Part shown: positions 1 to 58,516 of the stretch, piece by piece
How positions within the stretch are numbered: position 1 is the first letter of the stretch
How the letters are laid out: each line of letters begins with the position of its first letter
NCBI GenBank assembly: GCA_016192035.1
Contig: JACPUW010000031.1
Span: forward strand, 1 to 58,516
Origin: Bacteroidota bacterium
GTDB lineage: Bacteria; Bacteroidota; Bacteroidia; CAILMK01; JACPUW01
Direction of reading: 5' to 3'
DNA: 58,516 nucleotides
Program-made: the position numbers and the translations under genes
The notes under the pieces: generated by a model
The model's input: only the letters and a program-made list of their open reading frames with translations
Told to the model about the DNA's origin: nothing
Database searches by the model: none

Positions 1-237
1 GAACCCTAGCACCTGTGCCCCGCTGCGCCCGTGTGTTTTCTTAAATCCTTTGCGCTCTTTGCCATACACCCCCTACACCCTTTAGGGGCCCAAGCAAGCT
101 GCCGTTCGCTGCGCCCGTGTGTTTTCTTAAATCCTTTGCGCTCTTTGCGATACACCCCATAAACCCCCCAAGAACCCTAGCACCTGTGCCCCGCTGCGTC
201 CGTGTGTTTTCTTAAATCCTTTGCGCTCTTTGCGTTA
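1..237. repeat. Tandem array of an approximately 86-bp repeat, three copies
   Basis: A core of about 43 bases, starting CGCTGCGCCCGTGTGTTTTC and running through TTAAATCC to TTTGCGCTCTTTGCG, occurs three times, beginning at 21, 107 and 192. The spacing is 85-86 bases. Copies 1 and 3 also share the leader GAACCCTAGCACCTGTGCCC (1-20 and 172-191), while copy 2 has a different leader (CAAGCAAGCTGCCGTTCGCT, about 91-110) that recurs imperfectly at 343-367. The array touches the window edge, so more copies may lie upstream. No reading frame is conserved across the copies. Confidence 0.85.
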
Positions 238-755
238 CAAACCACAACCAATCGCACAGCGCCCAGCCTTTGCAGGCCCACCAGCACAGGAAAACGGCCC
301 ATCCTATTGCCTGAATCTTGGCAGCATTCACATATTGGGGGCTCGAGCAAGCGGCCGTTCGCTGCGCCTCGCTATTGATCGGCCGTTTCCACCTTCATGG
401 ACGCCCCCATTTCTACAGGGCTCCAATTTGTCTAAAATGTTGCTTATCAATATCTTAATCCCCTTTATTCACACCAAAAAATAGGCTTCGCCAGGTCAGT
501 CCCATTTTGCCCCTTTGCCAGGGTGTACTACAGGCTAACTTAATATGAAGGCCAAATGTAGCCAAAATTTTACGCGGGCAAAACACTTGTAAAAATTTCT
601 TTGGAAAAACTTGTATCCAACATAAAATGAGCAATATAGAAAATTCCCGCACCCCGCACCCCGCGCCCCGCGCCCCGCACCCCGAATTAAACAATTTACC
701 ATCAGCACAAAAGCCACTATGGTGCCGCAGTGCCGCAATTTTTTTTCAATTACCC
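238..755. other. Intergenic stretch with no supported gene
   Basis: The short open frames here carry no recognisable domain, lack a promoter, and overlap each other on both strands. The stretch contains one divergent copy of the repeat leader (343-367) and a 7-bp G+C-rich tandem repeat (649-683). I see nothing else. Confidence 0.6.
649..683. repeat. 7-bp tandem repeat GCRCCCC, five copies
   Basis: Five consecutive units read GCACCCC, GCACCCC, GCGCCCC, GCGCCCC, GCACCCC. The surrounding DNA is A+T rich, so the block stands out. It is a simple-sequence repeat of a kind that can change copy number. It is about 115 bases upstream of the tRNA-Gly promoter, and no gene start is adjacent to it. Confidence 0.9.
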
Positions 756-788
756 TTTGAAATTTCCCTGCCCTTACCTTTACCTTTG
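756..788 (+). promoter_or_regulatory. Bacteroidota-type promoter of tRNA-Gly
   Basis: TTTG at 756-759 and TACCTTTG at 781-788 match the Bacteroidota -33 (TTG/TTTG) and -7 (TAnnTTTG) boxes with a 21-base spacer. The predicted start of transcription falls just before the tRNA 5' end at 799. Confidence 0.75.
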
Positions 789-798
789 CGCCCACATT

Positions 799-874
799 GC
801 GAAAGTAGCTCAGTTGGTAGAGCACAACCTTGCCAAGGTTGGGGTCGCGAGTTCGAGTCTCGTCTTTCGCTCCA
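799..874 (+). tRNA. tRNA-Gly (anticodon GCC)
   Basis: This is a full cloverleaf. The acceptor stem GCGAAAG pairs with CTTTCGC, the D arm is GCTC/GAGC, and the anticodon stem CAACC/GGTTG carries the loop TTGCCAA, giving anticodon GCC (Gly). The T arm contains TTCGAGT. The discriminator base is T and CCA is encoded in the DNA (872-874). A promoter lies directly upstream and a hairpin terminator directly downstream, so it is probably a single-gene unit. Confidence 0.96.
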
Positions 875-880
875 AAACAA

Positions 881-908
881 AAAAGGCCTCCCAGCGGAGG
901 CCTTTTTC
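881..908. terminator. Rho-independent terminator after tRNA-Gly, possibly bidirectional
   Basis: AAAGGCCTCC and GGAGGCCTTT form a stem around a short loop, with T residues to the right and A residues to the left. It ends the tRNA-Gly transcript. It also lies just beyond the stop of the convergent lipoprotein gene (926) and could serve both strands. Confidence 0.85.
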
Positions 909-925
909 TTGCTATTTATGTCCGT

Positions 926-1978
926 CTATTTTCCCGGCTTCTCCATTTGCAGCAGCAGCTCATCGCGGTCATATATGCGCTGTTGCAGTATGGCTTGGTA
1001 CTCCTTGGCGTGTGATAATCCGTACTTTACGTAGGCATCTTGCGCCCAGCCCTGGGCTTCCTCCAGCCGGTTGAGCACCTCTAGGCATATGGCCAGGTTG
1101 TAGGCCGCCTTGCCTTGCATCTTCGGGTCGGCCACCAGCACCGTATTCTCAAAATCCTTCATTGCCCCATACCAGTCGCCCACCTCCGCGCGGCGCACTC
1201 CACTGTCAAATGCGGCATACTTGTTCTTGGGGCCCTTGTAAAAGGTACGGGTCACCTGCACGCTCGCGGGGGCTATGCGCCGCCCGTAGGCCAGTCCCGC
1301 CCTGTAGCTCACATCGTTCACCGCCTTTTGCTTGGACATGAGCTGCAGTATGGCCTGGGCTGCCGTGGTGGCCACCGCCGTCCACACAAACTCGTCGCTG
1401 TGTTTTATCTCATCAAGTATATGCCCGGTACTCACATCATACACACGTATATACGCCTTTACCGTGGCCACGCCCCTGGCTTCATATTGGGCTATCACCT
1501 TGGTAGTATCCTTTGGGTCTTTTTTGTCATCCTTGCGCGCCGTGGTCACTATAAAGTCGCTGTCAAACTTGTCAATGGCCAGCACGGCATCTGCCCCATG
1601 TTTTTTGCCTATGCTTCGTATCAGCGTCATTTCCATGGGGTCGGGTATGTTTTCTATCAATTTGCCCTTGCCATACCGCTGGTCTTCGCGCAGCAGCTCG
1701 TACCGGTTGCTCTGCAAGCCTATCTCCTTTATGCCCGCTATTAGGTTCAGCACCCCTTCCCGGTCTTGGCCCACACCCTCGCCCGTGAGCAGGCCCTCGG
1801 CTATATCCCATTTTTCGTCCTGGGGCGCGCTGTGGTCCACCACCACCAGCCGTTGCACGCTTATGGGCAGGTTCACCTCCGCCGGCAACAGGTAGTCAAA
1901 ACTCACCCTGGGCGTGCTGCATGACATGATGCCTGCCACCAAACCCATGGCCATGAACAATAGATAGGTACGTTTCAT
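926..1978 (-). CDS. DUF6340-like lipoprotein with C-terminal TPR-like helices
   Basis: The protein has 350 residues. A short hydrophobic signal sequence ends in GIMSC, a plausible lipobox with Cys20 as the lipidated residue, so it is probably an outer-membrane or periplasmic lipoprotein. The body (about residues 30-230) resembles the DUF6340 proteins of Bacteroidota, which have no known function; I recognise the family from the overall pattern only. Residues about 265-335 look like one or two TPR helical hairpins (a GDWYGAMKDFENTV-type unit, then AAYNLAICLEVLN). The ATG at 1978 is well supported because an exact -7 promoter box lies 23 bases upstream. The gene stands alone and converges on tRNA-Gly. 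Confidence 0.8.
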   Translation of the reverse strand: MKRTYLLFMAMGLVAGIMSCSTPRVSFDYLLPAEVNLPISVQRLVVVDHSAPQDEKWDIAEGLLTGEGVGQDREGVLNLIAGIKEIGLQSNRYELLREDQRYGKGKLIENIPDPMEMTLIRSIGKKHGADAVLAIDKFDSDFIVTTARKDDKKDPKDTTKVIAQYEARGVATVKAYIRVYDVSTGHILDEIKHSDEFVWTAVATTAAQAILQLMSKQKAVNDVSYRAGLAYGRRIAPASVQVTRTFYKGPKNKYAAFDSGVRRAEVGDWYGAMKDFENTVLVADPKMQGKAAYNLAICLEVLNRLEEAQGWAQDAYVKYGLSHAKEYQAILQQRIYDRDELLLQMEKPGK

Positions 1979-2000
1979 TTAGGTTGTTCTAATCAGGGGC

Positions 2001-2008
2001 CAAAAGTA
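2001..2008 (-). promoter_or_regulatory. -7 promoter box of the DUF6340-like gene
   Basis: Read on the minus strand this is TACTTTTG, an exact match to TAnnTTTG. It lies 23 bases upstream of the start codon at 1978. I see no clear -33 TTG at the expected spacing. Confidence 0.6.
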
Positions 2009-2189
2009 TTAAGTCCCGCCTTTACCCCCATTGCAATAAATTGTTATCATGCCCCTTTGAACCACTGGCCAACCCCTGCCTTTTTTTTGGTATTTAATGA
2101 CCTCACAGGGCAAATTGAGGCATTCCAATCAAACTCCACATCAAGCCACGCAGGGAGATTGGTAGATGTGGTCTTACGGCATTGGCCGC

Positions 2190-2408
2190 TTACTCCCCGC
2201 ACCTGCCGGTAGATTTCACCCACATGCCCTGGCTCCGGGCCACGCACTCGTTCACGTATGTAGAATCGTTGCAGCCACATACCCAGCTGGTGTCCTCAGG
2301 GCAGTTGGGCTGGCCCATGATGGTTAAGTCTGGGCAATCTTGGGTTTTATTGCACGCTGCTGCTTGAATTAGTGCAGCTAGCACTAGGGCTAGAACAATT
2401 GCTCGCAT
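2190..2408 (-). CDS. Small secreted Kazal-type protease inhibitor (lipoprotein)
   Basis: The protein has 72 residues. Residues 1-18 form a signal sequence ending AAAC, which could be a lipobox with lipidated Cys19. The rest is one Kazal domain: the pattern CPEDTSWVCGCNDSTYVNEC followed by GRC near the end matches the Kazal consensus C-x6-VCG-x-(N/D)-x-x-TYxNxC. Kazal domains block serine proteases by inserting a loop into the active site. In bacteria such small proteins are thought to protect the envelope from the cell's own or foreign proteases; that role is inferred here. The gene is divergent from mnmA and has its own -7 box. The protease it targets cannot be told from the sequence. Confidence 0.8.
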   Translation of the reverse strand: MRAIVLALVLAALIQAAACNKTQDCPDLTIMGQPNCPEDTSWVCGCNDSTYVNECVARSQGMWVKSTGRCGE

Positions 2409-2427
2409 CTCGTGGTTGATTGGCGGT

Positions 2428-2435
2428 CAAAAATA
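2428..2435 (-). promoter_or_regulatory. -7 promoter box of the Kazal inhibitor gene
   Basis: On the minus strand this reads TATTTTTG, an exact TAnnTTTG. It is 20 bases upstream of the ATG at 2408. It is back-to-back with the mnmA promoter at 2494-2501. Confidence 0.6.
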
Positions 2436-2493
2436 CTGCGCCAGACCCTGCCCGCACGCGTTCACCCGTGCGGGCATACGTTGAGCAGTTACC

Positions 2494-2501
2494 TACTTTT
2501 G
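2494..2501 (+). promoter_or_regulatory. -7 promoter box of mnmA; decides its start codon
   Basis: TACTTTTG is an exact TAnnTTTG box. Transcription would start near 2506-2509, which is downstream of the TTG at 2420 and the GTG at 2468. The TTG at 2528 is then the first usable in-frame start for mnmA. Confidence 0.6.
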
Positions 2502-2527
2502 CAATCTCTAAATGGATAAGAATTAAA

Positions 2528-3643
2528 TTGGAAGGACGCGCTAAAGTCTTGGTGGCCATGAGCGGTGGAATTGACAGTACCGTGGCTGCCGTATTGCTCA
2601 AAAAACAAGGGTATGACGTCGTGGGCATTACCATGAAAACCTGGGACTATGCCCTGTCGGGCGGCAGCAAGAAGGAAACCGGTTGCTGCAGCCTGGACTC
2701 CATCAATGATGCACGGGCCATTTGCGTGGAACATGACATTCCACACATGATACTCGACATACGGTCTGAGTTTGGCGACCACGTAATTGACGATTTTGTG
2801 TCAGAATACCTGGCAGGGCGCACCCCAAACCCCTGCGTGCTCTGCAATACCCATATAAAATGGGCAGCCCTTATCAAACGCGCCAATGCCCTTGGGTGCC
2901 AATATATAGCCACCGGCCACTACGCCAACATAAGGCCTGAAAACGGCCGATATGTAGTGTCAAAAGGTGCCGATGCCTGGAAAGACCAGTCGTATGTGCT
3001 GTGGGGGGTGGCACAGGAAAACCTGGCCCGGACCCTCCTGCCAATTGGCCAATACCACAAGGCTGACATTAGGAAAATGGCCCTGGACTGGGGCTATACC
3101 GACCTGGTAAACAAAAACGAGAGCTATGAGATTTGCTTTATTCCCGACAACAACTACCGGGGATTCCTAAAAAGGAGGGTGCCCGGCCTGGGCCAGCGGG
3201 TAAAAGATGGACTACTCGTTGACACCCAGGGCAACGAAATGGGTACCCATGACGGATATCCTTTCTATACCATAGGCCAACGAAAGGGCCTGAACATAGC
3301 CACCGGCATTCCTAAATACGTAGTGGGCATTGACCCCGAAAACAACCAGGTCATACTCGGCAGCAGGGAAGAACTGGGCCGCAACGGCATGTTTGTCCAG
3401 GGTGTTAACCTGGTGAAATATGCAGCCATAACCGATGGGATGGCCGCTTGGGTAAAGGTGAGATACAAGCATGAGGGCGCTCCTGCCCGAATGTATAATG
3501 AAGGCGGCGATATGCTCAGGGTGGAGTTTGAGCAGCCCGTGGAAGCCATTGCACCGGGCCAATCGGCCGTGTTCTATGAAGGCGACGACCTCTTGGGCGG
3601 CGGTCGCATCCTTTCCTCATTTAACCACCACATGGAGCTATGA
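2528..3643 (+). CDS. mnmA: tRNA-specific 2-thiouridylase MnmA
   Basis: MnmA puts sulfur on C2 of U34 in the tRNAs for Lys, Glu and Gln, using ATP to adenylate the base and a persulfide relay to deliver sulfur. The PP-loop SGGIDST (about residues 12-18), the first catalytic Cys in NPCVLCN and the second in the ESYEICFIPDN segment are all present. No in-frame ATG precedes the PP-loop. Possible starts are TTG 2420, GTG 2468 and TTG 2528. I chose TTG 2528 because the -7 box at 2494-2501 lies between it and the others, and because 371 residues fits the family (E. coli MnmA is about 368). The stop overlaps the next gene by four bases (ATGA), so the two are probably translated together. Confidence 0.95.
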   Translation: MEGRAKVLVAMSGGIDSTVAAVLLKKQGYDVVGITMKTWDYALSGGSKKETGCCSLDSINDARAICVEHDIPHMILDIRSEFGDHVIDDFVSEYLAGRTPNPCVLCNTHIKWAALIKRANALGCQYIATGHYANIRPENGRYVVSKGADAWKDQSYVLWGVAQENLARTLLPIGQYHKADIRKMALDWGYTDLVNKNESYEICFIPDNNYRGFLKRRVPGLGQRVKDGLLVDTQGNEMGTHDGYPFYTIGQRKGLNIATGIPKYVVGIDPENNQVILGSREELGRNGMFVQGVNLVKYAAITDGMAAWVKVRYKHEGAPARMYNEGGDMLRVEFEQPVEAIAPGQSAVFYEGDDLLGGGRILSSFNHHMEL

Positions 3644-4368
3644 TGCCGCGCTTGCTTGGTTTACTCTTTTTGCTAGCAATGGGTGCTGCCTGTGGGCCAG
3701 CCACCGTTCCAGGGCCAGATAACAAGCAGTATGACTACTACCCCTTGGTGCCAGGGGCCTGGTATATATATAAGGTGGACTCCATAGACTACAACCAACG
3801 CCCCTACGATACGCTCAGGTTTTGGATCAAGGAAGAGGTAAAACCTGATTTTGAATCCATTGATGGAGATGAATATTTCCAGATTGCCGTCTTTAAGAAA
3901 TACCGCTGGGAGGCCAACTGGCAGCGCCTGCGCACCGACCTGGCCCGGGTGACCGATGACCATGCCAAGCGGTACTCCGAAAACGTGTTTTACCTAAAAC
4001 AGGTGTACCCCATCAAGACCGGATTGGAATGGAACGCTACCCCACACAATGAAACTGGCAGCCTGTACGGTGAAAATGTAAAGTTTGACAAAGCGACATT
4101 TGTTAAAATTCATGATTATCAGGTGATTGATGGCCGTGGCTATGACTCTACCCTACACATAAACTACGCCCTGCTCTACGACCTGATAAACAAGGTGGAC
4201 TTTAGGGAGCGCTATGCCAACCACATAGGCTTGTATAAAAAATTCGAGTTCAATGCGGTATTTCAGCCTATTGATCCGGGCAGCCAAGATTGCACCAGGG
4301 TAAACTACGTGCCAAACTCTGGCTATAAGTACATACAGACCCTTACCAACCACTACATTCCCAAGTAG
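3640..4368 (+). CDS. Hypothetical lipoprotein coupled to mnmA
   Basis: The protein has 242 residues and no family I can name. The N-terminus is a hydrophobic signal peptide ending MGAAC, a plausible lipobox, so an envelope lipoprotein is likely. The mature part is rich in Tyr, Asp and Trp with alternating hydrophobic residues, suggesting a beta-rich fold; DYYPLVPGAWYIYKVDS near the start recalls small secreted Bacteroidota lipoproteins. The ATG overlaps the mnmA stop by four bases. A gap of 40 bases separates it from the TonB-dependent receptor, so it may belong to the same transcript as the receptor and DUF4249 genes. Confidence 0.75.
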   Translation: MMPRLLGLLFLLAMGAACGPATVPGPDNKQYDYYPLVPGAWYIYKVDSIDYNQRPYDTLRFWIKEEVKPDFESIDGDEYFQIAVFKKYRWEANWQRLRTDLARVTDDHAKRYSENVFYLKQVYPIKTGLEWNATPHNETGSLYGENVKFDKATFVKIHDYQVIDGRGYDSTLHINYALLYDLINKVDFRERYANHIGLYKKFEFNAVFQPIDPGSQDCTRVNYVPNSGYKYIQTLTNHYIPK

Positions 4369-4408
4369 GGCGCATTTGCCAATTAAAAATTAGAAATCCC
4401 TTTATTTC

Positions 4409-6838
4409 ATGACATTTAACCCGATTTCATTCCCCATTGCCAAGGTGGGGATTGTGTCCTTTTTTCTGTTTTCATCCTTTGTGGCCCTGGGCCAGAAAAA
4501 GGTGGCCCTCAGCGGCTATGTCAAGGATGCCGCCACCGGCGAAGACCTCATAGGCGCCAATGTGTATATAGACGAACTAAAAACTGGGGTGGCTACCAAT
4601 GTGTATGGCTTCTATAGCCTGTCCATCCCGCCAGGCACCTACACCGTAGTGGTTTCTTACCTGGGCTACCAAGAAATTAGGGAAAGCCTGCAACTGGACA
4701 TGGGGATTACCCGGGTGTTTGACCTCCAAGCCATTGAGATTAAGGCCGACGAAGTGGTAATAACTGCCGAAAGGGAAGATAAAAACGTGAAATCCAATGA
4801 AATGTCGAAGGTGGAAATCCAACCCGAACAGCTCAAGGAAATCCCCGTACTCTTTGGTGAAACCGACATTATTAAGACCATCCAGCTCTTGCCCGGCATA
4901 CAGTCCACCGGCGACGGTAGTTCGGGGTTTTATGTGAGGGGTGGGGGCCCCGACCAAAACCTGATCCTCCTGGACGAAGCCGTGGTCTATAATGCATCCC
5001 ATCTTTTTGGCTTTTTCTCTGTGTTCAATGCCGATGCGGTCAAGAACATTTCCGTGCTCAAGGGAGGCATGCCATCTGAATACGGCGGACGCCTGTCATC
5101 GGTGCTCAATATCACCCTCAATGATGGCAATGCCAAGGAGTTTCATGGCAAAGGTGGCCTGGGAATTATTTCCTCCCGCCTGTACCTTGAAGGGCCGCTC
5201 ATCAAGGAGAAAAGCTCGTTTATGCTGGCTGCCCGTAGAACCTATGCCGATGTGCTGGTACAACCTTTTCTCAATGATCAGGTCAAGGGAAATAGATACT
5301 ATTTCTACGATGCCAATGCCAAGGTAAACATTACCCTAAACCCGCGCAACCGCCTGTACCTATCCGGCTATTTTGGCCGCGATGTATTCAGTTTCAAGGA
5401 CAATACATCTCAGTCCCTTAGCCCGCCCACCTTTACCAGCGACTGGGGAAACAGCACCATGACCCTGCGCTGGAACCACCTGTTCTCCGACAAGGTCTTT
5501 AGCAATACTTCATTGATATACAATGACTACAATTTTTCCTTTGGAGGGAGCTTCAACCAGTTGAATTTCAAATTTCAGTCATCCATCCGCGACTATGGTT
5601 TCAAAACCGACCTGGATTATTTTGCATCCAACAAGGTGAAACTCAAGTTTGGCGGGCAGGCCACCCACCATACATTCAATCCAGGGGCGGCCAGTTTTGC
5701 CATTTCAGAGCAGGAACTGGAGCTTACCAACCAAAACCGCCTGGCCGTGGAACTGGCAGCCTACGCCTCCATGAATTATGATGTAAACGATTTACTCAGT
5801 GTAAACTTGGGGTTTAGATATTCTTCATTTGATGCCATAGGCCCTTACAAACAAGGGGTTAACGACCTAATAACTGGCCTGCCCACCCTCGATACACTAA
5901 AATTTGGCGCCTGGGAAAGCATGCAGTGGTACCACGCCCTGGAACCCCGCTTCTCTTTCAGGTGGATCTTGGCCGAAAACAGCTCCATCAAAGGCTCATT
6001 TACCAAAAACGTGCAGTACCTGCACCTGGCTTCCATATCGGGCGGCACACTGCCCACCGACCTCTGGTTGCCATCATCCAGGTTCATTAGGCCACAGGTA
6101 TCATACCAAGCCGCCCTGGGTTATTTTCAAAACCTGAGCGACAACCGCTATGAAACCTCGGTGGAAGTCTATTACAAGCCCCTCTTGCACCAAATTGATT
6201 TTATGCCTGGGGCCAATATCTTCTTGGCCGATGAAATAGACCGCAATGTGCTTTCGGGAAGTGGTCTGGCTTATGGCGCCGAATTCTTTTTAAAGAAAAA
6301 CGAAGGCAAACTCACCGGCTGGATAGGCTACACGCTTAGCCGCACCACCCGCACCATACCCCCGCTCAACAATGGAAACTTCTACTTTCCCCGCTATGAC
6401 CGCCGACATGATGTTTCCGTATTGGCAACATACCGGTTGGCCGCCCGCTGGAAAGTATCTGCCGTATTTGTCTATGCCACAGGCATTGCATATACCCCGT
6501 CAGTGGGCCGCATGTTTGGCAATATTGGCCTTGAACCCGCCAACATGCAGGAATTGATGCCCCTCTTTGATATCATCACCATTTATCCTGATGAATACAA
6601 TGGCCAGCGCCTAAGGCCGTACCAGCGGGTGGACTTTAGCCTCATTTACAAGCCCAAGGGTAAGGAAACTCGCAAAAGGTGGGGCGGGGGTGAATGGAAC
6701 CTCTCGGTATTCAATGCCACAAACCGCAAGAACCCGTATTTTGTATATGACGAAACCGACCTGGAAGCGGGCATAAACCAGCGCAAAATGGTCTATTTCC
6801 CCATTATCCCATCCATTACCTATAATTTTAAATTCTAA
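4409..6838 (+). CDS. TonB-dependent outer-membrane receptor with carboxypeptidase-regulatory-like N-domain
   Basis: The protein has 809 residues. A signal peptide (about 1-28, ending VALGQ) is followed by a carboxypeptidase-D-regulatory-like beta-sandwich (about 30-117; GEDLIGANVYID, then GFYSLSIPPGTYTVVVSYLG). Next come the plug (about 120-235; GFYVRGGGPDQNLILLDEA) and a 22-strand-type barrel to the C-terminus (ends in aromatic YNFKF). This layout is typical of Bacteroidota receptors that import a nutrient using energy from TonB-ExbBD. There is no SusD partner; instead a DUF4249 lipoprotein follows after four bases, a pairing seen in many Bacteroidota. The substrate is unknown. No carbohydrate-active enzymes or metal genes are nearby to suggest one. 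Confidence 0.92.
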   Translation: MTFNPISFPIAKVGIVSFFLFSSFVALGQKKVALSGYVKDAATGEDLIGANVYIDELKTGVATNVYGFYSLSIPPGTYTVVVSYLGYQEIRESLQLDMGITRVFDLQAIEIKADEVVITAEREDKNVKSNEMSKVEIQPEQLKEIPVLFGETDIIKTIQLLPGIQSTGDGSSGFYVRGGGPDQNLILLDEAVVYNASHLFGFFSVFNADAVKNISVLKGGMPSEYGGRLSSVLNITLNDGNAKEFHGKGGLGIISSRLYLEGPLIKEKSSFMLAARRTYADVLVQPFLNDQVKGNRYYFYDANAKVNITLNPRNRLYLSGYFGRDVFSFKDNTSQSLSPPTFTSDWGNSTMTLRWNHLFSDKVFSNTSLIYNDYNFSFGGSFNQLNFKFQSSIRDYGFKTDLDYFASNKVKLKFGGQATHHTFNPGAASFAISEQELELTNQNRLAVELAAYASMNYDVNDLLSVNLGFRYSSFDAIGPYKQGVNDLITGLPTLDTLKFGAWESMQWYHALEPRFSFRWILAENSSIKGSFTKNVQYLHLASISGGTLPTDLWLPSSRFIRPQVSYQAALGYFQNLSDNRYETSVEVYYKPLLHQIDFMPGANIFLADEIDRNVLSGSGLAYGAEFFLKKNEGKLTGWIGYTLSRTTRTIPPLNNGNFYFPRYDRRHDVSVLATYRLAARWKVSAVFVYATGIAYTPSVGRMFGNIGLEPANMQELMPLFDIITIYPDEYNGQRLRPYQRVDFSLIYKPKGKETRKRWGGGEWNLSVFNATNRKNPYFVYDETDLEAGINQRKMVYFPIIPSITYNFKF

Positions 6839-6842
6839 ACCT

Positions 6843-7700
6843 ATGAAAAACCTGTTATTGGCCTTTTTGATGCTCTTTTACATGGTGTCGTGCATGGACG
6901 TGTATGATGAGCCCCTGCCCGCATATGAACCAGAATTGGTGATAGAAGCCTATGTGAACCAAGTAAATGTGCTGGGAAACTATGCACTCCTAACCAAGAG
7001 TTTGGCATACTACGACGAAAGTTTTGAAGTGGAAGGGGTCACTGGTGCCAATGTCAGGCTCTTTGAGGGGCAAAAACTGGGAAATACCCTGGAATGGCAG
7101 GAAGAAGGTATTCAGTTTGAGCCATTGAGCGATGAGGTGCCGGGCCTATATGCACCCCCGCTTACCGGGCTTTTCCTGGCAAAGGAAGGATATTACTACA
7201 AGCTGGTGGTAGAGTACCAGGGTGTTACGGCTACTTCCATTGCACATATGCCCGCCGTGGTACCCATTGATACCTTTTATGCCGAAAATATCTTTAATAA
7301 CAACACCGATTCCGTGGAGCCCTACCTGCGCATGCGGTTTGCCGACCCTCCCGCTTTTGGCAATTACTACCTCATTTCTGAGTATCGAAACGACCCAGGC
7401 GAATTTCCATTGCTCTGGGGCAGCGCCGAGCGCCTGCTGGTAAATGACGATGCCTTGTTTAATGGAAACGATTTTACCTTTTCAAGCATTTTTCCCGATA
7501 AGTATGGCGATACCATCAACTTTTACCTTATGTCCATTGATCGGCCGGCCTATGATTTTTGGCTCAGCTATGATGCTTCCAGAAACAATGGCGGGCCCTT
7601 TAGCCAGCCGGTCAACCTTTCGTCCAATTTTGACAACGCCAGGGGCATATTCCAAGCCATGGCTGTGTCGCACAAACGAATAATTGTAACCAAACCATAA
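6843..7700 (+). CDS. DUF4249 family lipoprotein, partner of the TonB-dependent receptor
   Basis: The protein has 285 residues. A signal peptide ends MVSC, giving lipidated Cys17. The start of the mature protein (YEPELVIEAYVNQ) and the later PVVPIDTFYAENIF and FGNYYLISEYRN segments match DUF4249 proteins, which are beta-rich surface lipoproteins encoded next to TonB-dependent receptors. The gene begins four bases after the receptor and so is in the same operon. By analogy with other receptor/lipoprotein pairs it may bind or present the substrate, but the family has no proven function. Confidence 0.85.
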   Translation: MKNLLLAFLMLFYMVSCMDVYDEPLPAYEPELVIEAYVNQVNVLGNYALLTKSLAYYDESFEVEGVTGANVRLFEGQKLGNTLEWQEEGIQFEPLSDEVPGLYAPPLTGLFLAKEGYYYKLVVEYQGVTATSIAHMPAVVPIDTFYAENIFNNNTDSVEPYLRMRFADPPAFGNYYLISEYRNDPGEFPLLWGSAERLLVNDDALFNGNDFTFSSIFPDKYGDTINFYLMSIDRPAYDFWLSYDASRNNGGPFSQPVNLSSNFDNARGIFQAMAVSHKRIIVTKP

Positions 7701-7711
7701 TTGTAAAGAAA

Positions 7712-8665
7712 ATGAACCCAGAACAACAAGAAGAAAAAGTACACGTGCTCATTATTGGCTCGGGGCCTGCGGGCTATACCGCAGCCATTTATGCCGCCAG
7801 GGCTGAACTCAAACCGGTGATGTATGCCGGGTTTCAGCCAGGTGGCCAACTTATGATTACCAACGAAGTGGAAAATTTCCCGGGATACCCAGAAGGTGTT
7901 CTTGGCCCCAAAATGATGGAAGACCTTAGGAAACAGGCCGAACGTTTTGGTACCCAGGTTAGGTACTCTTCCGTCACTGAAGTGGACCTTAGCAAACGTC
8001 CCTTTGCCGTAAGGGCCGACGACGGTAAATCCATCATGGCCGATGCCATTATCATAAGCACGGGTGCCACTGCCAAGTGGCTGGGCCTGGAGAGTGAGCA
8101 GCGGCTCAATGGCAGCGGGGTTTCGGCCTGCGCCGTGTGCGACGGATATTTCTACCGGGGGCAGGACGTGGCCATAGTAGGTGGCGGGGATTCGTCTGCC
8201 GAGGAAGCCCTTTACCTGTCCAAGCTGTGCAACAAGGTATATATGCTCGTGCGCAAAGACCGCCTGAGGGCTTCGGTGGTCATGCAGCGGCGAGTGGAGC
8301 AGGCACCCAACATAGAAATCATGTACCACCACGATACGGTGGAAGTACTGGGCGAACAAGAAGTGACGGGAGTGCGCGTGCGTAACCTGGAAAACAATAC
8401 TACCCGCGAATTGGCCATTACCGGTTTTTTTGTGGCTATAGGCCATAAGCCAAATACCGAAATATTTAAGGGCCAGTTGGATATGGATTCTGTGGGCTAC
8501 CTCCGCACCGCGCCTGACAGCACCGCTACCAATGTAGAGGGGGTTTTTGCCGCCGGTGACTGCCAGGACAAGGTGTTCAGGCAGGCCGTGACCGCTGCCG
8601 GTACCGGGTGCATGGCTGCCCTTGAGGCCGAGAGATTCTTGGTGGGACGGGAAATGGGCGAGTAA
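7712..8665 (+). CDS. trxB: Thioredoxin reductase
   Basis: This FAD enzyme uses NADPH to reduce thioredoxin in the cytoplasm. The 317 residues contain the FAD-binding GSGPAGYTAA (about 16-25), the redox pair CAVC (Cys140 and Cys143) and the NADPH-binding GGGDSSAEEA. The C-terminal FAD motif GVFAAGDCQDKVFRQ is also present. Length and order match the low-molecular-weight bacterial enzyme. It starts 11 bases after the DUF4249 gene; co-transcription is possible though the functions are unrelated. A secreted thioredoxin-like protein is encoded at 15145. Confidence 0.96.
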   Translation: MNPEQQEEKVHVLIIGSGPAGYTAAIYAARAELKPVMYAGFQPGGQLMITNEVENFPGYPEGVLGPKMMEDLRKQAERFGTQVRYSSVTEVDLSKRPFAVRADDGKSIMADAIIISTGATAKWLGLESEQRLNGSGVSACAVCDGYFYRGQDVAIVGGGDSSAEEALYLSKLCNKVYMLVRKDRLRASVVMQRRVEQAPNIEIMYHHDTVEVLGEQEVTGVRVRNLENNTTRELAITGFFVAIGHKPNTEIFKGQLDMDSVGYLRTAPDSTATNVEGVFAAGDCQDKVFRQAVTAAGTGCMAALEAERFLVGREMGE

Positions 8666-8795
8666 TTATGGATTTAATTCCATATTCGGGAATCAAGTCT
8701 TTCGAGAAACGGCCATTTTGATGCGCTGAACGCGGTTCCGCACTTGGTAGGGTTATTGGCTATGCCGCCGCGCTAACAAAACACCGATATTGAGT

Positions 8796-9101
8796 ATGAT
8801 GAAGTATTTCCTGGATTTGGAACGGCATTTATTGTCATTTATCCAAGACCACTACGAGTTTAAGCCCCTGCACAGTGCCAGGCCCAAGGCCAGGGTTTCA
8901 TTTATGTACCGCCGAGAGGGAAACCATGCCTGGAAAGATGGCGAGGATTTTGGCAAGCAGGAGCGTGATTTTTTGGCATCGCACCAAGAACTTCTCCCAT
9001 TCAAACACCATATCATGTCATACATCCCCAACAGGCTGGTATATAAAATGGCCGCTGACCTGGTCATGGGCCAACAAATGGCGGTGCACATTCAGGCTTA
9101 G
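8796..9101 (+). CDS. Hypothetical small protein
   Basis: About 101 residues from the ATG at 8796 (a TTG at 8790 is possible). I do not recognise a family. It is charged and mostly helical, rich in His, Lys and Arg, with no signal peptide or membrane segment, so probably cytoplasmic. Phrases such as LERHLLSFIQDHYEF and SYIPNRLVYKMAADLVMG look like real amphipathic helices. It stands alone, 130 bases after trxB, followed by a 470-base gap. Confidence 0.5.
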   Translation: MMKYFLDLERHLLSFIQDHYEFKPLHSARPKARVSFMYRREGNHAWKDGEDFGKQERDFLASHQELLPFKHHIMSYIPNRLVYKMAADLVMGQQMAVHIQA

Positions 9102-9573
9102 GCCCGTGCCTTGGAAGTGGATTTTTAATCATTTCTTAATCAAAGACATCATGTGTTTAATATGGGGTATATACCTTTACCCTAACCAAACTATTTTTAC
9201 ACATGACAAGGATTATTGGCGCAACGATGCTGTATGTGTCGGTTTTGGCCCAGGCAGTGGCACTTGAGCACCAAAGCCACGCTGTTTAGTTAGGATTATT
9301 GATTTGAACTTGCCTGTCTTAGTGCATTCACAAACAATGAAATAAACTATGAAGTACCAACCAGGCCATTGTAGGCGCAAGGAAGTAAACTTCCCCGGCC
9401 AACCAAATGAAAACCTTGGCTCCTGGATTTGACAAGGAGCTACCCAGTTTGGAGAACGGGTATAAACCATTCACCCTTAAGATTGTTGGTTTACCGAATC
9501 TGATATTGCATGGCCACCTAACCTTACAAGGGCCATATTCGCGCTATTTGCCGTTAATTTGAACCACAGAGCC
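9102..9573. other. Intergenic stretch between the small unknown gene and apaG
   Basis: No established gene lies here. Two very short open frames were considered: 9203-9289 (28 residues, resembling a bare signal peptide) and 9407-9562 (51 residues, no recognisable feature). The DNA is A+T rich and looks like decayed or regulatory sequence. I see no clear terminator or tRNA. Confidence 0.5.
9203..9289 (+). CDS. Possible signal-peptide-like small ORF or gene remnant
   Basis: The ATG at 9203 opens 28 codons that read like a complete Sec signal peptide: a basic N-terminus (MTR), a hydrophobic core (IIGATMLYVSVL), then small residues (AQAVA). The frame then runs into a stop. TATTTTTA (7 of 8 matches to the -7 box) lies just before the ATG. 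It could be the start of a secreted-protein gene whose body is lost, a small secreted peptide, or chance. Confidence 0.2.
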   Translation: MTRIIGATMLYVSVLAQAVALEHQSHAV

Positions 9574-9960
9574 ATGACAAGTACCATTACCCAGAATATA
9601 GAAGTATCGGTAAGGCCCCAATTCTTAGAATCTGTTTCGGTTCCAGAATTTGAGCAGTTTGCCTATTCATATGAAATAACCATCACCAACAGGGGCATGG
9701 TGCCCGTACAGTTGCTCAGCCGTCAGTGGGTCATCAAAGAATTTCCGGGTAAACCCAGGGTGGTGAGCGGTCTGGGTGTAGTGGGGGTGCAACCTTTGAT
9801 CCATCCACATGCCGACCATGTGTATGCATCTGGATGCCAGTTTAATGGGCCGGTGGGCATGATGGTGGGCCACTATAAGTTTGCCCGCATGGATAACGGT
9901 TCCCTCTTTATGGCCAAGATCCCTCCTTTTTGGCTTATTTATCCGCCCCTGCTCAATTGA
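9574..9960 (+). CDS. apaG: ApaG-domain protein
   Basis: The 128 residues cover a single ApaG domain, a fibronectin-III-like beta-sandwich. Diagnostic stretches are FAYSYEITITNRG, QLLSRQWVI, VSGLGVVGVQP, and a C-terminal half with YASGCQFNGPVGMMVGHY and IPPFWL. ApaG is named for an effect on diadenosine tetraphosphate and Co2+ resistance in enterobacteria; its biochemical role is still unclear. The ATG at 9574 is preferred over TTG 9559 because family members start just before the first strand. The stop overlaps the convergent PorE-like gene by eight bases. Confidence 0.93.
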   Translation: MTSTITQNIEVSVRPQFLESVSVPEFEQFAYSYEITITNRGMVPVQLLSRQWVIKEFPGKPRVVSGLGVVGVQPLIHPHADHVYASGCQFNGPVGMMVGHYKFARMDNGSLFMAKIPPFWLIYPPLLN

Positions 9961-11875
9961 TCCGGATAATTTTTATCTCGGTCCTTCGGTTTTCCTTTCT
10001 CCCTTCCTCCGTTTCATTGTTGGCCACCGGCTGACGGTCTCCATACCCCTTCACGCTCACACGGTGTTCCAGGTTCGATCCCATTGCTTTTTCCAGTTCG
10101 TCAAGCACGGCGGCCGCCCTGCGCTCTGAGAGTGCCAGGTTGTATGCCTCGCTGCCCCTGTTGTCGGTATGTCCGCCTATCTCTATGGCCACATGTGGGT
10201 ATTTGGTAAGAAAGTCAGCAAGATAGGCTATCTCTGGCATGGACGCCGGTTCAAGGCGGGAGGAGTCAAAATCGAAAAAAATATTCCTAAGGCTAAATAC
10301 CCCGTTTTCGCCCAATGGAAAAAGGTAAATGGTGAGCGTGGAATCTTTGGACACTTCATTGGCATTGCTGTGTATGGAGTGGGGCAGGTATCCATCTGCG
10401 TCGGCCAGTATGGCAAATTGGGTATGGGCCGGTAACCCAAACTTAAAACTGCCATCGGGCGGGCTGGTATATCGCACCACCTGTTGGTTGCGGGCCAGGT
10501 TATACACCGTGATTACCCCATGCCCTATTGGCTCTGCGGTAATGGCATCCCTAAGCTCCCCCTTGATGATTTTCAATGGGTTGGGTGCTACTTCATCGGG
10601 AATTTTAAAGCGGTATAGGTCTAGGCCGCTGTGTAGGGCGGGGTCCACAGATGCGTAGTACCCGTAATCCCCTTCCAGGTCCACATATATGCCCAATTGC
10701 ATCTCGTGGTTGTTGAGCGGAAAGCCTAGGTTCACAGGGGCTACCCCTTCGCTCAGTTTATACATGAAGAAATCGCCCTTGCCCAGGCCTGGGTGCCCGT
10801 TCGATGTGAAATACAGGGTGTTGTTGTCGGGGTGAATAAACGGCGATTCTTCGTTGGCCGAAGTATTTACCAGGTCGCCCAGGTTTATGGGGTTTGCCCA
10901 GAGGCTATCCTGGTTCATCCGGGTGGCCCATAGGTCCATGCCGCCCTTGCCACCGGGGCGGTCACTGCTAAAAAACAGGGTCTTGCCATCATAGCTCACA
11001 CTGGGTTGGGTTTCCTTGTATGGGGTGTTTACGGGCAGGGGCAATTTTCGGCGCGTACTCCACTTACCGTTTTTCCAGTGGCTGGTGTATAAGTTGCAGT
11101 CGCCCTGGGTGCCCACCGTGGTCATGCAAACGGTCATAAACATCGTGTTTCCGTCTTGGGTAATGCACTGGGCACCTTCGTTTTCATTGGTGTTTATCTG
11201 TTTGGGCAGCCTAATAGGGTCTCCCCACACCGTATCTATCCAAGCCGCCGCGTAAATATTCTCTTCACGCCATTGCTGACCGGGGTAAATGGATTGGCCT
11301 ATATTGGTTTGGGTGAAAAATAAATGCCTGCCATCAGGGGTCAAGGTGGGCCAGTATTCATCATCTCCGGTATTTACCGGCCCTTTTAACCGTTCCATGC
11401 CAAAATCTTTGGGTTCCGAAACTATGTTGAATGCTACATTGGCCTTTTCCAATTGCTTGACAACCAATGGAAGATAGCGTTCGGGTAGCCACGGTGCCCT
11501 TGATAGGTAGCGGAATTTGCGTTCGGCCCGCGAAAAGTTCCCCGTCTTTAGGTGTATGTCGCCCAGGTTCATGTGCGCCCGCATATCGGTACTATCTATC
11601 CTCAGTATCCTGCGGTACACCGTTTTCTCTTTTTCAAAAAGTCCTTGTAGGTTGTATATGTCGCTTAGTAAGCGTAGGCTGGGCATATTCAGGCTGTCCT
11701 TGTCCAACGAAAGATGTACCTGCTCTAAACTCTTGTCATACTGACCTAAACCGTAGTAATGATAGGCTTTTTGATACAGTTTTTGTGATTTTGATGGTTT
11801 CTTCATTTGCCCATGGAGGTACTGGCTACCGCATAGGCAGGTAAGCATTAGGAAGTATGTGGCCAACGATCGCAA
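9953..11875 (-). CDS. PorE-like OmpA-family protein (TPR, PD40 propeller, CarboxypepD-like and OmpA domains)
   Basis: The protein has 640 residues. The domain order is a signal sequence (about 1-23; it contains Cys residues but a weak lipobox), then TPR repeats (about 28-125; YQKAYHYYGLGQYDKSLEQV, AHMNLGDIHLKTGNFSRAERKF). A WD40/PD40 beta-propeller follows (about 185-410; repeated FFSSDRPGGKGGMDLWATR-type blades), then a carboxypeptidase-regulatory-like sandwich (about 430-510) and an OmpA C-terminal peptidoglycan-binding domain (about 525-640; GHTDNRGSEAYNLALSERRA). This four-part order is that of PorE of Porphyromonas gingivalis, which ties the T9SS to peptidoglycan. Bacteroidota often carry several such paralogs, so a T9SS role is likely but not certain. 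Confidence 0.87.
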   Translation of the reverse strand: MRSLATYFLMLTCLCGSQYLHGQMKKPSKSQKLYQKAYHYYGLGQYDKSLEQVHLSLDKDSLNMPSLRLLSDIYNLQGLFEKEKTVYRRILRIDSTDMRAHMNLGDIHLKTGNFSRAERKFRYLSRAPWLPERYLPLVVKQLEKANVAFNIVSEPKDFGMERLKGPVNTGDDEYWPTLTPDGRHLFFTQTNIGQSIYPGQQWREENIYAAAWIDTVWGDPIRLPKQINTNENEGAQCITQDGNTMFMTVCMTTVGTQGDCNLYTSHWKNGKWSTRRKLPLPVNTPYKETQPSVSYDGKTLFFSSDRPGGKGGMDLWATRMNQDSLWANPINLGDLVNTSANEESPFIHPDNNTLYFTSNGHPGLGKGDFFMYKLSEGVAPVNLGFPLNNHEMQLGIYVDLEGDYGYYASVDPALHSGLDLYRFKIPDEVAPNPLKIIKGELRDAITAEPIGHGVITVYNLARNQQVVRYTSPPDGSFKFGLPAHTQFAILADADGYLPHSIHSNANEVSKDSTLTIYLFPLGENGVFSLRNIFFDFDSSRLEPASMPEIAYLADFLTKYPHVAIEIGGHTDNRGSEAYNLALSERRAAAVLDELEKAMGSNLEHRVSVKGYGDRQPVANNETEEGRKENRRTEIKIIRIN

Positions 11876-11925
11876 GTCCCGTATTTGGCTGTAATTATAC
11901 GGCTTCCACGGGTTTTACCCGGGTA

Positions 11926-13230
11926 TTATTCTTTGTATTGGCCCGGGTGGTCAAGCACCACCAGGTGGTGGTGTTTCTTGCCGTTTTGCACCAAGAGAAA
12001 CCTTCCGTTGATAAAATCATCTGGGCCCACGGGCGACAAGGGATCGGATATTTTGTTTTTGTTGATGCTTATGGCCTGGCCCTGGATACTGCGACGGGCA
12101 TCGCTTTTTGATGTGCAAATATTGGTGATAACCGACAGCAAGTCCACAATATCAATGCCTTGCGCCAATGTTTCATGGCCAACTGGGTGTATGGGCAGGC
12201 CATCAAAGGCTTCCACCACCATGGCGGCATCCATCCGTGCTAGCTCATCGGTACTCGCTTTGCCAAAAAGCACCCTTGACATTTCACGGGCTTGCCCTAC
12301 CGCATCCAAACCATGTACAAATTCCGTGATATCGGCCGCCAACAGCTGCTTAATCACATTGGGATTCTGCGTATTGGTGGCTATGATTTCTTCAATCTCA
12401 CGGATAGGACGGGTGGAAAAAATCTTGAAAAAGCGCGGGGCATCCTCATCGGTGGCGTTGATAAAGAACTGATAAAACCTATATGGGGAGGTCATGTCAG
12501 GGTCTAGCCATATATTTTGGCCTTCGCTTTTGCCAAACTTGGTGCCGTCGGCCTTGGTGAGCAAGGGACAGGTAATGGCGTGTGCCTCGCCTCCGGTCTT
12601 CCGCCGTATGAGCTCGGTTCCCGTGGTTATGTTGCCCCATTGGTCTGAGCCACCCATTTGAAGTTTTACACCATGCCGGGTGTACAGATGGTAGTAATCA
12701 TAGCCTTGCAGCAATTGGTAACTAAATTCAGTAAAACTTATCCCGGTTTCTATCCGCCGCTTTACCGATTCTTTGCCCATCATATAGCTTATGGTAATAT
12801 GCTTGCCCGCTTCCCTAAGGAAGTCAAGAAAACCCATGTCGCGGAACCAATCATAATTGTTGGTGAGCACGGCCTGGTTTTGTGTGTTGCCAAAACGCAG
12901 TATATGGTCAAATTGCCGTCTTTGTCGCTCCAGGTTTTCTTCTATCACTGCTATGTCCAGCATTTTCCTTTCGGCATCCTTGCCCGAAGGGTCCCCAATC
13001 CTACCTGTAGCCCCCCCAAAAAGCACCATGGGTATGTGCCCGTGGCGCTGAAGGTGTACCAAGAGCATGATGGTGACCAAATTGCCAATGGTTAGCGAGG
13101 GAGCGGTGGGGTCATACCCTATGTAGGCCTTTACTTGTTCCTTTTCCAGCAGCGAACCTATCCCTGGAGTGTGGTCTTGCAGTAGGCCGCGCAGGCGCAA
13201 TTCTTCCAAAAAAGTCATGGTGCTTGACAT
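11926..13230 (-). CDS. tyrS: Tyrosyl-tRNA synthetase
   Basis: TyrS charges tRNA-Tyr with tyrosine. The Rossmann-fold catalytic domain shows YIGYDPTAPSLTIGN (containing the HIGH-like signature, here LTIGN), the tyrosine-binding QGYDYYHLY and QMGGSDQWGN. The KMSKS-like loop reads GTKFGKSEG. A C-terminal S4-like RNA-binding domain follows (about 365-434). I use ATG 13230 (434 residues); ATG 13218 also fits. A TTG at 13269 is excluded because an exact -7 box (13245-13252) lies between. Divergent from the AcpH-like gene. Confidence 0.96.
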   Translation of the reverse strand: MSSTMTFLEELRLRGLLQDHTPGIGSLLEKEQVKAYIGYDPTAPSLTIGNLVTIMLLVHLQRHGHIPMVLFGGATGRIGDPSGKDAERKMLDIAVIEENLERQRRQFDHILRFGNTQNQAVLTNNYDWFRDMGFLDFLREAGKHITISYMMGKESVKRRIETGISFTEFSYQLLQGYDYYHLYTRHGVKLQMGGSDQWGNITTGTELIRRKTGGEAHAITCPLLTKADGTKFGKSEGQNIWLDPDMTSPYRFYQFFINATDEDAPRFFKIFSTRPIREIEEIIATNTQNPNVIKQLLAADITEFVHGLDAVGQAREMSRVLFGKASTDELARMDAAMVVEAFDGLPIHPVGHETLAQGIDIVDLLSVITNICTSKSDARRSIQGQAISINKNKISDPLSPVGPDDFINGRFLLVQNGKKHHHLVVLDHPGQYKE

Positions 13231-13244
13231 GGTGCTATGTGCTG

Positions 13245-13252
13245 CAAAAGTA
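13245..13252 (-). promoter_or_regulatory. -7 promoter box of tyrS
   Basis: The minus strand reads TACTTTTG, an exact TAnnTTTG, 15 bases upstream of the ATG at 13230. It argues for that start rather than the upstream TTG at 13269. Confidence 0.6.
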
Positions 13253-13316
13253 CCCGGCTGGGTTGGCAAGGGGAAACCTATCTGTCGCCCATGCGTTGGT
13301 AGTATATTGCTGCCCC

Positions 13317-13967
13317 ATGAATTTTGTGGCCCACTATTACTGCCATCACCGAGCCGATAATCACTTCAATTTTGGCTTGCTGTTTCCTGATTTATTGGGT
13401 ATTATGGACCGTAAATTCAAACTTACCCATTTTGAAAGGCAGTACCTGGGCGGTGACCCCGCCTTGCTCCTTGGCATAGACCACCACAAATTGGCCGATG
13501 GTCTGTGGCACAACGGCGATTACTTTACAAAAAAAACCGCTAAGATCCACAAGGTGCTGAGCTTATATGGAATGGACAAGCCGCCTTACCGCCCGTTTTT
13601 TATGTGCCATGTCATTCTTGAACTGTTGATAGATAGGCATTTGGTTTTGAATATGCCGCAGGTAGCCAATGACATGTATGAAGATTTGGAATCCATAAAC
13701 GAAACGTTTCTGTCGGGCCTCTTTAACTCACCACAGCGAACAGAGACATTCAAGCTGTTTTTTGCCAGGTTTGTGGCCAACCGATATACCTTGAGCTATG
13801 CCAGCAATGAAATGTTTGTGTATGCGTTGAACAGGCTCTTTTCAAGGGCCAACCAACCCGCTCTGCCCGACCTGCAAATGGGTATTTTTGTAGAACAGAT
13901 TGACGAATTGGTGGTTCAAGACTACTTAACGCCTTTAGATGAAATTGCCCATGTTCAAATTGATTAA
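13317..13967 (+). CDS. acpH: AcpH-like acyl carrier protein phosphodiesterase
   Basis: The family removes 4'-phosphopantetheine from acyl carrier protein. The N-terminus MNFVAHYY matches the MNFLAH start of AcpH, followed by the conserved GLLFPDLLG and GIDHHKLADGLWHN, which align with the family's metal-binding GIxxHxxxD region. The 216 residues are close to the E. coli enzyme (193). The ATG at 13317 is chosen because it begins exactly at the family motif. Overall similarity to characterised AcpH is modest, so substrate specificity is inferred. Its end overlaps the next gene by 29 bases. Confidence 0.75.
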   Translation: MNFVAHYYCHHRADNHFNFGLLFPDLLGIMDRKFKLTHFERQYLGGDPALLLGIDHHKLADGLWHNGDYFTKKTAKIHKVLSLYGMDKPPYRPFFMCHVILELLIDRHLVLNMPQVANDMYEDLESINETFLSGLFNSPQRTETFKLFFARFVANRYTLSYASNEMFVYALNRLFSRANQPALPDLQMGIFVEQIDELVVQDYLTPLDEIAHVQID

Positions 13968-15087
13968 GCCAGCCCTAAGCCTGTTGCTTTTCACCCTTGC
14001 AACCCGGGTTTCGGCCCAGGAAGTACGGATCTTTAGCAATGAATTCCTCTCTATAGGATTGGGCGCCAGGGCACAGGGAATGGCCAATTCCTTGGTGGCA
14101 TCTACCAATGACGTGTATTCGCTATACTGGAATCCCGCCGGCCTGGCCGACTTGGAATCGGAGATGCAGGTGGCCTATAAGCACGCCGAGTATTTTGCCG
14201 GCATAGCCAATTACGATTTTGGGGGAATAGCCAAGAAATTGAAAGACAGTGCCGCCCTGGCCTTTGGGGTAGTGCGCTTTGGGGTTGACGATATTCCAAA
14301 TACGCTGTATTTGGTAGAGCCTGATGGCTCGGTAAACTATGACAATGTCACCCTATTTTCGGTAGCTGATTATGCCTTTTTTGTATCATATGGCCGTCGG
14401 ATCGGCAGATTGGCCTATGGCGGCAGCGCCAAGGTGATACACCGGCGGGTGGGCCCATTTGCCCGGGCATGGGGTTTTGGCCTGGATGCGGGCATTAAGT
14501 ATAGAATGGGCACTCGGTTTACCCTGGCTGCCATGGCCCGCGATGTGACCTCTACTTTCAATGCCTGGACCATCACCATGAGCGATGCCGACAGAGAGGC
14601 ACTGTTGCTCACGGGCAATGAAATGCCTGAAAACTCAATAGAAATAGCCCTGCCAAAGCTGTTGATGGGCTTTTCTTATCTTCAACCCTTGGGCAGCAGC
14701 TTGGCACTAAGGTCAGAACTTGGGGCCGATGTATCATTTGACGGACAACGCAATACCCTGTTGTCGTCCAAGACGCTCAGCCTTGAACCACACCTTGGTT
14801 TGGAACTGGCCTTTAAAAGCGTCTTTTTCCTGAGGGGTGGAATTGGCAACCTTCAGCGGGAAACCATTTGGGACCCACTACAAACGGGTAACCGCACTTC
14901 ATTCCAGCCCAATGTGGGCGCCGGATTCTATCTAAAATACCTGGCCATAGACTATGCATACACCGATATAGGCGACAACAGCGTGGCGCCTTACTCCCAC
15001 ATGGTAAGCCTTAGGTTTGACCTTAGCAAGGATATTTTTGACAAGAACGTGGGCAACAAGGATTTGGAAGAAACAGCCACCCCATAG
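13939..15087 (+). CDS. PorV/PorQ family outer-membrane barrel protein
   Basis: The protein has 382 residues. After a signal peptide (about 1-26, ending VSAQ), the mature start FLSIGLGARAQGMANSLVAS followed by YSLYWNPAGLADL is the hallmark of PorV/PorQ (UPF0164) proteins, 14-strand FadL-like barrels. PorV shuttles T9SS cargo from the translocon to the sortase complex; PorQ anchors the sortase. I cannot tell which role, if any, applies, because many Bacteroidota have extra members. The start may be ATG 13939 or 13951 (MFKLIK); the latter gives a more typical signal peptide. It overlaps the AcpH-like gene by up to 29 bases, so the two are co-transcribed. Confidence 0.85.
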   Translation: MKLPMFKLIKPALSLLLFTLATRVSAQEVRIFSNEFLSIGLGARAQGMANSLVASTNDVYSLYWNPAGLADLESEMQVAYKHAEYFAGIANYDFGGIAKKLKDSAALAFGVVRFGVDDIPNTLYLVEPDGSVNYDNVTLFSVADYAFFVSYGRRIGRLAYGGSAKVIHRRVGPFARAWGFGLDAGIKYRMGTRFTLAAMARDVTSTFNAWTITMSDADREALLLTGNEMPENSIEIALPKLLMGFSYLQPLGSSLALRSELGADVSFDGQRNTLLSSKTLSLEPHLGLELAFKSVFFLRGGIGNLQRETIWDPLQTGNRTSFQPNVGAGFYLKYLAIDYAYTDIGDNSVAPYSHMVSLRFDLSKDIFDKNVGNKDLEETATP

Positions 15088-15101
15088 TCCCCAAAAAAAA
15101 G

Positions 15102-15120
15102 AGCCACCTTGGGGGTGGCT
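15102..15120. terminator. Terminator hairpin between convergent genes
   Basis: AGCCACC (15102-15108) pairs with GGTGGCT (15114-15120), with an A-run on the left and a pyrimidine-rich right flank. It sits between the PorV/Q-like gene (ending 15087) and the convergent thioredoxin gene (ending 15145) and probably stops both. Confidence 0.8.
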
Positions 15121-15144
15121 TCTATCTTTCTTTGTCAGGTCACT

Positions 15145-15597
15145 TTACATGGATTTTAATACCTTGTCGCCCAAGGTGATAAAATCTTTGGTAGAGCGGC
15201 CGCCAGCGGTCTTGAGCAGCACCTTGCCTTCCTTGTCCACATAGAGTAGGGTGGGGTAGCCCTCCACGGCATATCGCCGCGCTATGGAAATGCCCTCGCC
15301 TCTCTCAGCGTCCACTTTTACACAAACAAAATTTTCGTTGTAGAATGCACCTACCTCTTCGTTGGTAAACACGTAGTTGCTCATCATTTTGCACGGCCCG
15401 CACCACACGGCATAGATATCGGCAAAAATGGGTTTTCCTGTTTTGGCCGATTCAGCCAGCGCTTCTGCCCAGGTACCCTTAAAGAAGGCAATACCCGAGT
15501 CAGATTTATCAGGTGCTTTAGGCTGAGTGGCTTGAATAAACAATAGGGCTCCCCCTAGTACGGCCATTGGCAATAGTCGTTTGATGGTCTTGGTCAT
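15145..15597 (-). CDS. Secreted or membrane-anchored thioredoxin-fold protein
   Basis: The protein has 150 residues. An N-terminal hydrophobic segment (about 9-24) acts as a signal peptide or anchor. The thioredoxin fold follows, with active site WCGPC (Cys66 and Cys69), and GYPTLLYVDKEGKVL carries the cis-proline. The order resembles the DsbD C-terminal domain and the thioredoxin_7 group, which reduce or exchange disulfides in the periplasm. It is alone between a terminator and a gap before fabG. Its partner is unknown. Confidence 0.88.
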   Translation of the reverse strand: MTKTIKRLLPMAVLGGALLFIQATQPKAPDKSDSGIAFFKGTWAEALAESAKTGKPIFADIYAVWCGPCKMMSNYVFTNEEVGAFYNENFVCVKVDAERGEGISIARRYAVEGYPTLLYVDKEGKVLLKTAGGRSTKDFITLGDKVLKSM

Positions 15598-15700
15598 GAT
15601 GGTGGGTTATTTTTTAGAATTTTGGGTGCTAACGGATATTATTGGATCAAAGTTCGTTGCCGGTTTTTCTCGCATGTACTTAACAGGTCGTTGGCCCATA

Positions 15701-16447
15701 CTACATCACCATGCCGCCGTCCACCAGTAGGGTTTGCCCTGTTATGTATGCTGATAAGTCAGACGCCAAGAACAGGCAGGCATTGGCCACGTCTTGCGAT
15801 GTGCCACCGCGCTTGAGTGGTATCAGGTTTTTCCATTGCTCAAGCACTTTTTCATCCAGGCCATGGGTCATTTCGGTCTCAATAAAGCCGGGTGCTATGG
15901 CGTTGACCCGTATATTTCTAGAACCCAGTTCTTTGGCCATGGATTTGGTAAAGCCAAATACCCCAGCCTTTGAGGCGGAATAGTTGGCCTGTCCCGCATT
16001 GCCGTTCACGCCCACCACCGAACTTATGTTCACTATACTGCCGCCCTTTTGTTTCATCATGGGGCGGGCTATGTGCTTTGATAGGTTAAATACGCTTTTT
16101 AGGTTCGTGTTGATAACCTCATCCCACTGTTCTTCGGTCATGCGCATGAGCAGGTTGTCACGGGTAATACCGGCATTGTTGATCAAGACATCAATCTTTC
16201 CAAAATCGGCTATCACATCATTTACAAGCTGTTCGGCAGCCGAGTGATTCGCAGCATTGGATTGGTAGCCCTTGGCCTGTATGCCAAATTTGGCAAGTTC
16301 TGAGGAAAGCTCATCGGCCTTCTGGGCAGAGGACAAGTAGGTAAAAGCTATGTTGGCACCCTGTGCCGCAAAAACCTGGCAAATACCTCGGCCTATGCCA
16401 CGTGATCCACCCGTAATGAGGGCGGTTTTACCTTCTAAAAGTTTCAT
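15701..16447 (-). CDS. fabG: 3-oxoacyl-[acyl-carrier-protein] reductase
   Basis: FabG reduces 3-oxoacyl-ACP to 3-hydroxyacyl-ACP with NADPH in fatty acid elongation. The 248 residues are the standard length. The Rossmann motif TGGSRGIGRG (about 12-21), NNAGIT, the catalytic Ser in NISSVVG and YSASKAG (Tyr/Lys) are all present, and the end GQTLLVDGGMVM is typical. Short-chain dehydrogenases are a large family, but the close FabG-like motifs make this assignment likely. It stands alone, with no other fab gene nearby. Confidence 0.92.
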   Translation of the reverse strand: MKLLEGKTALITGGSRGIGRGICQVFAAQGANIAFTYLSSAQKADELSSELAKFGIQAKGYQSNAANHSAAEQLVNDVIADFGKIDVLINNAGITRDNLLMRMTEEQWDEVINTNLKSVFNLSKHIARPMMKQKGGSIVNISSVVGVNGNAGQANYSASKAGVFGFTKSMAKELGSRNIRVNAIAPGFIETEMTHGLDEKVLEQWKNLIPLKRGGTSQDVANACLFLASDLSAYITGQTLLVDGGMVM

Positions 16448-16596
16448 GGTAGGTATGTAATGGTAAAGGGCGAAAATAGCCCACTCAAGCGGTTTGCTTA
16501 CAAATGCCCCTACTGGCCACCCCTGGGCAAGCTTTTCTCGTAAAGTCCGTTAAGTGGCTTTTTATCAAGTACTAAGGGCGGTGTGAAAACCTATGC

Positions 16597-16986
16597 CTAA
16601 TTAGAGGCTATGAGCCATCTCATGGCCATGGTCTTGTCGGTAAATGCCTTGAAATTGATGCCCATTGTCGCGCTAAACCGCCCAATCATGGGTATCATGC
16701 TAAGTCGTTTCGGGTGGTTGGGTAGGACTACGGCTACGTTCAATCCTCGCGCTGAACATCCAATCAATCTTTTGAATACCTTACTTAGGTCGCGCAATCC
16801 CATGCTAACGGTAGAACCCTGCGCCTCTATAAGCACGTGGTTCTTGCCCGTTCGTTTGATGAAATCATACAGGGCCAACGAACTTTCTGTGGCCGAATCG
16901 GCGGTGACAACATGTTTGGGGGGGTGTACTGCATGTAAACCCCACGGATGTTCTACAATGTGTAGATAGGTGGTTGTGAGAGGCAT
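16597..16986 (-). CDS. STAS/SpoIIAA-like small protein
   Basis: The protein has 129 residues and no signal peptide or membrane segment. The pattern of strands and helices, with HVLIEAQGSTVSMGLRD in the middle, NVAVVLP, and the end NFKAFTDKTMAMRWL, recalls the SpoIIAA/STAS-like fold found in small Bacteroidota proteins. I saw no conserved phosphorylatable Ser in a clear STAS context, so an anti-anti-sigma role is not supported. It is a single gene with its own -7 box (17016-17023) and faces away from the proline dehydrogenase operon. Confidence 0.6.
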   Translation of the reverse strand: MPLTTTYLHIVEHPWGLHAVHPPKHVVTADSATESSLALYDFIKRTGKNHVLIEAQGSTVSMGLRDLSKVFKRLIGCSARGLNVAVVLPNHPKRLSMIPMIGRFSATMGINFKAFTDKTMAMRWLIASN

Positions 16987-17015
16987 AAGGGAGGTTGTTT
17001 AGGAGTTAGTCAAAC

Positions 17016-17023
17016 CAAAAATA
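17016..17023 (-). promoter_or_regulatory. -7 promoter box of the STAS-like gene
   Basis: The minus strand reads TATTTTTG, an exact TAnnTTTG, 30 bases upstream of the ATG at 16986. Confidence 0.55.
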
Positions 17024-17029
17024 ACCATT

Positions 17030-17043
17030 CCATTTCAAAATGG
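17030..17043. promoter_or_regulatory. Candidate operator palindrome
   Basis: CCATTT and AAATGG form perfect six-base arms around CA. It lies a few bases upstream of the -7 box of the STAS-like gene. A protein-binding site is possible, but the arms are short. Confidence 0.3.
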
Positions 17044-17230
17044 TAATAAGTATATCAAACAGGTATTCTTGTTGACCATAATACGGACTGAATACCCCAT
17101 GGCAGTAACCGACTCAGCCGTGGACTACGTTTTTTTAGAATAATACACCGGTGTTTTTTTTGGGTTTAGGCCCTTTTGTATCAACATGGCGGCATAGGCA
17201 AGTCACAAAATCTAAGGATAGGTTCAGGCG

Positions 17231-17238
17231 TACTTTTG
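17231..17238 (+). promoter_or_regulatory. -7 promoter box of the proline dehydrogenase operon
   Basis: TACTTTTG is an exact TAnnTTTG, about 95 bases upstream of the ATG at 17333. That would leave a leader of roughly 90 bases. Confidence 0.5.
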
Positions 17239-17332
17239 CGGCTTCGATGCCCTTTGGTTACCCGATTGTGGTTTTATCACATGGTTTCTTTATTAAATTG
17301 GCAATAGGTAAAGTATAGATATTCAATTACTC

Positions 17333-18493
17333 ATGGTGGATTTTAACAATACCCTGGTGGCTTATGCGGCCAAGGACAAGGGCGAATTGAAATTGGCGCG
17401 TTTGCTATTTTCAGTATTACAGAAACCGGGAATATCGCGTTTGGGGCGCGGTATGCTCAAGTTCGCTTTGGCGACACGGCTGCCCATTCAAAGGGCGGTG
17501 AAAGCCACACTTTACCGCCAGTTTATTGGTGGTGAGTCTATTGCCGATACATTGCCGCTCATGGAAAAGCTCTCTAATTACAGTGTGCGGTCAATTTTGG
17601 ACTACAGCATAGAGGGAATGGAGCGCGAAGAAGAATTTGACAGGGCTACCCAGGAGTTTCTCCACAATGTGGAAGTAGGTTCCAAGCACAAGGATGTGCC
17701 TTTTTCCGTATTTAAGCCTTCGGGCATTGCCACGCACCGTATTTTGGAAAAAATATCCAGCGGCGCGCCACTTACCGAAAGTGACCGAGCGGAGTTTGAA
17801 CGCGTGCACGGACGGTTCCTTAAAATTTTTACCAAGGCCAGCCAACTGGGGGTCAGGGTGATGGTGGACGCTGAAGAGTCTTGGATACAGCAGGCCATAG
17901 ACGACCTGACCGATGAAATGATGGACCGTTTCAACAAGGAAAGGGTCATTGCCATGAATACTTTTCAGCTTTACCGAAAGGATAGGCTGGATTATATGAT
18001 AAAGAGCTACGAACGCTGCCGCGCCACGGGTATCTATATGGGAGCCAAATTGGTGCGCGGAGCCTATCTCGAAAAGGAACGCGAGCGCGCACTGGAAAAG
18101 GGGTATGAGTCGCCAGTACACCACACCAAGGCCGACACCGATAGGATGTTTAACGACGCCACGCGCTACTGCCTGGACCACTTGGATCAAGGGGAAGTTT
18201 TTGTGGGCACCCATAACGAAGAAACCATAAGCCTGGCCCTGGCCCATATGCAGGCCAAGGGCATTAAGCCCAACGATGACCGGGTGTGGTTTTCACAGCT
18301 TTATGGCATGAGCGACTACCTTACCTTCAACCTGGGACATGCTGGTTACCATGTGGCCAAATACATCCCGTATGGGCCAGTGAGCACGGTGATTCCCTAT
18401 TTGGTGCGCCGGGCTGACGAGAACTCATCAGTGGCCGGACAGGCCAAAAAGGAGTTGGCACTGCTCAACGCCGAACTGCAAAGGAGGGGATAA
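17333..18493 (+). CDS. Proline dehydrogenase (PRODH domain only)
   Basis: This FAD enzyme oxidises proline to pyrroline-5-carboxylate and passes electrons to the respiratory chain. The 386 residues form one PRODH TIM-barrel: VRVMVDAEESWIQ, GAKLVRGAYLEKER and HNEETI are conserved, and YLVRRADENSSVAG near the end is the substrate-binding signature (RR and E). No P5C dehydrogenase domain is fused, which is usual in Bacteroidota. The stop shares one base with the following WYL regulator, so the two form an operon, and the regulator might control proline use. Confidence 0.93.
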   Translation: MVDFNNTLVAYAAKDKGELKLARLLFSVLQKPGISRLGRGMLKFALATRLPIQRAVKATLYRQFIGGESIADTLPLMEKLSNYSVRSILDYSIEGMEREEEFDRATQEFLHNVEVGSKHKDVPFSVFKPSGIATHRILEKISSGAPLTESDRAEFERVHGRFLKIFTKASQLGVRVMVDAEESWIQQAIDDLTDEMMDRFNKERVIAMNTFQLYRKDRLDYMIKSYERCRATGIYMGAKLVRGAYLEKERERALEKGYESPVHHTKADTDRMFNDATRYCLDHLDQGEVFVGTHNEETISLALAHMQAKGIKPNDDRVWFSQLYGMSDYLTFNLGHAGYHVAKYIPYGPVSTVIPYLVRRADENSSVAGQAKKELALLNAELQRRG

Positions 18494-19521
18494 TGGGCAG
18501 CAGCAAAAAACAGTACATGCGCTATAGGCTTATTGATGAAGCCCTAAATAGCAAATCGAAGCCTTACCCTAGCCTAGACACTATTTTAGAATATGTGAAC
18601 CAGGAGCTTAACCATGTTTTTGGTCGAACTAGAATTGCCAGGCGCACCATTCAAGTTGATTTGAAAGACATGCGTTTTAGCGATGAGCTGGGGTACTATG
18701 CACCCATAGCCTTTCACCGCACATATAGGGGGTATTACTATGAAGACGAAGGATATAGCATAGGCAAATTGCCCCTGCGTGCCGATGAACGGCAAGTGAT
18801 AGAGTTGGTGGCACAGGTGCTTTCACGATATGAGAACATTCCCATGTTCTACAATTTCAAGCACATAACCCAGAAGATTTTTGACTCTCTCAATATCCAC
18901 AGCAGTTTGGAGAACGACCCCCTGTTTGTGGATGCCATACATTTTGATACCTATCCGCACTCTGTGGGCAGCAAATGGCTCAGCATGGTTACCGAAGCCA
19001 TTCGAAGCTACCGCAAGCTGCACCTGGACTACCGGCCCTTTGGCAGTGAAATACTCAAGAAAAGGGTGCTACATCCCTATATCCTTAAGGAATACAAGGG
19101 GCGCTGGTATGTGGTGGGACTTACCGAACCCGCCCTGGCCATTCGCACCTATGCCCTTGATAGGGTGGAGCATATGCGCATGGACGTATCCAATTTCCCT
19201 CTTGATGCATCATTTGACCGGAAGGGTTATTTTGACCACAGCTTTGGCATTTACAACCTAGACCAGGAAGGGGCCACCGAGGTGGTACTGGAATGCTATG
19301 GGGTACAGGGCAACTATGTGCTGAGCCGCCCCCTCCACGCTACCCAGCAAGTGGTTACACAAGGGAATGACGTGGTTACCATATCCCTAATGGTGTATAT
19401 ATCAGAAGACCTTATTATGGAATTGCTCTCCTTTGGAAACGGACTCAAGGTGTTGGCTCCTATATCATTGGCCCAAGAAATTGCCAACAGGCACCTACAA
19501 GCACTGAAGAGGTACCAATAA
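18493..19521 (+). CDS. WYL-domain transcriptional regulator
   Basis: The protein has 342 residues. An N-terminal winged-helix-like region (about 1-75; RRTIQVDLKDMRF) is followed by a WYL domain (about 160-245): YRPFG, LHPYILKEYKGRWYVVGL, FALDRV-like AIRTYALDRVEHM. A C-terminal WCX extension follows. WYL proteins sense ligands, often nucleotides or nucleic acid ends, and act as regulators. The start codon overlaps the proline dehydrogenase stop by one base, so translational coupling is probable. The effector and targets are unknown. Confidence 0.88.
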   Translation: MGSSKKQYMRYRLIDEALNSKSKPYPSLDTILEYVNQELNHVFGRTRIARRTIQVDLKDMRFSDELGYYAPIAFHRTYRGYYYEDEGYSIGKLPLRADERQVIELVAQVLSRYENIPMFYNFKHITQKIFDSLNIHSSLENDPLFVDAIHFDTYPHSVGSKWLSMVTEAIRSYRKLHLDYRPFGSEILKKRVLHPYILKEYKGRWYVVGLTEPALAIRTYALDRVEHMRMDVSNFPLDASFDRKGYFDHSFGIYNLDQEGATEVVLECYGVQGNYVLSRPLHATQQVVTQGNDVVTISLMVYISEDLIMELLSFGNGLKVLAPISLAQEIANRHLQALKRYQ

Positions 19522-19594
19522 GGTTAACTTTTTTATAACAGCGGTGCAACCAATGATTTGTATAACCCATTAAGGGCGGGAATTGCCAAAATAC

Positions 19595-19912
19595 ATGTTT
19601 ACCACCCTTCACCCCCTTACCTATCTCGAGCAGTCGGCCAGTGTACCGTATTTTTTAATTGACCTGCGTGGCAAGCGGGCGTTCCAAACCAATGGAATTG
19701 CAGGGTCGGTGCATATGCCCTACCACACCATTCCAGACCATTTGGATAAAATACCCGTCAACCGTCCGGTTTTGCTGCTCTGTGACAACGGCGATATGTC
19801 GGCAGCGGCCAGAAATTTTATCATGGGGTATGCCAGGCGCACCAATGTTATGTCGCTTGAGTCAGGTTTAGATGGATTTTATAAGGTGTCAAAACGCCAA
19901 AAAGCGGGTTAA
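19595..19912 (+). CDS. Rhodanese-domain protein
   Basis: A single rhodanese domain of 105 residues. FLIDLRGKRAFQTNGIAGSVHMP is the N-terminal signature, and VLLLCDNGDMSAAARNF holds the active-site Cys in a CDNGDMS loop. Such proteins carry sulfur as a persulfide or act as small sulfur relays. No signal peptide is present, so it is cytoplasmic. The ATG at 19595 is preferred to TTG 19583. A partner cannot be named from context; MnmA, encoded far away, needs a sulfur donor, but the link is speculative. Confidence 0.85.
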   Translation: MFTTLHPLTYLEQSASVPYFLIDLRGKRAFQTNGIAGSVHMPYHTIPDHLDKIPVNRPVLLLCDNGDMSAAARNFIMGYARRTNVMSLESGLDGFYKVSKRQKAG

Positions 19913-19979
19913 TCTGTCCTTTATCACCCTGCACCGATAGGTGGCATTCGTATCATTGCAGCCCCCTACGCCGGTAGCC

Positions 19980-20750
19980 ATGATGGTATTATTGTCACCA
20001 GCCAAAACCCTTGCCGAAAGGCAACACGGCTTTCCCCCACATATAACCCTTCCCCGCGACACCAAACGCAGCCTGGCACTGGTGAAAAAACTCCGCGCCA
20101 TGACATGGAATGACCTGGGCAAATTGCTCGGCATAAGCGACAACCTAGCCAAGCTCAACCACGACAGGTACCTGAATTGGCTGCCAGGAACCGGTGATTC
20201 TCAGGCTACTCCTGCCATGCTCACGTTTATGGGCCACGTATATCAGGGCATGGAAGCCTGGACATTTGACAATGATGATTTGGATTTTGCCCAGCAACAT
20301 GTGCGCATCTTGTCGGGGCTCTATGGATTGCTGCGCCCGCTGGACCTCATTATGCCTTACCGGCTGGAAATGGGGACCAATCTAAAGGTGGGCCGCAGCC
20401 ATAACCTGTATGAATATTGGGGCGATACCATAGGGCAATTGCTGGCAGACGACTGCGCGCTTAACGGGTGTGGAACCGTAGTAAACCTGGCTAGTGAGGA
20501 ATATTTTAAGGCAATACTAACCAGCGAGATTGCCATCCCCATAATAAAACCTGTATTTAAGGACTGGCATAGTGGGGGGTATAAGGTGCTGGGTTTGTTT
20601 GCCAAAAAGGCCCGTGGGCAAATGGCGGCATATATCGTGCGCCACAGAATACGGGATATAGAAGGCCTTAAGTCCTTTACCGGCGATGGCTATCAATATA
20701 ATCCGAAACTGTCAAGTGATACGGAATGGATATTTACCAGAAACAAGTAG
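19980..20750 (+). CDS. yaaA: Peroxide stress protein YaaA
   Basis: YaaA (UPF0246/DUF328) lowers free iron and limits oxidative DNA damage during peroxide stress, and it can bind DNA. The 256 residues match the E. coli protein length. LLSPAKTLAE at the N-terminus, FDNDDLDFAQQHVRILSGLYGLLRPLDLIMPYRLEMG in the middle (a highly conserved block) and NLASEEYFKAI are present. ATG 19980 is used; the protein then begins at the family start. The last 25 bases overlap ctaA, so the two are in one operon. TATCATTG at 19951-19958 is a 7-of-8 match to the -7 box. Confidence 0.94.
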   Translation: MMVLLSPAKTLAERQHGFPPHITLPRDTKRSLALVKKLRAMTWNDLGKLLGISDNLAKLNHDRYLNWLPGTGDSQATPAMLTFMGHVYQGMEAWTFDNDDLDFAQQHVRILSGLYGLLRPLDLIMPYRLEMGTNLKVGRSHNLYEYWGDTIGQLLADDCALNGCGTVVNLASEEYFKAILTSEIAIPIIKPVFKDWHSGGYKVLGLFAKKARGQMAAYIVRHRIRDIEGLKSFTGDGYQYNPKLSSDTEWIFTRNK

Positions 20751-21787
20751 CACGGCATTTTGTCAAACCACTCCGCGCCTGGCTTTGGACAGGCATGGTA
20801 ATGGTGCTCGCCATGGTGGCCATAGGGGGTATAACCAGGCTCACCGACAGCGGTTTGAGCATGGTGGACTGGAAGCCCATCATGGGGGCGGTACCTCCAT
20901 TGGGGCAGGCGGAATGGAACCATGCCTTTGAGCAATACAAGGGGTCACCTCAATACCGGGAGCTCAACCCGCATTTTGAACTGGCTGATTTTAAGCGCAT
21001 ATTTTGGTGGGAGTATATCCATCGCCTGTTTGGCCGCATCATTGGCCTGGTGTTCATGTTGCCGTTTGGCTGGTTTCTCCTGCGCGGCAGGTTGTCGGCA
21101 GGTATGGTATGGCGCCTGTCCATCCTGCTCATGCTGGGCGCTGCACAGGGTTTATTGGGTTGGTATATGGTAAAAAGTGGCCTGGTCCAGGTGCCCCGCG
21201 TTAGCCATTTCAGGTTGGCGGCACATCTGCTCACCGCTTTGGCCGCAGCCCTGTATATCAAGTGGTTGCTCAGCGAACTTAAGCCGGTGGAGCCCTTGGG
21301 CAAATGGGTCAAAATAATCCCTTTCGCCCGCTGGAATGTCGGGCTGTTCCTTTTGGTTGTGTTGCAAATTGCCTACGGCGCCTTTGTGGCGGGCAAGGAT
21401 GCCGGCCACATACACAATACCTGGCCACTCATGGACGGTAGCTTTCTCCATGCAGCCGCTACCGGCCTTCAACCCTTTTGGCTCAACCTGTTGCAAAACA
21501 ACTCCATGCTCCAGTTCATCCACCGAAGCCTAGCTATCGTGTTGCTGGTGTTTGTGTTATCCCTATGGTGGGAATCTGCCAAAAGGCATATGCCGGCCCT
21601 CGTTATTCGCCAATACGGGCTATTATGCTTGGCAGTTATTGGGCAGTTCATTCTTGGGGTCATCACCCTATTGCTCAAGGTGCCCTTGGTCACTGCCCTA
21701 GCCCATCAATTGTTGGCAGCGGTGGTGTTGCTCCAGGTAGTAAACCTACTGCATGTTTCCCTTAGAAAACACTGGCCATTAGCCTAG
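20726..21787 (+). CDS. ctaA: Heme A synthase (COX15/CtaA)
   Basis: This membrane enzyme converts heme O to heme A for aa3-type cytochrome oxidase. The 353 residues contain eight hydrophobic segments. GGITRLTDSGLSMVDWKP is the family signature just after TM1. Candidate heme-ligand His residues occur in EYIHRLFGR, RVSHFRLAAH, FIHRSLAIVL and ALAHQLLAAV. Length and sequence match the proteobacterial/mitochondrial COX15 type rather than the shorter Bacillus type. It overlaps yaaA at its start. Its stop overlaps the convergent csaA by nine bases. Confidence 0.95.
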   Translation: MDIYQKQVARHFVKPLRAWLWTGMVMVLAMVAIGGITRLTDSGLSMVDWKPIMGAVPPLGQAEWNHAFEQYKGSPQYRELNPHFELADFKRIFWWEYIHRLFGRIIGLVFMLPFGWFLLRGRLSAGMVWRLSILLMLGAAQGLLGWYMVKSGLVQVPRVSHFRLAAHLLTALAAALYIKWLLSELKPVEPLGKWVKIIPFARWNVGLFLLVVLQIAYGAFVAGKDAGHIHNTWPLMDGSFLHAAATGLQPFWLNLLQNNSMLQFIHRSLAIVLLVFVLSLWWESAKRHMPALVIRQYGLLCLAVIGQFILGVITLLLKVPLVTALAHQLLAAVVLLQVVNLLHVSLRKHWPLA

Positions 21788-22117
21788 GGGGCACCCGTTT
21801 TCCACGGGCTGGCAGGGTGCCACCAACACTACCCCATGTGCCGCATACACGCCCAGTACCAGGCACTGGGAAATAAAGTGGCCCATCTGTTTCGATCCCA
21901 GGTTTACTACGGCAAGCACTTGTTTGCCAAGTAGATCATTCAGAAAATAGTTGTCCTTGAGCTGGGCACTTGAACGGAGCATTCCTATCTCACTGCCAAA
22001 ATCAATGCGCAACTTATAGGCGGCTTTACGGGCTTCGGTAAAAGGCTGGACATGGATGATGGTCCCTACGCGGATGTCAAGTGCGGCAAAGGAATCCCAT
22101 GTGGTAATTGGCTTCAT
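21779..22117 (-). CDS. csaA: CsaA-type tRNA-binding protein
   Basis: The protein has 112 residues, an OB-fold related to the C-terminal domain of MetRS and Trbp111. FAALDIRVGTIIHVQPFTEARKAAYKLRIDFG is the signature. RSSAQLKDNY and VNLGSKQMGHFISQCLVLG follow, both typical of CsaA. CsaA was described in Bacillus as a chaperone and binds tRNA; the role in Bacteroidota is not known. ATG 22117 gives the right family length; earlier frames add unrelated sequence. It faces away from the unknown operon that starts at 22370. Confidence 0.93.
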   Translation of the reverse strand: MKPITTWDSFAALDIRVGTIIHVQPFTEARKAAYKLRIDFGSEIGMLRSSAQLKDNYFLNDLLGKQVLAVVNLGSKQMGHFISQCLVLGVYAAHGVVLVAPCQPVENGCPLG

Positions 22118-22207
22118 AGGGGCAATATATACCTTGCCCGAAAAAAAATGGCAAAATAGTTTGGTTAAAATGTGCCATAACGATGCGTGTGAATGGGTTT
22201 TGCAAAA

Positions 22208-22227
22208 AATACTCATTAATGAGTATT
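22208..22227. promoter_or_regulatory. Perfect 20-bp palindrome, candidate operator
   Basis: AATACTCATTAATGAGTATT reads identically on both strands. It lies between the divergent csaA and the unknown 122-residue gene. Its right end overlaps the TTG (22226-22228) of a likely promoter, so a dimeric repressor bound there would block transcription to the right. No regulator gene lies next to it. Confidence 0.65.
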
Positions 22228-22256
22228 GACATTGCTTTTTTGGGGCTATACTATTG
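22226..22256 (+). promoter_or_regulatory. Probable promoter upstream of the unknown 22370 gene
   Basis: TTG (22226-22228), a 20-base spacer and TACTATTG (22249-22256, 7 of 8 matches to TAnnTTTG) fit the Bacteroidota promoter pattern. Transcription would start near 22262 and give a leader of about 108 bases. The -33 box overlaps the 20-bp palindrome. Confidence 0.5.
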
Positions 22257-22369
22257 AAGGGCCATTTTAACAAATCCACGGCCAACGGCATGCTTGATAA
22301 GGCGGCCACAGCGGAGGGGGGGAATGGCAATATAAACTGCTTTTAATAAACCTTTAAATACAACACATC

Positions 22370-22738
22370 ATGAAAAAGGAAGAATTGTTGAAACTGGTAG
22401 AGGGCTTTGACGTACAGGTAAATGCTTTTGCCGAAGACAAGAAGGCCGAGTTTTCCGACAAGTTTTGCCAGGTATGGCCCACTGCAAAGGGCTTATTGGT
22501 CATGCTCAAGGATATGGCCTTTACCGGACCCAAATTGGACAGGGCACTTGAGCAAATAGTACAAGTGGGCGATGACATATGCGGGGGGGCAGGGGTCACG
22601 GCGGCCAACATCCAGGCCCTGTGCCAGTACTGGGGATTGGCCAAGCCGGCTTTGATAGGGCTTAAGTTGATCACGCCCAAGAAAGTGGATAGGGTAATTG
22701 ACGAGCTTATCAAAATGTTTGATTTGGTATGTGACTAA
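22370..22738 (+). CDS. Hypothetical small helical protein
   Basis: The protein has 122 residues and no family I recognise. It has no signal peptide or membrane segment and appears all-helical (EELLKLVEGFDVQVNAF, KLDRALEQIVQVGDDI, KKVDRVIDELIKMFDLV). Four Cys residues are spread along it. It follows the palindrome-bearing promoter and is closed off by a strong terminator, so it may be made on its own short transcript ahead of the four-gene operon. Confidence 0.7.
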   Translation: MKKEELLKLVEGFDVQVNAFAEDKKAEFSDKFCQVWPTAKGLLVMLKDMAFTGPKLDRALEQIVQVGDDICGGAGVTAANIQALCQYWGLAKPALIGLKLITPKKVDRVIDELIKMFDLVCD

Positions 22739-22750
22739 GCGTCGAACCAG

Positions 22751-22786
22751 GGGCAGTACGGACTTCGGTCATTACTGCCCTTTTTT
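22751..22786 (+). terminator. Hairpin terminator between the 122-residue gene and the four-gene operon
   Basis: GGGCAGTA (22751-22758) pairs with TACTGCCC (22773-22780), followed by six T residues. It follows the 122-residue gene by 13 bases and precedes the next ATG by 17-35 bases. Downstream genes would need read-through or an internal promoter. Confidence 0.85.
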
Positions 22787-22802
22787 ATTGTTAATCAATT
22801 AA

Positions 22803-23219
22803 ATGTTTAATAAAACAGCAATGGAAACAATCCAAATACTCGACAATGAGGAGGAGGTGTATGTGAAAGTGACCATGGCCACCGAGGCGGTGTGGCATAT
22901 GGTATGGAGTGTACGAAACCTTACATCAAGTGAAAGGCGATTCAATTCCGAAGGCGGTTTCAATACATTCAACTATGTGGTAGGCATGGGTTCAGAGCTT
23001 GCCAGGCACATGCAAGACAATTACGGCAGTATAGTGGTAGATGGCGATCTGTATGCTACCATGATAGGAAGTGGAGAAATGCAACTTACTATGGTTGTGG
23101 AAATTTACCAAGGGGTAAGGCTTCTCCAGAAGCTAAAGCAGGTGACAATGGGGCTTAAACAAGGCGACGAAAACCCAATTGCAGAGAAAAGTTTTAGGTT
23201 AAAAATATCAAATACATAG
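22803..23219 (+). CDS. Hypothetical protein, first gene of a four-gene operon
   Basis: The protein has 138 residues (132 if it starts at ATG 22821), with no recognised family. It has no signal peptide. The first half alternates hydrophobic residues like a beta-sheet protein (EEVYVKVTM, VWHMVWSVRN). The middle has a Gly-rich turn and a long helix, and the C-terminus is basic. The next gene starts two bases after its stop. The DNA between the terminator and this gene is too short for an obvious promoter. Confidence 0.7.
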   Translation: MFNKTAMETIQILDNEEEVYVKVTMATEAVWHMVWSVRNLTSSERRFNSEGGFNTFNYVVGMGSELARHMQDNYGSIVVDGDLYATMIGSGEMQLTMVVEIYQGVRLLQKLKQVTMGLKQGDENPIAEKSFRLKISNT

Positions 23220-23221
23220 GC

Positions 23222-24517
23222 ATGAAACGGAAGGTTTGCTGCTTGTTCTTGGTCTTGACCTTTGGCCCCAGGCTATTGGCCCAAGATGGGTCTGATAAAG
23301 AAGTGACCAATGTCGATAAACTGTATATCGATTTTACGCAGAGGGAGTTGACTGCTTTCACCATGTTGGATATTGATGAAGACGAAATTGTGCGCCCCGG
23401 CAGCCTAAGGGAGCTGGCGGTGCAGGTGGGCAATTTTGGGTTCAATACAGGACAGATTGCCCCATTTGCCATTGAGGTTAACCCATATAAGCTATTTGCC
23501 AAAGAGACAAAGGAGCTACCAGAACCTAAATGCACAGTGCATAACTATTCCGATTGGCCCAAGGGCTTTACCATTGGCCTGGCATCTGTGCTTGGGGATG
23601 CCGATGCCAGGGTGGCCGGATCTTTAAATTACCTTATCAAGGAAGAATACAATCCAATGAAAGATGATGAGATAAGAAGTGGCCTGCTACTATCGCTTAA
23701 GGGCATGGAATCGGTTCTGACGGCAATAAAAAATCAATTCATTGTCGAGATAAAGGCATGGAAGGGCTTGTACATAAAGAAATTGGAGGATTCGTCAGTA
23801 GATTCCGAGATAAGTGAATTTGTAGATGAAATAGAAATTGACTCCCCCTTGGATATTGACACCCTTACAGCTAAGTTTAATAAGATTTTAGGTGATTCAG
23901 AAAGCAAGGGTGATTTCCTCAAGGGATTAGAACCATTGTATGTATTGCATCTTAAATATAACCAGCTATATACCAAGGTTAAAAAGGATAAGAATGAAGG
24001 GCTTGCATCATACATCAACAACCTGCTGGCCAAAATCCGCGACCAACAATGGAACGCCGGTTCGTTGCTGGTGAGCACGGGCATGCTCTGGTATTCGCCT
24101 TCCGCTACATGGGGTGGGCTTAAGACCAATTCATTCCAAATCATAGCCTCTGGGGCGCTGCCTACCATTCACGGGCACTGCGCCAACCACAAGCTGCGCG
24201 GACAACTCATAGCACAGGTTAAGTACTCACAGTTTGCCGATAGCAGCAAGTTTTCATTGGCCGCCAGGCACTTATACGGCACACACGCCAACCGTTTTGC
24301 CCTTGAAGCCCAGTACAAATGGGCTGACCTGGCCGATGCGCCGTTCAATATTTTTAGGTTTACCGCCGGCCTGGAGCTCAAGATTACCGACAATACCTGG
24401 TTTGAAATGGCCTATGGCGCCAACCATACGGAGGCCACCGGGTGGTCGGCCATAGGGCAGGGCACCTTTAAGTTCGGCATTGGCGACAAGCCGATCTATA
24501 GCTCCGAGAACGATTAA
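23222..24517 (+). CDS. Hypothetical exported protein, probably with a C-terminal outer-membrane beta-barrel
   Basis: The protein has 431 residues. A signal peptide (about 1-20, ending RLLAQ) is clear. The first half is helical and acidic, with an A+T-rich, Glu/Lys-rich insert (about residues 140-265) unlike its surroundings in base composition. The last third, from about 290, shows alternating hydrophobic/aromatic residues like barrel strands (LRGQLIAQVKYSQF, FSLAARHLYG, RFALEAQYKWADL, FTAGLELKITDNTWFEMAYG). I do not recognise the family. It starts two bases after the previous gene and ends eight bases before the M15 peptidase. Confidence 0.75.
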   Translation: MKRKVCCLFLVLTFGPRLLAQDGSDKEVTNVDKLYIDFTQRELTAFTMLDIDEDEIVRPGSLRELAVQVGNFGFNTGQIAPFAIEVNPYKLFAKETKELPEPKCTVHNYSDWPKGFTIGLASVLGDADARVAGSLNYLIKEEYNPMKDDEIRSGLLLSLKGMESVLTAIKNQFIVEIKAWKGLYIKKLEDSSVDSEISEFVDEIEIDSPLDIDTLTAKFNKILGDSESKGDFLKGLEPLYVLHLKYNQLYTKVKKDKNEGLASYINNLLAKIRDQQWNAGSLLVSTGMLWYSPSATWGGLKTNSFQIIASGALPTIHGHCANHKLRGQLIAQVKYSQFADSSKFSLAARHLYGTHANRFALEAQYKWADLADAPFNIFRFTAGLELKITDNTWFEMAYGANHTEATGWSAIGQGTFKFGIGDKPIYSSEND

Positions 24518-24525
24518 ACAGAATT

Positions 24526-25260
24526 TTGATGGCACTCAAACTTGGACATAAAGGGCCTGAAGTAAAGCGCATACAGGAATTGCTCAACCTACATGGGGCA
24601 AGCCCCAAACTGCTGGAAGACGGTGACTTTGGCCCGCGCACCCAAGCCGCCCTGCGGGAATTTCAGGCTGGCCATTTCGATCGTTTTGGGACCGGCCTGG
24701 CAGTGGATGGCATAGCCGGTAATGAAACCATATGGGCACTCTCGCAGCTCATACAGCCAGTGGCCCCCGCTGCCGTGCAGCCCGATGCGCTGAGCCTGCA
24801 AAGGCTCGCCAGCCTACACCCCAAACTGCGGCAGGAGGCCCTGGCCCTCTACCATGAGGTGTGCCGCCGTGGGCTACACATCCGGATTACGGCGGCCCTC
24901 CGGTCGTTTCAGGAGCAAGATAGGCTCTACCAACAGGGCAGGACTGCGCCTGGGCCCAGGGTTACCAACGCCAAGGCCGGGCAGTCTTACCACAATTTTG
25001 GCCTGGCCATTGACTTCTGCTTGCTGCTGCCCAGCGGCCAGGTGAGCTGGGACCGCCATGCCGACCTGGACCACAACGGGCAGGCAGACTGGGAGGAAAT
25101 GGTGTTTGTGTTTAAGGATGCCGGCTGGGCTTGGGGAGGCGATTGGACCAGCATCAAGGACTATCCCCACTTCGAAAAAACATTTGGCCTTTCCACCGCG
25201 CAGCTACGCGCCCTACACGCGGCGGGTACCTGCGACCATGATGGCTATGTGTTGATATAA
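24526..25260 (+). CDS. Endolysin-like M15 peptidase with peptidoglycan-binding domain and EF-hand-like loop
   Basis: The protein has 244 residues and no signal peptide. Residues about 5-73 are a PG_binding_1 domain (LGHKGPEVKRIQELL, GDFGPRTQAALREFQ). Residues about 90-220 are an M15 (VanY/endolysin-type) zinc peptidase. SYHNFGLAIDF supplies His155 and Asp162, and YPHFE supplies His214. Between them, residues 179-190 (DLDHNGQADWEE) form a near-canonical 12-residue EF-hand loop with acidic or polar ligands at positions 1, 3, 5, 9 and 12. These enzymes cut peptidoglycan stem peptides. The absence of a signal peptide is usual for phage endolysins, yet no phage structural genes are nearby. It sits 14 bases before a membrane-protein gene. 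Confidence 0.9.
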   Translation: MMALKLGHKGPEVKRIQELLNLHGASPKLLEDGDFGPRTQAALREFQAGHFDRFGTGLAVDGIAGNETIWALSQLIQPVAPAAVQPDALSLQRLASLHPKLRQEALALYHEVCRRGLHIRITAALRSFQEQDRLYQQGRTAPGPRVTNAKAGQSYHNFGLAIDFCLLLPSGQVSWDRHADLDHNGQADWEEMVFVFKDAGWAWGGDWTSIKDYPHFEKTFGLSTAQLRALHAAGTCDHDGYVLI

Positions 25261-25274
25261 AACAAGATACGATA

Positions 25275-26444
25275 ATGATAATCGATAAAAGCCCTAGAGG
25301 GAATGTGGTGACCAAAAACTTCTGGCAAAAAAACCATGTGTGGATCATTGGCTTGTTGGTCTTGGCATTAACCCTGACAATCACCTGGTTCTACAGTTTC
25401 AATGTACAGTGCCACATATGCAATTGCCAATTTACCGCCAACAATTTCCGCTCTACCATTTTTGGCACCTCTCTGGCCATAGCCATAAGCTCACTCTGTG
25501 CAGGCGGTTTTTTTGGCTTTTTGTTCGGGGTACCCAAAACGGGCAATGGTGCAGAGGGCGAAACTGCCGACACAAATGGGGTGGTACATAACAACAACCT
25601 ATCTCAGATTTCCGACTGGCTTACCAAGATCATCATTGGTGCCGCCATTACGCAGCTAGGCCCCATCAAGGATTTTTTGATTGACTTAAAAGACGGTTTG
25701 GCACCTGCCCTGGGCGGTGGGAGTGTGGCAGGCCTTTACGGACTTTCCCTCGCTTCGGCCTATTTCCTTATGGGTTTTGTGTTTAACTACCTGTTTTCCA
25801 GCTTGGGATATTTCAGGCTTATCAAAGGGCTTACCGCCAAGGAGACAGCCCAGGAAACCCTGGAAGAACAAACCCGGCGAAACGCCGAGGCCATTCGATT
25901 GTCTTCGGCTTCCATGCATGAACTACAAGACTTTACTCCAACCGATGAAGCCAACATGTTTGCTGCCATAAAGGATTCATCTGAAATGACCAAGACCCTG
26001 ATTTTTGAAAAAGCCAGGGACTACCGGGATGGAATGAGCCTCAAAGAGGCCCTTACCCTTACAGGCCCGGATGCCCATCACCAAAAAAAGATGGAAGGCG
26101 TATCTCGGGTGTTTAAGGCGTTGGTAATAACCGGTGATGGTAAAAACCACCGCTACCATGCCCAATTGGGCTACTGCCTGCTAGAAATGGACAAGTTGCA
26201 GTTGAAGGACTGTATCAAGCATTTGGAAACGGCCATTGCCCTGCGCGATGAACAAAAGGAAAAGGGCGCGTTCCGCTTTTACGAATTGGCCCTGGCCAAG
26301 GCATACATACTACAGGGTGACCCACTGGTGCACAATAAGATAGAGGAACTGCTGGCCAAGGCCGGAGGTGAACCCAGTGCCGCTCAGGCCATAGCCCATG
26401 ATGTGTTAATAAATGATTGGTGCAAGCCCCAAAAACCGGGTTAA
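25275..26444 (+). CDS. Multi-pass membrane protein with cytoplasmic helical (TPR-like) C-terminal region
   Basis: The protein has 389 residues. Hydrophobic segments lie at about 22-40, 62-86, 114-136 and 150-176. The segment after the second is GGFFGFLFGVPKTG, then NNNLSQISDWLTKIIIGAAITQLGPI. I recall these features from an uncharacterised membrane family in many bacteria whose members carry varied C-terminal domains, but I cannot name it. The region after about 185 is soluble and helical; residues about 275-375 resemble TPR hairpins (RYHAQLGYCLLEMDK, FYELALAKAYIL). It is the last gene of the operon, before a bidirectional terminator. Confidence 0.75.
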   Translation: MIIDKSPRGNVVTKNFWQKNHVWIIGLLVLALTLTITWFYSFNVQCHICNCQFTANNFRSTIFGTSLAIAISSLCAGGFFGFLFGVPKTGNGAEGETADTNGVVHNNNLSQISDWLTKIIIGAAITQLGPIKDFLIDLKDGLAPALGGGSVAGLYGLSLASAYFLMGFVFNYLFSSLGYFRLIKGLTAKETAQETLEEQTRRNAEAIRLSSASMHELQDFTPTDEANMFAAIKDSSEMTKTLIFEKARDYRDGMSLKEALTLTGPDAHHQKKMEGVSRVFKALVITGDGKNHRYHAQLGYCLLEMDKLQLKDCIKHLETAIALRDEQKEKGAFRFYELALAKAYILQGDPLVHNKIEELLAKAGGEPSAAQAIAHDVLINDWCKPQKPG

Positions 26445-26470
26445 ACTTGTTTGTTTTCGCCAAGACGGAC

Positions 26471-26501
26471 AAAAAAAAAGCACCTACCCAGGTGCTTTTT
26501 T

Positions 26502-26502
<1 letters not shown>
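26471..26502. terminator. Bidirectional terminator between the unknown operon and initiator tRNA
   Basis: AGCACCT (26479-26485) pairs with AGGTGCT (26490-26496). An A-run flanks the left and a T-run the right. It can stop the plus-strand operon and the minus-strand tRNA-Met. Confidence 0.88.
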
Positions 26503-26577
<75 letters not shown>

Positions 26578-26699
26578 CTAAATCTTTGTAATCCACTTTT
26601 TGGATCCCGCCTGGAAAGCCTATGCCTGCCTAAAGCGGCTGCAAATATAAATTGCCGTTCTTTGCACCGCCAAATCTTTTTTATTTAGCAAGCGATTTT

Positions 26700-27584
26700 A
26701 TGGCCCATAGAGCGGGATTTGTAAACATAATAGGTAAACCCAATGTGGGTAAAAGCACACTGGTAAACGCACTGGTGGGGGAGAAGGTGGCCATAGCCAG
26801 CCCCAAGGCGCAAACCACCCGCCACCGCATACTTGGCCTTATAAACCACGACGACTACCAAGTGGTACTCTCTGACACCCCGGGCATTATAGACGACCCC
26901 AAATACCCCATGCACGAGGCCATGATGGATTTTGTGCGGGAAGCCTGGGAAGATGCCGACCTGCTGCTTTACCTCCTGGAGATAGGTGAACAAATGGACA
27001 AGGCCAGGCCCTACCTCCAGCGGCTCAAAGAGTCGGGGGTGCCTTACTATGTAGTGATAAACAAAATTGACAAAACCGACCAGCAAGGGCTGCTGGATTA
27101 TATGTCATTGTTGGCACAAGAGGTGCCCCAGGAGTGCATAGTGCCCGTATCGGCACTCAATAAGTTCAACATTGGCTATGTGTTGAACCTGGTAAAGGGG
27201 CATTTGCCCGAACACCCCGCCTACTATGATAAGGAGAGCTATACCGATAGGACGGAGCGCTTTCTCACCGCCGAAATCATAAGGGAAAAAATCTTTGACC
27301 ACTTTAAGCAAGAAATACCCTACTCGGTGCAGGTAGTGGTGACCACGTTTAAGGAAAGCGATGACAGCCTGGTGGTTGGGGCGGAGATCTACGTAAACCG
27401 AAAATCGCAAAAGGCCATACTGATAGGCAAAGAAGGAAGGGCCCTAACCCGCGTGGGTACCGACGCGCGGCGCGAACTCATGAACCACTACAACAAAAAG
27501 GTGCGATTGGACCTATTTGTGAAAGTAAAGGAAGGCTGGCGCGAAAACCCCAATGACCTAAAGGCGTTTGGCTATACCGGTTGA
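26700..27584 (+). CDS. era: GTPase Era
   Basis: Era is an essential GTPase that binds the 3' end of 16S rRNA and helps mature the 30S subunit. The 294 residues have a G domain with GKPNVGKST (G1, about 12-20), DTPG (G3), NKID (G4) and a C-terminal KH RNA-binding domain including IGKEGRALTRVGTDARREL. ATG 26700 gives the usual N-terminus MAHRAGFVNIIG. A MazG-like gene starts 49 bases later. Confidence 0.96.
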   Translation: MAHRAGFVNIIGKPNVGKSTLVNALVGEKVAIASPKAQTTRHRILGLINHDDYQVVLSDTPGIIDDPKYPMHEAMMDFVREAWEDADLLLYLLEIGEQMDKARPYLQRLKESGVPYYVVINKIDKTDQQGLLDYMSLLAQEVPQECIVPVSALNKFNIGYVLNLVKGHLPEHPAYYDKESYTDRTERFLTAEIIREKIFDHFKQEIPYSVQVVVTTFKESDDSLVVGAEIYVNRKSQKAILIGKEGRALTRVGTDARRELMNHYNKKVRLDLFVKVKEGWRENPNDLKAFGYTG

Positions 27585-27633
27585 GGCCGGTATTTGGTCC
27601 AATACCTACACCACCCATTACTACCATACCCAT

Positions 27634-27996
27634 ATGACCCTTGACGAAGCACAGGCACAGGTGGACCAATGGATACAAACCATTGGCAAGAGATACTTTA
27701 ACGAACTCACCAATATGGCCCTACTCACCGAAGAAGTGGGGGAACTGGCCCGGATAGTGGCGCGCACCTATGGCGAACAGTCATTTAAGGACAGCGACAA
27801 GGGCCGCAACCTGGCCGATGAAATGGCCGACGTGCTGTGGGTTCTATTATGCCTGGCCAACCAAACCGGGGTGAACCTCACAGACGCCTTTAATAAAAAC
27901 TTGGAAAAGAAAACATTGCGGGATTCTAACCGGCACAGGGACAATCCAAAACTCGGTTTCTCTACCGATGGTGGGAATCAGGGGCAGGAAGGGTAG
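27634..27996 (+). CDS. MazG-like nucleotide pyrophosphohydrolase
   Basis: The protein has 120 residues and a single MazG domain. The metal-binding pattern is LLTEEVGELARIV, then DEMADVLWVLLCLAN (EExxE...ExxD). Such small MazG proteins cleave nucleoside triphosphates to monophosphates and pyrophosphate and may clean up aberrant nucleotides. ATG 27634 begins just before the first helix. It lies between era and purM in the same direction; purM starts 37 bases later, so an operon is likely. Confidence 0.9.
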   Translation: MTLDEAQAQVDQWIQTIGKRYFNELTNMALLTEEVGELARIVARTYGEQSFKDSDKGRNLADEMADVLWVLLCLANQTGVNLTDAFNKNLEKKTLRDSNRHRDNPKLGFSTDGGNQGQEG

Positions 27997-28033
27997 AGGC
28001 ACAGAGGCCAAATTTGACAAGAAGTACGCGCGG

Positions 28034-29200
28034 ATGAGTGAATCAAAATATGCCCAAAGAGGGGTGTCGGCTGGGAAGGAAGAAGTACACCTAGCCATAC
28101 GTGGACTCGACAAAGGATTGTTTCCCAATGCTTTTTGTAAGATATTGCCCGATTTTGCCGCAGGCGATCCAGGCTTTGTAAACCTCATGCACGCCGATAC
28201 GGCAGGCACTAAAACGGCACTGGCCTATCTGTACTGGAAGGAGACCGGCGACCTTTCGGTGTGGGAAGGCATAGTGCAGGATAGCCTGGTGATGAACCTG
28301 GACGATATGGCGGCGGCAGGCATGTGCAACGATTTTGTCGTTTCGTCAACCATTGGCCGAAACAAACAATTGATTGACGGACAAGTGCTCACTGCCCTAA
28401 TACAGGCGCAGCAAAGCTTTGCCGAACGCATGGAAGCCCTGGGCATACGCATTCACCTGGCGGGCGGCGAAACCGCCGATGTGGGCGATATAGTCCGCAC
28501 CGTGGACGTAGGTTTTACCGCTTTTGGACGCATGCCCAGGCATAATGTGGTGGACATGCGCATACAGGATGGCGACGTGGTCATTGGGCTTTCAAGCAGT
28601 GGACAAGCATCTTATGAAGACCGGCACAACAGCGGTATAGGCTGCAATGGGCTCACCTTTGCCCGGCACGAAACCCTGCTAAAGGCCTATGCCGACAAGT
28701 ACCCCGAAACCTACGATCCATCACTGCCCGAAGGCGTGGTATATACCGGAGGGCTTTTCTTGACCGACCCTTGGGAAGGCTCCCCGCTAAATGTGGGGCA
28801 AATGCTCCTTTCGCCCACCCGTACCTACCTGCCTTTTATCAAAACATTGCTTGAATCACTCCGCCCGCAGATACATGGCATAGTACACTGCACGGGCGGC
28901 GGATTGACCAAAGTGCTCCATTTCATTGATGATCTTACGGTTTATAAAGGAAATCCCCTGCCGGTGCCCCCGGTTTTCCAAATGATACAGCAGCAAACAA
29001 ATACCCCCTGGCGGGAGATGTACCAAGTGTTTAACATGGGCCAGCGCCTTGAGGTCTATCTGCCCAAGGAATATGCGCATGAAGTCATAGCCATGGGTAA
29101 ATCCTTTAGTATTGATAGCCAATTGATAGGGGTGTGCAAAAAAGGAAAAAAACAAGTTGTGATAGACAGCCCACAGGGAGAGTTTGTTTTTGGGGGGTAA
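28034..29200 (+). CDS. purM: Phosphoribosylformylglycinamidine cyclo-ligase (AIR synthase), Bacteroidota type
   Basis: PurM makes aminoimidazole ribonucleotide in purine synthesis, using ATP to close the imidazole ring. The 388 residues are longer than E. coli PurM (345) and match the Bacteroidota form. MSESKYAQRGVSAGKEEVH at the start, HADTAGTKTALAYLYWKETGD, GGETADVGDIVRTVDVG and GIVHCTGGGLTK are conserved. The next feature downstream is a broken transposase, so the transcript probably ends soon after. Confidence 0.93.
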   Translation: MSESKYAQRGVSAGKEEVHLAIRGLDKGLFPNAFCKILPDFAAGDPGFVNLMHADTAGTKTALAYLYWKETGDLSVWEGIVQDSLVMNLDDMAAAGMCNDFVVSSTIGRNKQLIDGQVLTALIQAQQSFAERMEALGIRIHLAGGETADVGDIVRTVDVGFTAFGRMPRHNVVDMRIQDGDVVIGLSSSGQASYEDRHNSGIGCNGLTFARHETLLKAYADKYPETYDPSLPEGVVYTGGLFLTDPWEGSPLNVGQMLLSPTRTYLPFIKTLLESLRPQIHGIVHCTGGGLTKVLHFIDDLTVYKGNPLPVPPVFQMIQQQTNTPWREMYQVFNMGQRLEVYLPKEYAHEVIAMGKSFSIDSQLIGVCKKGKKQVVIDSPQGEFVFGG

Positions 29201-29385
29201 GTGTGTGTAAAATACGGGGACAGGGGCCTAGTGGGCCCTGGCCGTGGACTACGGCTTAGCACACAGGGGAATAGGCTAGGATATGCAGTACGCTACTGGG
29301 CTCAGGGTGATAAGCCATTTCAAAGTGGGATTCTGTTGATATTTGTTCGAAGCAACAAGTGCGAAACACCCAATGGAAACCATAG
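29201..29385. other. Short gap between purM and a transposase remnant
   Basis: No gene or strong hairpin is visible. The sequence may be the left flank of the decayed insertion element that follows. Confidence 0.4.
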
Positions 29386-29826
29386 ATCCTACCATTCCAA
29401 ATAAGCTTCCAGGCCAAAAGGGCCTTTTTTGGGGAACAGCTGGAGAAAATTATTCCCGATAACCGGTGGTTCAAATTGGCTGATATGGTAGCCTGGGACG
29501 ATTTGGACCGGATATATGGCCCTATGCTTTATCGTAGTATGCCAAAGCCTGAGCTTGATACCAGACTTGTTTTGGGTGCTTTGATAATCAAGCATATGGA
29601 TAGGTTCACTAATGAGGATACGGTGGCCATTCTAGCCGAGAATCCGTACATGCAGTGTTTCTGCGGGTTTGACAGCTTTCAGTACAAAATGCCGTTTGAT
29701 GAAAACATATTTTAGCTAATGCGTGATTCGCTTGGACAGGAGTCTTTTGATGAGATAAACGAAAAGCTGATTGCCATAGTGAAGGAGGCAAGAAGGCAAA
29801 TGGCGGAGCGCAGGCCAGGCAAATAG
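29386..29826 (+). pseudogene. Broken IS5/IS1182-type transposase (N-terminal part, in-frame stop)
   Basis: One frame stays open from 29386 and reads like the N-terminal half of Bacteroidota IS5/IS1182-type transposases: FFGEQLEKIIPDNRWFKLAD, LVLGALIIKHM, NEDTVAILAENPYMQCFCGF. It has no ATG at a sensible place, a TAG at 29713-29715, and then continues in frame (LMRDSLGQESFDEI) to a second TAG at 29824-29826. The DDE catalytic domain is missing. It is therefore a dead remnant, probably from insertion after purM. Confidence 0.8.
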
Positions 29827-29843
29827 GGTTTGCCCTATTTTCT
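29822..29843 (+). terminator. Small hairpin with T-rich tail after the transposase remnant
   Basis: AATAGGG (29822-29828) pairs with CCCTATT (29833-29839), followed by a T-rich stretch. It could end transcripts from purM or belong to the old element. Confidence 0.5.
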
Positions 29844-29885
29844 ATTGGTTACAAGGCTGTTATTTTGTGGGTAATTCAATTAGAT

Positions 29886-30359
29886 ATGTCAGATAGGTTG
29901 ACCCACCAGTGCACCCTTCACCAAAGCCATATGGGCCTATTGGTGCCTGGGGACAATCGGTTGTGTCAGGAGGCTATGGAAGCCGCCAACTCGGCCTATG
30001 CCCCGTATTCCAAGTTTTTTGTGGGCGCGGCGGTACGCCTGCGGTCGGGCGTGGTGGTACGGGGGGCCAACCAAGAAAACGCGGCCTATCCCTCCGGTCT
30101 CTGTGCCGAGCGGGTAGCCCTTTTTGCCGCTGGGGCACAGCACCATGGACACCCTATTGCCTGTTTGGCCATATATAGCCCTTCGCTAGCCGATCCGCTG
30201 GCCCTGCCCCTGCCTTGCGGCGGCTGCCGACAGGTAATCCACGAAACCGAACGCCATCAGCAATCGGACATAAAAATACTCTTGGTAACCAAAGACCATA
30301 CGGTGTATATAGCCCATAACTCACAGGTTTTCTTGCCGTTTCCCTTTGTGCTCCCATAA
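29886..30359 (+). CDS. cdd: Cytidine deaminase
   Basis: This zinc enzyme deaminates cytidine and deoxycytidine in pyrimidine salvage. The 157 residues form the dimer/tetramer-type fold. SAYAPYSKFFVGAAV is the family signature. NAAYPSGLCAERVAL holds the zinc Cys and catalytic Glu, and PCGGCRQVI the other two zinc Cys. ATG 29886 is preferred to TTG 29865. Its last 39 bases overlap the end of the convergent asparagine-synthetase-like gene. Confidence 0.94.
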   Translation: MSDRLTHQCTLHQSHMGLLVPGDNRLCQEAMEAANSAYAPYSKFFVGAAVRLRSGVVVRGANQENAAYPSGLCAERVALFAAGAQHHGHPIACLAIYSPSLADPLALPLPCGGCRQVIHETERHQQSDIKILLVTKDHTVYIAHNSQVFLPFPFVLP

Positions 30360-31874
30360 ATGAAGTAGGTAGCGCCCCACAGTTTCGTTCACCGAATAGG
30401 GGCTTTTGGGCTGCCCTGTCATTTGCGCATACAGCATGTTGGCCAGTAGGTGCAGGTTGTTTACATCACGCCGGTTTTTTCCAAATATCAAGCGCTTTAT
30501 TGCCAAGCGAATACCTGTGGGCACCTTTCTCCTGAGCCTGGATGCCATGCTGTGGGAGCCAAACAGCGCATCCAATTCAGGCCCACGCCCGGCTATGCCC
30601 ATGGGCTCAAAAAAACGCTGATTCAGCACCTTCACATAGAGTGCTTTGTCGCGGCGCAGGGCCAGGGGAACCCGCCGCCAAAATTCAATAAAATCGCGTT
30701 GCCACAGGGGTAGTGCCCAGCCCAGGCCAAAATGCTCATAGCACCTCACCCCATTTATCACATACTTGGCCTCACGTTCGCGCAGCAGCCATGACTCTAC
30801 CTCCGCACAGAATTGGTGAAAACCCGGTGCCATGGCCGTAGGGGCCTTTACCAGGGAGGCTTGGCCTAATCCGCAGATGGCCTGTGCTATATATTGTGCT
30901 GCCGAAACCGGTTTGCTGTACCATTGGGCTTCAAAAAACACGTCGGGAATAAAACCGCCTGCCTGTACGTCGCCACAGTAGCCAGGCAGTACCCAGGCTT
31001 CCCCGTTAAGCATACCGTGCTTGTCCATGTGGGCAAACGCGGCATATTCCTGCTCTTGGGGCACCGAAGCCCCGTTGCTGGCGCGGAGCAGGTATTCATC
31101 AAAACCATGATGTATTGCGCTGTGAAACAAGGATTCGCCGTAGGGCAAAAAAGTCCACGGTACGCCCAATTTATCACATACGCGCTGTGCCATAGGTGTT
31201 TCCCTTCCCGTAGCCTTGCCATAGGTTACCGCCACCACTGCATCATGCCCTAATTCCTTGAGCATGGACAGTATAAACCTGGAGTCGTACCCTCCGCTCA
31301 GCGGCAGGACCACCCGCCGGCCTTCCACCTGTGGGCCTAGCCATTGCAGCATCCGGTCTATCACCTGGTTAAACCCCTCTACCCCGGTAGCCCAGTCCAT
31401 GGCTTCTTCGGTTATGCCATACGCTTGGTAAGGAAATTGTGCTGGGCCATTGGGGCCAAACAACAGAAAGCACCCCGCTTCTACCTGTTGCCAGCCTTGC
31501 AGATAGGTGTCGCTTCCCTGTGCCATTTCTATCCTCGGCATGAGGGCGCGGGCTTCCTGGCGCAGGGGGCCGTCTAGGTGCAGGTCCAGCCTGTCGGCAA
31601 TGGTATCCGTACTGTAAAACAATGGTATAGACCTACATGGATCCACACAAGCTACCCACCCCAGGTGGCAGTGGTGCAGCAGGGCAAAACAACCATCCAG
31701 TTGGCGGAGTAATGGGCCTATGTCGGCTACCTGCTTGATAGGGCCCAGCAGTTGGCTAACCTCTTTAACGCTAGCTTTTTTTCCGTATAGGTTGGCCGCG
31801 CCCAGAAAGTGGGTATCCCCCATCGACTGCCAGGGCAGCGGGCCATCCCTGTGGCTTAGCCTTACGCTTGTCAT
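30321..31874 (-). CDS. Asparagine-synthetase-like protein (ATP-PPase type) without the glutaminase Cys
   Basis: The C-terminal part is an asparagine synthetase-type domain with PP-loop PLSGGYDSRFIL, which binds ATP and activates a carboxyl group. The N-terminal part keeps the shape of the class-II glutaminase domain but does not begin with Cys, so it should not hydrolyse glutamine. Such variants are common near exopolysaccharide and peptide genes and may form amides from free amines. Start chosen: ATG 31874 (517 residues); a TTG at 31922 is possible. It is divergent from the MBOAT gene, and the two may function together, but that is inference. Confidence 0.82.
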   Translation of the reverse strand: MTSVRLSHRDGPLPWQSMGDTHFLGAANLYGKKASVKEVSQLLGPIKQVADIGPLLRQLDGCFALLHHCHLGWVACVDPCRSIPLFYSTDTIADRLDLHLDGPLRQEARALMPRIEMAQGSDTYLQGWQQVEAGCFLLFGPNGPAQFPYQAYGITEEAMDWATGVEGFNQVIDRMLQWLGPQVEGRRVVLPLSGGYDSRFILSMLKELGHDAVVAVTYGKATGRETPMAQRVCDKLGVPWTFLPYGESLFHSAIHHGFDEYLLRASNGASVPQEQEYAAFAHMDKHGMLNGEAWVLPGYCGDVQAGGFIPDVFFEAQWYSKPVSAAQYIAQAICGLGQASLVKAPTAMAPGFHQFCAEVESWLLREREAKYVINGVRCYEHFGLGWALPLWQRDFIEFWRRVPLALRRDKALYVKVLNQRFFEPMGIAGRGPELDALFGSHSMASRLRRKVPTGIRLAIKRLIFGKNRRDVNNLHLLANMLYAQMTGQPKSPYSVNETVGRYLLHLWEHKGKRQENL

Positions 31875-31946
31875 CAATGCCCAAAGGTAGGGTGGTGCTT
31901 TTGGCGCGTCATTCCCATTCAACTCCTTTCTTTGCCCTTGTTCGCC

Positions 31947-33338
31947 ATGCTATTCAATTCCTATACCTTCATTTTGTTTTTTTTGCCCACCGTGGTATTG
32001 GGCTTTTATTGGCTCCGCCAATTTTTTGGGCATAGGGTATCCACGGCTTGGCTTGCCCTGGGTTCCTTGTTTTTTTATGCCTACTGGAATCCTGGGTACA
32101 TGGTCCTTTTTGGCGCATCCATTCTTTTTAACTTTCTTTTGGGCAGGGCATTACATGGCCTATCAAAAAGCCCCTCCGCTCCGTGGCTTCTGGGCCTGGG
32201 CCTTGCGGCCAACCTGGGCCTGCTGGGCTACTATAAGTACACCGATTTTTTTATCGCCAATGCCAATATACTGTTTGCCAGTGATTACCCGCTTCAACAT
32301 GTCGTTCTGCCCCTGGCCATTTCCTTTTTCACCTTCCAGCAAATGGCCTACTTGGTAGATGCCTTTAGGGGCAATGGCCTAGGAGGGGGCTTGGTGGACT
32401 ACACCCTTTTCGTGGCTTTTTTTCCCCAACTCATTGCCGGGCCCATAGTGCACCACCGCGAAATGATGCCACAGTTTGCACGGCGGCCACAGGGTTTGGA
32501 TCCTGCCTTGTTTGTGCAGGGCCTGTTTTTGTTGTCGCTGGGGCTTTTCAAAAAGGTGATGGTAGCCGATTCGCTGGCACCCCTGGTGGCCCAGGCCTTT
32601 GATGGAGGCCTTCAATTAGGCCTGATAGATGCCTGGACAGGGGCATTGGCCTATGCTTTTCAGCTTTATTTTGATTTTAGCGGATATACCGACATGGCCT
32701 GGGGGGCTGCATTGTTGGTGGGCATACGCTTGCCACAAAATTTCAATAGCCCCTACCGCGCCACCAGTATTTCCGACTTTTGGCGAAGGTGGCACATGAC
32801 CCTGGGCCGTTTTCTGCGCGACTATTTATACATTCCACTGGGTGGCAATAGAATGGGGCAGGGGAGAACCTTGGTCAACCTGTTTGTAACCTTCCTTTTG
32901 GGGGGGCTTTGGCATGGGGCGGCTTGGACATTTGTGGTGTGGGGAGCGCTGCACGGGGCTGCCATGGCGCTAGAGCGACTGCTCAACACCTTCACTCATA
33001 CCTTGCCAAGGCCATTGGCTATAGTTGCTGTGTTTCTGTTTGTTACTGTAGCTTGGGTCTTTTTTCGGGCCAACGATTTCCAGGCAGCCCAGCGGGTATT
33101 GGCCGGTATGGCAGGCCTTAATGGTTGGCAATGGCAGTTTCAATCCCTGCACCCCGGCAACAAGGCCCTGGCCTGGCTGGGCTTGGCTGCCATGGCGGTT
33201 TGGTTTTTGCCCAATTCAAACCAACTGGCCGAAAGGGTAAATACCGACAGTAAGTGGTTGATGGCTACCATAGTCCTTTTCCTTTTGGCATTCTGGCACC
33301 TAGGTAAGTTTTCAGAGTTTATTTATTTTCAATTTTAG
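31947..33338 (+). CDS. MBOAT family O-acyltransferase (AlgI-like)
   Basis: A 463-residue membrane protein with about ten hydrophobic segments. MLFNSYTFILFFLPTV is the standard start of AlgI/PatA/DltB-like MBOAT proteins. FWRRWHMTLGRFLRDYLYIPLGG is a conserved loop, and FLLGGLWHGAAWTFVVWG contains the catalytic His. The family moves acyl groups, often acetyl, across the membrane onto polysaccharides or peptidoglycan. ATG 31947 is the right start. The next gene, six bases later, encodes an SGNH-like protein, the usual partner of such acyltransferases. Confidence 0.92.
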   Translation: MLFNSYTFILFFLPTVVLGFYWLRQFFGHRVSTAWLALGSLFFYAYWNPGYMVLFGASILFNFLLGRALHGLSKSPSAPWLLGLGLAANLGLLGYYKYTDFFIANANILFASDYPLQHVVLPLAISFFTFQQMAYLVDAFRGNGLGGGLVDYTLFVAFFPQLIAGPIVHHREMMPQFARRPQGLDPALFVQGLFLLSLGLFKKVMVADSLAPLVAQAFDGGLQLGLIDAWTGALAYAFQLYFDFSGYTDMAWGAALLVGIRLPQNFNSPYRATSISDFWRRWHMTLGRFLRDYLYIPLGGNRMGQGRTLVNLFVTFLLGGLWHGAAWTFVVWGALHGAAMALERLLNTFTHTLPRPLAIVAVFLFVTVAWVFFRANDFQAAQRVLAGMAGLNGWQWQFQSLHPGNKALAWLGLAAMAVWFLPNSNQLAERVNTDSKWLMATIVLFLLAFWHLGKFSEFIYFQF

Positions 33339-33344
33339 CCCATC

Positions 33345-34289
33345 ATGCCGCCGCGCACCTATATACGTTGCTTTTTTTTGGTATCCTTAACTGCCATGAC
33401 CTTGGTTTTTTTGGCCAATTGCATGGTCGATCCCCTGTGGGTTTGGCCTAATCGGTTGGGAATGACCAGAAAGTATGCACAAGAAGAGCGCCTTTCCAAA
33501 ACAAACTACCTTGTTCATGCGGCCCCTGTTTTTCACAATTTGGTTCTGGGCAGCAGCAGGGCTTCTTATTTGCCGGTTAGGCACTTAGGCCCTGGTTGGT
33601 TTAACTATGCCTGTATGGGCATGCATCCTGGCGAATTTGTTTCCTATGCGCGTATGGCCCAGGACCATGCCAAAGGTGGGCGGCTCGATACCATTTTGGT
33701 GGGCCTGGATTTTTGGGCCACCCGCAATTCGGCCATAGTGGTATATGACTCACTGGCGGTGTTTGTGTCCAAATCTAATGACATGTGGGGCCAGGCATTG
33801 AATTACCTCAGTGGCTATTCTTTCGCCAAGAGCCTGGAAATGATACGACTAAATTATTGGCCGAAGGCCAATACCGCCTATTATCTATGGCCCCACCTGG
33901 CCAAGGGGCGAAGCCCTATGCCACCGGCGCTGCGCGAAACGGCCATACGCGACCAGTTGTGGTACTATGAACAAGATGTGTTTGGCGAAGGCTATGTGTT
34001 TGACAAAGGATACTTTGGCCCTTTGCAGCTACTCGTGGAAGCCTTTCCACATAGCAAGGTGATTTTCTACCTAAGCCCGGTGAATCCCAGGCTTGCCGCC
34101 ATAATTGCCAAATACAACCGAGGGCCTTGCCGTGAGAAGTGGCTGGATGGCATACGTTCATTGGGCGCCGATGTGATTGTGCCACAGCAGGAATTGTTTG
34201 TGGACACCATGTTTTTTGACGCGCACCACCTCAAACCCTGGCATTTTCACCTGGTGTTTGCGCAGGGCCCCATCCACCTTCGCCATTAA
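33345..34289 (+). CDS. SGNH-like membrane-anchored partner of the MBOAT acyltransferase
   Basis: The protein has 314 residues. An N-terminal hydrophobic segment (about 7-26) anchors or exports it. VLGSSRASY resembles block I of SGNH/GDSL esterases (nucleophile Ser), and FFDAHHLKP near the end resembles block V (Asp-x-x-His), so the catalytic triad seems present. In AlgI/AlgJ-like pairs such a protein completes O-acetylation of the exported polymer. It starts six bases after the MBOAT gene. I could not match it to a named family, so the assignment rests on these two blocks and the context. Confidence 0.68.
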   Translation: MPPRTYIRCFFLVSLTAMTLVFLANCMVDPLWVWPNRLGMTRKYAQEERLSKTNYLVHAAPVFHNLVLGSSRASYLPVRHLGPGWFNYACMGMHPGEFVSYARMAQDHAKGGRLDTILVGLDFWATRNSAIVVYDSLAVFVSKSNDMWGQALNYLSGYSFAKSLEMIRLNYWPKANTAYYLWPHLAKGRSPMPPALRETAIRDQLWYYEQDVFGEGYVFDKGYFGPLQLLVEAFPHSKVIFYLSPVNPRLAAIIAKYNRGPCREKWLDGIRSLGADVIVPQQELFVDTMFFDAHHLKPWHFHLVFAQGPIHLRH

Positions 34290-34300
34290 GCATTCCCGCC

Positions 34301-36169
34301 CTACCTGCCTTGTTTTTCTTCCAATTCCATCCAGCGTTCGGTCTTGGTATCTATGGCCGCTTCTAGCTCCATGATGCGCTGTGCCCAGGCAGCCAATTCT
34401 TGGTGTGCGCCCATGCCGCTGTTCATCTGTGCCAAGATGGTGGTTTTTTCGCCTTCAAGGGCGGCTATATCAACTTCTATGGATTCGTATTCGCGCTGTT
34501 CCTTGTAGGTGAGTTTGTTGCCTTCGCGCTGTTTGGCCCTGCCGGATTCTCCTACTGCCTGAACCTTGGCAGTATCATTTTTTTTTATGGACAGGGCCCT
34601 TTCCATACGGTAGTCGGTATAGTTTCCAGGAAAATCCCTCACTTGCCCTTTTCCTTCAAACACAAACAAATGGTCCACTATCCGGTCAAGAAAATAGCGG
34701 TCGTGGGTGACTATGAGGAGACCTCCGCTAAATGACAAAAGATACTCTTCCAGTACATTGAGCGAATCGGTATCAAAGTCGTTGGTGGGTTCGTCAAGTA
34801 CCAGGAAATTGGGGTCGGCGAGCAGCACCTTGCATAGCTGTAGTCGCTTGCGTTCCCCTCCACTTAGGGTTTCCACATAGGCGTATTGTTGTTTTCGGTC
34901 AAAAAGGAACAACTCCAGGAACCGGGGAACCGACATGCGTGTGCCATCGCCCAGCATCACGTATTCCGTTATTTCACGCACTTCCTCTATCACCCGGTTG
35001 TCAGGTTTTAGGCTCGTGGTGTCTTGGGTAAAAAAGCCAAACTTGGTGGTTTCCCCTATCACCACCTGCCCTTTTTGTGGGCGTAGGCTACCGGTTATGA
35101 TTTGCAGCAGGGTGCTCTTGCCGCTGCCATTGGCGCCTACCAAACCTATGCGTTCGCCCTTAGCAAATTTGTGGCTGAGGTGTTCAAAGAGCAAATTTCC
35201 GCCAAAACCGTGGCCAACGTCGTGTAACTCTACAATTTTACTGCCTTGGCGTGATGCCCTGAGGCTCAGCTCCATATGGGCGTGTTCCAGCTTTTGGGTG
35301 GCTTTTTCCCTTATTCCATCAAATGCGTCCACGCGGTACTTGGCCTTGGTGCCCCGCGCCTGGGGTTGGCGGCGCAGCCAGTCAAGCTCTTTTTTCATGA
35401 GTTGCTGTGCTTTATCCTTTTCCACTTGGGCTATCTGCATGCGGGTGAGCCGGTTTTGCAAGTAGTCGGCATACTTGCCCTCGTGCTTATATATCTTTAG
35501 TTCAGAGAGTTCCATTATTTCGCTGGTTACCGCTTCCAGAAAATACCGGTCGTGGGTTATGAGCACAATGGTTTGAAATTGGTCAAGGAGGAAGCGCTCC
35601 AGCCATTCTATGGCCTCAATGTCCAGGTGGTTGGTCGGTTCGTCCAGCAGGATCACATCGGGTTTTTGCAAGAGTAGTTTGGCCAATGCCACACGTTTTT
35701 TTTGCCCGCCCGAAAGGCTGCCTACTAGCTGTGCAGTATTGCCAATGCCCAATTTGCCCATGATTTCCTTGGCCTTGGCTTCAAAATCCCATGCGCCCAT
35801 TTCATCCATTTTAGCCATAAGGGGGGCCAGGTTACTGCCGCTGTCTTCTTGGGTGAGCAGGTGTTCATAGTCAAGCACCAAGGCAGCCACAGGGTTCTGG
35901 CGGTCAAACAAGTTGTCCATGATGTCCAGTTGGTCGTCCAGTTCGGGCACCTGGGGCAAATACCCCACGGTAATGCCCTTGCGGTGTGTTACTTGGCCTT
36001 CATCTGGCGGTACCAGTCCGGCCATGATTTTCATAAGGGTAGATTTTCCGGCACCATTGCGCCCTACCACGGCTATTTTCTCGCCCAGCGCCAAACCAAA
36101 ATTCAGGTTGTGAAACAGTGGCCGGTCGGCATAGGCTTTGGAAAGGGATTCTATGGAAATGAGGTTCAC
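34301..36169 (-). CDS. ABC-F family ATPase (Uup/ABCF type)
   Basis: There are two ABC domains in one chain and no membrane segments. Domain 1 has GRNGAGKST, LSGGQKKRVAL and VILLDEPTNHLD; domain 2 has GANGSGKST, LSGGERKRLQL and FLVLDEPTNDFD. A linker and a C-terminal coiled coil (last 80 residues) follow. ABC-F proteins bind the ribosome's E site and relieve stalling; the coiled coil is most like Uup. I chose GTG 36169 because family members start right before NLISIE; ATG 36190 adds seven residues. The gene converges on the SGNH-like gene. Confidence 0.93.
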   Translation of the reverse strand: MNLISIESLSKAYADRPLFHNLNFGLALGEKIAVVGRNGAGKSTLMKIMAGLVPPDEGQVTHRKGITVGYLPQVPELDDQLDIMDNLFDRQNPVAALVLDYEHLLTQEDSGSNLAPLMAKMDEMGAWDFEAKAKEIMGKLGIGNTAQLVGSLSGGQKKRVALAKLLLQKPDVILLDEPTNHLDIEAIEWLERFLLDQFQTIVLITHDRYFLEAVTSEIMELSELKIYKHEGKYADYLQNRLTRMQIAQVEKDKAQQLMKKELDWLRRQPQARGTKAKYRVDAFDGIREKATQKLEHAHMELSLRASRQGSKIVELHDVGHGFGGNLLFEHLSHKFAKGERIGLVGANGSGKSTLLQIITGSLRPQKGQVVIGETTKFGFFTQDTTSLKPDNRVIEEVREITEYVMLGDGTRMSVPRFLELFLFDRKQQYAYVETLSGGERKRLQLCKVLLADPNFLVLDEPTNDFDTDSLNVLEEYLLSFSGGLLIVTHDRYFLDRIVDHLFVFEGKGQVRDFPGNYTDYRMERALSIKKNDTAKVQAVGESGRAKQREGNKLTYKEQREYESIEVDIAALEGEKTTILAQMNSGMGAHQELAAWAQRIMELEAAIDTKTERWMELEEKQGR

Positions 36170-36253
36170 GCTGCAAAGTAACCCGCTCATGGCGCTTCTT
36201 TCAGGAAACCTACCGGCAGCCACTTATATTAGCACCACCTAAAGGCATGGCTC

Positions 36254-37225
36254 ATGTTTGCGTTGTTGGCCGTCATGGCAGTTTTACTATTGGGGTCATT
36301 GATCGCTTATTGGCTCATAGTGAACCCTATTTTGGCCACCAGGAAGCGCAACGGTGCGGTAGGGGTATCAAGCCCCATGCTGAGAAAACATGTGGACTAT
36401 CTCTGCGAGGTGCATCCACCGCGCAGCTATGAAAATACCCAATCGCTCAAGGCCTGCGCCAGCTATATCGCCGAAGTACTGGCTAGCTACGCCTATCAGG
36501 TAGAGAGCCAGCCATATAGAGATGACAACTTGTTGTTTGAGAATGTTATAGCGAGGTACCGGCCACAAGAGGCGCAAAGGGTGATAGTGGGCGCCCACTA
36601 TGACGTATGCGGCCCTTACCAGGGCGCCGATGACAATGCGAGCGGTGTGGCGGGGTTACTGGAGCTGGCGCGCTTGGTGGCGCACAACAAGCCAGAATTG
36701 TCCTTTGGGATTGATTTTGTGGCCTACTGTACCGAGGAGCCACCCTATTTTAGGACCGATTTGATGGGTAGCGCCATTCATGCCGACTCTTTAGAAAAAG
36801 ATGAGCGTGGCCAGGTCATGCTTATGATTTCGCTTGAAATGATAGGGTATTACAATGAAAGGCCCAACAGCCAATCTTATCCTTTGCCCATACTGAGATG
36901 GGTATATCCCACTACTGCCAATTTTATTGCAGTGGTAGGACGTATGGCAGAGCGCGGCCCGGTTAGACATTTTAAAAAACATATGCGCCAGCACTGTAGC
37001 ATGGGGGTGTATTCTATTAATACGCCTTTGGTTTTCAATGGTATAGATCGGTCTGACCACTTGAACTATTGGAATAGGGGCATGAAAGCCATCATGGTGA
37101 CCAATACCTCATTTTTCAGGAACCATCACTACCATACTGAAGGTGATACGCCCGACACCTTGGATTTTGACCGAATGGAACAGGTGGTGGGCGGAGTGTA
37201 CAAGGCGCTGGTCAATTTGAAATAA
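36254..37225 (+). CDS. M28-family metallopeptidase with N-terminal membrane anchor
   Basis: The protein has 323 residues. A hydrophobic segment (about 3-26) anchors it in the membrane or exports it. The M28 zinc-aminopeptidase fold follows: GAHYD (zinc His and Asp), ADDNASGVAGLLELAR (bridging Asp), CTEEPP (catalytic Glu and zinc Glu) and HYHTEGDTPDTLDF (zinc His). It should remove amino acids from peptides outside the cytoplasm. The next gene, a GT-C-like membrane protein, starts at the very next base. Confidence 0.88.
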   Translation: MFALLAVMAVLLLGSLIAYWLIVNPILATRKRNGAVGVSSPMLRKHVDYLCEVHPPRSYENTQSLKACASYIAEVLASYAYQVESQPYRDDNLLFENVIARYRPQEAQRVIVGAHYDVCGPYQGADDNASGVAGLLELARLVAHNKPELSFGIDFVAYCTEEPPYFRTDLMGSAIHADSLEKDERGQVMLMISLEMIGYYNERPNSQSYPLPILRWVYPTTANFIAVVGRMAERGPVRHFKKHMRQHCSMGVYSINTPLVFNGIDRSDHLNYWNRGMKAIMVTNTSFFRNHHYHTEGDTPDTLDFDRMEQVVGGVYKALVNLK

Positions 37226-39961
37226 ATGACATGCATGGTTTTGCCACCGTCCTTTGTTCCCGTTGTGGTATCACTGGCCATTGGTGCCGGGCTTTCATGG
37301 TCTTTCGGCCTGTTTTTAGACCCCCAACTCACCGACCCCGATAAGGTTTTGCCATCGGAAGCTACCTTCCACGGGGTGGATATTGGCTTGCGGATCAACT
37401 ATTTCTACTTTAGGGTTGGCGTGTTTTTGCTGGGTGCACTTGGTTTCTATGCGCTATTTGGGGCTTGGCTTTCACGGATTGGAAAAGTTCTTTGGGTCAG
37501 GCGTTTGCTGCAGCTCGCCGCAGCGGCAGTGGGTATTTATATAGGCCTAAAGCTGCTTTTTTATAATCCCAATCACTACCCGGCCGCTACCTGGTACTGG
37601 CTATTGGCCTTAGGGGCCATTTTCTTGTGGTCGGTCACCTGGGGCCGGCACCAAGGCTATAGGCCCCTACTCCAGCCTGTGGTGGGCTTGCTTGGGGCTG
37701 TTTTGTCGTTATTGATTGCTTACCAAGGAAGTGCGGCAAACCTAGCTTGGACGGTATTGGTCCTTGCCTTGTGTGGTGCGCTGTATAGGTTTAGCCATGT
37801 GGTTTGGATGGGCTACGCGCTGGCCCCCATGCTGGCCCTGCTCAGCGTGGAATTGGGCCATTCGCTGTGGTTGTCACCGTTAGGCATGGGTCAGGTCTTG
37901 GTCTTTGGCTTAGGCATGTTGCTCTTGGTCATCGCTATCCGCTTTTCATTGGTCCTGGGCTTGCTGCACAGGAGCCCTGGCGCCCAATGGAATTTTTTAT
38001 TGGCCGCCACTATTGTCTCTTTGGGTGCCATGGTATATTGCCAAACTGGATATGTAGATCATTATGAGCTCTTTGAAAATGCTAATCCGGCCAATTCGTA
38101 CCTGCGTGTGTTTGGCCAAGGTGAATGGCCCCTGTTTGAGTTTCTTAGCTCACATTTATTGTCAGAACAACTGCCTGCTTACCTCCATTATGCCTTGTTT
38201 GGCCACAAGGATGAGCCTGTATTTCTCAGGTATGCACAGGTGTGGTTGGTGTTTGCCCCATTGGTAGCCTACTTATTCCTGGCCAGGGTATTTCAATCGC
38301 CCACTTGGGCTTTTTTGTTGGTACTCATGTTTCCTTTTGTTCCCTTCTTATTTCCGGCCAGGTATTTCTATGCCATAATTAGCGCATTTCTATTGTTTAA
38401 CTGGCTCAACCACCAAAGCAAATCCCGCACGGCTTTGGGTTTTGCATGGTGGTCGTGGCCATGTGTGGGATTTTGCTTGTGGTTGGCGTTCTTGGTGATA
38501 TGGAGGATTGATTTGGCGGCTGCCATTCTTCCTTCGGTAGTGCTTTTGGTAGTGGTGGGTGCAGCGTCAGGATTTATTCACAAGCAGCGGCCCATACAAT
38601 TGGTGGTTGTGGTCTTGGTCCTAGCCTTGTTTGGCATATTGACTTTCATGTGGGCCAATATGTATTTTCAACACAGTTTGCCAAATAGGGTGTTCATGGC
38701 CCTGGATTATTTTGGTGCATCACAGGCCCATGGATATGCCAATATTTCTGGCAGTTGGAACCCGCTTTTTGTTGACCTTCACTATCACTGGATGCCTTTG
38801 CTTGTGGCTGCCGTAGCCTTGGGCTTGGTATGGGTTGCCCGCATTCGTTGTCGTGAAAAACCTGATTTCTTAATCATATCGGCCATTTTTCTAGGCTTTT
38901 TCTATTTTTTCAATGCACCCAGGGGCTTGGTGCGACATGGGCTGGTAGAGGGCAGCGACGCAGCAATTGGGAGTTTTGCCGCTTTGACCATAATCTTGGC
39001 CTTGATACGCGGTTTGCCCAGGACACTCTATCCTTTTGCCGTAGCCGGACTTATGGCTATATGTGTGCTTATGTCAAAAATAGGCCAGGCTGAGCAGGCT
39101 GTACCCTTGCTTTCCCAAGCTTTGGCGAGGATCCCTTCATTTGAAAGCCCACCTGCTGAATACACACTTTCTTCCATTGGGGCTGAACGGAAAATACCTG
39201 TGGATTCCGTGGTGCATTACCTTGATAATCAATTATTGCCAGACGAAACCTTTATTGATTTTAGCAATAGCCCCATGTTGTATTTCTATGCCAATCGCAG
39301 CGTACCATCCTATTTCAATCAAAGCTTGCAAAACCTTCCCACCATTGAAGGTCAACTGCTGGCCCTGCCATATTTTGATTACCGAGCCATGCCGATTGCC
39401 ATAGTTAGGCATTTCCCTGAAAGTTGGTGGGACCATACCGATGGGGTGCCCAATTCCATAAGGTATCCGGTAATTGCCAAGTACATATATGAGCATTACT
39501 TGCCATGTGATACCATAGGGGGATACGAAATATGGATGGCCAAGCAACGCTTGTTGGATTCCACTGCGACCAGTGCCATAAGCCCGCAGTCATGGGATCT
39601 GATGTGGTATCCGAATTACTTGGGCGTGCGGCACAAGGACCAATTGGATGGATCGGGGAGGGCAATGGACTTGGAAGCCGGAATCAAAGCGCCGGCTATA
39701 GGTGATGTGATAGGGGTACAGGTGGGTGAAGGAAATGCCGATTCCTGGCTAGAGTTGGCGTATTTTGCTTCAGGGGCCAAAATGGGCAGTATTCGGTTTA
39801 ACATAGGCATCCCTCCAGGCAAATACTTGGTGCCCATATGGGCGCAACCCAATTGGTGGTTGGCCCCAGCCGACTCATTGGGCATATCGGGCCCTGGTAG
39901 TGATAGGATTGACAATGTAGTATTGCACCGCCATGCAGGTCCTTACCCAAATTTGGATTGA
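37226..39961 (+). CDS. Large polytopic membrane protein, GT-C glycosyltransferase-like
   Basis: The protein has 911 residues. It has a long membrane part (about 1-650, at least 14 hydrophobic segments) and an extracytoplasmic C-terminal part (about 660-911). The pattern of a first loop with acidic residues, a large loop ending HKDEPVFLRYAQVW, and a post-membrane segment like DETFIDFSNSPMLYFYANR is typical of GT-C enzymes that use lipid-linked sugars. I recognise the shape, not a named family. Base composition is more A+T rich than in the housekeeping genes. A GT9 gene overlaps its end by 29 bases, which supports a role in surface glycan assembly. Confidence 0.7.
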   Translation: MTCMVLPPSFVPVVVSLAIGAGLSWSFGLFLDPQLTDPDKVLPSEATFHGVDIGLRINYFYFRVGVFLLGALGFYALFGAWLSRIGKVLWVRRLLQLAAAAVGIYIGLKLLFYNPNHYPAATWYWLLALGAIFLWSVTWGRHQGYRPLLQPVVGLLGAVLSLLIAYQGSAANLAWTVLVLALCGALYRFSHVVWMGYALAPMLALLSVELGHSLWLSPLGMGQVLVFGLGMLLLVIAIRFSLVLGLLHRSPGAQWNFLLAATIVSLGAMVYCQTGYVDHYELFENANPANSYLRVFGQGEWPLFEFLSSHLLSEQLPAYLHYALFGHKDEPVFLRYAQVWLVFAPLVAYLFLARVFQSPTWAFLLVLMFPFVPFLFPARYFYAIISAFLLFNWLNHQSKSRTALGFAWWSWPCVGFCLWLAFLVIWRIDLAAAILPSVVLLVVVGAASGFIHKQRPIQLVVVVLVLALFGILTFMWANMYFQHSLPNRVFMALDYFGASQAHGYANISGSWNPLFVDLHYHWMPLLVAAVALGLVWVARIRCREKPDFLIISAIFLGFFYFFNAPRGLVRHGLVEGSDAAIGSFAALTIILALIRGLPRTLYPFAVAGLMAICVLMSKIGQAEQAVPLLSQALARIPSFESPPAEYTLSSIGAERKIPVDSVVHYLDNQLLPDETFIDFSNSPMLYFYANRSVPSYFNQSLQNLPTIEGQLLALPYFDYRAMPIAIVRHFPESWWDHTDGVPNSIRYPVIAKYIYEHYLPCDTIGGYEIWMAKQRLLDSTATSAISPQSWDLMWYPNYLGVRHKDQLDGSGRAMDLEAGIKAPAIGDVIGVQVGEGNADSWLELAYFASGAKMGSIRFNIGIPPGKYLVPIWAQPNWWLAPADSLGISGPGSDRIDNVVLHRHAGPYPNLD

Positions 39962-41150
39962 CCAACACATAGTAAAACCTATCATTTGGAGCCTAAACCT
40001 TCTGGTAAGGCTGGTGGGGTGGGTTTTGCGGCTTGACCACAACCTCAACCGCGATTTTAGGGTAGTGGCGGTATGTAAGTACAAGGGGCTGGGCAGCATA
40101 GTGCAGGCTACCGCCCTCCTCCAAACAATAAAACACAACCTGCCGAATGGGAAGCTGGTTTTTGTCAGTACTCAGGCCAACAAGGAGTTATTGTCCCACA
40201 TAACATGCATAGACCAGGTGGTACTACTAAATGACAGCACATTTTGGCGGCTTGCATGGGGCTACCCCCAATTTATATGGCAACTTATTAAGCTGCGCAT
40301 AGGGGTGTATATTGACCTGGAGATCTATTCCAATTTTAGTAGCCTTAGTACCACACTAAGTTTGGCGCGCAACCGGCTAGGCTACTATTTACGGTCAGGT
40401 GGTTACCGCATGGGCATATACACCCACATGATGTACTATAACCCCCGTGTGCCCATCATGCAGTGCTACATGCAAATGGCCAGGCTAATGGGCTTTAGTG
40501 AGGAGGTCAATTGCCTTTATCCCATCAAGGTAAATCATGCTTCGCCCATAGAAGGCCCATACTTGGTAATAAACCCCAATGCATCATCCTTAAGGCTCGA
40601 ACGTCGCTGGGCTAAGGAACGGTTTGCAGAAATGATATTATCCATGGGCACCAAGTTGCCAGGGTATAGGGTGGTCTTGATTGGGGCACCATCAGAAAAG
40701 GGGTATGTGTTGGAATTGATGGAATTGCTACCTCCTGGTAGTGTGGTCAACCTTGCAGGGGCTACATCCTTTGGCGAATTGCTTTGCATCTTGGGAGGCG
40801 CCACCGCAGTGGTGACCAATGACACGGGCCCCATGCACTTGGCAGCCGCCATGGGCAAGCCTACCATTGGGCTTTTTGGCCCTTGTTCGCCAAGTCAATA
40901 TGGTTCGCTGCAGGGGGTAATCCCTATATACAAAGAAGTGTATTGCAGTCCTTGCGTACATGAATTTGCCGTGCCGCCTTGTAAGGGCAATAATCACTGT
41001 ATGAAGGAAATTGGTGTAGGTGAAGTGTTGGAAGCATTGGTGCGCTTACTTGAAGGTATGCCATTTGACGGGCCATTGGGGAGTCAGGATATAAACCTGT
41101 TCATGCGATCCAGCAATGGCGAGTTGTTAGGAGAAGTGAGGCGGGCCTGA
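39933..41150 (+). CDS. Glycosyltransferase family 9 (heptosyltransferase-like)
   Basis: The protein has 405 residues. The N-terminal Rossmann domain includes VVAVCKYKGLGSIVQATALL. The C-terminal, nucleotide-sugar-binding domain has VINPNASSLRLERRW, VTNDTGPMHLAAAMGKPTIGLFGP and a Cys-rich tail (YCSPCVHEFAVPPCKGNNHC). This fits GT9 enzymes that add heptose or related sugars to LPS or other glycans. A membrane-proximal hydrophobic stretch at about 16-33 may attach it to the inner membrane. It overlaps the preceding GT-C-like gene by 29 bases, so the two are co-translated. Confidence 0.88.
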   Translation: MQVLTQIWIDQHIVKPIIWSLNLLVRLVGWVLRLDHNLNRDFRVVAVCKYKGLGSIVQATALLQTIKHNLPNGKLVFVSTQANKELLSHITCIDQVVLLNDSTFWRLAWGYPQFIWQLIKLRIGVYIDLEIYSNFSSLSTTLSLARNRLGYYLRSGGYRMGIYTHMMYYNPRVPIMQCYMQMARLMGFSEEVNCLYPIKVNHASPIEGPYLVINPNASSLRLERRWAKERFAEMILSMGTKLPGYRVVLIGAPSEKGYVLELMELLPPGSVVNLAGATSFGELLCILGGATAVVTNDTGPMHLAAAMGKPTIGLFGPCSPSQYGSLQGVIPIYKEVYCSPCVHEFAVPPCKGNNHCMKEIGVGEVLEALVRLLEGMPFDGPLGSQDINLFMRSSNGELLGEVRRA

Positions 41151-41221
41151 AAAAGGTTAATAAATGTTTTGTCGTCGCTGTTTATTGTATAAATTGCACC
41201 CTAATCCAACAATTAAAAGCT

Positions 41222-44200
41222 ATGTTGAGTAAAGTGTTACGCTTAAGTTTCTTGATTTCAATTCTTTGTGTTCCCGCATTCGGGCAATATGTGGGCTTTG
41301 ACGTGGTTCCAGCACCAACTTATATAAACAAAGAGTATTTTGTGTCCTTTACCAATGAATCAAAAGTTCGGTTTGGTGAACCACAAGAGCCTTTCTTGGC
41401 ATATAAGGAATTCCTGACAAGCCAACTGGGGAATAATTCGGTGGTTGAAATCCGGTTTCCGTATTTGGCTATAGGAGGTGAATTGGCTATGGTAGCCCAA
41501 GTAAGGTTTACAGAGAATATAGAAGAGACGGTCTTGGGCGGGTTGGCCATGCAGCCTGAGATTTTATATGTGGAACGCGTGCCGGAATATCAATTACAAT
41601 ATGTTCCAAATGATTATAAATCTGCTTATTGGCATTTATCATCCATTGGGGCGACAAAGGCGTGGGACTATTCGACGGGGAGTAAGAATGTTCGTTTGGC
41701 CATTATTGACAATGCCTTTCTTACAACGCATGAAGACCTTTCAGACAATATATGGGTGAACACGGGTGAAAAACCGAACAATGGAAAAGATGATGACAAT
41801 AATGGGTTTATTGATGATGTAAACGGTTGGGATATAGCTGACAATGACAATAATCCAAATCCCCCAAGCGTGGATACCTTTTCACATGGAACAGCAGTGG
41901 CCGGTCTAGCAGGGGCGGTGTCTGACAACAATAAAGGGGTGGCATCCATAGGCTATGGCATTAGTATCGTGCCTATCAAAAGTTCTAGGAGTAAAAGGTC
42001 CACCGGCAAGCTGTACAACCCCATGGATGGGCTTATATACGCCGTAAGCGCAGGGGCACATGTAATTAACATGTCATGGGGCACTTATTCCTATAGCAAG
42101 ACCCATGAACAATTGATAGATTGGGTAGATTCTAAGGGTATTATCATGGTGGCCGCAGCAGGCAACGGGAATACAAGCATTCCTATGTACCCTGCTGCCT
42201 ATGATGGGGTGTTGGCCATAGGGGCGGTATCCAAAAGCGATGAAATAACCTCGGTTTCCAATTATGGCAAGTACTTGGACTTCATGGCGCCCGGAGAGAA
42301 TATGTTTACGGCAAGTGCCCTTAATACAAGTGACTATGATTTATTTTCAGGAACTTCCATGGCGGCTCCCTTAGTGGCAGGCACCCTTTCGCTTATGAAA
42401 TCTGCCGTGCCTAGCGCGCAGAATAAGGATTTGATACAAGCCCTTGAGCTCACTACAAGGCCGGTAAAAAACCTGAAGAACCCAAAAGTTGCCGGAGTTG
42501 GGCACGGAATAATTGATGCTGGTGAAGCCCTAAAATTGGTGGCCGGCATAAGTGCCAAATTTTTACCAAGCTCAAAAGGCACATGCCCAGGAGGATATGT
42601 CGATTTCGTAAATATTAGTTCGGGGCTTGTAATTAAGTATCGCTGGGAATTTGAAGGTGGTAGTCCAAAAAGATCCACACAAGCCAATCCGTCAGTGTAT
42701 TATCCTACTTCGGGTAGTTATGGGGTCAAATTGGTAGTTTGGGGCGCATCCGAAGTTGACTCGGTTTATATACCCAATTATATCACTGTTGGCAAGCCAA
42801 CGGCTGAACTATCGGGCGGGGGCGACGTCAACGCTGGCTCCACCGTACTTATGAAGGTTGACCTAACAGGAAATGGGCCTTGGTCTATTGGGTTTTCTGA
42901 TGGCACCAACAGCCAAGTGATTAATGACATAACCTATACACCCTATTACTTTACTGCGCTACCAAAAGATACCGTGCTTTATTCCCTTGATTTTGTGAGT
43001 GATGCATATTGCTATGGCGAGATAAAGGGTACGGCATTATTTAATCTGGTGTTTAGTAAAAAGGCTTGTATAACCCTACAGCCAGGAGCCAATGACGGTA
43101 AGGATGCCATGATTAAATCGGACAACAAAAGCTCCAATCTGCACAAGATTCCAGACTATGCCGGGTGGTCGTGGCAGCTTAGTTCCGCACTTAGCATTGG
43201 TAGGGGTTTCATAGATTTTGACCTTTCGGGAATTCCAAAAGGAGCCAAGATTAAATCTGCGAGCCTGTCACTTTACCATTCCAATTCATCCAATGCTGGC
43301 CAAGCAGGCGACAATGCGAGTTATCTGCGCAGGATAATAGAACCTTGGAATGAAGTAGGCGTGACCTGGGCCAACCAACCTGCTACATCACCATTGAACC
43401 AGGTTAGGCTGCCAAAAAGCACATCGCAAACGCAAGATTATGTGGATATTGATGTTACCGATCTTATAATTGACATGGTGAACTATCCTGATTCTTCCTA
43501 TGGTATCATGATAAGGAATGTCATAGAAAAATCACAGAAGAGCCTGAAATTCTTTTCGAGTGATGGCTCAATTTCTTCCGAATGGCCAAAATTGGAAGTT
43601 TGCTACGAAATAAATGGGGGGTCAACCCAAAAGAAGTGTGAAGGGCCAGTTGCCAATTATAAAATTGCCACAGGCTGCCTAGCTGATTCCATTGATTTTA
43701 TCAGCACATCGGTTGACACTTCGGGCAAAAACTTGGTCTTTGCGCATTGGGATTTTGGCGACGGTACCACTTTGGATGGTTCTTTTACCCCAAAACACAA
43801 GTATGACAAAAAGGGGGTATATGACGTTATGCTGGTTGTGTTTAACGATGCCAGCCCAGCTTGCATGGATACTTTTATCAAGCAGGTACGCATTGACAAT
43901 ACCCCGGTTATTCATGGTCCAGATACCGTTAAAATTTGCTTGTACGACAGTCTAATTACTGATACTTTCCTGCTGGATTGTGCTGCTGAACCGTATGTGG
44001 TCAATTGGTCAAATACGTCATGGGTAGCTAACCCAGCCAAACTTCACACCAAGATAAGCTCACCATACTCGGGGTATATCTCATTAACTGTGAAGGACAA
44101 TTTTGGCAACTTGGTGACCAAAAAGATATTTGTGGAAGTGGACAACAATTGTTGCCAATCCCATGCAGGCTTTGCCTTTAGCAAATCGTTGGTCTGCTAT

Positions 44201-45376
44201 GGGGACAAGGTAAACATCAAAAACGAGTCGGTTTCTAGCAAGGGTAAGACTTCATATTTCTGGACTTTTTCAAAATATGCCAATGTGAGCGCGCACAACG
44301 GGACCACGCCACCGGCAATTGAGTTCTTAGAAACAGGGTATCACCCAGTGAAACTAATCCTTGTGGATGACTGCGGGATTGATAGCATCACCCAATACAT
44401 TCCTGTGCTGAATAAGCCCACCTTTAATTTGCCCAGCGATACCAACTTTTGCAAAGGGGCTGATACCTTTAAAATGGAACTGACCAATGTGAGCAACTAC
44501 CGCTATGCTTGGAAGCCCAAAGCGTTGTTCACCAACCCAAATAGCGCATCTACTGATGTGGTAGCAAAGGATACGGTCACCATTTCGCTTAAGGTTGTTG
44601 ACAGCGAAAGCGGTTGTCAGTACACAAAATACATGAAAATCAATCGATTTGAAAATACCCCTACTGTAAATCTAGGGCCGGATACCATAATTTGTGTTGG
44701 CCAAAAACTGTTGCTCTACGTGGCCCAGAACGATGCCAAGTATAAATGGAGCACGGGTGATTCAGCCCAGTTTATCACGGTCACCGCTCCTGATGATTAT
44801 TTTGTTCATGTATGGAATGGCTGTGGCAGCGTATCTGACACCGTCAATGTACAGCAACTTGACAAACCCACCGTTAAGGTGTATGGACCCAAAGAGTATT
44901 GTGATTCAGCCACATTATACGTAACAGGTAAGTTTTTGGATTACGTGTATTGGAACACCAATGAAGTGGGTAAGGTCATTCATCCCAAATCAAAGGGGCT
45001 TTATTGGGTTAAAACCCTGAATATATGTGGGGAGGCTACGGCTTACCACCTACTAGACTCATGCACCACCATTGGCCTTGACTATCTTGGACAAACGAAA
45101 CCTTTCGCTTACGTTGTCAATCCATTAACCCCCAATGGTGATGGCGTGAATGATGTGCTTTACGTTGGGACTTCTCCTTATCGCGATTTTCACATTACGG
45201 TGTACAACACGCTTGGATATCCGGTTTTTGAAACATCAGATCCTAGCGATATGTGGGATGGTTCCTACCAAGGCCATGCACTGCCTTCCGGCAACTATTT
45301 CTTCAGATTGTATGTCAGCGGCGAAACTGACGGCCAAGTTTACCACACCAGTGGCGTGGTGCTACTCATGAGGTAG
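41222..45376 (+). CDS. Secreted S8 subtilisin-like protease with PKD and DNRLRE domains and a T9SS type B C-terminal domain
   Basis: The protein has 1,384 residues. A signal peptide (about 1-21) and a propeptide-like region come first. The catalytic triad is Asp163 (AIIDNAF), His222 (SHGTAVAG) and Ser379 (GTSMAAPLVAG), with oxyanion Asn315. A PKD-like domain (about 450-535) is followed by a DNRLRE domain (about 619-796; RGFIDFDLSGIPKGAKI, WANQP), more PKD-like modules, and a gliding-motility type B C-terminal domain (about 1299-1384; NPLTPNGDGVNDVL, VYNTLGYPVFE, LPSGNYFFRLY). The last domain directs export by T9SS. The gene stands alone and is visibly more A+T rich than its neighbours. Substrates are unknown. 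Confidence 0.93.
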   Translation: MLSKVLRLSFLISILCVPAFGQYVGFDVVPAPTYINKEYFVSFTNESKVRFGEPQEPFLAYKEFLTSQLGNNSVVEIRFPYLAIGGELAMVAQVRFTENIEETVLGGLAMQPEILYVERVPEYQLQYVPNDYKSAYWHLSSIGATKAWDYSTGSKNVRLAIIDNAFLTTHEDLSDNIWVNTGEKPNNGKDDDNNGFIDDVNGWDIADNDNNPNPPSVDTFSHGTAVAGLAGAVSDNNKGVASIGYGISIVPIKSSRSKRSTGKLYNPMDGLIYAVSAGAHVINMSWGTYSYSKTHEQLIDWVDSKGIIMVAAAGNGNTSIPMYPAAYDGVLAIGAVSKSDEITSVSNYGKYLDFMAPGENMFTASALNTSDYDLFSGTSMAAPLVAGTLSLMKSAVPSAQNKDLIQALELTTRPVKNLKNPKVAGVGHGIIDAGEALKLVAGISAKFLPSSKGTCPGGYVDFVNISSGLVIKYRWEFEGGSPKRSTQANPSVYYPTSGSYGVKLVVWGASEVDSVYIPNYITVGKPTAELSGGGDVNAGSTVLMKVDLTGNGPWSIGFSDGTNSQVINDITYTPYYFTALPKDTVLYSLDFVSDAYCYGEIKGTALFNLVFSKKACITLQPGANDGKDAMIKSDNKSSNLHKIPDYAGWSWQLSSALSIGRGFIDFDLSGIPKGAKIKSASLSLYHSNSSNAGQAGDNASYLRRIIEPWNEVGVTWANQPATSPLNQVRLPKSTSQTQDYVDIDVTDLIIDMVNYPDSSYGIMIRNVIEKSQKSLKFFSSDGSISSEWPKLEVCYEINGGSTQKKCEGPVANYKIATGCLADSIDFISTSVDTSGKNLVFAHWDFGDGTTLDGSFTPKHKYDKKGVYDVMLVVFNDASPACMDTFIKQVRIDNTPVIHGPDTVKICLYDSLITDTFLLDCAAEPYVVNWSNTSWVANPAKLHTKISSPYSGYISLTVKDNFGNLVTKKIFVEVDNNCCQSHAGFAFSKSLVCYGDKVNIKNESVSSKGKTSYFWTFSKYANVSAHNGTTPPAIEFLETGYHPVKLILVDDCGIDSITQYIPVLNKPTFNLPSDTNFCKGADTFKMELTNVSNYRYAWKPKALFTNPNSASTDVVAKDTVTISLKVVDSESGCQYTKYMKINRFENTPTVNLGPDTIICVGQKLLLYVAQNDAKYKWSTGDSAQFITVTAPDDYFVHVWNGCGSVSDTVNVQQLDKPTVKVYGPKEYCDSATLYVTGKFLDYVYWNTNEVGKVIHPKSKGLYWVKTLNICGEATAYHLLDSCTTIGLDYLGQTKPFAYVVNPLTPNGDGVNDVLYVGTSPYRDFHITVYNTLGYPVFETSDPSDMWDGSYQGHALPSGNYFFRLYVSGETDGQVYHTSGVVLLMR

Positions 45377-45379
45377 CCC

Positions 45380-46558
45380 CTAACCAAACGCGTTAAGGCC
45401 GGTGACGTCTAATCCGGTGATGAGCAAGTGTATATCGTGTGTGCCCTCATAGGTCACCACCGACTCTAGGTTCATCATATGCCGCATAATGGAATATTCT
45501 CCCGTTATGCCCATGCCTCCAAGTATCTGGCGGGCTTCCCTGGCTACCGTGAGCGCCATTTGCACATTGTTGCGCTTGGCCATGGAAATTTGGGCTGGAC
45601 TCGCTTTGCCTGCCGATTTGAGTACCCCCAGCCGCCAAACCAACAGCTGAGCCTTGGTTATTTCCGTAATCATCTCCGCCAGTTTCTTTTGTTGCAATTG
45701 GAAGGAACCAATCGGTTTGCCAAACTGCATCCGCTCCTTGGCGTACCGAAGGGCCGTGTCATAGCAATCCAGGGCTACCCCCACTGCACCCCAAGCTATT
45801 CCGTACCGCGCTGAGTTCAAGCAGCTCAAGGGGCCTTTTAAGCCCTTTACCCCAGGCAGCAGGTTTTCTTTGGGCACCTTCACATTGTCAAAAACCAACT
45901 CACCGGTTACCGAAGCCCGCAGCGACCACTTGTTGTGAATTTCAGGCGCGGAAAAACCTTCCATTCCCTTTTCTACTATCAACCCTTGGATAATCCCGGC
46001 CTCGTCCTTGGCCCAAACCACCGCTATGTCGCTATAGGGCGAATTGCTGATCCACATCTTGGCACCATTGAGCACCACATGGTCGCCAGCATCCGTAAAA
46101 TTGGTTTTCATGCCACCGGGGTCTGACCCATGGTCAGGTTCAGTGAGGCCAAAGCAACCCAGGTATTCGCCAGAACCCAGTTTGGGCAGGTATTTCATCT
46201 TTTGTGCTTCACTGCCAAACAAATAGATGGGATACATGACCAATGAGCCTTGTACCGATGCCGTGGAACGGATACCCGAGTCACAGCGCTCTATCTCCTG
46301 CATGATTATGCCATATGATATATCGTCAAGCCCGCCACCACCGTATTTGGTCGGTATATGAGGGCCAAAGGCACCAATCTCTCCCAACTCCTTCACCAAG
46401 TGCCTGGGAAATTCGCTGCGCTGGGCATATTCCTCTATGATAGGAGAAACACTCTTTTTTACCCATGCCCGCACCGAATCGCGGATAAGGAGGTGCTCCT
46501 CGGTGAGCAATTCATCCACTCCGTAGTAATCGTGGTGTTCGTATCGGTCAATAGCCAT
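45380..46558 (-). CDS. gcdH: Glutaryl-CoA dehydrogenase (acyl-CoA dehydrogenase family)
   Basis: This FAD enzyme converts glutaryl-CoA to crotonyl-CoA and CO2 in the breakdown of lysine and tryptophan. The 392 residues match the family. CFGLTEPDHGSDPGGM binds FAD, LNSARYGIAWGAVG and RMQFGKPIGSFQLQQKKLAEM are conserved, and the end TYEGTHDIHLLITGLDVTGLNAF carries the catalytic Glu in the form typical of glutaryl-CoA dehydrogenase. An exact -7 box sits at 46581-46588. The gene converges on the protease, three bases away. Tryptophan 2,3-dioxygenase is encoded 11 kb away. Confidence 0.9.
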   Translation of the reverse strand: MAIDRYEHHDYYGVDELLTEEHLLIRDSVRAWVKKSVSPIIEEYAQRSEFPRHLVKELGEIGAFGPHIPTKYGGGGLDDISYGIIMQEIERCDSGIRSTASVQGSLVMYPIYLFGSEAQKMKYLPKLGSGEYLGCFGLTEPDHGSDPGGMKTNFTDAGDHVVLNGAKMWISNSPYSDIAVVWAKDEAGIIQGLIVEKGMEGFSAPEIHNKWSLRASVTGELVFDNVKVPKENLLPGVKGLKGPLSCLNSARYGIAWGAVGVALDCYDTALRYAKERMQFGKPIGSFQLQQKKLAEMITEITKAQLLVWRLGVLKSAGKASPAQISMAKRNNVQMALTVAREARQILGGMGITGEYSIMRHMMNLESVVTYEGTHDIHLLITGLDVTGLNAFG

Positions 46559-46580
46559 TTATCTGTGGTTTATTTGCGCA

Positions 46581-46588
46581 CAAATGTA
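46581..46588 (-). promoter_or_regulatory. -7 promoter box of gcdH
   Basis: The minus strand reads TACATTTG, an exact TAnnTTTG, 23 bases upstream of the ATG at 46558, in the short divergent gap to folB. Confidence 0.6.
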
Positions 46589-46610
46589 GATAGACCCGTA
46601 AGCAATACTT

Positions 46611-46991
46611 ATGCATGAGTACCCTAACAACAGGCCGTCGGGAAGGATTGGCCTGTACGGAATGGAGTTTTATGCCCACCATGGGGTGGGACAGGCCGAA
46701 CGGCTGATGGGGAGGTCTTTTATTGTGGATTTGTCCCTTGACATGGAAGTGGAAGGTGCTGCCCTTTACGATGACCTGGAAAAAACCGCTGACTATGAAA
46801 AGATGTACCAAATTGTGAAGGCCGAAATGGCAGTGAACGCGGCCTTGATGGAAACGGTGGCCAGGCGCATAGCTTGGCGAATTAAGAACCTATACCCAAA
46901 AGCAAAAAACATTGAACTGACAATCAAGAAAATATCCCCATTTATTGGCGGTAAGTGTAGGCATGCCGAAGTAAAATATTTTGTCGATTGA
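46611..46991 (+). CDS. folB: Dihydroneopterin aldolase
   Basis: FolB cleaves dihydroneopterin to 6-hydroxymethyl-dihydropterin and glycolaldehyde in folate synthesis. The 126 residues form the T-fold. LYGMEFYAHHGVGQAE holds conserved Tyr/His and pterin-contact residues, ADYEKMYQIVK and MET(V)A define the dimer surface, and LTIKKISPFIGG contains the catalytic Lys. It is alone and divergent from gcdH, with a 52-base gap. Confidence 0.92.
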   Translation: MHEYPNNRPSGRIGLYGMEFYAHHGVGQAERLMGRSFIVDLSLDMEVEGAALYDDLEKTADYEKMYQIVKAEMAVNAALMETVARRIAWRIKNLYPKAKNIELTIKKISPFIGGKCRHAEVKYFVD

Positions 46992-47081
46992 ACCTTTTGC
47001 CTTTCTATTTGCTTTGTTGGAACAATTGTATCTCAGCCATATAGCAATTTTAACAAAAATAGAAAACACCTATATCCTACC

Positions 47082-47492
47082 ATGCGCAAACGGTATATAT
47101 CGTCTTACAATTTGATCAAACCAACCATAATGGGGTGGTTCACATTGGCCTGCACGGGCAGTACACTGCTGGGTGGATGTACCTACTACGACGATGAAAC
47201 CTATTTTGACAATCCCACTTGCAGTACGCTCGACATGAGCTATACCCGTGACATTGCTCCTATTTTGGATGAAGGGGGCTGTTTGTCATGCCACAATGAT
47301 GGATTTGCATCGGGCGGCGTAAGCCTTCAGGGGTATGAAGCCACCAAGCAAATGGCTGTCAGTGGCAGGTTATTGGGTTCCATAAAACATGAAGACGGAT
47401 ACGCCTGGATGCCCCAGGGTATGCCGCAACTGGATAAATGCTATATCGACAAGGTATCTGCCTGGATACAGCAAGGCGCGCTTAATAATTAA
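47082..47492 (+). CDS. Lipoprotein with one heme c motif (CLSCH)
   Basis: The protein has 136 residues. The N-terminus carries a hydrophobic stretch ending LLGGC, a good lipobox, so Cys33 should be lipidated. DIAPILDEGGCLSCHND supplies one CxxCH heme attachment site, and MPQGMPQL near the end can supply the distal Met ligand. It resembles small c-type cytochromes with a DIxPIL...C.xCH start. It is the first gene of a trio with YceI and DUF5777 genes, 15 bases apart from the next. This trio layout recurs in Bacteroidota to my knowledge, but its function is unknown. Confidence 0.85.
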   Translation: MRKRYISSYNLIKPTIMGWFTLACTGSTLLGGCTYYDDETYFDNPTCSTLDMSYTRDIAPILDEGGCLSCHNDGFASGGVSLQGYEATKQMAVSGRLLGSIKHEDGYAWMPQGMPQLDKCYIDKVSAWIQQGALNN

Positions 47493-47507
47493 ACAACCAT
47501 AATCATC

Positions 47508-48074
47508 ATGAGAAACCTGTTTTTCATTGCACTAGGTGCCACGGCCCTCTTGTGGGCCTTTGCCCCTGTTCCCAAGGTGTATTTCCAAAACCAAAAGGGC
47601 GACATTACCTTTTTTTCTTCGGCTGCGCTTGAAGACATTACTGCCGTAAACCACAAGAGCTCAGCACTATTGAAAACCGCCGACGGCAGTTTGACCGTAA
47701 AAGTGCCCATCAGGTCTTTTGAATTTGAAAAGGATCTGATGTACAAGCACTTCCTACAGAAAAAATACATGTGGGCAGATGAACACCCCGAGGCAGAGTT
47801 TGCAGGAAAGCTTACTAACCTGGCCGACATAAACTTTGACCAAGACGGTGAATACGCCGCCAATGTAGCGGGCACCTTGACCATTCGCGGCGTGAGCAAA
47901 GACTACCAAGTAAATGGCACCATAAAGGTGGTTGGCAACAAGTTGACCTGCCATGCCAAGTTTAATGTGAAGCTGGCCGACCACGAAGTGCCCATACCCA
48001 AGGTGGTAACTGAGAATATAGCGGAGGTAGTGGAAGTAACCATAAACCTTGACATGGAGGAGTATGCGAAATAG
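47508..48074 (+). CDS. YceI-family periplasmic lipocalin-like protein
   Basis: The protein has 188 residues. A signal peptide (about 1-19) is followed by a YceI domain: GDITFFSSAALEDITAVN, PIRSFEFEKDLMYKHFL, EAEFAGKLTN and LTIRGVSKDYQVNGTI. YceI barrels bind long isoprenoid lipids and are linked to quinones and electron transfer. A heme c lipoprotein lies upstream and a DUF5777 barrel overlaps its end by 11 bases, so the three form one operon. Confidence 0.9.
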   Translation: MRNLFFIALGATALLWAFAPVPKVYFQNQKGDITFFSSAALEDITAVNHKSSALLKTADGSLTVKVPIRSFEFEKDLMYKHFLQKKYMWADEHPEAEFAGKLTNLADINFDQDGEYAANVAGTLTIRGVSKDYQVNGTIKVVGNKLTCHAKFNVKLADHEVPIPKVVTENIAEVVEVTINLDMEEYAK

Positions 48075-48981
48075 GATAAATCTCCTAGCCTCATGCCTCC
48101 TTATTTTGGCCCTGCTCGGCACACTGCCGGCACGGGGACAAACGCTTGATAGCCTTCTTAATGCCGCCAATGGCATTGGGGATGAGATAATCTATGAACA
48201 GGCTACTTTTCAAACTACCCGCTTGGTAAACGGCCACTCCGTGGAACAAGATGCCAAAGGGGTTCTAAACTTTAGGATTTCTCACCGTTTTGGCCCTCCC
48301 AGCCCCGGACGCCCCGCCTACAATTTGTTTGGCCTTGACGAAGCCAATATCCGTATTGCCTTTGAATATGGCCTTACCGACAAGGTCATGGTTGGCGTTG
48401 GCCGGTGCAAAGACCCCGGCAAGGCTTTTGACGGTTTTGCCAAGGCACGCATCCTGCACCAGTGCAGGGGTGGAAAAAATATGCCTATCTCCTTGTCTTA
48501 CTTTGCTTCCATATCGGTCAAGACCGGCGACCCAGCCCTGCTTGGATGGATACCCAATGTGTCGTATCCCAAGTGGGCGAGGGTGGCATACGCCCACCAG
48601 GTGTTGCTGGCGCGTAAATTTTCCGAAAGGCTAAGCCTTCAGCTAGCCCCCACGCTGGTGCATCGAAATATGGTGAGAGGCCGAAGCGAAGCCAATGACG
48701 TGTGGGCCTGCGGTATGGGCGGACGGTATATGGTGAGCCCCAGCACTTCGCTCAATTTCGAGTATTTTTACTTGCTCCCCAATCAGTTAGCTCCTGGCTT
48801 TAGCGCACCCTATGCCCTTGGGGTTGACATAGAAACCGGTGGGCACGTGTTTCAATTACATCTCACCAATTCTATTGGTATGACCGAACCCGCCTTTATC
48901 ACCGAAACGGCCATCCCCGTAAAGGCTACCGGCATAAGGTTTGGTTTCAATTTGTCTAGGGTGTTCAATGTGAACACCTAG
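48064..48981 (+). CDS. DUF5777 family outer-membrane beta-barrel protein
   Basis: The protein has 305 residues. A signal peptide (about 1-21) is followed by a barrel: LNFRISHRFG, IRIAFEYGLTDKVMVGVGR, LSLQLAPTLVHRN and LNFEYFYLLPNQL are strand pairs. The pattern matches DUF5777 proteins, which are found with c-type cytochromes and YceI genes in Bacteroidota. ATG 48064 overlaps the YceI stop (48072-48074), pointing to translational coupling. It may let an electron carrier or lipid reach the outer membrane; that is inference. Confidence 0.85.
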   Translation: MRNRINLLASCLLILALLGTLPARGQTLDSLLNAANGIGDEIIYEQATFQTTRLVNGHSVEQDAKGVLNFRISHRFGPPSPGRPAYNLFGLDEANIRIAFEYGLTDKVMVGVGRCKDPGKAFDGFAKARILHQCRGGKNMPISLSYFASISVKTGDPALLGWIPNVSYPKWARVAYAHQVLLARKFSERLSLQLAPTLVHRNMVRGRSEANDVWACGMGGRYMVSPSTSLNFEYFYLLPNQLAPGFSAPYALGVDIETGGHVFQLHLTNSIGMTEPAFITETAIPVKATGIRFGFNLSRVFNVNT

Positions 48982-48996
48982 CACTACCCTTAAGGA

Positions 48997-49356
48997 CTAA
49001 AGGCCCAAATCCGCCCCCAACTTTTTTTGAAGGGCTTCCTTGTCCACACCCCCAAGCAAAAACACCTGCCCGGCTATGCCCAGGGCCTTGATTTCTTCGC
49101 CTTCCAGATAAGGAAGCCTGCTTATGGAAGCCACATAATAATTCTCATATGCCAGGTAATCTTGCACATATACTGACAAGAGCGATCCTCCTAGCCTCTT
49201 GGAGAGTCCTTTTAATATGCCCAATCCCGATTCATCTACCTTCTCGCCGAGCATTTCGTTGAGCTTTTCCACCACGTTTTCTTGGTGCTTGGCTTTCGGT
49301 GGATTCGTCATGTACAGCACACCCAAAAGCAATATAAACAGTATCAGCTTGAACAT
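48997..49356 (-). CDS. Small exported hypothetical protein, DUF4359-like
   Basis: The protein has 119 residues. One hydrophobic segment (about 2-16) is followed by TNPPKAKHQENV, then a helical stretch and a short hydrophobic end LGIAGQVFLLGG. The early TNPxxxxH motif and the late LGxxGQVF motif recall DUF4359-type proteins, an uncharacterised family. The gene is flanked by a convergent barrel gene and a divergent transporter gene. Confidence 0.65.
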   Translation of the reverse strand: MFKLILFILLLGVLYMTNPPKAKHQENVVEKLNEMLGEKVDESGLGILKGLSKRLGGSLLSVYVQDYLAYENYYVASISRLPYLEGEEIKALGIAGQVFLLGGVDKEALQKKLGADLGL

Positions 49357-49448
49357 ATTGTTGTATTGAGTTGACGAAACTATCCTTCCGTGTTGTTATG
49401 AACCAACTGGTAGTCCACAATGCGGGCATTAATGCCTAAATATGCGGC

Positions 49449-50348
49449 ATGTATGATGAACTGAATGAGGTGCATATCAAGTTTAGCCATCAGGCCCTTG
49501 ACATACTCAACATAGCGCTGGCATTTATCATGTTTGGTGTTTCACTTGGGGTTAAACTTGTTGATTTTAAGGGTATTTGGCTATATCCCAAAGCGGCAGT
49601 TGCAGGCTTGGTATCGCAGTACCTGGCCTTGCCTTTGATTACCGTTGGCCTCGTGGCCCTTATTTCACCCTCGCCTTACCTGGCCCTGGGCATGGTGCTG
49701 GTGGCAGCTTGCCCTGGTGGAAACGTGAGCAATTTTTTTACCCAATTAGCTGGGGGCAATGTGGCCCTTTCCGTGGCATTATCCATGATTTCTACCTTCT
49801 TTGCCTTTCTTCTTACCCCTTTACAGATGTCCATATGGGGCGGTTTGTTGCCACAAACAAGCCAATTGTTGGAGGAAGTGGACATAGCCTTTTGGCCTAT
49901 GTTTAAGGTTATTGCCACCATCATGCTCCTGCCCCTTCTTCTGGGTATGGGTTTTGCCCACATCAAGCCCAGCTGGGCGCGGGTCATCCGCAAACCCGTT
50001 AGGATAGCATCATTCGCTATTTTATTGGCCATTATTGGCTTTGGCCTTTCGGCCAATCTTGACGTTTTTGCCAAATACTACCATAGGGTTGTTTATATTG
50101 TGTTGGTACACAATGGACTGGCCCTTATATCGGGCTTGGTTATTGGTATTGTTACCGGCATAGGCAGTGCCAATACCAAGACCATTGCCATAGAAACAGG
50201 TATCCAGAACACCGGGCTGGGGCTCATCCTGATATTCAATTTTTTTGAAGGCAATGGGGCCATGGCGGTGATGGCAGCTTGGTGGGGCATTTGGCATATG
50301 ATAAGCGGAATGGCCTTTTCCTTTGTAGGCAGAAAATGGCGATCCTAG
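49449..50348 (+). CDS. Bile acid:sodium symporter (BASS) family transporter
   Basis: A 299-residue membrane protein with nine or ten hydrophobic segments. ACPGGNVSNFFTQLAGGNVALSVALS and the later ETGIQNTGLGLIL are the two crossover motifs that form the Na+ and substrate sites. BASS proteins take up organic acids or steroids with Na+. The substrate is not evident. The next gene overlaps its end by 13 bases, so it is translated from the same message. Confidence 0.92.
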   Translation: MYDELNEVHIKFSHQALDILNIALAFIMFGVSLGVKLVDFKGIWLYPKAAVAGLVSQYLALPLITVGLVALISPSPYLALGMVLVAACPGGNVSNFFTQLAGGNVALSVALSMISTFFAFLLTPLQMSIWGGLLPQTSQLLEEVDIAFWPMFKVIATIMLLPLLLGMGFAHIKPSWARVIRKPVRIASFAILLAIIGFGLSANLDVFAKYYHRVVYIVLVHNGLALISGLVIGIVTGIGSANTKTIAIETGIQNTGLGLILIFNFFEGNGAMAVMAAWWGIWHMISGMAFSFVGRKWRS

Positions 50349-51439
50349 CAACACAAGGCTGGCTTTATACCCCGCTGCGATTTTATGTATGGCTTTGTTT
50401 TAAGCTGTATTACAAGCGTATAGAAATAGTGGGATTGGAAAATATCCCTAAAAATGGGGCGGTAATCTTTGCCGCCAATCACCAGAATACTTTCCTTGAT
50501 GCCCTACTGATCCATACCCAGCAGCCAAGGGTGCCACATTTCCTTACCCGTGGCGATTTGTTTGCCAATCCCATGGCCAACTATTTTATGCGCAGCCTGA
50601 AAATGAGGCCCATTTTCCGGATACGCGATGGGCTGACCAATGTGAAACGCAACAAGCACACTTTCCAAGAGTGTTTTGACCTGCTCCACCAAGGACATGC
50701 CGTGGGAATTTTTCCTGAAGGAAACCATGACCTTAAGTTCCACTTGCGCCCTCTTCAAAAGGGTTTTGCCAGAATTGTCCATGAAGCCGAGAAACAGCGA
50801 GATTTTGCCCTGGGGGTGGACATCATTCCCACAGGTTTGCAGTACTACGGCAATCAACACGCACGGGCCAAGGTGCTTATACAGTTTGGCAAACCCATCA
50901 ATAGTCGGGATTACCTACAGTGGAAGGACGATGAAAAGGCCTATCACGAGCACCTGGTGGCCGATTTGGCGCAAGCCATGCAAGAGCGCATCCTACATAT
51001 ACCACTTGAGAATTATGATGTGGTGAAAAAGCACTGGATTGACCAACGCGCCGAGTGTGCCACACTAATGGAAACTTTTAACAGGGATAAGGCCATGATA
51101 GAAGGCAGGCCTGCACCTGCCTGCGCCAAGCCACTGCCCCTGCACCCGGCTGCATGGCGCTGGCCAATAATACTCTACGGTGCTATAAATCATTGGGTTA
51201 TCTATCAGCTTTTTGGCATGTTGGTGCGTAGGTTTATCAAAGACAAGGAGTACTATGGTGCCATGAAATTTGTAATAGGTATGATCTATATACCCGTAGC
51301 CTATATCATTCAAACAGGGGTAGTGGCCTGGTGGTGGCCTCAGTGGGCCGGTCTATATTTCTTGTCACTGCCCATTTCTGGTATGGTGTACCGCGACTGG
51401 CTTGCCAAGCGCAAGACCAAGATTTGGCCCTCTACCTAG
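50336..51439 (+). CDS. Lysophospholipid acyltransferase (PlsC-like) with C-terminal membrane segments
   Basis: The protein has 367 residues. The acyltransferase domain has ANHQNTFLDALLI (HxxxxD, catalytic) and GIFPEGNHDL (glycerol-phosphate binding). The family adds an acyl chain to glycerolipids, typically at position 2. An extension of about 120 residues with hydrophobic segments (about 285-350) follows, which is longer than E. coli PlsC. ATG 50336 overlaps the BASS gene. It converges on the symporter, with a four-base overlap of stops. Confidence 0.9.
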   Translation: MAILATQGWLYTPLRFYVWLCFKLYYKRIEIVGLENIPKNGAVIFAANHQNTFLDALLIHTQQPRVPHFLTRGDLFANPMANYFMRSLKMRPIFRIRDGLTNVKRNKHTFQECFDLLHQGHAVGIFPEGNHDLKFHLRPLQKGFARIVHEAEKQRDFALGVDIIPTGLQYYGNQHARAKVLIQFGKPINSRDYLQWKDDEKAYHEHLVADLAQAMQERILHIPLENYDVVKKHWIDQRAECATLMETFNRDKAMIEGRPAPACAKPLPLHPAAWRWPIILYGAINHWVIYQLFGMLVRRFIKDKEYYGAMKFVIGMIYIPVAYIIQTGVVAWWWPQWAGLYFLSLPISGMVYRDWLAKRKTKIWPST

Positions 51440-53142
51440 GCAACCTTTTCCCGTGGCTTCAAGCGTGATACAAGGTATTGGGCCGCAAGTCCAAATACAA
51501 TTACCAAGGCCGCTCCCATCAAAGGCAGCCATAAATAGGCCATCCAATCAAGCCAATAGGCCAAGCCAATAACCACCTGGGCCAGAAGCGCGGCTATGAA
51601 CACGGCAGTGCCACGTATGTAGCGTATGAAAAAACCCACCAAAAAAATACCCAAGATGGTGCCGTAAAACACAGATCCCAATATGTTTACGGCTTCGATG
51701 AGCGAGCCCAGCCCACCCGCAAAAAAGGCAAAAAGGATGGCGTAAAGGCCCCAGAAGGCAGTAAACCACTTGCTCATGCGCAGGTAGTGCTTTTCGCTTT
51801 GACCGGGACGCAAATTGGCCTGATATACATCAATTAGCGTGGTTGAAGCCAGGGCATTTAACTCTCCTGAAGTCGATGACATGGATGCAAACAGGATACA
51901 TGCCAGCAACAAGCCTATGACCCCTACGGGAAACCGCGACAATACAAACTGCAAGAATATATAATTCACGTCGTTGGATTCGGCTCCCGGACTTTGTGCC
52001 CGGATGATTGCCACCGCTTCCTCCTTTATTTTATCGGCTTCCACCTGGTAACCCTTGGCTGCGGCCAACATTTCAATTGCGGCCAACTCATCCCCTATTT
52101 CTTTAAAATTCAGATAATTGCCCAAGGCGCTTTGCTTCAACTCATGCGTTTCCAAATAGGATGATTTCAGTACACCCAGTGCTGCGCCCTGGGGCGAAGC
52201 CTCTGCCTGACCCAGGGCTGCCTTGTTAAAATATATGGGCGGTGCGCTAAACTGGTAAAACACAAATACAAGTATGCCAATGAAAAGGATGAAAAATTGC
52301 ATGGGAATTTTCACGAATCCATTGAATAACAATCCTATCCGGCTTTGAATGATAGGTTGTGGCCCTAAGTAGCGCTGCACCTGGCTCTGGTCGGTGCCAA
52401 AGTAGGAGAGGGCCAAAAAAAAACCACCCAGGAGCCCCGACCACACATTGTATTTGCTATTGGGGTCAAATTCCCAATCCACGGTTTCCAGCCTTCCCAT
52501 AGCCCCGGCCAGGTCTAGGGCATCCAGTAGCCCAATGGAATGGGGCAGCGCCCGCAAGGCAAGCACTGCTGCCAAGGCCATACCCAGCAATATCACGATC
52601 ATCTGGAGCTTGTGGGTATGGGCCACTGCCTTGGTGCCACCAAATACGGTATATATAATTACCAGAATGCCAATGATTAAATTGGTATGGTAAATATTCC
52701 AGCCCAAAATGCTGGAGAGTACAAGTGCAGGGGCATAAACGGTGAATCCAGCCGCCAAACCGCGCTGTATCATGAATAAGGCAGCGCCCATCAAGCGGGT
52801 CTTGTTGTCAAACCTGTCGGCCAAATAGGCATAGGCCGTGAGCACGTTGAGCCGCTTATAGATGGGGATAATAAGGGCTGAAATGACAATCATGGCCAGG
52901 GGCAGCCCAAAATAGAACTGCACAAACCCCATGCCCTTGGTAAAGGCCTGTCCGGGTGCCGACAGGAAAGTGATGGCACTGGCCTGGGTAGCCATTATGG
53001 AAAGGCCTATGGTAAACCACTTTATGGAACTGCCTGAGCTAAAGTACTCTCCTATCGATTGATTGCCCCGTCCCTTGTACAGGCCATAGGCCACTATGCC
53101 CACCATGGACAGCACCAGTACCAACCAATCGGTTACACTCAT
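51436..53142 (-). CDS. Sodium:solute symporter (SSS) family transporter
   Basis: The protein has 568 residues and about 13 hydrophobic segments. WFTIGLSIMATQASAITFLSAPGQAF (TM2/3 region) and SSTSGELNALASTTLIDVYQANLRP (TM8-like, Na+ site Ser/Thr) are typical of SSS. A soluble loop of about 110 residues lies mid-protein (about 290-395). The ATG overlaps the stop of a 31-residue membrane peptide by four bases (ATGA). That peptide in turn follows the PIG-L gene, so the three are translated as a unit. The substrate is unknown; proximity to a PIG-L deacetylase suggests a sugar- or amino-sugar-derived compound, which is inference. Confidence 0.93.
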   Translation of the reverse strand: MSVTDWLVLVLSMVGIVAYGLYKGRGNQSIGEYFSSGSSIKWFTIGLSIMATQASAITFLSAPGQAFTKGMGFVQFYFGLPLAMIVISALIIPIYKRLNVLTAYAYLADRFDNKTRLMGAALFMIQRGLAAGFTVYAPALVLSSILGWNIYHTNLIIGILVIIYTVFGGTKAVAHTHKLQMIVILLGMALAAVLALRALPHSIGLLDALDLAGAMGRLETVDWEFDPNSKYNVWSGLLGGFFLALSYFGTDQSQVQRYLGPQPIIQSRIGLLFNGFVKIPMQFFILFIGILVFVFYQFSAPPIYFNKAALGQAEASPQGAALGVLKSSYLETHELKQSALGNYLNFKEIGDELAAIEMLAAAKGYQVEADKIKEEAVAIIRAQSPGAESNDVNYIFLQFVLSRFPVGVIGLLLACILFASMSSTSGELNALASTTLIDVYQANLRPGQSEKHYLRMSKWFTAFWGLYAILFAFFAGGLGSLIEAVNILGSVFYGTILGIFLVGFFIRYIRGTAVFIAALLAQVVIGLAYWLDWMAYLWLPLMGAALVIVFGLAAQYLVSRLKPREKVA

Positions 53143-53234
53143 GCAAAGGCCTGGCTAAACCAGTGGAACAAAGCAATCAACAAGGCCAGCCAAAACACCA
53201 GCAACAGGTAGAGCCTGGGCATTCCTTTTGGCAT
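53139..53234 (-). CDS. 31-residue single-pass membrane peptide between PIG-L and symporter genes
   Basis: The peptide begins MPKGMPRLY, continues as LLLVFWLALLIALFH and ends WFSQAFA. It is a basic N-terminus followed by one hydrophobic helix and a short tail. It starts one base after the PIG-L stop (TGA-T-ATG) and its stop overlaps the symporter start (ATGA). This packing makes chance unlikely and indicates coupled translation. Small single-helix subunits are known for some membrane transporters, so it may be a symporter subunit or modulator. No family name can be given. Confidence 0.65.
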   Translation of the reverse strand: MPKGMPRLYLLLVFWLALLIALFHWFSQAFA

Positions 53235-53235
53235 A

Positions 53236-55737
53236 TCAGTACTCAATAAGATTTACCAGCAAACGGTAAGCACCCGGAACCCCTGCGGGCAATTGCCTAA
53301 AGAACGACAGGCCGGTGTAGATATATTTCCCTTTGCCGTAGTCTGTTACCAGTAGCAATCCGGTTTGCGCTTCTTCACCGGGGTCTTGGCTTTGCAGCAG
53401 GGGGGTATAGGCATCAGGGTATTTATCGGGAAAGTACAGCCCCCGTTCCTGCACCCAGCCATCAAAGTCGGCCTTTGTTATCTTATTGGGCATGTTGAAT
53501 AAGGGATGTGATGGAGCCAATATATCCATCCGGGCGTTTTCATCGGTTATCCGGTTGCGGCTCAGGCCCAGTTCATATGGCCCCACAAATTCAGCTTTTA
53601 GGCCGCTGCTGGTGTTGTACTGGCAAATCACCTTGCCCCCACCTTCCACATATTCCATAAGCACGCGGTGCAGGTAGTTCATGTTTTCCAGTGTGTTATA
53701 TGCCCTCACCCCCAGCACTATCGTTTGGTAGGCTGTCAGTATGCCCAGGTCTATCTTGTCGGGGTCCAGTAGGCTTACCTCATACCCCAATTGCCTTAGG
53801 GCATTGGGCATTTCATCACCTGCACCCATGATATATCCTATGGCCTGTGCCTTGGGCGATATGCCTACATATACCAAATGGCACGAAGCCTCCGGAAACA
53901 GCACTTGCGGCGGTATATGTGGTTGTTCTACGCGCATCATCGATTGGTTGTAAACCTGTCCTTCTTCGTCCACAAATGCCTTTAGCGTGCCGTTTTGGGC
54001 ATTGGCACCAGGACTAAGACGCAGCGGGACCAATATGATTTCGCCCCGGTAATCAGCTTCTATCTCCACATTGGCGGGGCTTATGGCCCAGCCTGTGGGC
54101 GCTTCCAAGCGCAGGTTGGCCAACAGATAATCGGAATTCACCAAAACCTTAACAACCAGTTCTATATCCTTTCCTGCTGTGGCCACTAACACTTCTTCCT
54201 GAAAATTGATGCAGACCTTAGGCCGAATTTCCAAAGGCCTTCTCTGCTCGCCCAGCGCGCGGTCTTCCCATTTATACGTGATGGGTACCTGCACTTCCAC
54301 ACTAGTGCCGTTCACCTCAAATAGCACCTTGGCCATGTGAAAAGGGCGGTGCTCGGCAAGGCCTATCCATTCTGCGTTTTCTACTTGGTGCAGCCCTCCA
54401 TGGGGAGGGTTCACCAACCAGTAGGGCTGTGAGTACCCATAGTCTTTGGTATCTATGCGCACCTTGCGGGACAGCACTTGGGTGAGCACGTTCAGCGGCA
54501 GTTCGGTGGGTTCCTCTATGTGGTAGGTAAACTCGCCAAAATCGACAAATTTGGTCTTGACCACTGTGCCGCTGCGCTTTACGGCCTGTAGGGTGAAAAT
54601 CAGGGAGTCGCCTGGGCTGGCGTAGTATTGGTCCACCAATACCTCACACCATAGGCCCGCGCACTGCGAAATGATTTCATCAATCCGCTGGCCCATAAGT
54701 GCCTGCCACTTGGGGTCGGATATATCGGCCACCAGGTTTTTTAGCTGGGCAAGCATGGGTATGGACTGCGCCGGATTGCCTGGGTTGTAGGCCGACACTA
54801 TCGCGTCTATGAGCTTGTTGGCCTTGCTGGCCAGGTTGTAATTGCCAAACCTGTACCAGGTAAAATCAATGCCTTCCAATATGTTGCTCTTGGCACTGTC
54901 GCCGGCCAGGTGCTCAAAATATTCCAGGTACTCCCCCCGGTCTATCAGATCGCCAAAACCTTGGGATCGGTGTTGGCTGCGTGCTTTTGATGCCAGTGAA
55001 TTGTAGGACAGGCCCAGCAGGGGATTGTAGGTGCCTACATCCATTTTATACAACTTGCTTTCGTCTATTTCTATGCCCATGCGCTCATACCACCAAATAG
55101 AGGTGTTCCATACCACCCGTTTGGGGCTATGGGGCTTGTACTTGCCGTCGCGCGCATCGCCAAAGGTGAAAGCGGTGCTGCCTGCTGCTTGCAGCGCCTC
55201 TTTGGCCAGTAGGGCAGAGGCGGTGTGGTGCCCATGCCCGGCGTGTTCATCCGGCGGAAACCGAGTGATGATCAGGTCGGGCTGTGTCTGCCGGATCACC
55301 CATACCACGTCTTTCAGTATCTCATTTTGCTCCCACATGCCAAAAGTCTCGGCGGGCGTTTTGGAATACCCAAAATCCACGGCGCGGGTAAAGTATTGCT
55401 TGCCACCATCTATGGCCCTGGCCTGCAGCAATTCCTGGGTGCGCAGTACCCCCAGCAAGTCGGCCTGTTCGGTGCCTATCAGGTTCTGTCCGCCCTCCCC
55501 ACGGGTCAATGCCAGGTAGCTGGTTTCCACTTGCATGCCCTGTGCAAAGTAGGCTATCACCTTGGTGTTCTCATCATCGGGGTGGGCTGCCAGGTACATC
55601 ACGTGGCCCGCCGTTTTCAAACCCTTTATCTTGTGCAGGATGGCTGAGCCCGACAGTTCATGGGTTTGCGACCAAAGGGCGGGCGGCCAGGTAAGCAGCA
55701 AGGCTGCCATGATGGGGATGCGCCGGTATATGCTCAT
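53236..55737 (-). CDS. Large secreted PIG-L family deacetylase
   Basis: The protein has 833 residues. A signal peptide (about 8-24, ending LWSQ) is followed by the PIG-L/LmbE zinc domain: YLAAHPDDENTKVIAYF (His52, Asp54, Asp55) and RFPPDEHAGHGHHTASA (zinc His). The C-terminal 550 residues contain beta-sandwich stretches and a glutamine-amidotransferase-like/Rossmann end part (GYIMGAGDEMPNALRQLGYEV, IVLGVRAYNTLENMNYL). PIG-L enzymes remove acetyl groups from N-acetylglucosamine conjugates. ATG 55737 is preferred because it gives a signal peptide; the upstream part is unrelated. A symporter follows in the same unit. Confidence 0.9.
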   Translation of the reverse strand: MSIYRRIPIMAALLLTWPPALWSQTHELSGSAILHKIKGLKTAGHVMYLAAHPDDENTKVIAYFAQGMQVETSYLALTRGEGGQNLIGTEQADLLGVLRTQELLQARAIDGGKQYFTRAVDFGYSKTPAETFGMWEQNEILKDVVWVIRQTQPDLIITRFPPDEHAGHGHHTASALLAKEALQAAGSTAFTFGDARDGKYKPHSPKRVVWNTSIWWYERMGIEIDESKLYKMDVGTYNPLLGLSYNSLASKARSQHRSQGFGDLIDRGEYLEYFEHLAGDSAKSNILEGIDFTWYRFGNYNLASKANKLIDAIVSAYNPGNPAQSIPMLAQLKNLVADISDPKWQALMGQRIDEIISQCAGLWCEVLVDQYYASPGDSLIFTLQAVKRSGTVVKTKFVDFGEFTYHIEEPTELPLNVLTQVLSRKVRIDTKDYGYSQPYWLVNPPHGGLHQVENAEWIGLAEHRPFHMAKVLFEVNGTSVEVQVPITYKWEDRALGEQRRPLEIRPKVCINFQEEVLVATAGKDIELVVKVLVNSDYLLANLRLEAPTGWAISPANVEIEADYRGEIILVPLRLSPGANAQNGTLKAFVDEEGQVYNQSMMRVEQPHIPPQVLFPEASCHLVYVGISPKAQAIGYIMGAGDEMPNALRQLGYEVSLLDPDKIDLGILTAYQTIVLGVRAYNTLENMNYLHRVLMEYVEGGGKVICQYNTSSGLKAEFVGPYELGLSRNRITDENARMDILAPSHPLFNMPNKITKADFDGWVQERGLYFPDKYPDAYTPLLQSQDPGEEAQTGLLLVTDYGKGKYIYTGLSFFRQLPAGVPGAYRLLVNLIEY

Positions 55738-55848
55738 GGTGCAATGATAATGAGTAGGTGGGGTATGCCCATGGGTTGCGGCCCCATAGCCGTGTAAAAA
55801 TCTTATGCCCTTTCCATTTGCCCAGGCCCTAAATTGTGCCCTTTCGTT

Positions 55849-57222
55849 ATGGACCAGCACCTGCCCGAACGGTATTTCCGCGAATTGTCCGAATCATTTC
55901 CCGGCCTGGATCCGTACAACGAAGCGTTTAACCGGGCCCTGTACTTTATGGAGAAGAGCAATCGCTGCCTTTTTGTTACCGGAAAGGCGGGTACTGGTAA
56001 GTCAACCCTTATTAAGCTGTTTGCCAAGCACTCCAAAAAGAAGATTTTGGTCTTGGCCCCTTCGGGTATTTCTGCAATCAATGCCGGTGGTCAGACCATC
56101 CACTCCTTTTTTGGGTTCCCGCTCAGGCCTTTGTTGCCCGGTGATAAAGAGATAAGACGGTTTAGGCGAAACTCCAGCCAACTAGAAGTCATCCGCAACG
56201 TGGATACCATCATTATTGATGAAATATCTATGGTGCGGGCTGACCTGCTGGATGGCATACATTTTAGTCTGGCCCTCAATACAGGAACGAAAAAGGCCGC
56301 ATTTGGGGGCAAACAGGTCATTTTCATTGGTGACCCGTTTCAGTTGCCACCAGTGGTGAATGACGATGCGCGCGACATCATGGCCCATTTGTACCCCTCG
56401 GCCTATTTTTTTGACGCCCTGTCGTTTTCGCGCCAGCATGTGGAGCTTATAGAGCTGGCCAAAGTATATAGGCAGCACGCAGGTGAGTTTCTTAGTGTAC
56501 TTAATAGGGTGCGCCTTAACCAGTGCCAACCCGCTGACCTGGCCTTGCTCAATACCAGGGTCTTCCCCAGGTACCAGCCCAAACCGGGCGACTATGTGAT
56601 AACCCTATGCACCACCAACCGCACCGCCGATACTATAAACAAACAGCGATTGAGTGAGTTGAGCACCCCTAGCCACATATACCAGGGCACGGTGCAGGGC
56701 GACTTTCCGCCAGGCAGCCTGCCCACCGATGAACAATTGGCACTGAAAAAGGGCGCACAGGTAATCTTTATTAGAAACGACACCCAAGAAGGGCGGTGGG
56801 TGAACGGTACCCTGGCCAAGGTAGTGGACCTGGCCGACGATTTTGTAGAAGTAGAACTGGAAAGTGGGGCCAAACACAGGCTGGAGGCCCACACATGGGA
56901 AAACAAACGCTACAAGTGGGATTTGGACAAAGGAAAAATTGAACAAGACGTGCTGGGCACATTTACCCAGTTCCCCATCAAACTGGCTTGGGCCATCACC
57001 ATTCACAAGAGCCAGGGACTCACTTTTGACCGGGCGGTGATAGATATAGGCTATGGCACATTTGCCCATGGGCAGCTGTATGTGGCGTTGAGCCGATGCC
57101 GAAGCCTACAGGGACTGGCTTTGAGGCAAGCCCTGGCAGCCAAGGAAATCATAGTGGACCCTGTAGTGGTGAATGCCTATGAACGGGGCTTTCTGAGCCA
57201 TGATAGCCTTAGGCTGTACTGA
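55849..57222 (+). CDS. Pif1/RecD-like SF1 DNA helicase
   Basis: The protein has 457 residues. FVTGKAGTGKSTLIKLF is Walker A, TIIIDEISMVRADLLD is Walker B, and IFIGDPFQLPPVV is motif III. The C-terminal domain has AWAITIHKSQGLTFDRAVI and YVALSRCRSLQGL, characteristic of Pif1. An SH3-like insert (about 310-370; GAQVIFIRNDTQEGRWVNGT) is also typical. It should move 5' to 3' on single-stranded DNA and open duplexes or G-quadruplexes. ATG 55849 begins after a short divergent gap from the PIG-L gene. Confidence 0.93.
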   Translation: MDQHLPERYFRELSESFPGLDPYNEAFNRALYFMEKSNRCLFVTGKAGTGKSTLIKLFAKHSKKKILVLAPSGISAINAGGQTIHSFFGFPLRPLLPGDKEIRRFRRNSSQLEVIRNVDTIIIDEISMVRADLLDGIHFSLALNTGTKKAAFGGKQVIFIGDPFQLPPVVNDDARDIMAHLYPSAYFFDALSFSRQHVELIELAKVYRQHAGEFLSVLNRVRLNQCQPADLALLNTRVFPRYQPKPGDYVITLCTTNRTADTINKQRLSELSTPSHIYQGTVQGDFPPGSLPTDEQLALKKGAQVIFIRNDTQEGRWVNGTLAKVVDLADDFVEVELESGAKHRLEAHTWENKRYKWDLDKGKIEQDVLGTFTQFPIKLAWAITIHKSQGLTFDRAVIDIGYGTFAHGQLYVALSRCRSLQGLALRQALAAKEIIVDPVVVNAYERGFLSHDSLRLY

Positions 57223-57289
57223 TGCCCACCGGACACATACCTGCCAGCCGCATTACCTTAGCCGCCTTGCCAACATAAAACCGAACAGC

Positions 57290-58210
57290 ATGGACAGAAA
57301 AGAAATTATTGAAGCCATAGTGCAGAAATACAGTCAACTGGGTGAGAACCCCGATACCTATTTGCAGGGGCTCCTGCATGCCAAACCCATCACCTACTGG
57401 GACTATATACAAGTGGATACCCTTCTGTCCCTTCAAAACCCGAGAACCCCTTTTGTGGATGAAGAAATCTTTATCATTTACCACCAGGTAACTGAGTTGG
57501 TGCTCAAACTCATATCGCATGAAATCAAACAGATATGTGGGGAATGTTCGCCCACCGAGGCAGAGGTGGGCGAAAGGATAACCAGGGCCAACCGCTATAC
57601 CTCTATGCTTATTACCTCATTTGCCGTGATGAAAGACGGCATGGACTATGACGATTACAACACCTTTAGGCTGTCATTGGCGCCAGCCAGTGGTTTTCAG
57701 AGCGTACAGTTTAGGCAAATAGAGTTGATGTGTACCCGCCTGCCCAACCTAATAAATAGTGAAGGCCGAAAGCGTATGCCCGCATACCCAAGCATAGAAG
57801 ATTATTTTGAACACATATACTGGCGCGATGCCGGTATGGACCGCGCCACGGGTAAGAAAACCCTTACCCTGGAGCAATTTGAATCGCGCTACAAGCCCGG
57901 CCTGGTGCAACTTGCCCACCAAATGCAGGGCAATACCCTGGAAGAGAAAGTGGCGGCGCTCCATGCCCTCTCGCCCGAACTCAAGGAAAAACTCAAGCGG
58001 TTTGACCGGTTCTACAACATAGAATGGCCCAAGGTGCACCTGCAGACCGCCCGCCACTACCTGGATGCCAAAGGGGAGGAGAAGGCGGCCACGGGTGGCT
58101 CGGCCTGGAAACGCTATCTCCACCCCATGTACCAGCAGCGCAAATTTTTTCCTTCGCTCTACACGGCCCAAGAACTACAGGATTGGGGCAGGGACGACAA
58201 GGAGGGGTAA
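57290..58210 (+). CDS. kynA: Tryptophan 2,3-dioxygenase
   Basis: This heme enzyme opens the indole ring of tryptophan to N-formylkynurenine, the first step of the kynurenine pathway. The 306 residues are helical. ITYWDYIQVDTLLSLQ, EEIFIIYHQVTELVLKL, ASGFQSVQFRQIE and ATGGSAWKRYL are conserved; the last is the substrate carboxylate/ammonium loop and the His in ARHYLDAKG-type context binds heme. ATG 57290 gives the family length. No kynureninase or formamidase gene is in the window, so the rest of the pathway lies elsewhere. Confidence 0.95.
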   Translation: MDRKEIIEAIVQKYSQLGENPDTYLQGLLHAKPITYWDYIQVDTLLSLQNPRTPFVDEEIFIIYHQVTELVLKLISHEIKQICGECSPTEAEVGERITRANRYTSMLITSFAVMKDGMDYDDYNTFRLSLAPASGFQSVQFRQIELMCTRLPNLINSEGRKRMPAYPSIEDYFEHIYWRDAGMDRATGKKTLTLEQFESRYKPGLVQLAHQMQGNTLEEKVAALHALSPELKEKLKRFDRFYNIEWPKVHLQTARHYLDAKGEEKAATGGSAWKRYLHPMYQQRKFFPSLYTAQELQDWGRDDKEG

Positions 58211-58378
58211 AATTGATTTAATGATGGTAGGGGCCCAGTAGCTCATAGTGGCGGCTACCGCGCCATGAATGTTGGGTTTAGGCAGTCATGTTTTCTTGGG
58301 AATTTATTGTTAGCCATCTTGCGGTAATCTTCCTAATTCAATTTTGGGGGAATAGGGAAAAAACGGCCTTTAACTAAC

Positions 58379-58516
58379 TCACCACCACCCCAACTCCCTA
58401 TCCATCACATAGAGCATGTACAGCGCAAAGGAAGCGGTCAAGCCTATACCATGAAGCCCGCCCAATTTCTTGTGTTTTCCGGCCATGAGCACTGCCGCCA
58501 GCACCAGCGTGCCCAC
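58379..58516 (-). CDS. Partial membrane protein, C-terminal end, possibly an Na+/Ca2+ exchanger
   Basis: The window ends inside this gene. The visible 45 residues run from the window edge to TGA at 58379. They contain a hydrophobic segment (GTLVLAAVLMAG), a basic loop (KHKKLGG) and a second hydrophobic segment (GIGLTASFALYMLYVM), ending in RELGWW. This resembles the last two helices of YrbG-type calcium/sodium antiporters. The match is loose and the start is outside the window. Confidence 0.5.
   Translation of the reverse strand: MGTLVLAAVLMAGKHKKLGGLHGIGLTASFALYMLYVMDRELGWW

Follow-up and report, generated by a model that had tools for sequence, protein, structure and literature searches.

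A conserved one-helix membrane peptide encoded directly before an SSS/SLC5 symporter, a probable accessory subunit found in Bacteroidota and other phyla

The window, i.e., the whole stretch of 58,516 nucleotides of a Bacteroidota contig (JACPUW010000031.1) that was analyzed, contains an open reading frame (ORF) of 31 codons locked between the genes of a PIG-L deacetylase and of a sodium symporter. Is such a short frame a gene and, if so, which of its two neighbors does the product serve? The product of the ORF is MPKGMPRLYLLLVFWLALLIALFHWFSQAFA, in which the basic residues K3 and R7 and a single hydrophobic stretch match the basic start and single helix described in an earlier note on this DNA. 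The packing was also as that note had described it, read on the minus strand, which it had not specified: the deacetylase stop TGA (53238..53236) is followed by a single spacer base (53235) and by the ATG of the small ORF (53234..53232), and the coordinates confirm the overlap of its stop with the symporter start (Table 1). An alternative start at the ATG at 53222 would give a peptide of 27 residues (MPRLY...), and the copy of a congener (L004, in genome G001) begins exactly at the equivalent position (MPKLY...).

Table 1. Coordinates of the small ORF and of its neighbors in the window.
Feature	Position	Strand	Remarks
Small membrane protein gene	53234..53139	minus	31 codons + TGA; conserved family, dN/dS 0.12 in frame
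SSS/SLC5 sodium:solute symporter, 568 aa, very probable partner	51436..53142	minus	TIGR00813, PF00474, nearest solved structures
PIG-L/LmbE family protein, 833 aa, signal-peptide-like N-terminus	53236..55737	minus	PF02585; frequent, non-obligatory neighbor
ATGA overlap	53142..53139	minus	small-ORF TGA 53141..53139 overlaps symporter ATG 53142..53140

The tight packing had been taken as a sign that the peptide is translated. Packing alone is no proof, and it is the codon-level evidence that argues for translation. All 110 anchored homologues have the peptide frame open, whereas the alternative frames are open in 7 and 43 of them. For 23 disjoint homologue pairs, dN/dS was 0.12 in frame vs. 1.29 and 1.55 in the shifted frames, pN/pS was 0.26 (bootstrap 0.21–0.30) with pN lower than pS in 23/23 pairs, and the differences at codon positions 1, 2, and 3 numbered 140, 87, and 283. 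The purifying selection that the earlier note proposed to look for is thus strong in frame, the pair formed by the window and L004 being uninformative by itself. Judged from sequence, nothing argues more strongly than this codon-level selection that the peptide is made and that it matters, and the small ORF is almost certainly a real gene. The ORF is short and its copy in the window matches no family, as would a frame left open by chance between two genes, but this explanation is refuted by the selection results, and the conservation described below also speaks against it, so that we regard it as extremely improbable.

Among 100 relative genomes, 45 contained the symporter; 44 relatives were assessable, and in 39 of these the orthologous symporter is directly preceded by a small hydrophobic single-helix ORF (the locus of G002 is broken, and the ORF of G090 is cut by a contig break after about 31 residues). 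The ORF was absent before the symporter in the five others, which belong to families f12 (G019, G063, G099) and f14 (G021, G065). A symporter without the ORF was also found in part of family f73, and the ORF is therefore not always required. In f14, the deacetylase and the symporter are kept and the peptide gene is missing (L026/L062 in G065, L024/L063 in G021); the protein encoded between the two in G065 presumably resembles a REP-associated transposase. Eighty loci from named genomes were also fetched, of which 79 were assessable since L124 begins at a contig edge. All 79 contained the ORF, 76 of them just upstream of the symporter. The apparent exceptions were rejected as true absences, as the copies sit further upstream, at about 190 nt in L109 and L126 and several genes away in L130. 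These genomes span Bacteroidota, Myxococcota, Verrucomicrobia, Ignavibacteria, Calditrichia and Aminicenantes, and the carriers include Myxococcus xanthus, another deltaproteobacterium, Chthoniobacterales and Melioribacteraceae. The same frame, sought in other Bacteroidota as the earlier note had suggested, thus occurs there and in several further phyla. In the Flavobacteriales genome of L126, the peptide gene is present a second time in truncated form, some 2 kb upstream of the symporter (L126:706-774).

The members of the family range between 27 and 62 residues. They share a core in which W-x3-Y leads into 22 residues, mostly hydrophobic, that run up to the stop and end with T-x-x-F-x. Counted from W to the stop, this core is 27 residues long in 93 of 110 copies. 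W and Y hardly vary, and a P-P-F-F-K-S stretch often precedes W; the near-invariance of W in the 110 copies is partly by construction, as the W/Y pattern was used to anchor them, and in an unanchored alignment of 37 copies each of the two residues was found at 90% or more. The window copy is a member of a short, divergent branch in which the conserved W is replaced by P. The flank preceding the helix is more positive (+1.55) than the C-terminus (+0.37), which predicts an N-in/C-out topology. The window peptide matched no Pfam or NCBIfam family, as expected by the earlier note, which anticipated that most annotation would overlook it. Scattered Pfam/NCBIfam matches of 37 homologues (one to three members each, E 0.001–1) were judged to be due to chance, and a profile search of the PDB gave no match for the family. 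No description of the peptide was found in the open-access literature, although an earlier description elsewhere is possible, and a review of prokaryotic SSS transporters mentions no accessory subunits.

The symporter exceeds the curated cut-offs of TIGR00813 (202.9 bits, cut-off 184) and PF00474 (122.9 bits, cut-off 22.8), and its nearest solved structures by sequence are NIS, SMVT, SMCT1, and SiaT. Several lines of evidence tie the peptide to it. A profile of the peptide gave 39 strong matches in the 100 genomes, all at the symporter; as most of these loci had served to build the profile, the informative part is that no strong match was found elsewhere in these genomes (E below 1e-4). With the same threshold, no peptide gene was detected beside the deacetylase in the symporter-less genomes among the 100. 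In a set of 296 genomes from the phylum, most of them not used earlier, 85 of 90 peptide-profile matches lay within 100 nt of a symporter match, and the co-occurrence table of peptide and symporter was 87/27/1/181 (Fisher P 2e-49, kinship being ignored). Inspection by eye of 14 "missing" cases revealed a clear ORF below the cut-off in seven and a possible ORF in three. No natural fusion of peptide and symporter was found, the weak profile matches inside long ORFs of G060 and G123 having been inspected; a weak match within a long ORF of G020 was judged to be due to chance.

The deacetylase adjoins the peptide gene in the window and is the upstream neighbor in 61 of the 80 named loci, and the peptide might therefore serve this enzyme or another neighbor, e.g., as a membrane anchor, and merely be co-transcribed with the symporter. 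Against this stand 15 named loci with peptide and symporter but no deacetylase, the reverse being found in none, and five genomes in which the deacetylase lies on another contig and the peptide gene is still with the symporter. We consider such a role very unlikely. As far as gene positions can tell, the peptide gene follows the symporter and not the deacetylase: the placement between these two genes reported at the outset is correct, but the deacetylase is no partner. We thus hold, with good confidence, that the peptide is a functional partner of the symporter.

A partner gene could still act through its translation only, by delivering ribosomes to the symporter start, with an inert peptide as by-product. 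The overlap of the peptide-gene stop with the symporter start is of the same +1 type in 72 of the 110 homologous loci, and such coupling has a precedent in Pseudomonas, where, according to an earlier study, cbrX couples the translation of cbrA (PMC6591292). About a third of the loci, however, show no overlap, and what is conserved is the amino-acid sequence, the helix length, and the positions of W and Y, with the dN/dS given above. Moreover, the gene persists where its link to the symporter start is lost. One genus offers four such genomes (G120, G132, G145, G189; L195–L198), with about 15 kb separating it from the symporter: here the gene is intact and stands by itself next to an SLC13-like gene, and a comparison of three copies shows differences mainly at third positions. 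In the Aminicenantes genome, the deacetylase and peptide genes are followed by bshC, bshB1, and bshA and then by the symporter gene, so that three genes intervene. This retention argues that the protein itself acts. A peptide gene that is a translational leader only therefore appears unlikely from these comparisons, and we leave an inert peptide a slim chance.

The reading that we favor is that the peptide is a previously unannotated one-pass accessory subunit, bound to the symporters of one orthologous SSS/SLC5 group, and we consider it probable in view of the analyses taken together. Through translational coupling at the ATGA, synthesis of the peptide would immediately precede that of the symporter. 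The peptide would insert with its N-terminus inside and its C-terminus outside, and would pack on the symporter as one extra helix, as CbrX does on the SLC5 domain of CbrA and MAP17 on SGLT2. It could then assist the insertion, stability or oligomerization of the symporter, and hence its activity. For modeling, use was made of loci in which both genes lie in one frame, the stops being read as residues so as to give a fusion. The AlphaFold model of the L023 read-through fusion, 632 residues with about 26 of them in the linker, reached a pTM of 0.87, with both parts folded well and the linker disordered. The peptide formed a single helix (20–44) with a core pLDDT of about 94, which for a lone hydrophobic helix is no evidence of binding. 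In a fold search, the symporter part matched SMCT1, NIS, and SiaT with Z of 36–37, i.e., a LeuT-type SLC5 fold; the peptide helix fell outside the aligned ranges of the top matches, which says nothing against a relation. In G012:C56 (L041), the symporter homologue lies within an open frame of 824 codons, suggesting a C-terminal extension.

Many small bacterial membrane proteins are regulators. The peptide might accordingly be an independent regulator, or an insertion or quality-control peptide acting for example on the turnover of the symporter mRNA or protein, with no stable subunit formed; a stable complex does not follow from the strict pairing with the symporter alone. On the other hand, strict pairing and a near-fixed helix length suit a structural partner at least equally, and the complex of CbrX with the SLC5 domain is stable (PMC13022988). 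A role of this kind has, in our opinion, a small but real chance, and the accessory subunit remains the preferred reading.

CbrX is the closest counterpart: this peptide of about 58 residues is encoded in an overlap before the SLC5 transceptor CbrA and was seen bound to the SLC5 domain by cryo-EM in a 2026 preprint, in which it was also dispensable for growth of P. putida on histidine (PMC13022988), which counts against the favored reading. Both systems have a small membrane peptide encoded immediately upstream of, and overlapping, an SLC5-type gene. CbrX is, however, a two-helix hairpin with both ends inside, whereas the present family has one helix, a core of 27 residues and its own W-x3-Y motif, and goes with a free-standing symporter of another SSS branch; the two are set apart here by description. 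MAP17 (PDZK1IP1) is a small single-pass partner of the SLC5-fold human SGLT2/SGLT1 (7vsi, 8hez, 7wmv), but it is eukaryotic and larger, and the PDB profile search indicated no sequence relation. Small membrane protein genes beside SSS/NSS transporters include DUF485 (YjcH), DUF997 (YhdT), DUF4212, DUF3311, and MetS, compared with which the present family is shorter and has one helix. The matches listed for the 37 members include none of these five (for Pfam, the best 25 of 32 weak families). Another very small single helix, encoded by the first cistron before a large subunit, is KdpF of the Kdp potassium pump; its partner is a P-type ATPase complex and no homology with the present family is indicated. 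A DUF3311 gene has been described beside MctP (PMC9100948).

If the favored reading is true, a widespread unannotated subunit would be added to an SLC5 clade with medically important solved relatives (NIS, SMCT, SMVT, SGLT), it would support small helices on SLC5 transporters, such as MAP17 and CbrX, as a general principle, and studies of expression or transport without the peptide would have dealt with an incomplete complex.

As for the substrate, none was found assigned to this symporter group, and gene clusters point to a class, bacillithiol or its fragments. Of the 8 named loci outside Bacteroidota, 5 (L103, L105, L124, L130, L139) have the module clustered with bshA, bshB1 or bshC, and it lies beside these bacillithiol-synthesis genes in Myxococcota, another deltaproteobacterium, Verrucomicrobia, and Aminicenantes (paired loci L130 with L211 for Aminicenantes, L213/L105, L212/L103, L214/L139; also L124). 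In Aminicenantes (L130, L211), the three genes are those lying between peptide gene and symporter. The deltaproteobacterium NP119 carries on one strand DUF2911, bshC, bshB1, bshA, deacetylase, peptide, and symporter; in M. xanthus, bshC, bshB1, and bshA are divergent from the module, and in two Chthoniobacterales a bshB-like gene and bshA are located downstream of it. No bsh genes accompany the module in the window, and among the named loci of Bacteroidota only L117 shows the clustering. Since bshC is nearly universal in this phylum (290 of 296 genomes), co-occurrence is no test of the link there. The secreted PIG-L proteins gave weak scores with Mca (mycothiol conjugate amidase), and the LmbE-like enzymes characterized so far have substrates built on N-acylglucosamine cores, among them precursors and conjugates of bacillithiol (PMC4101496). 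Taking clusters, Mca scores, and this precedent together, we tentatively propose that the symporter serves a bacillithiol-linked salvage or uptake route, in which the exported PIG-L enzyme might process the substrate outside the inner membrane. A further candidate component is a secreted DUF2911 protein (PF11138), which is a neighbor in 38 of the 80 named loci, mostly convergent with and downstream of the symporter (for example in L128, 932 bases on the minus strand, 1757 downstream of the symporter start). Outside Bacteroidota its gene often lies directly upstream of the deacetylase, e.g., L213:16853-17788. The one-helix subunit, a dedicated sodium symporter, an exported Mca/Bca-like PIG-L amidase, and the DUF2911 protein could conceivably form a periplasmic bacillithiol salvage route in several phyla, an idea to which we give less than even weight; it would, if true, be the bacillithiol counterpart of glutathione turnover.

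At the level of single loci, L021 (G050) carries an extra small ORF resembling two helices (MENQIDNSKEINVKGIILLTAV...) between deacetylase and peptide gene, just upstream of the latter, and in L177 (G121) an intact peptide ORF adjoins a symporter with an apparently disrupted frame.
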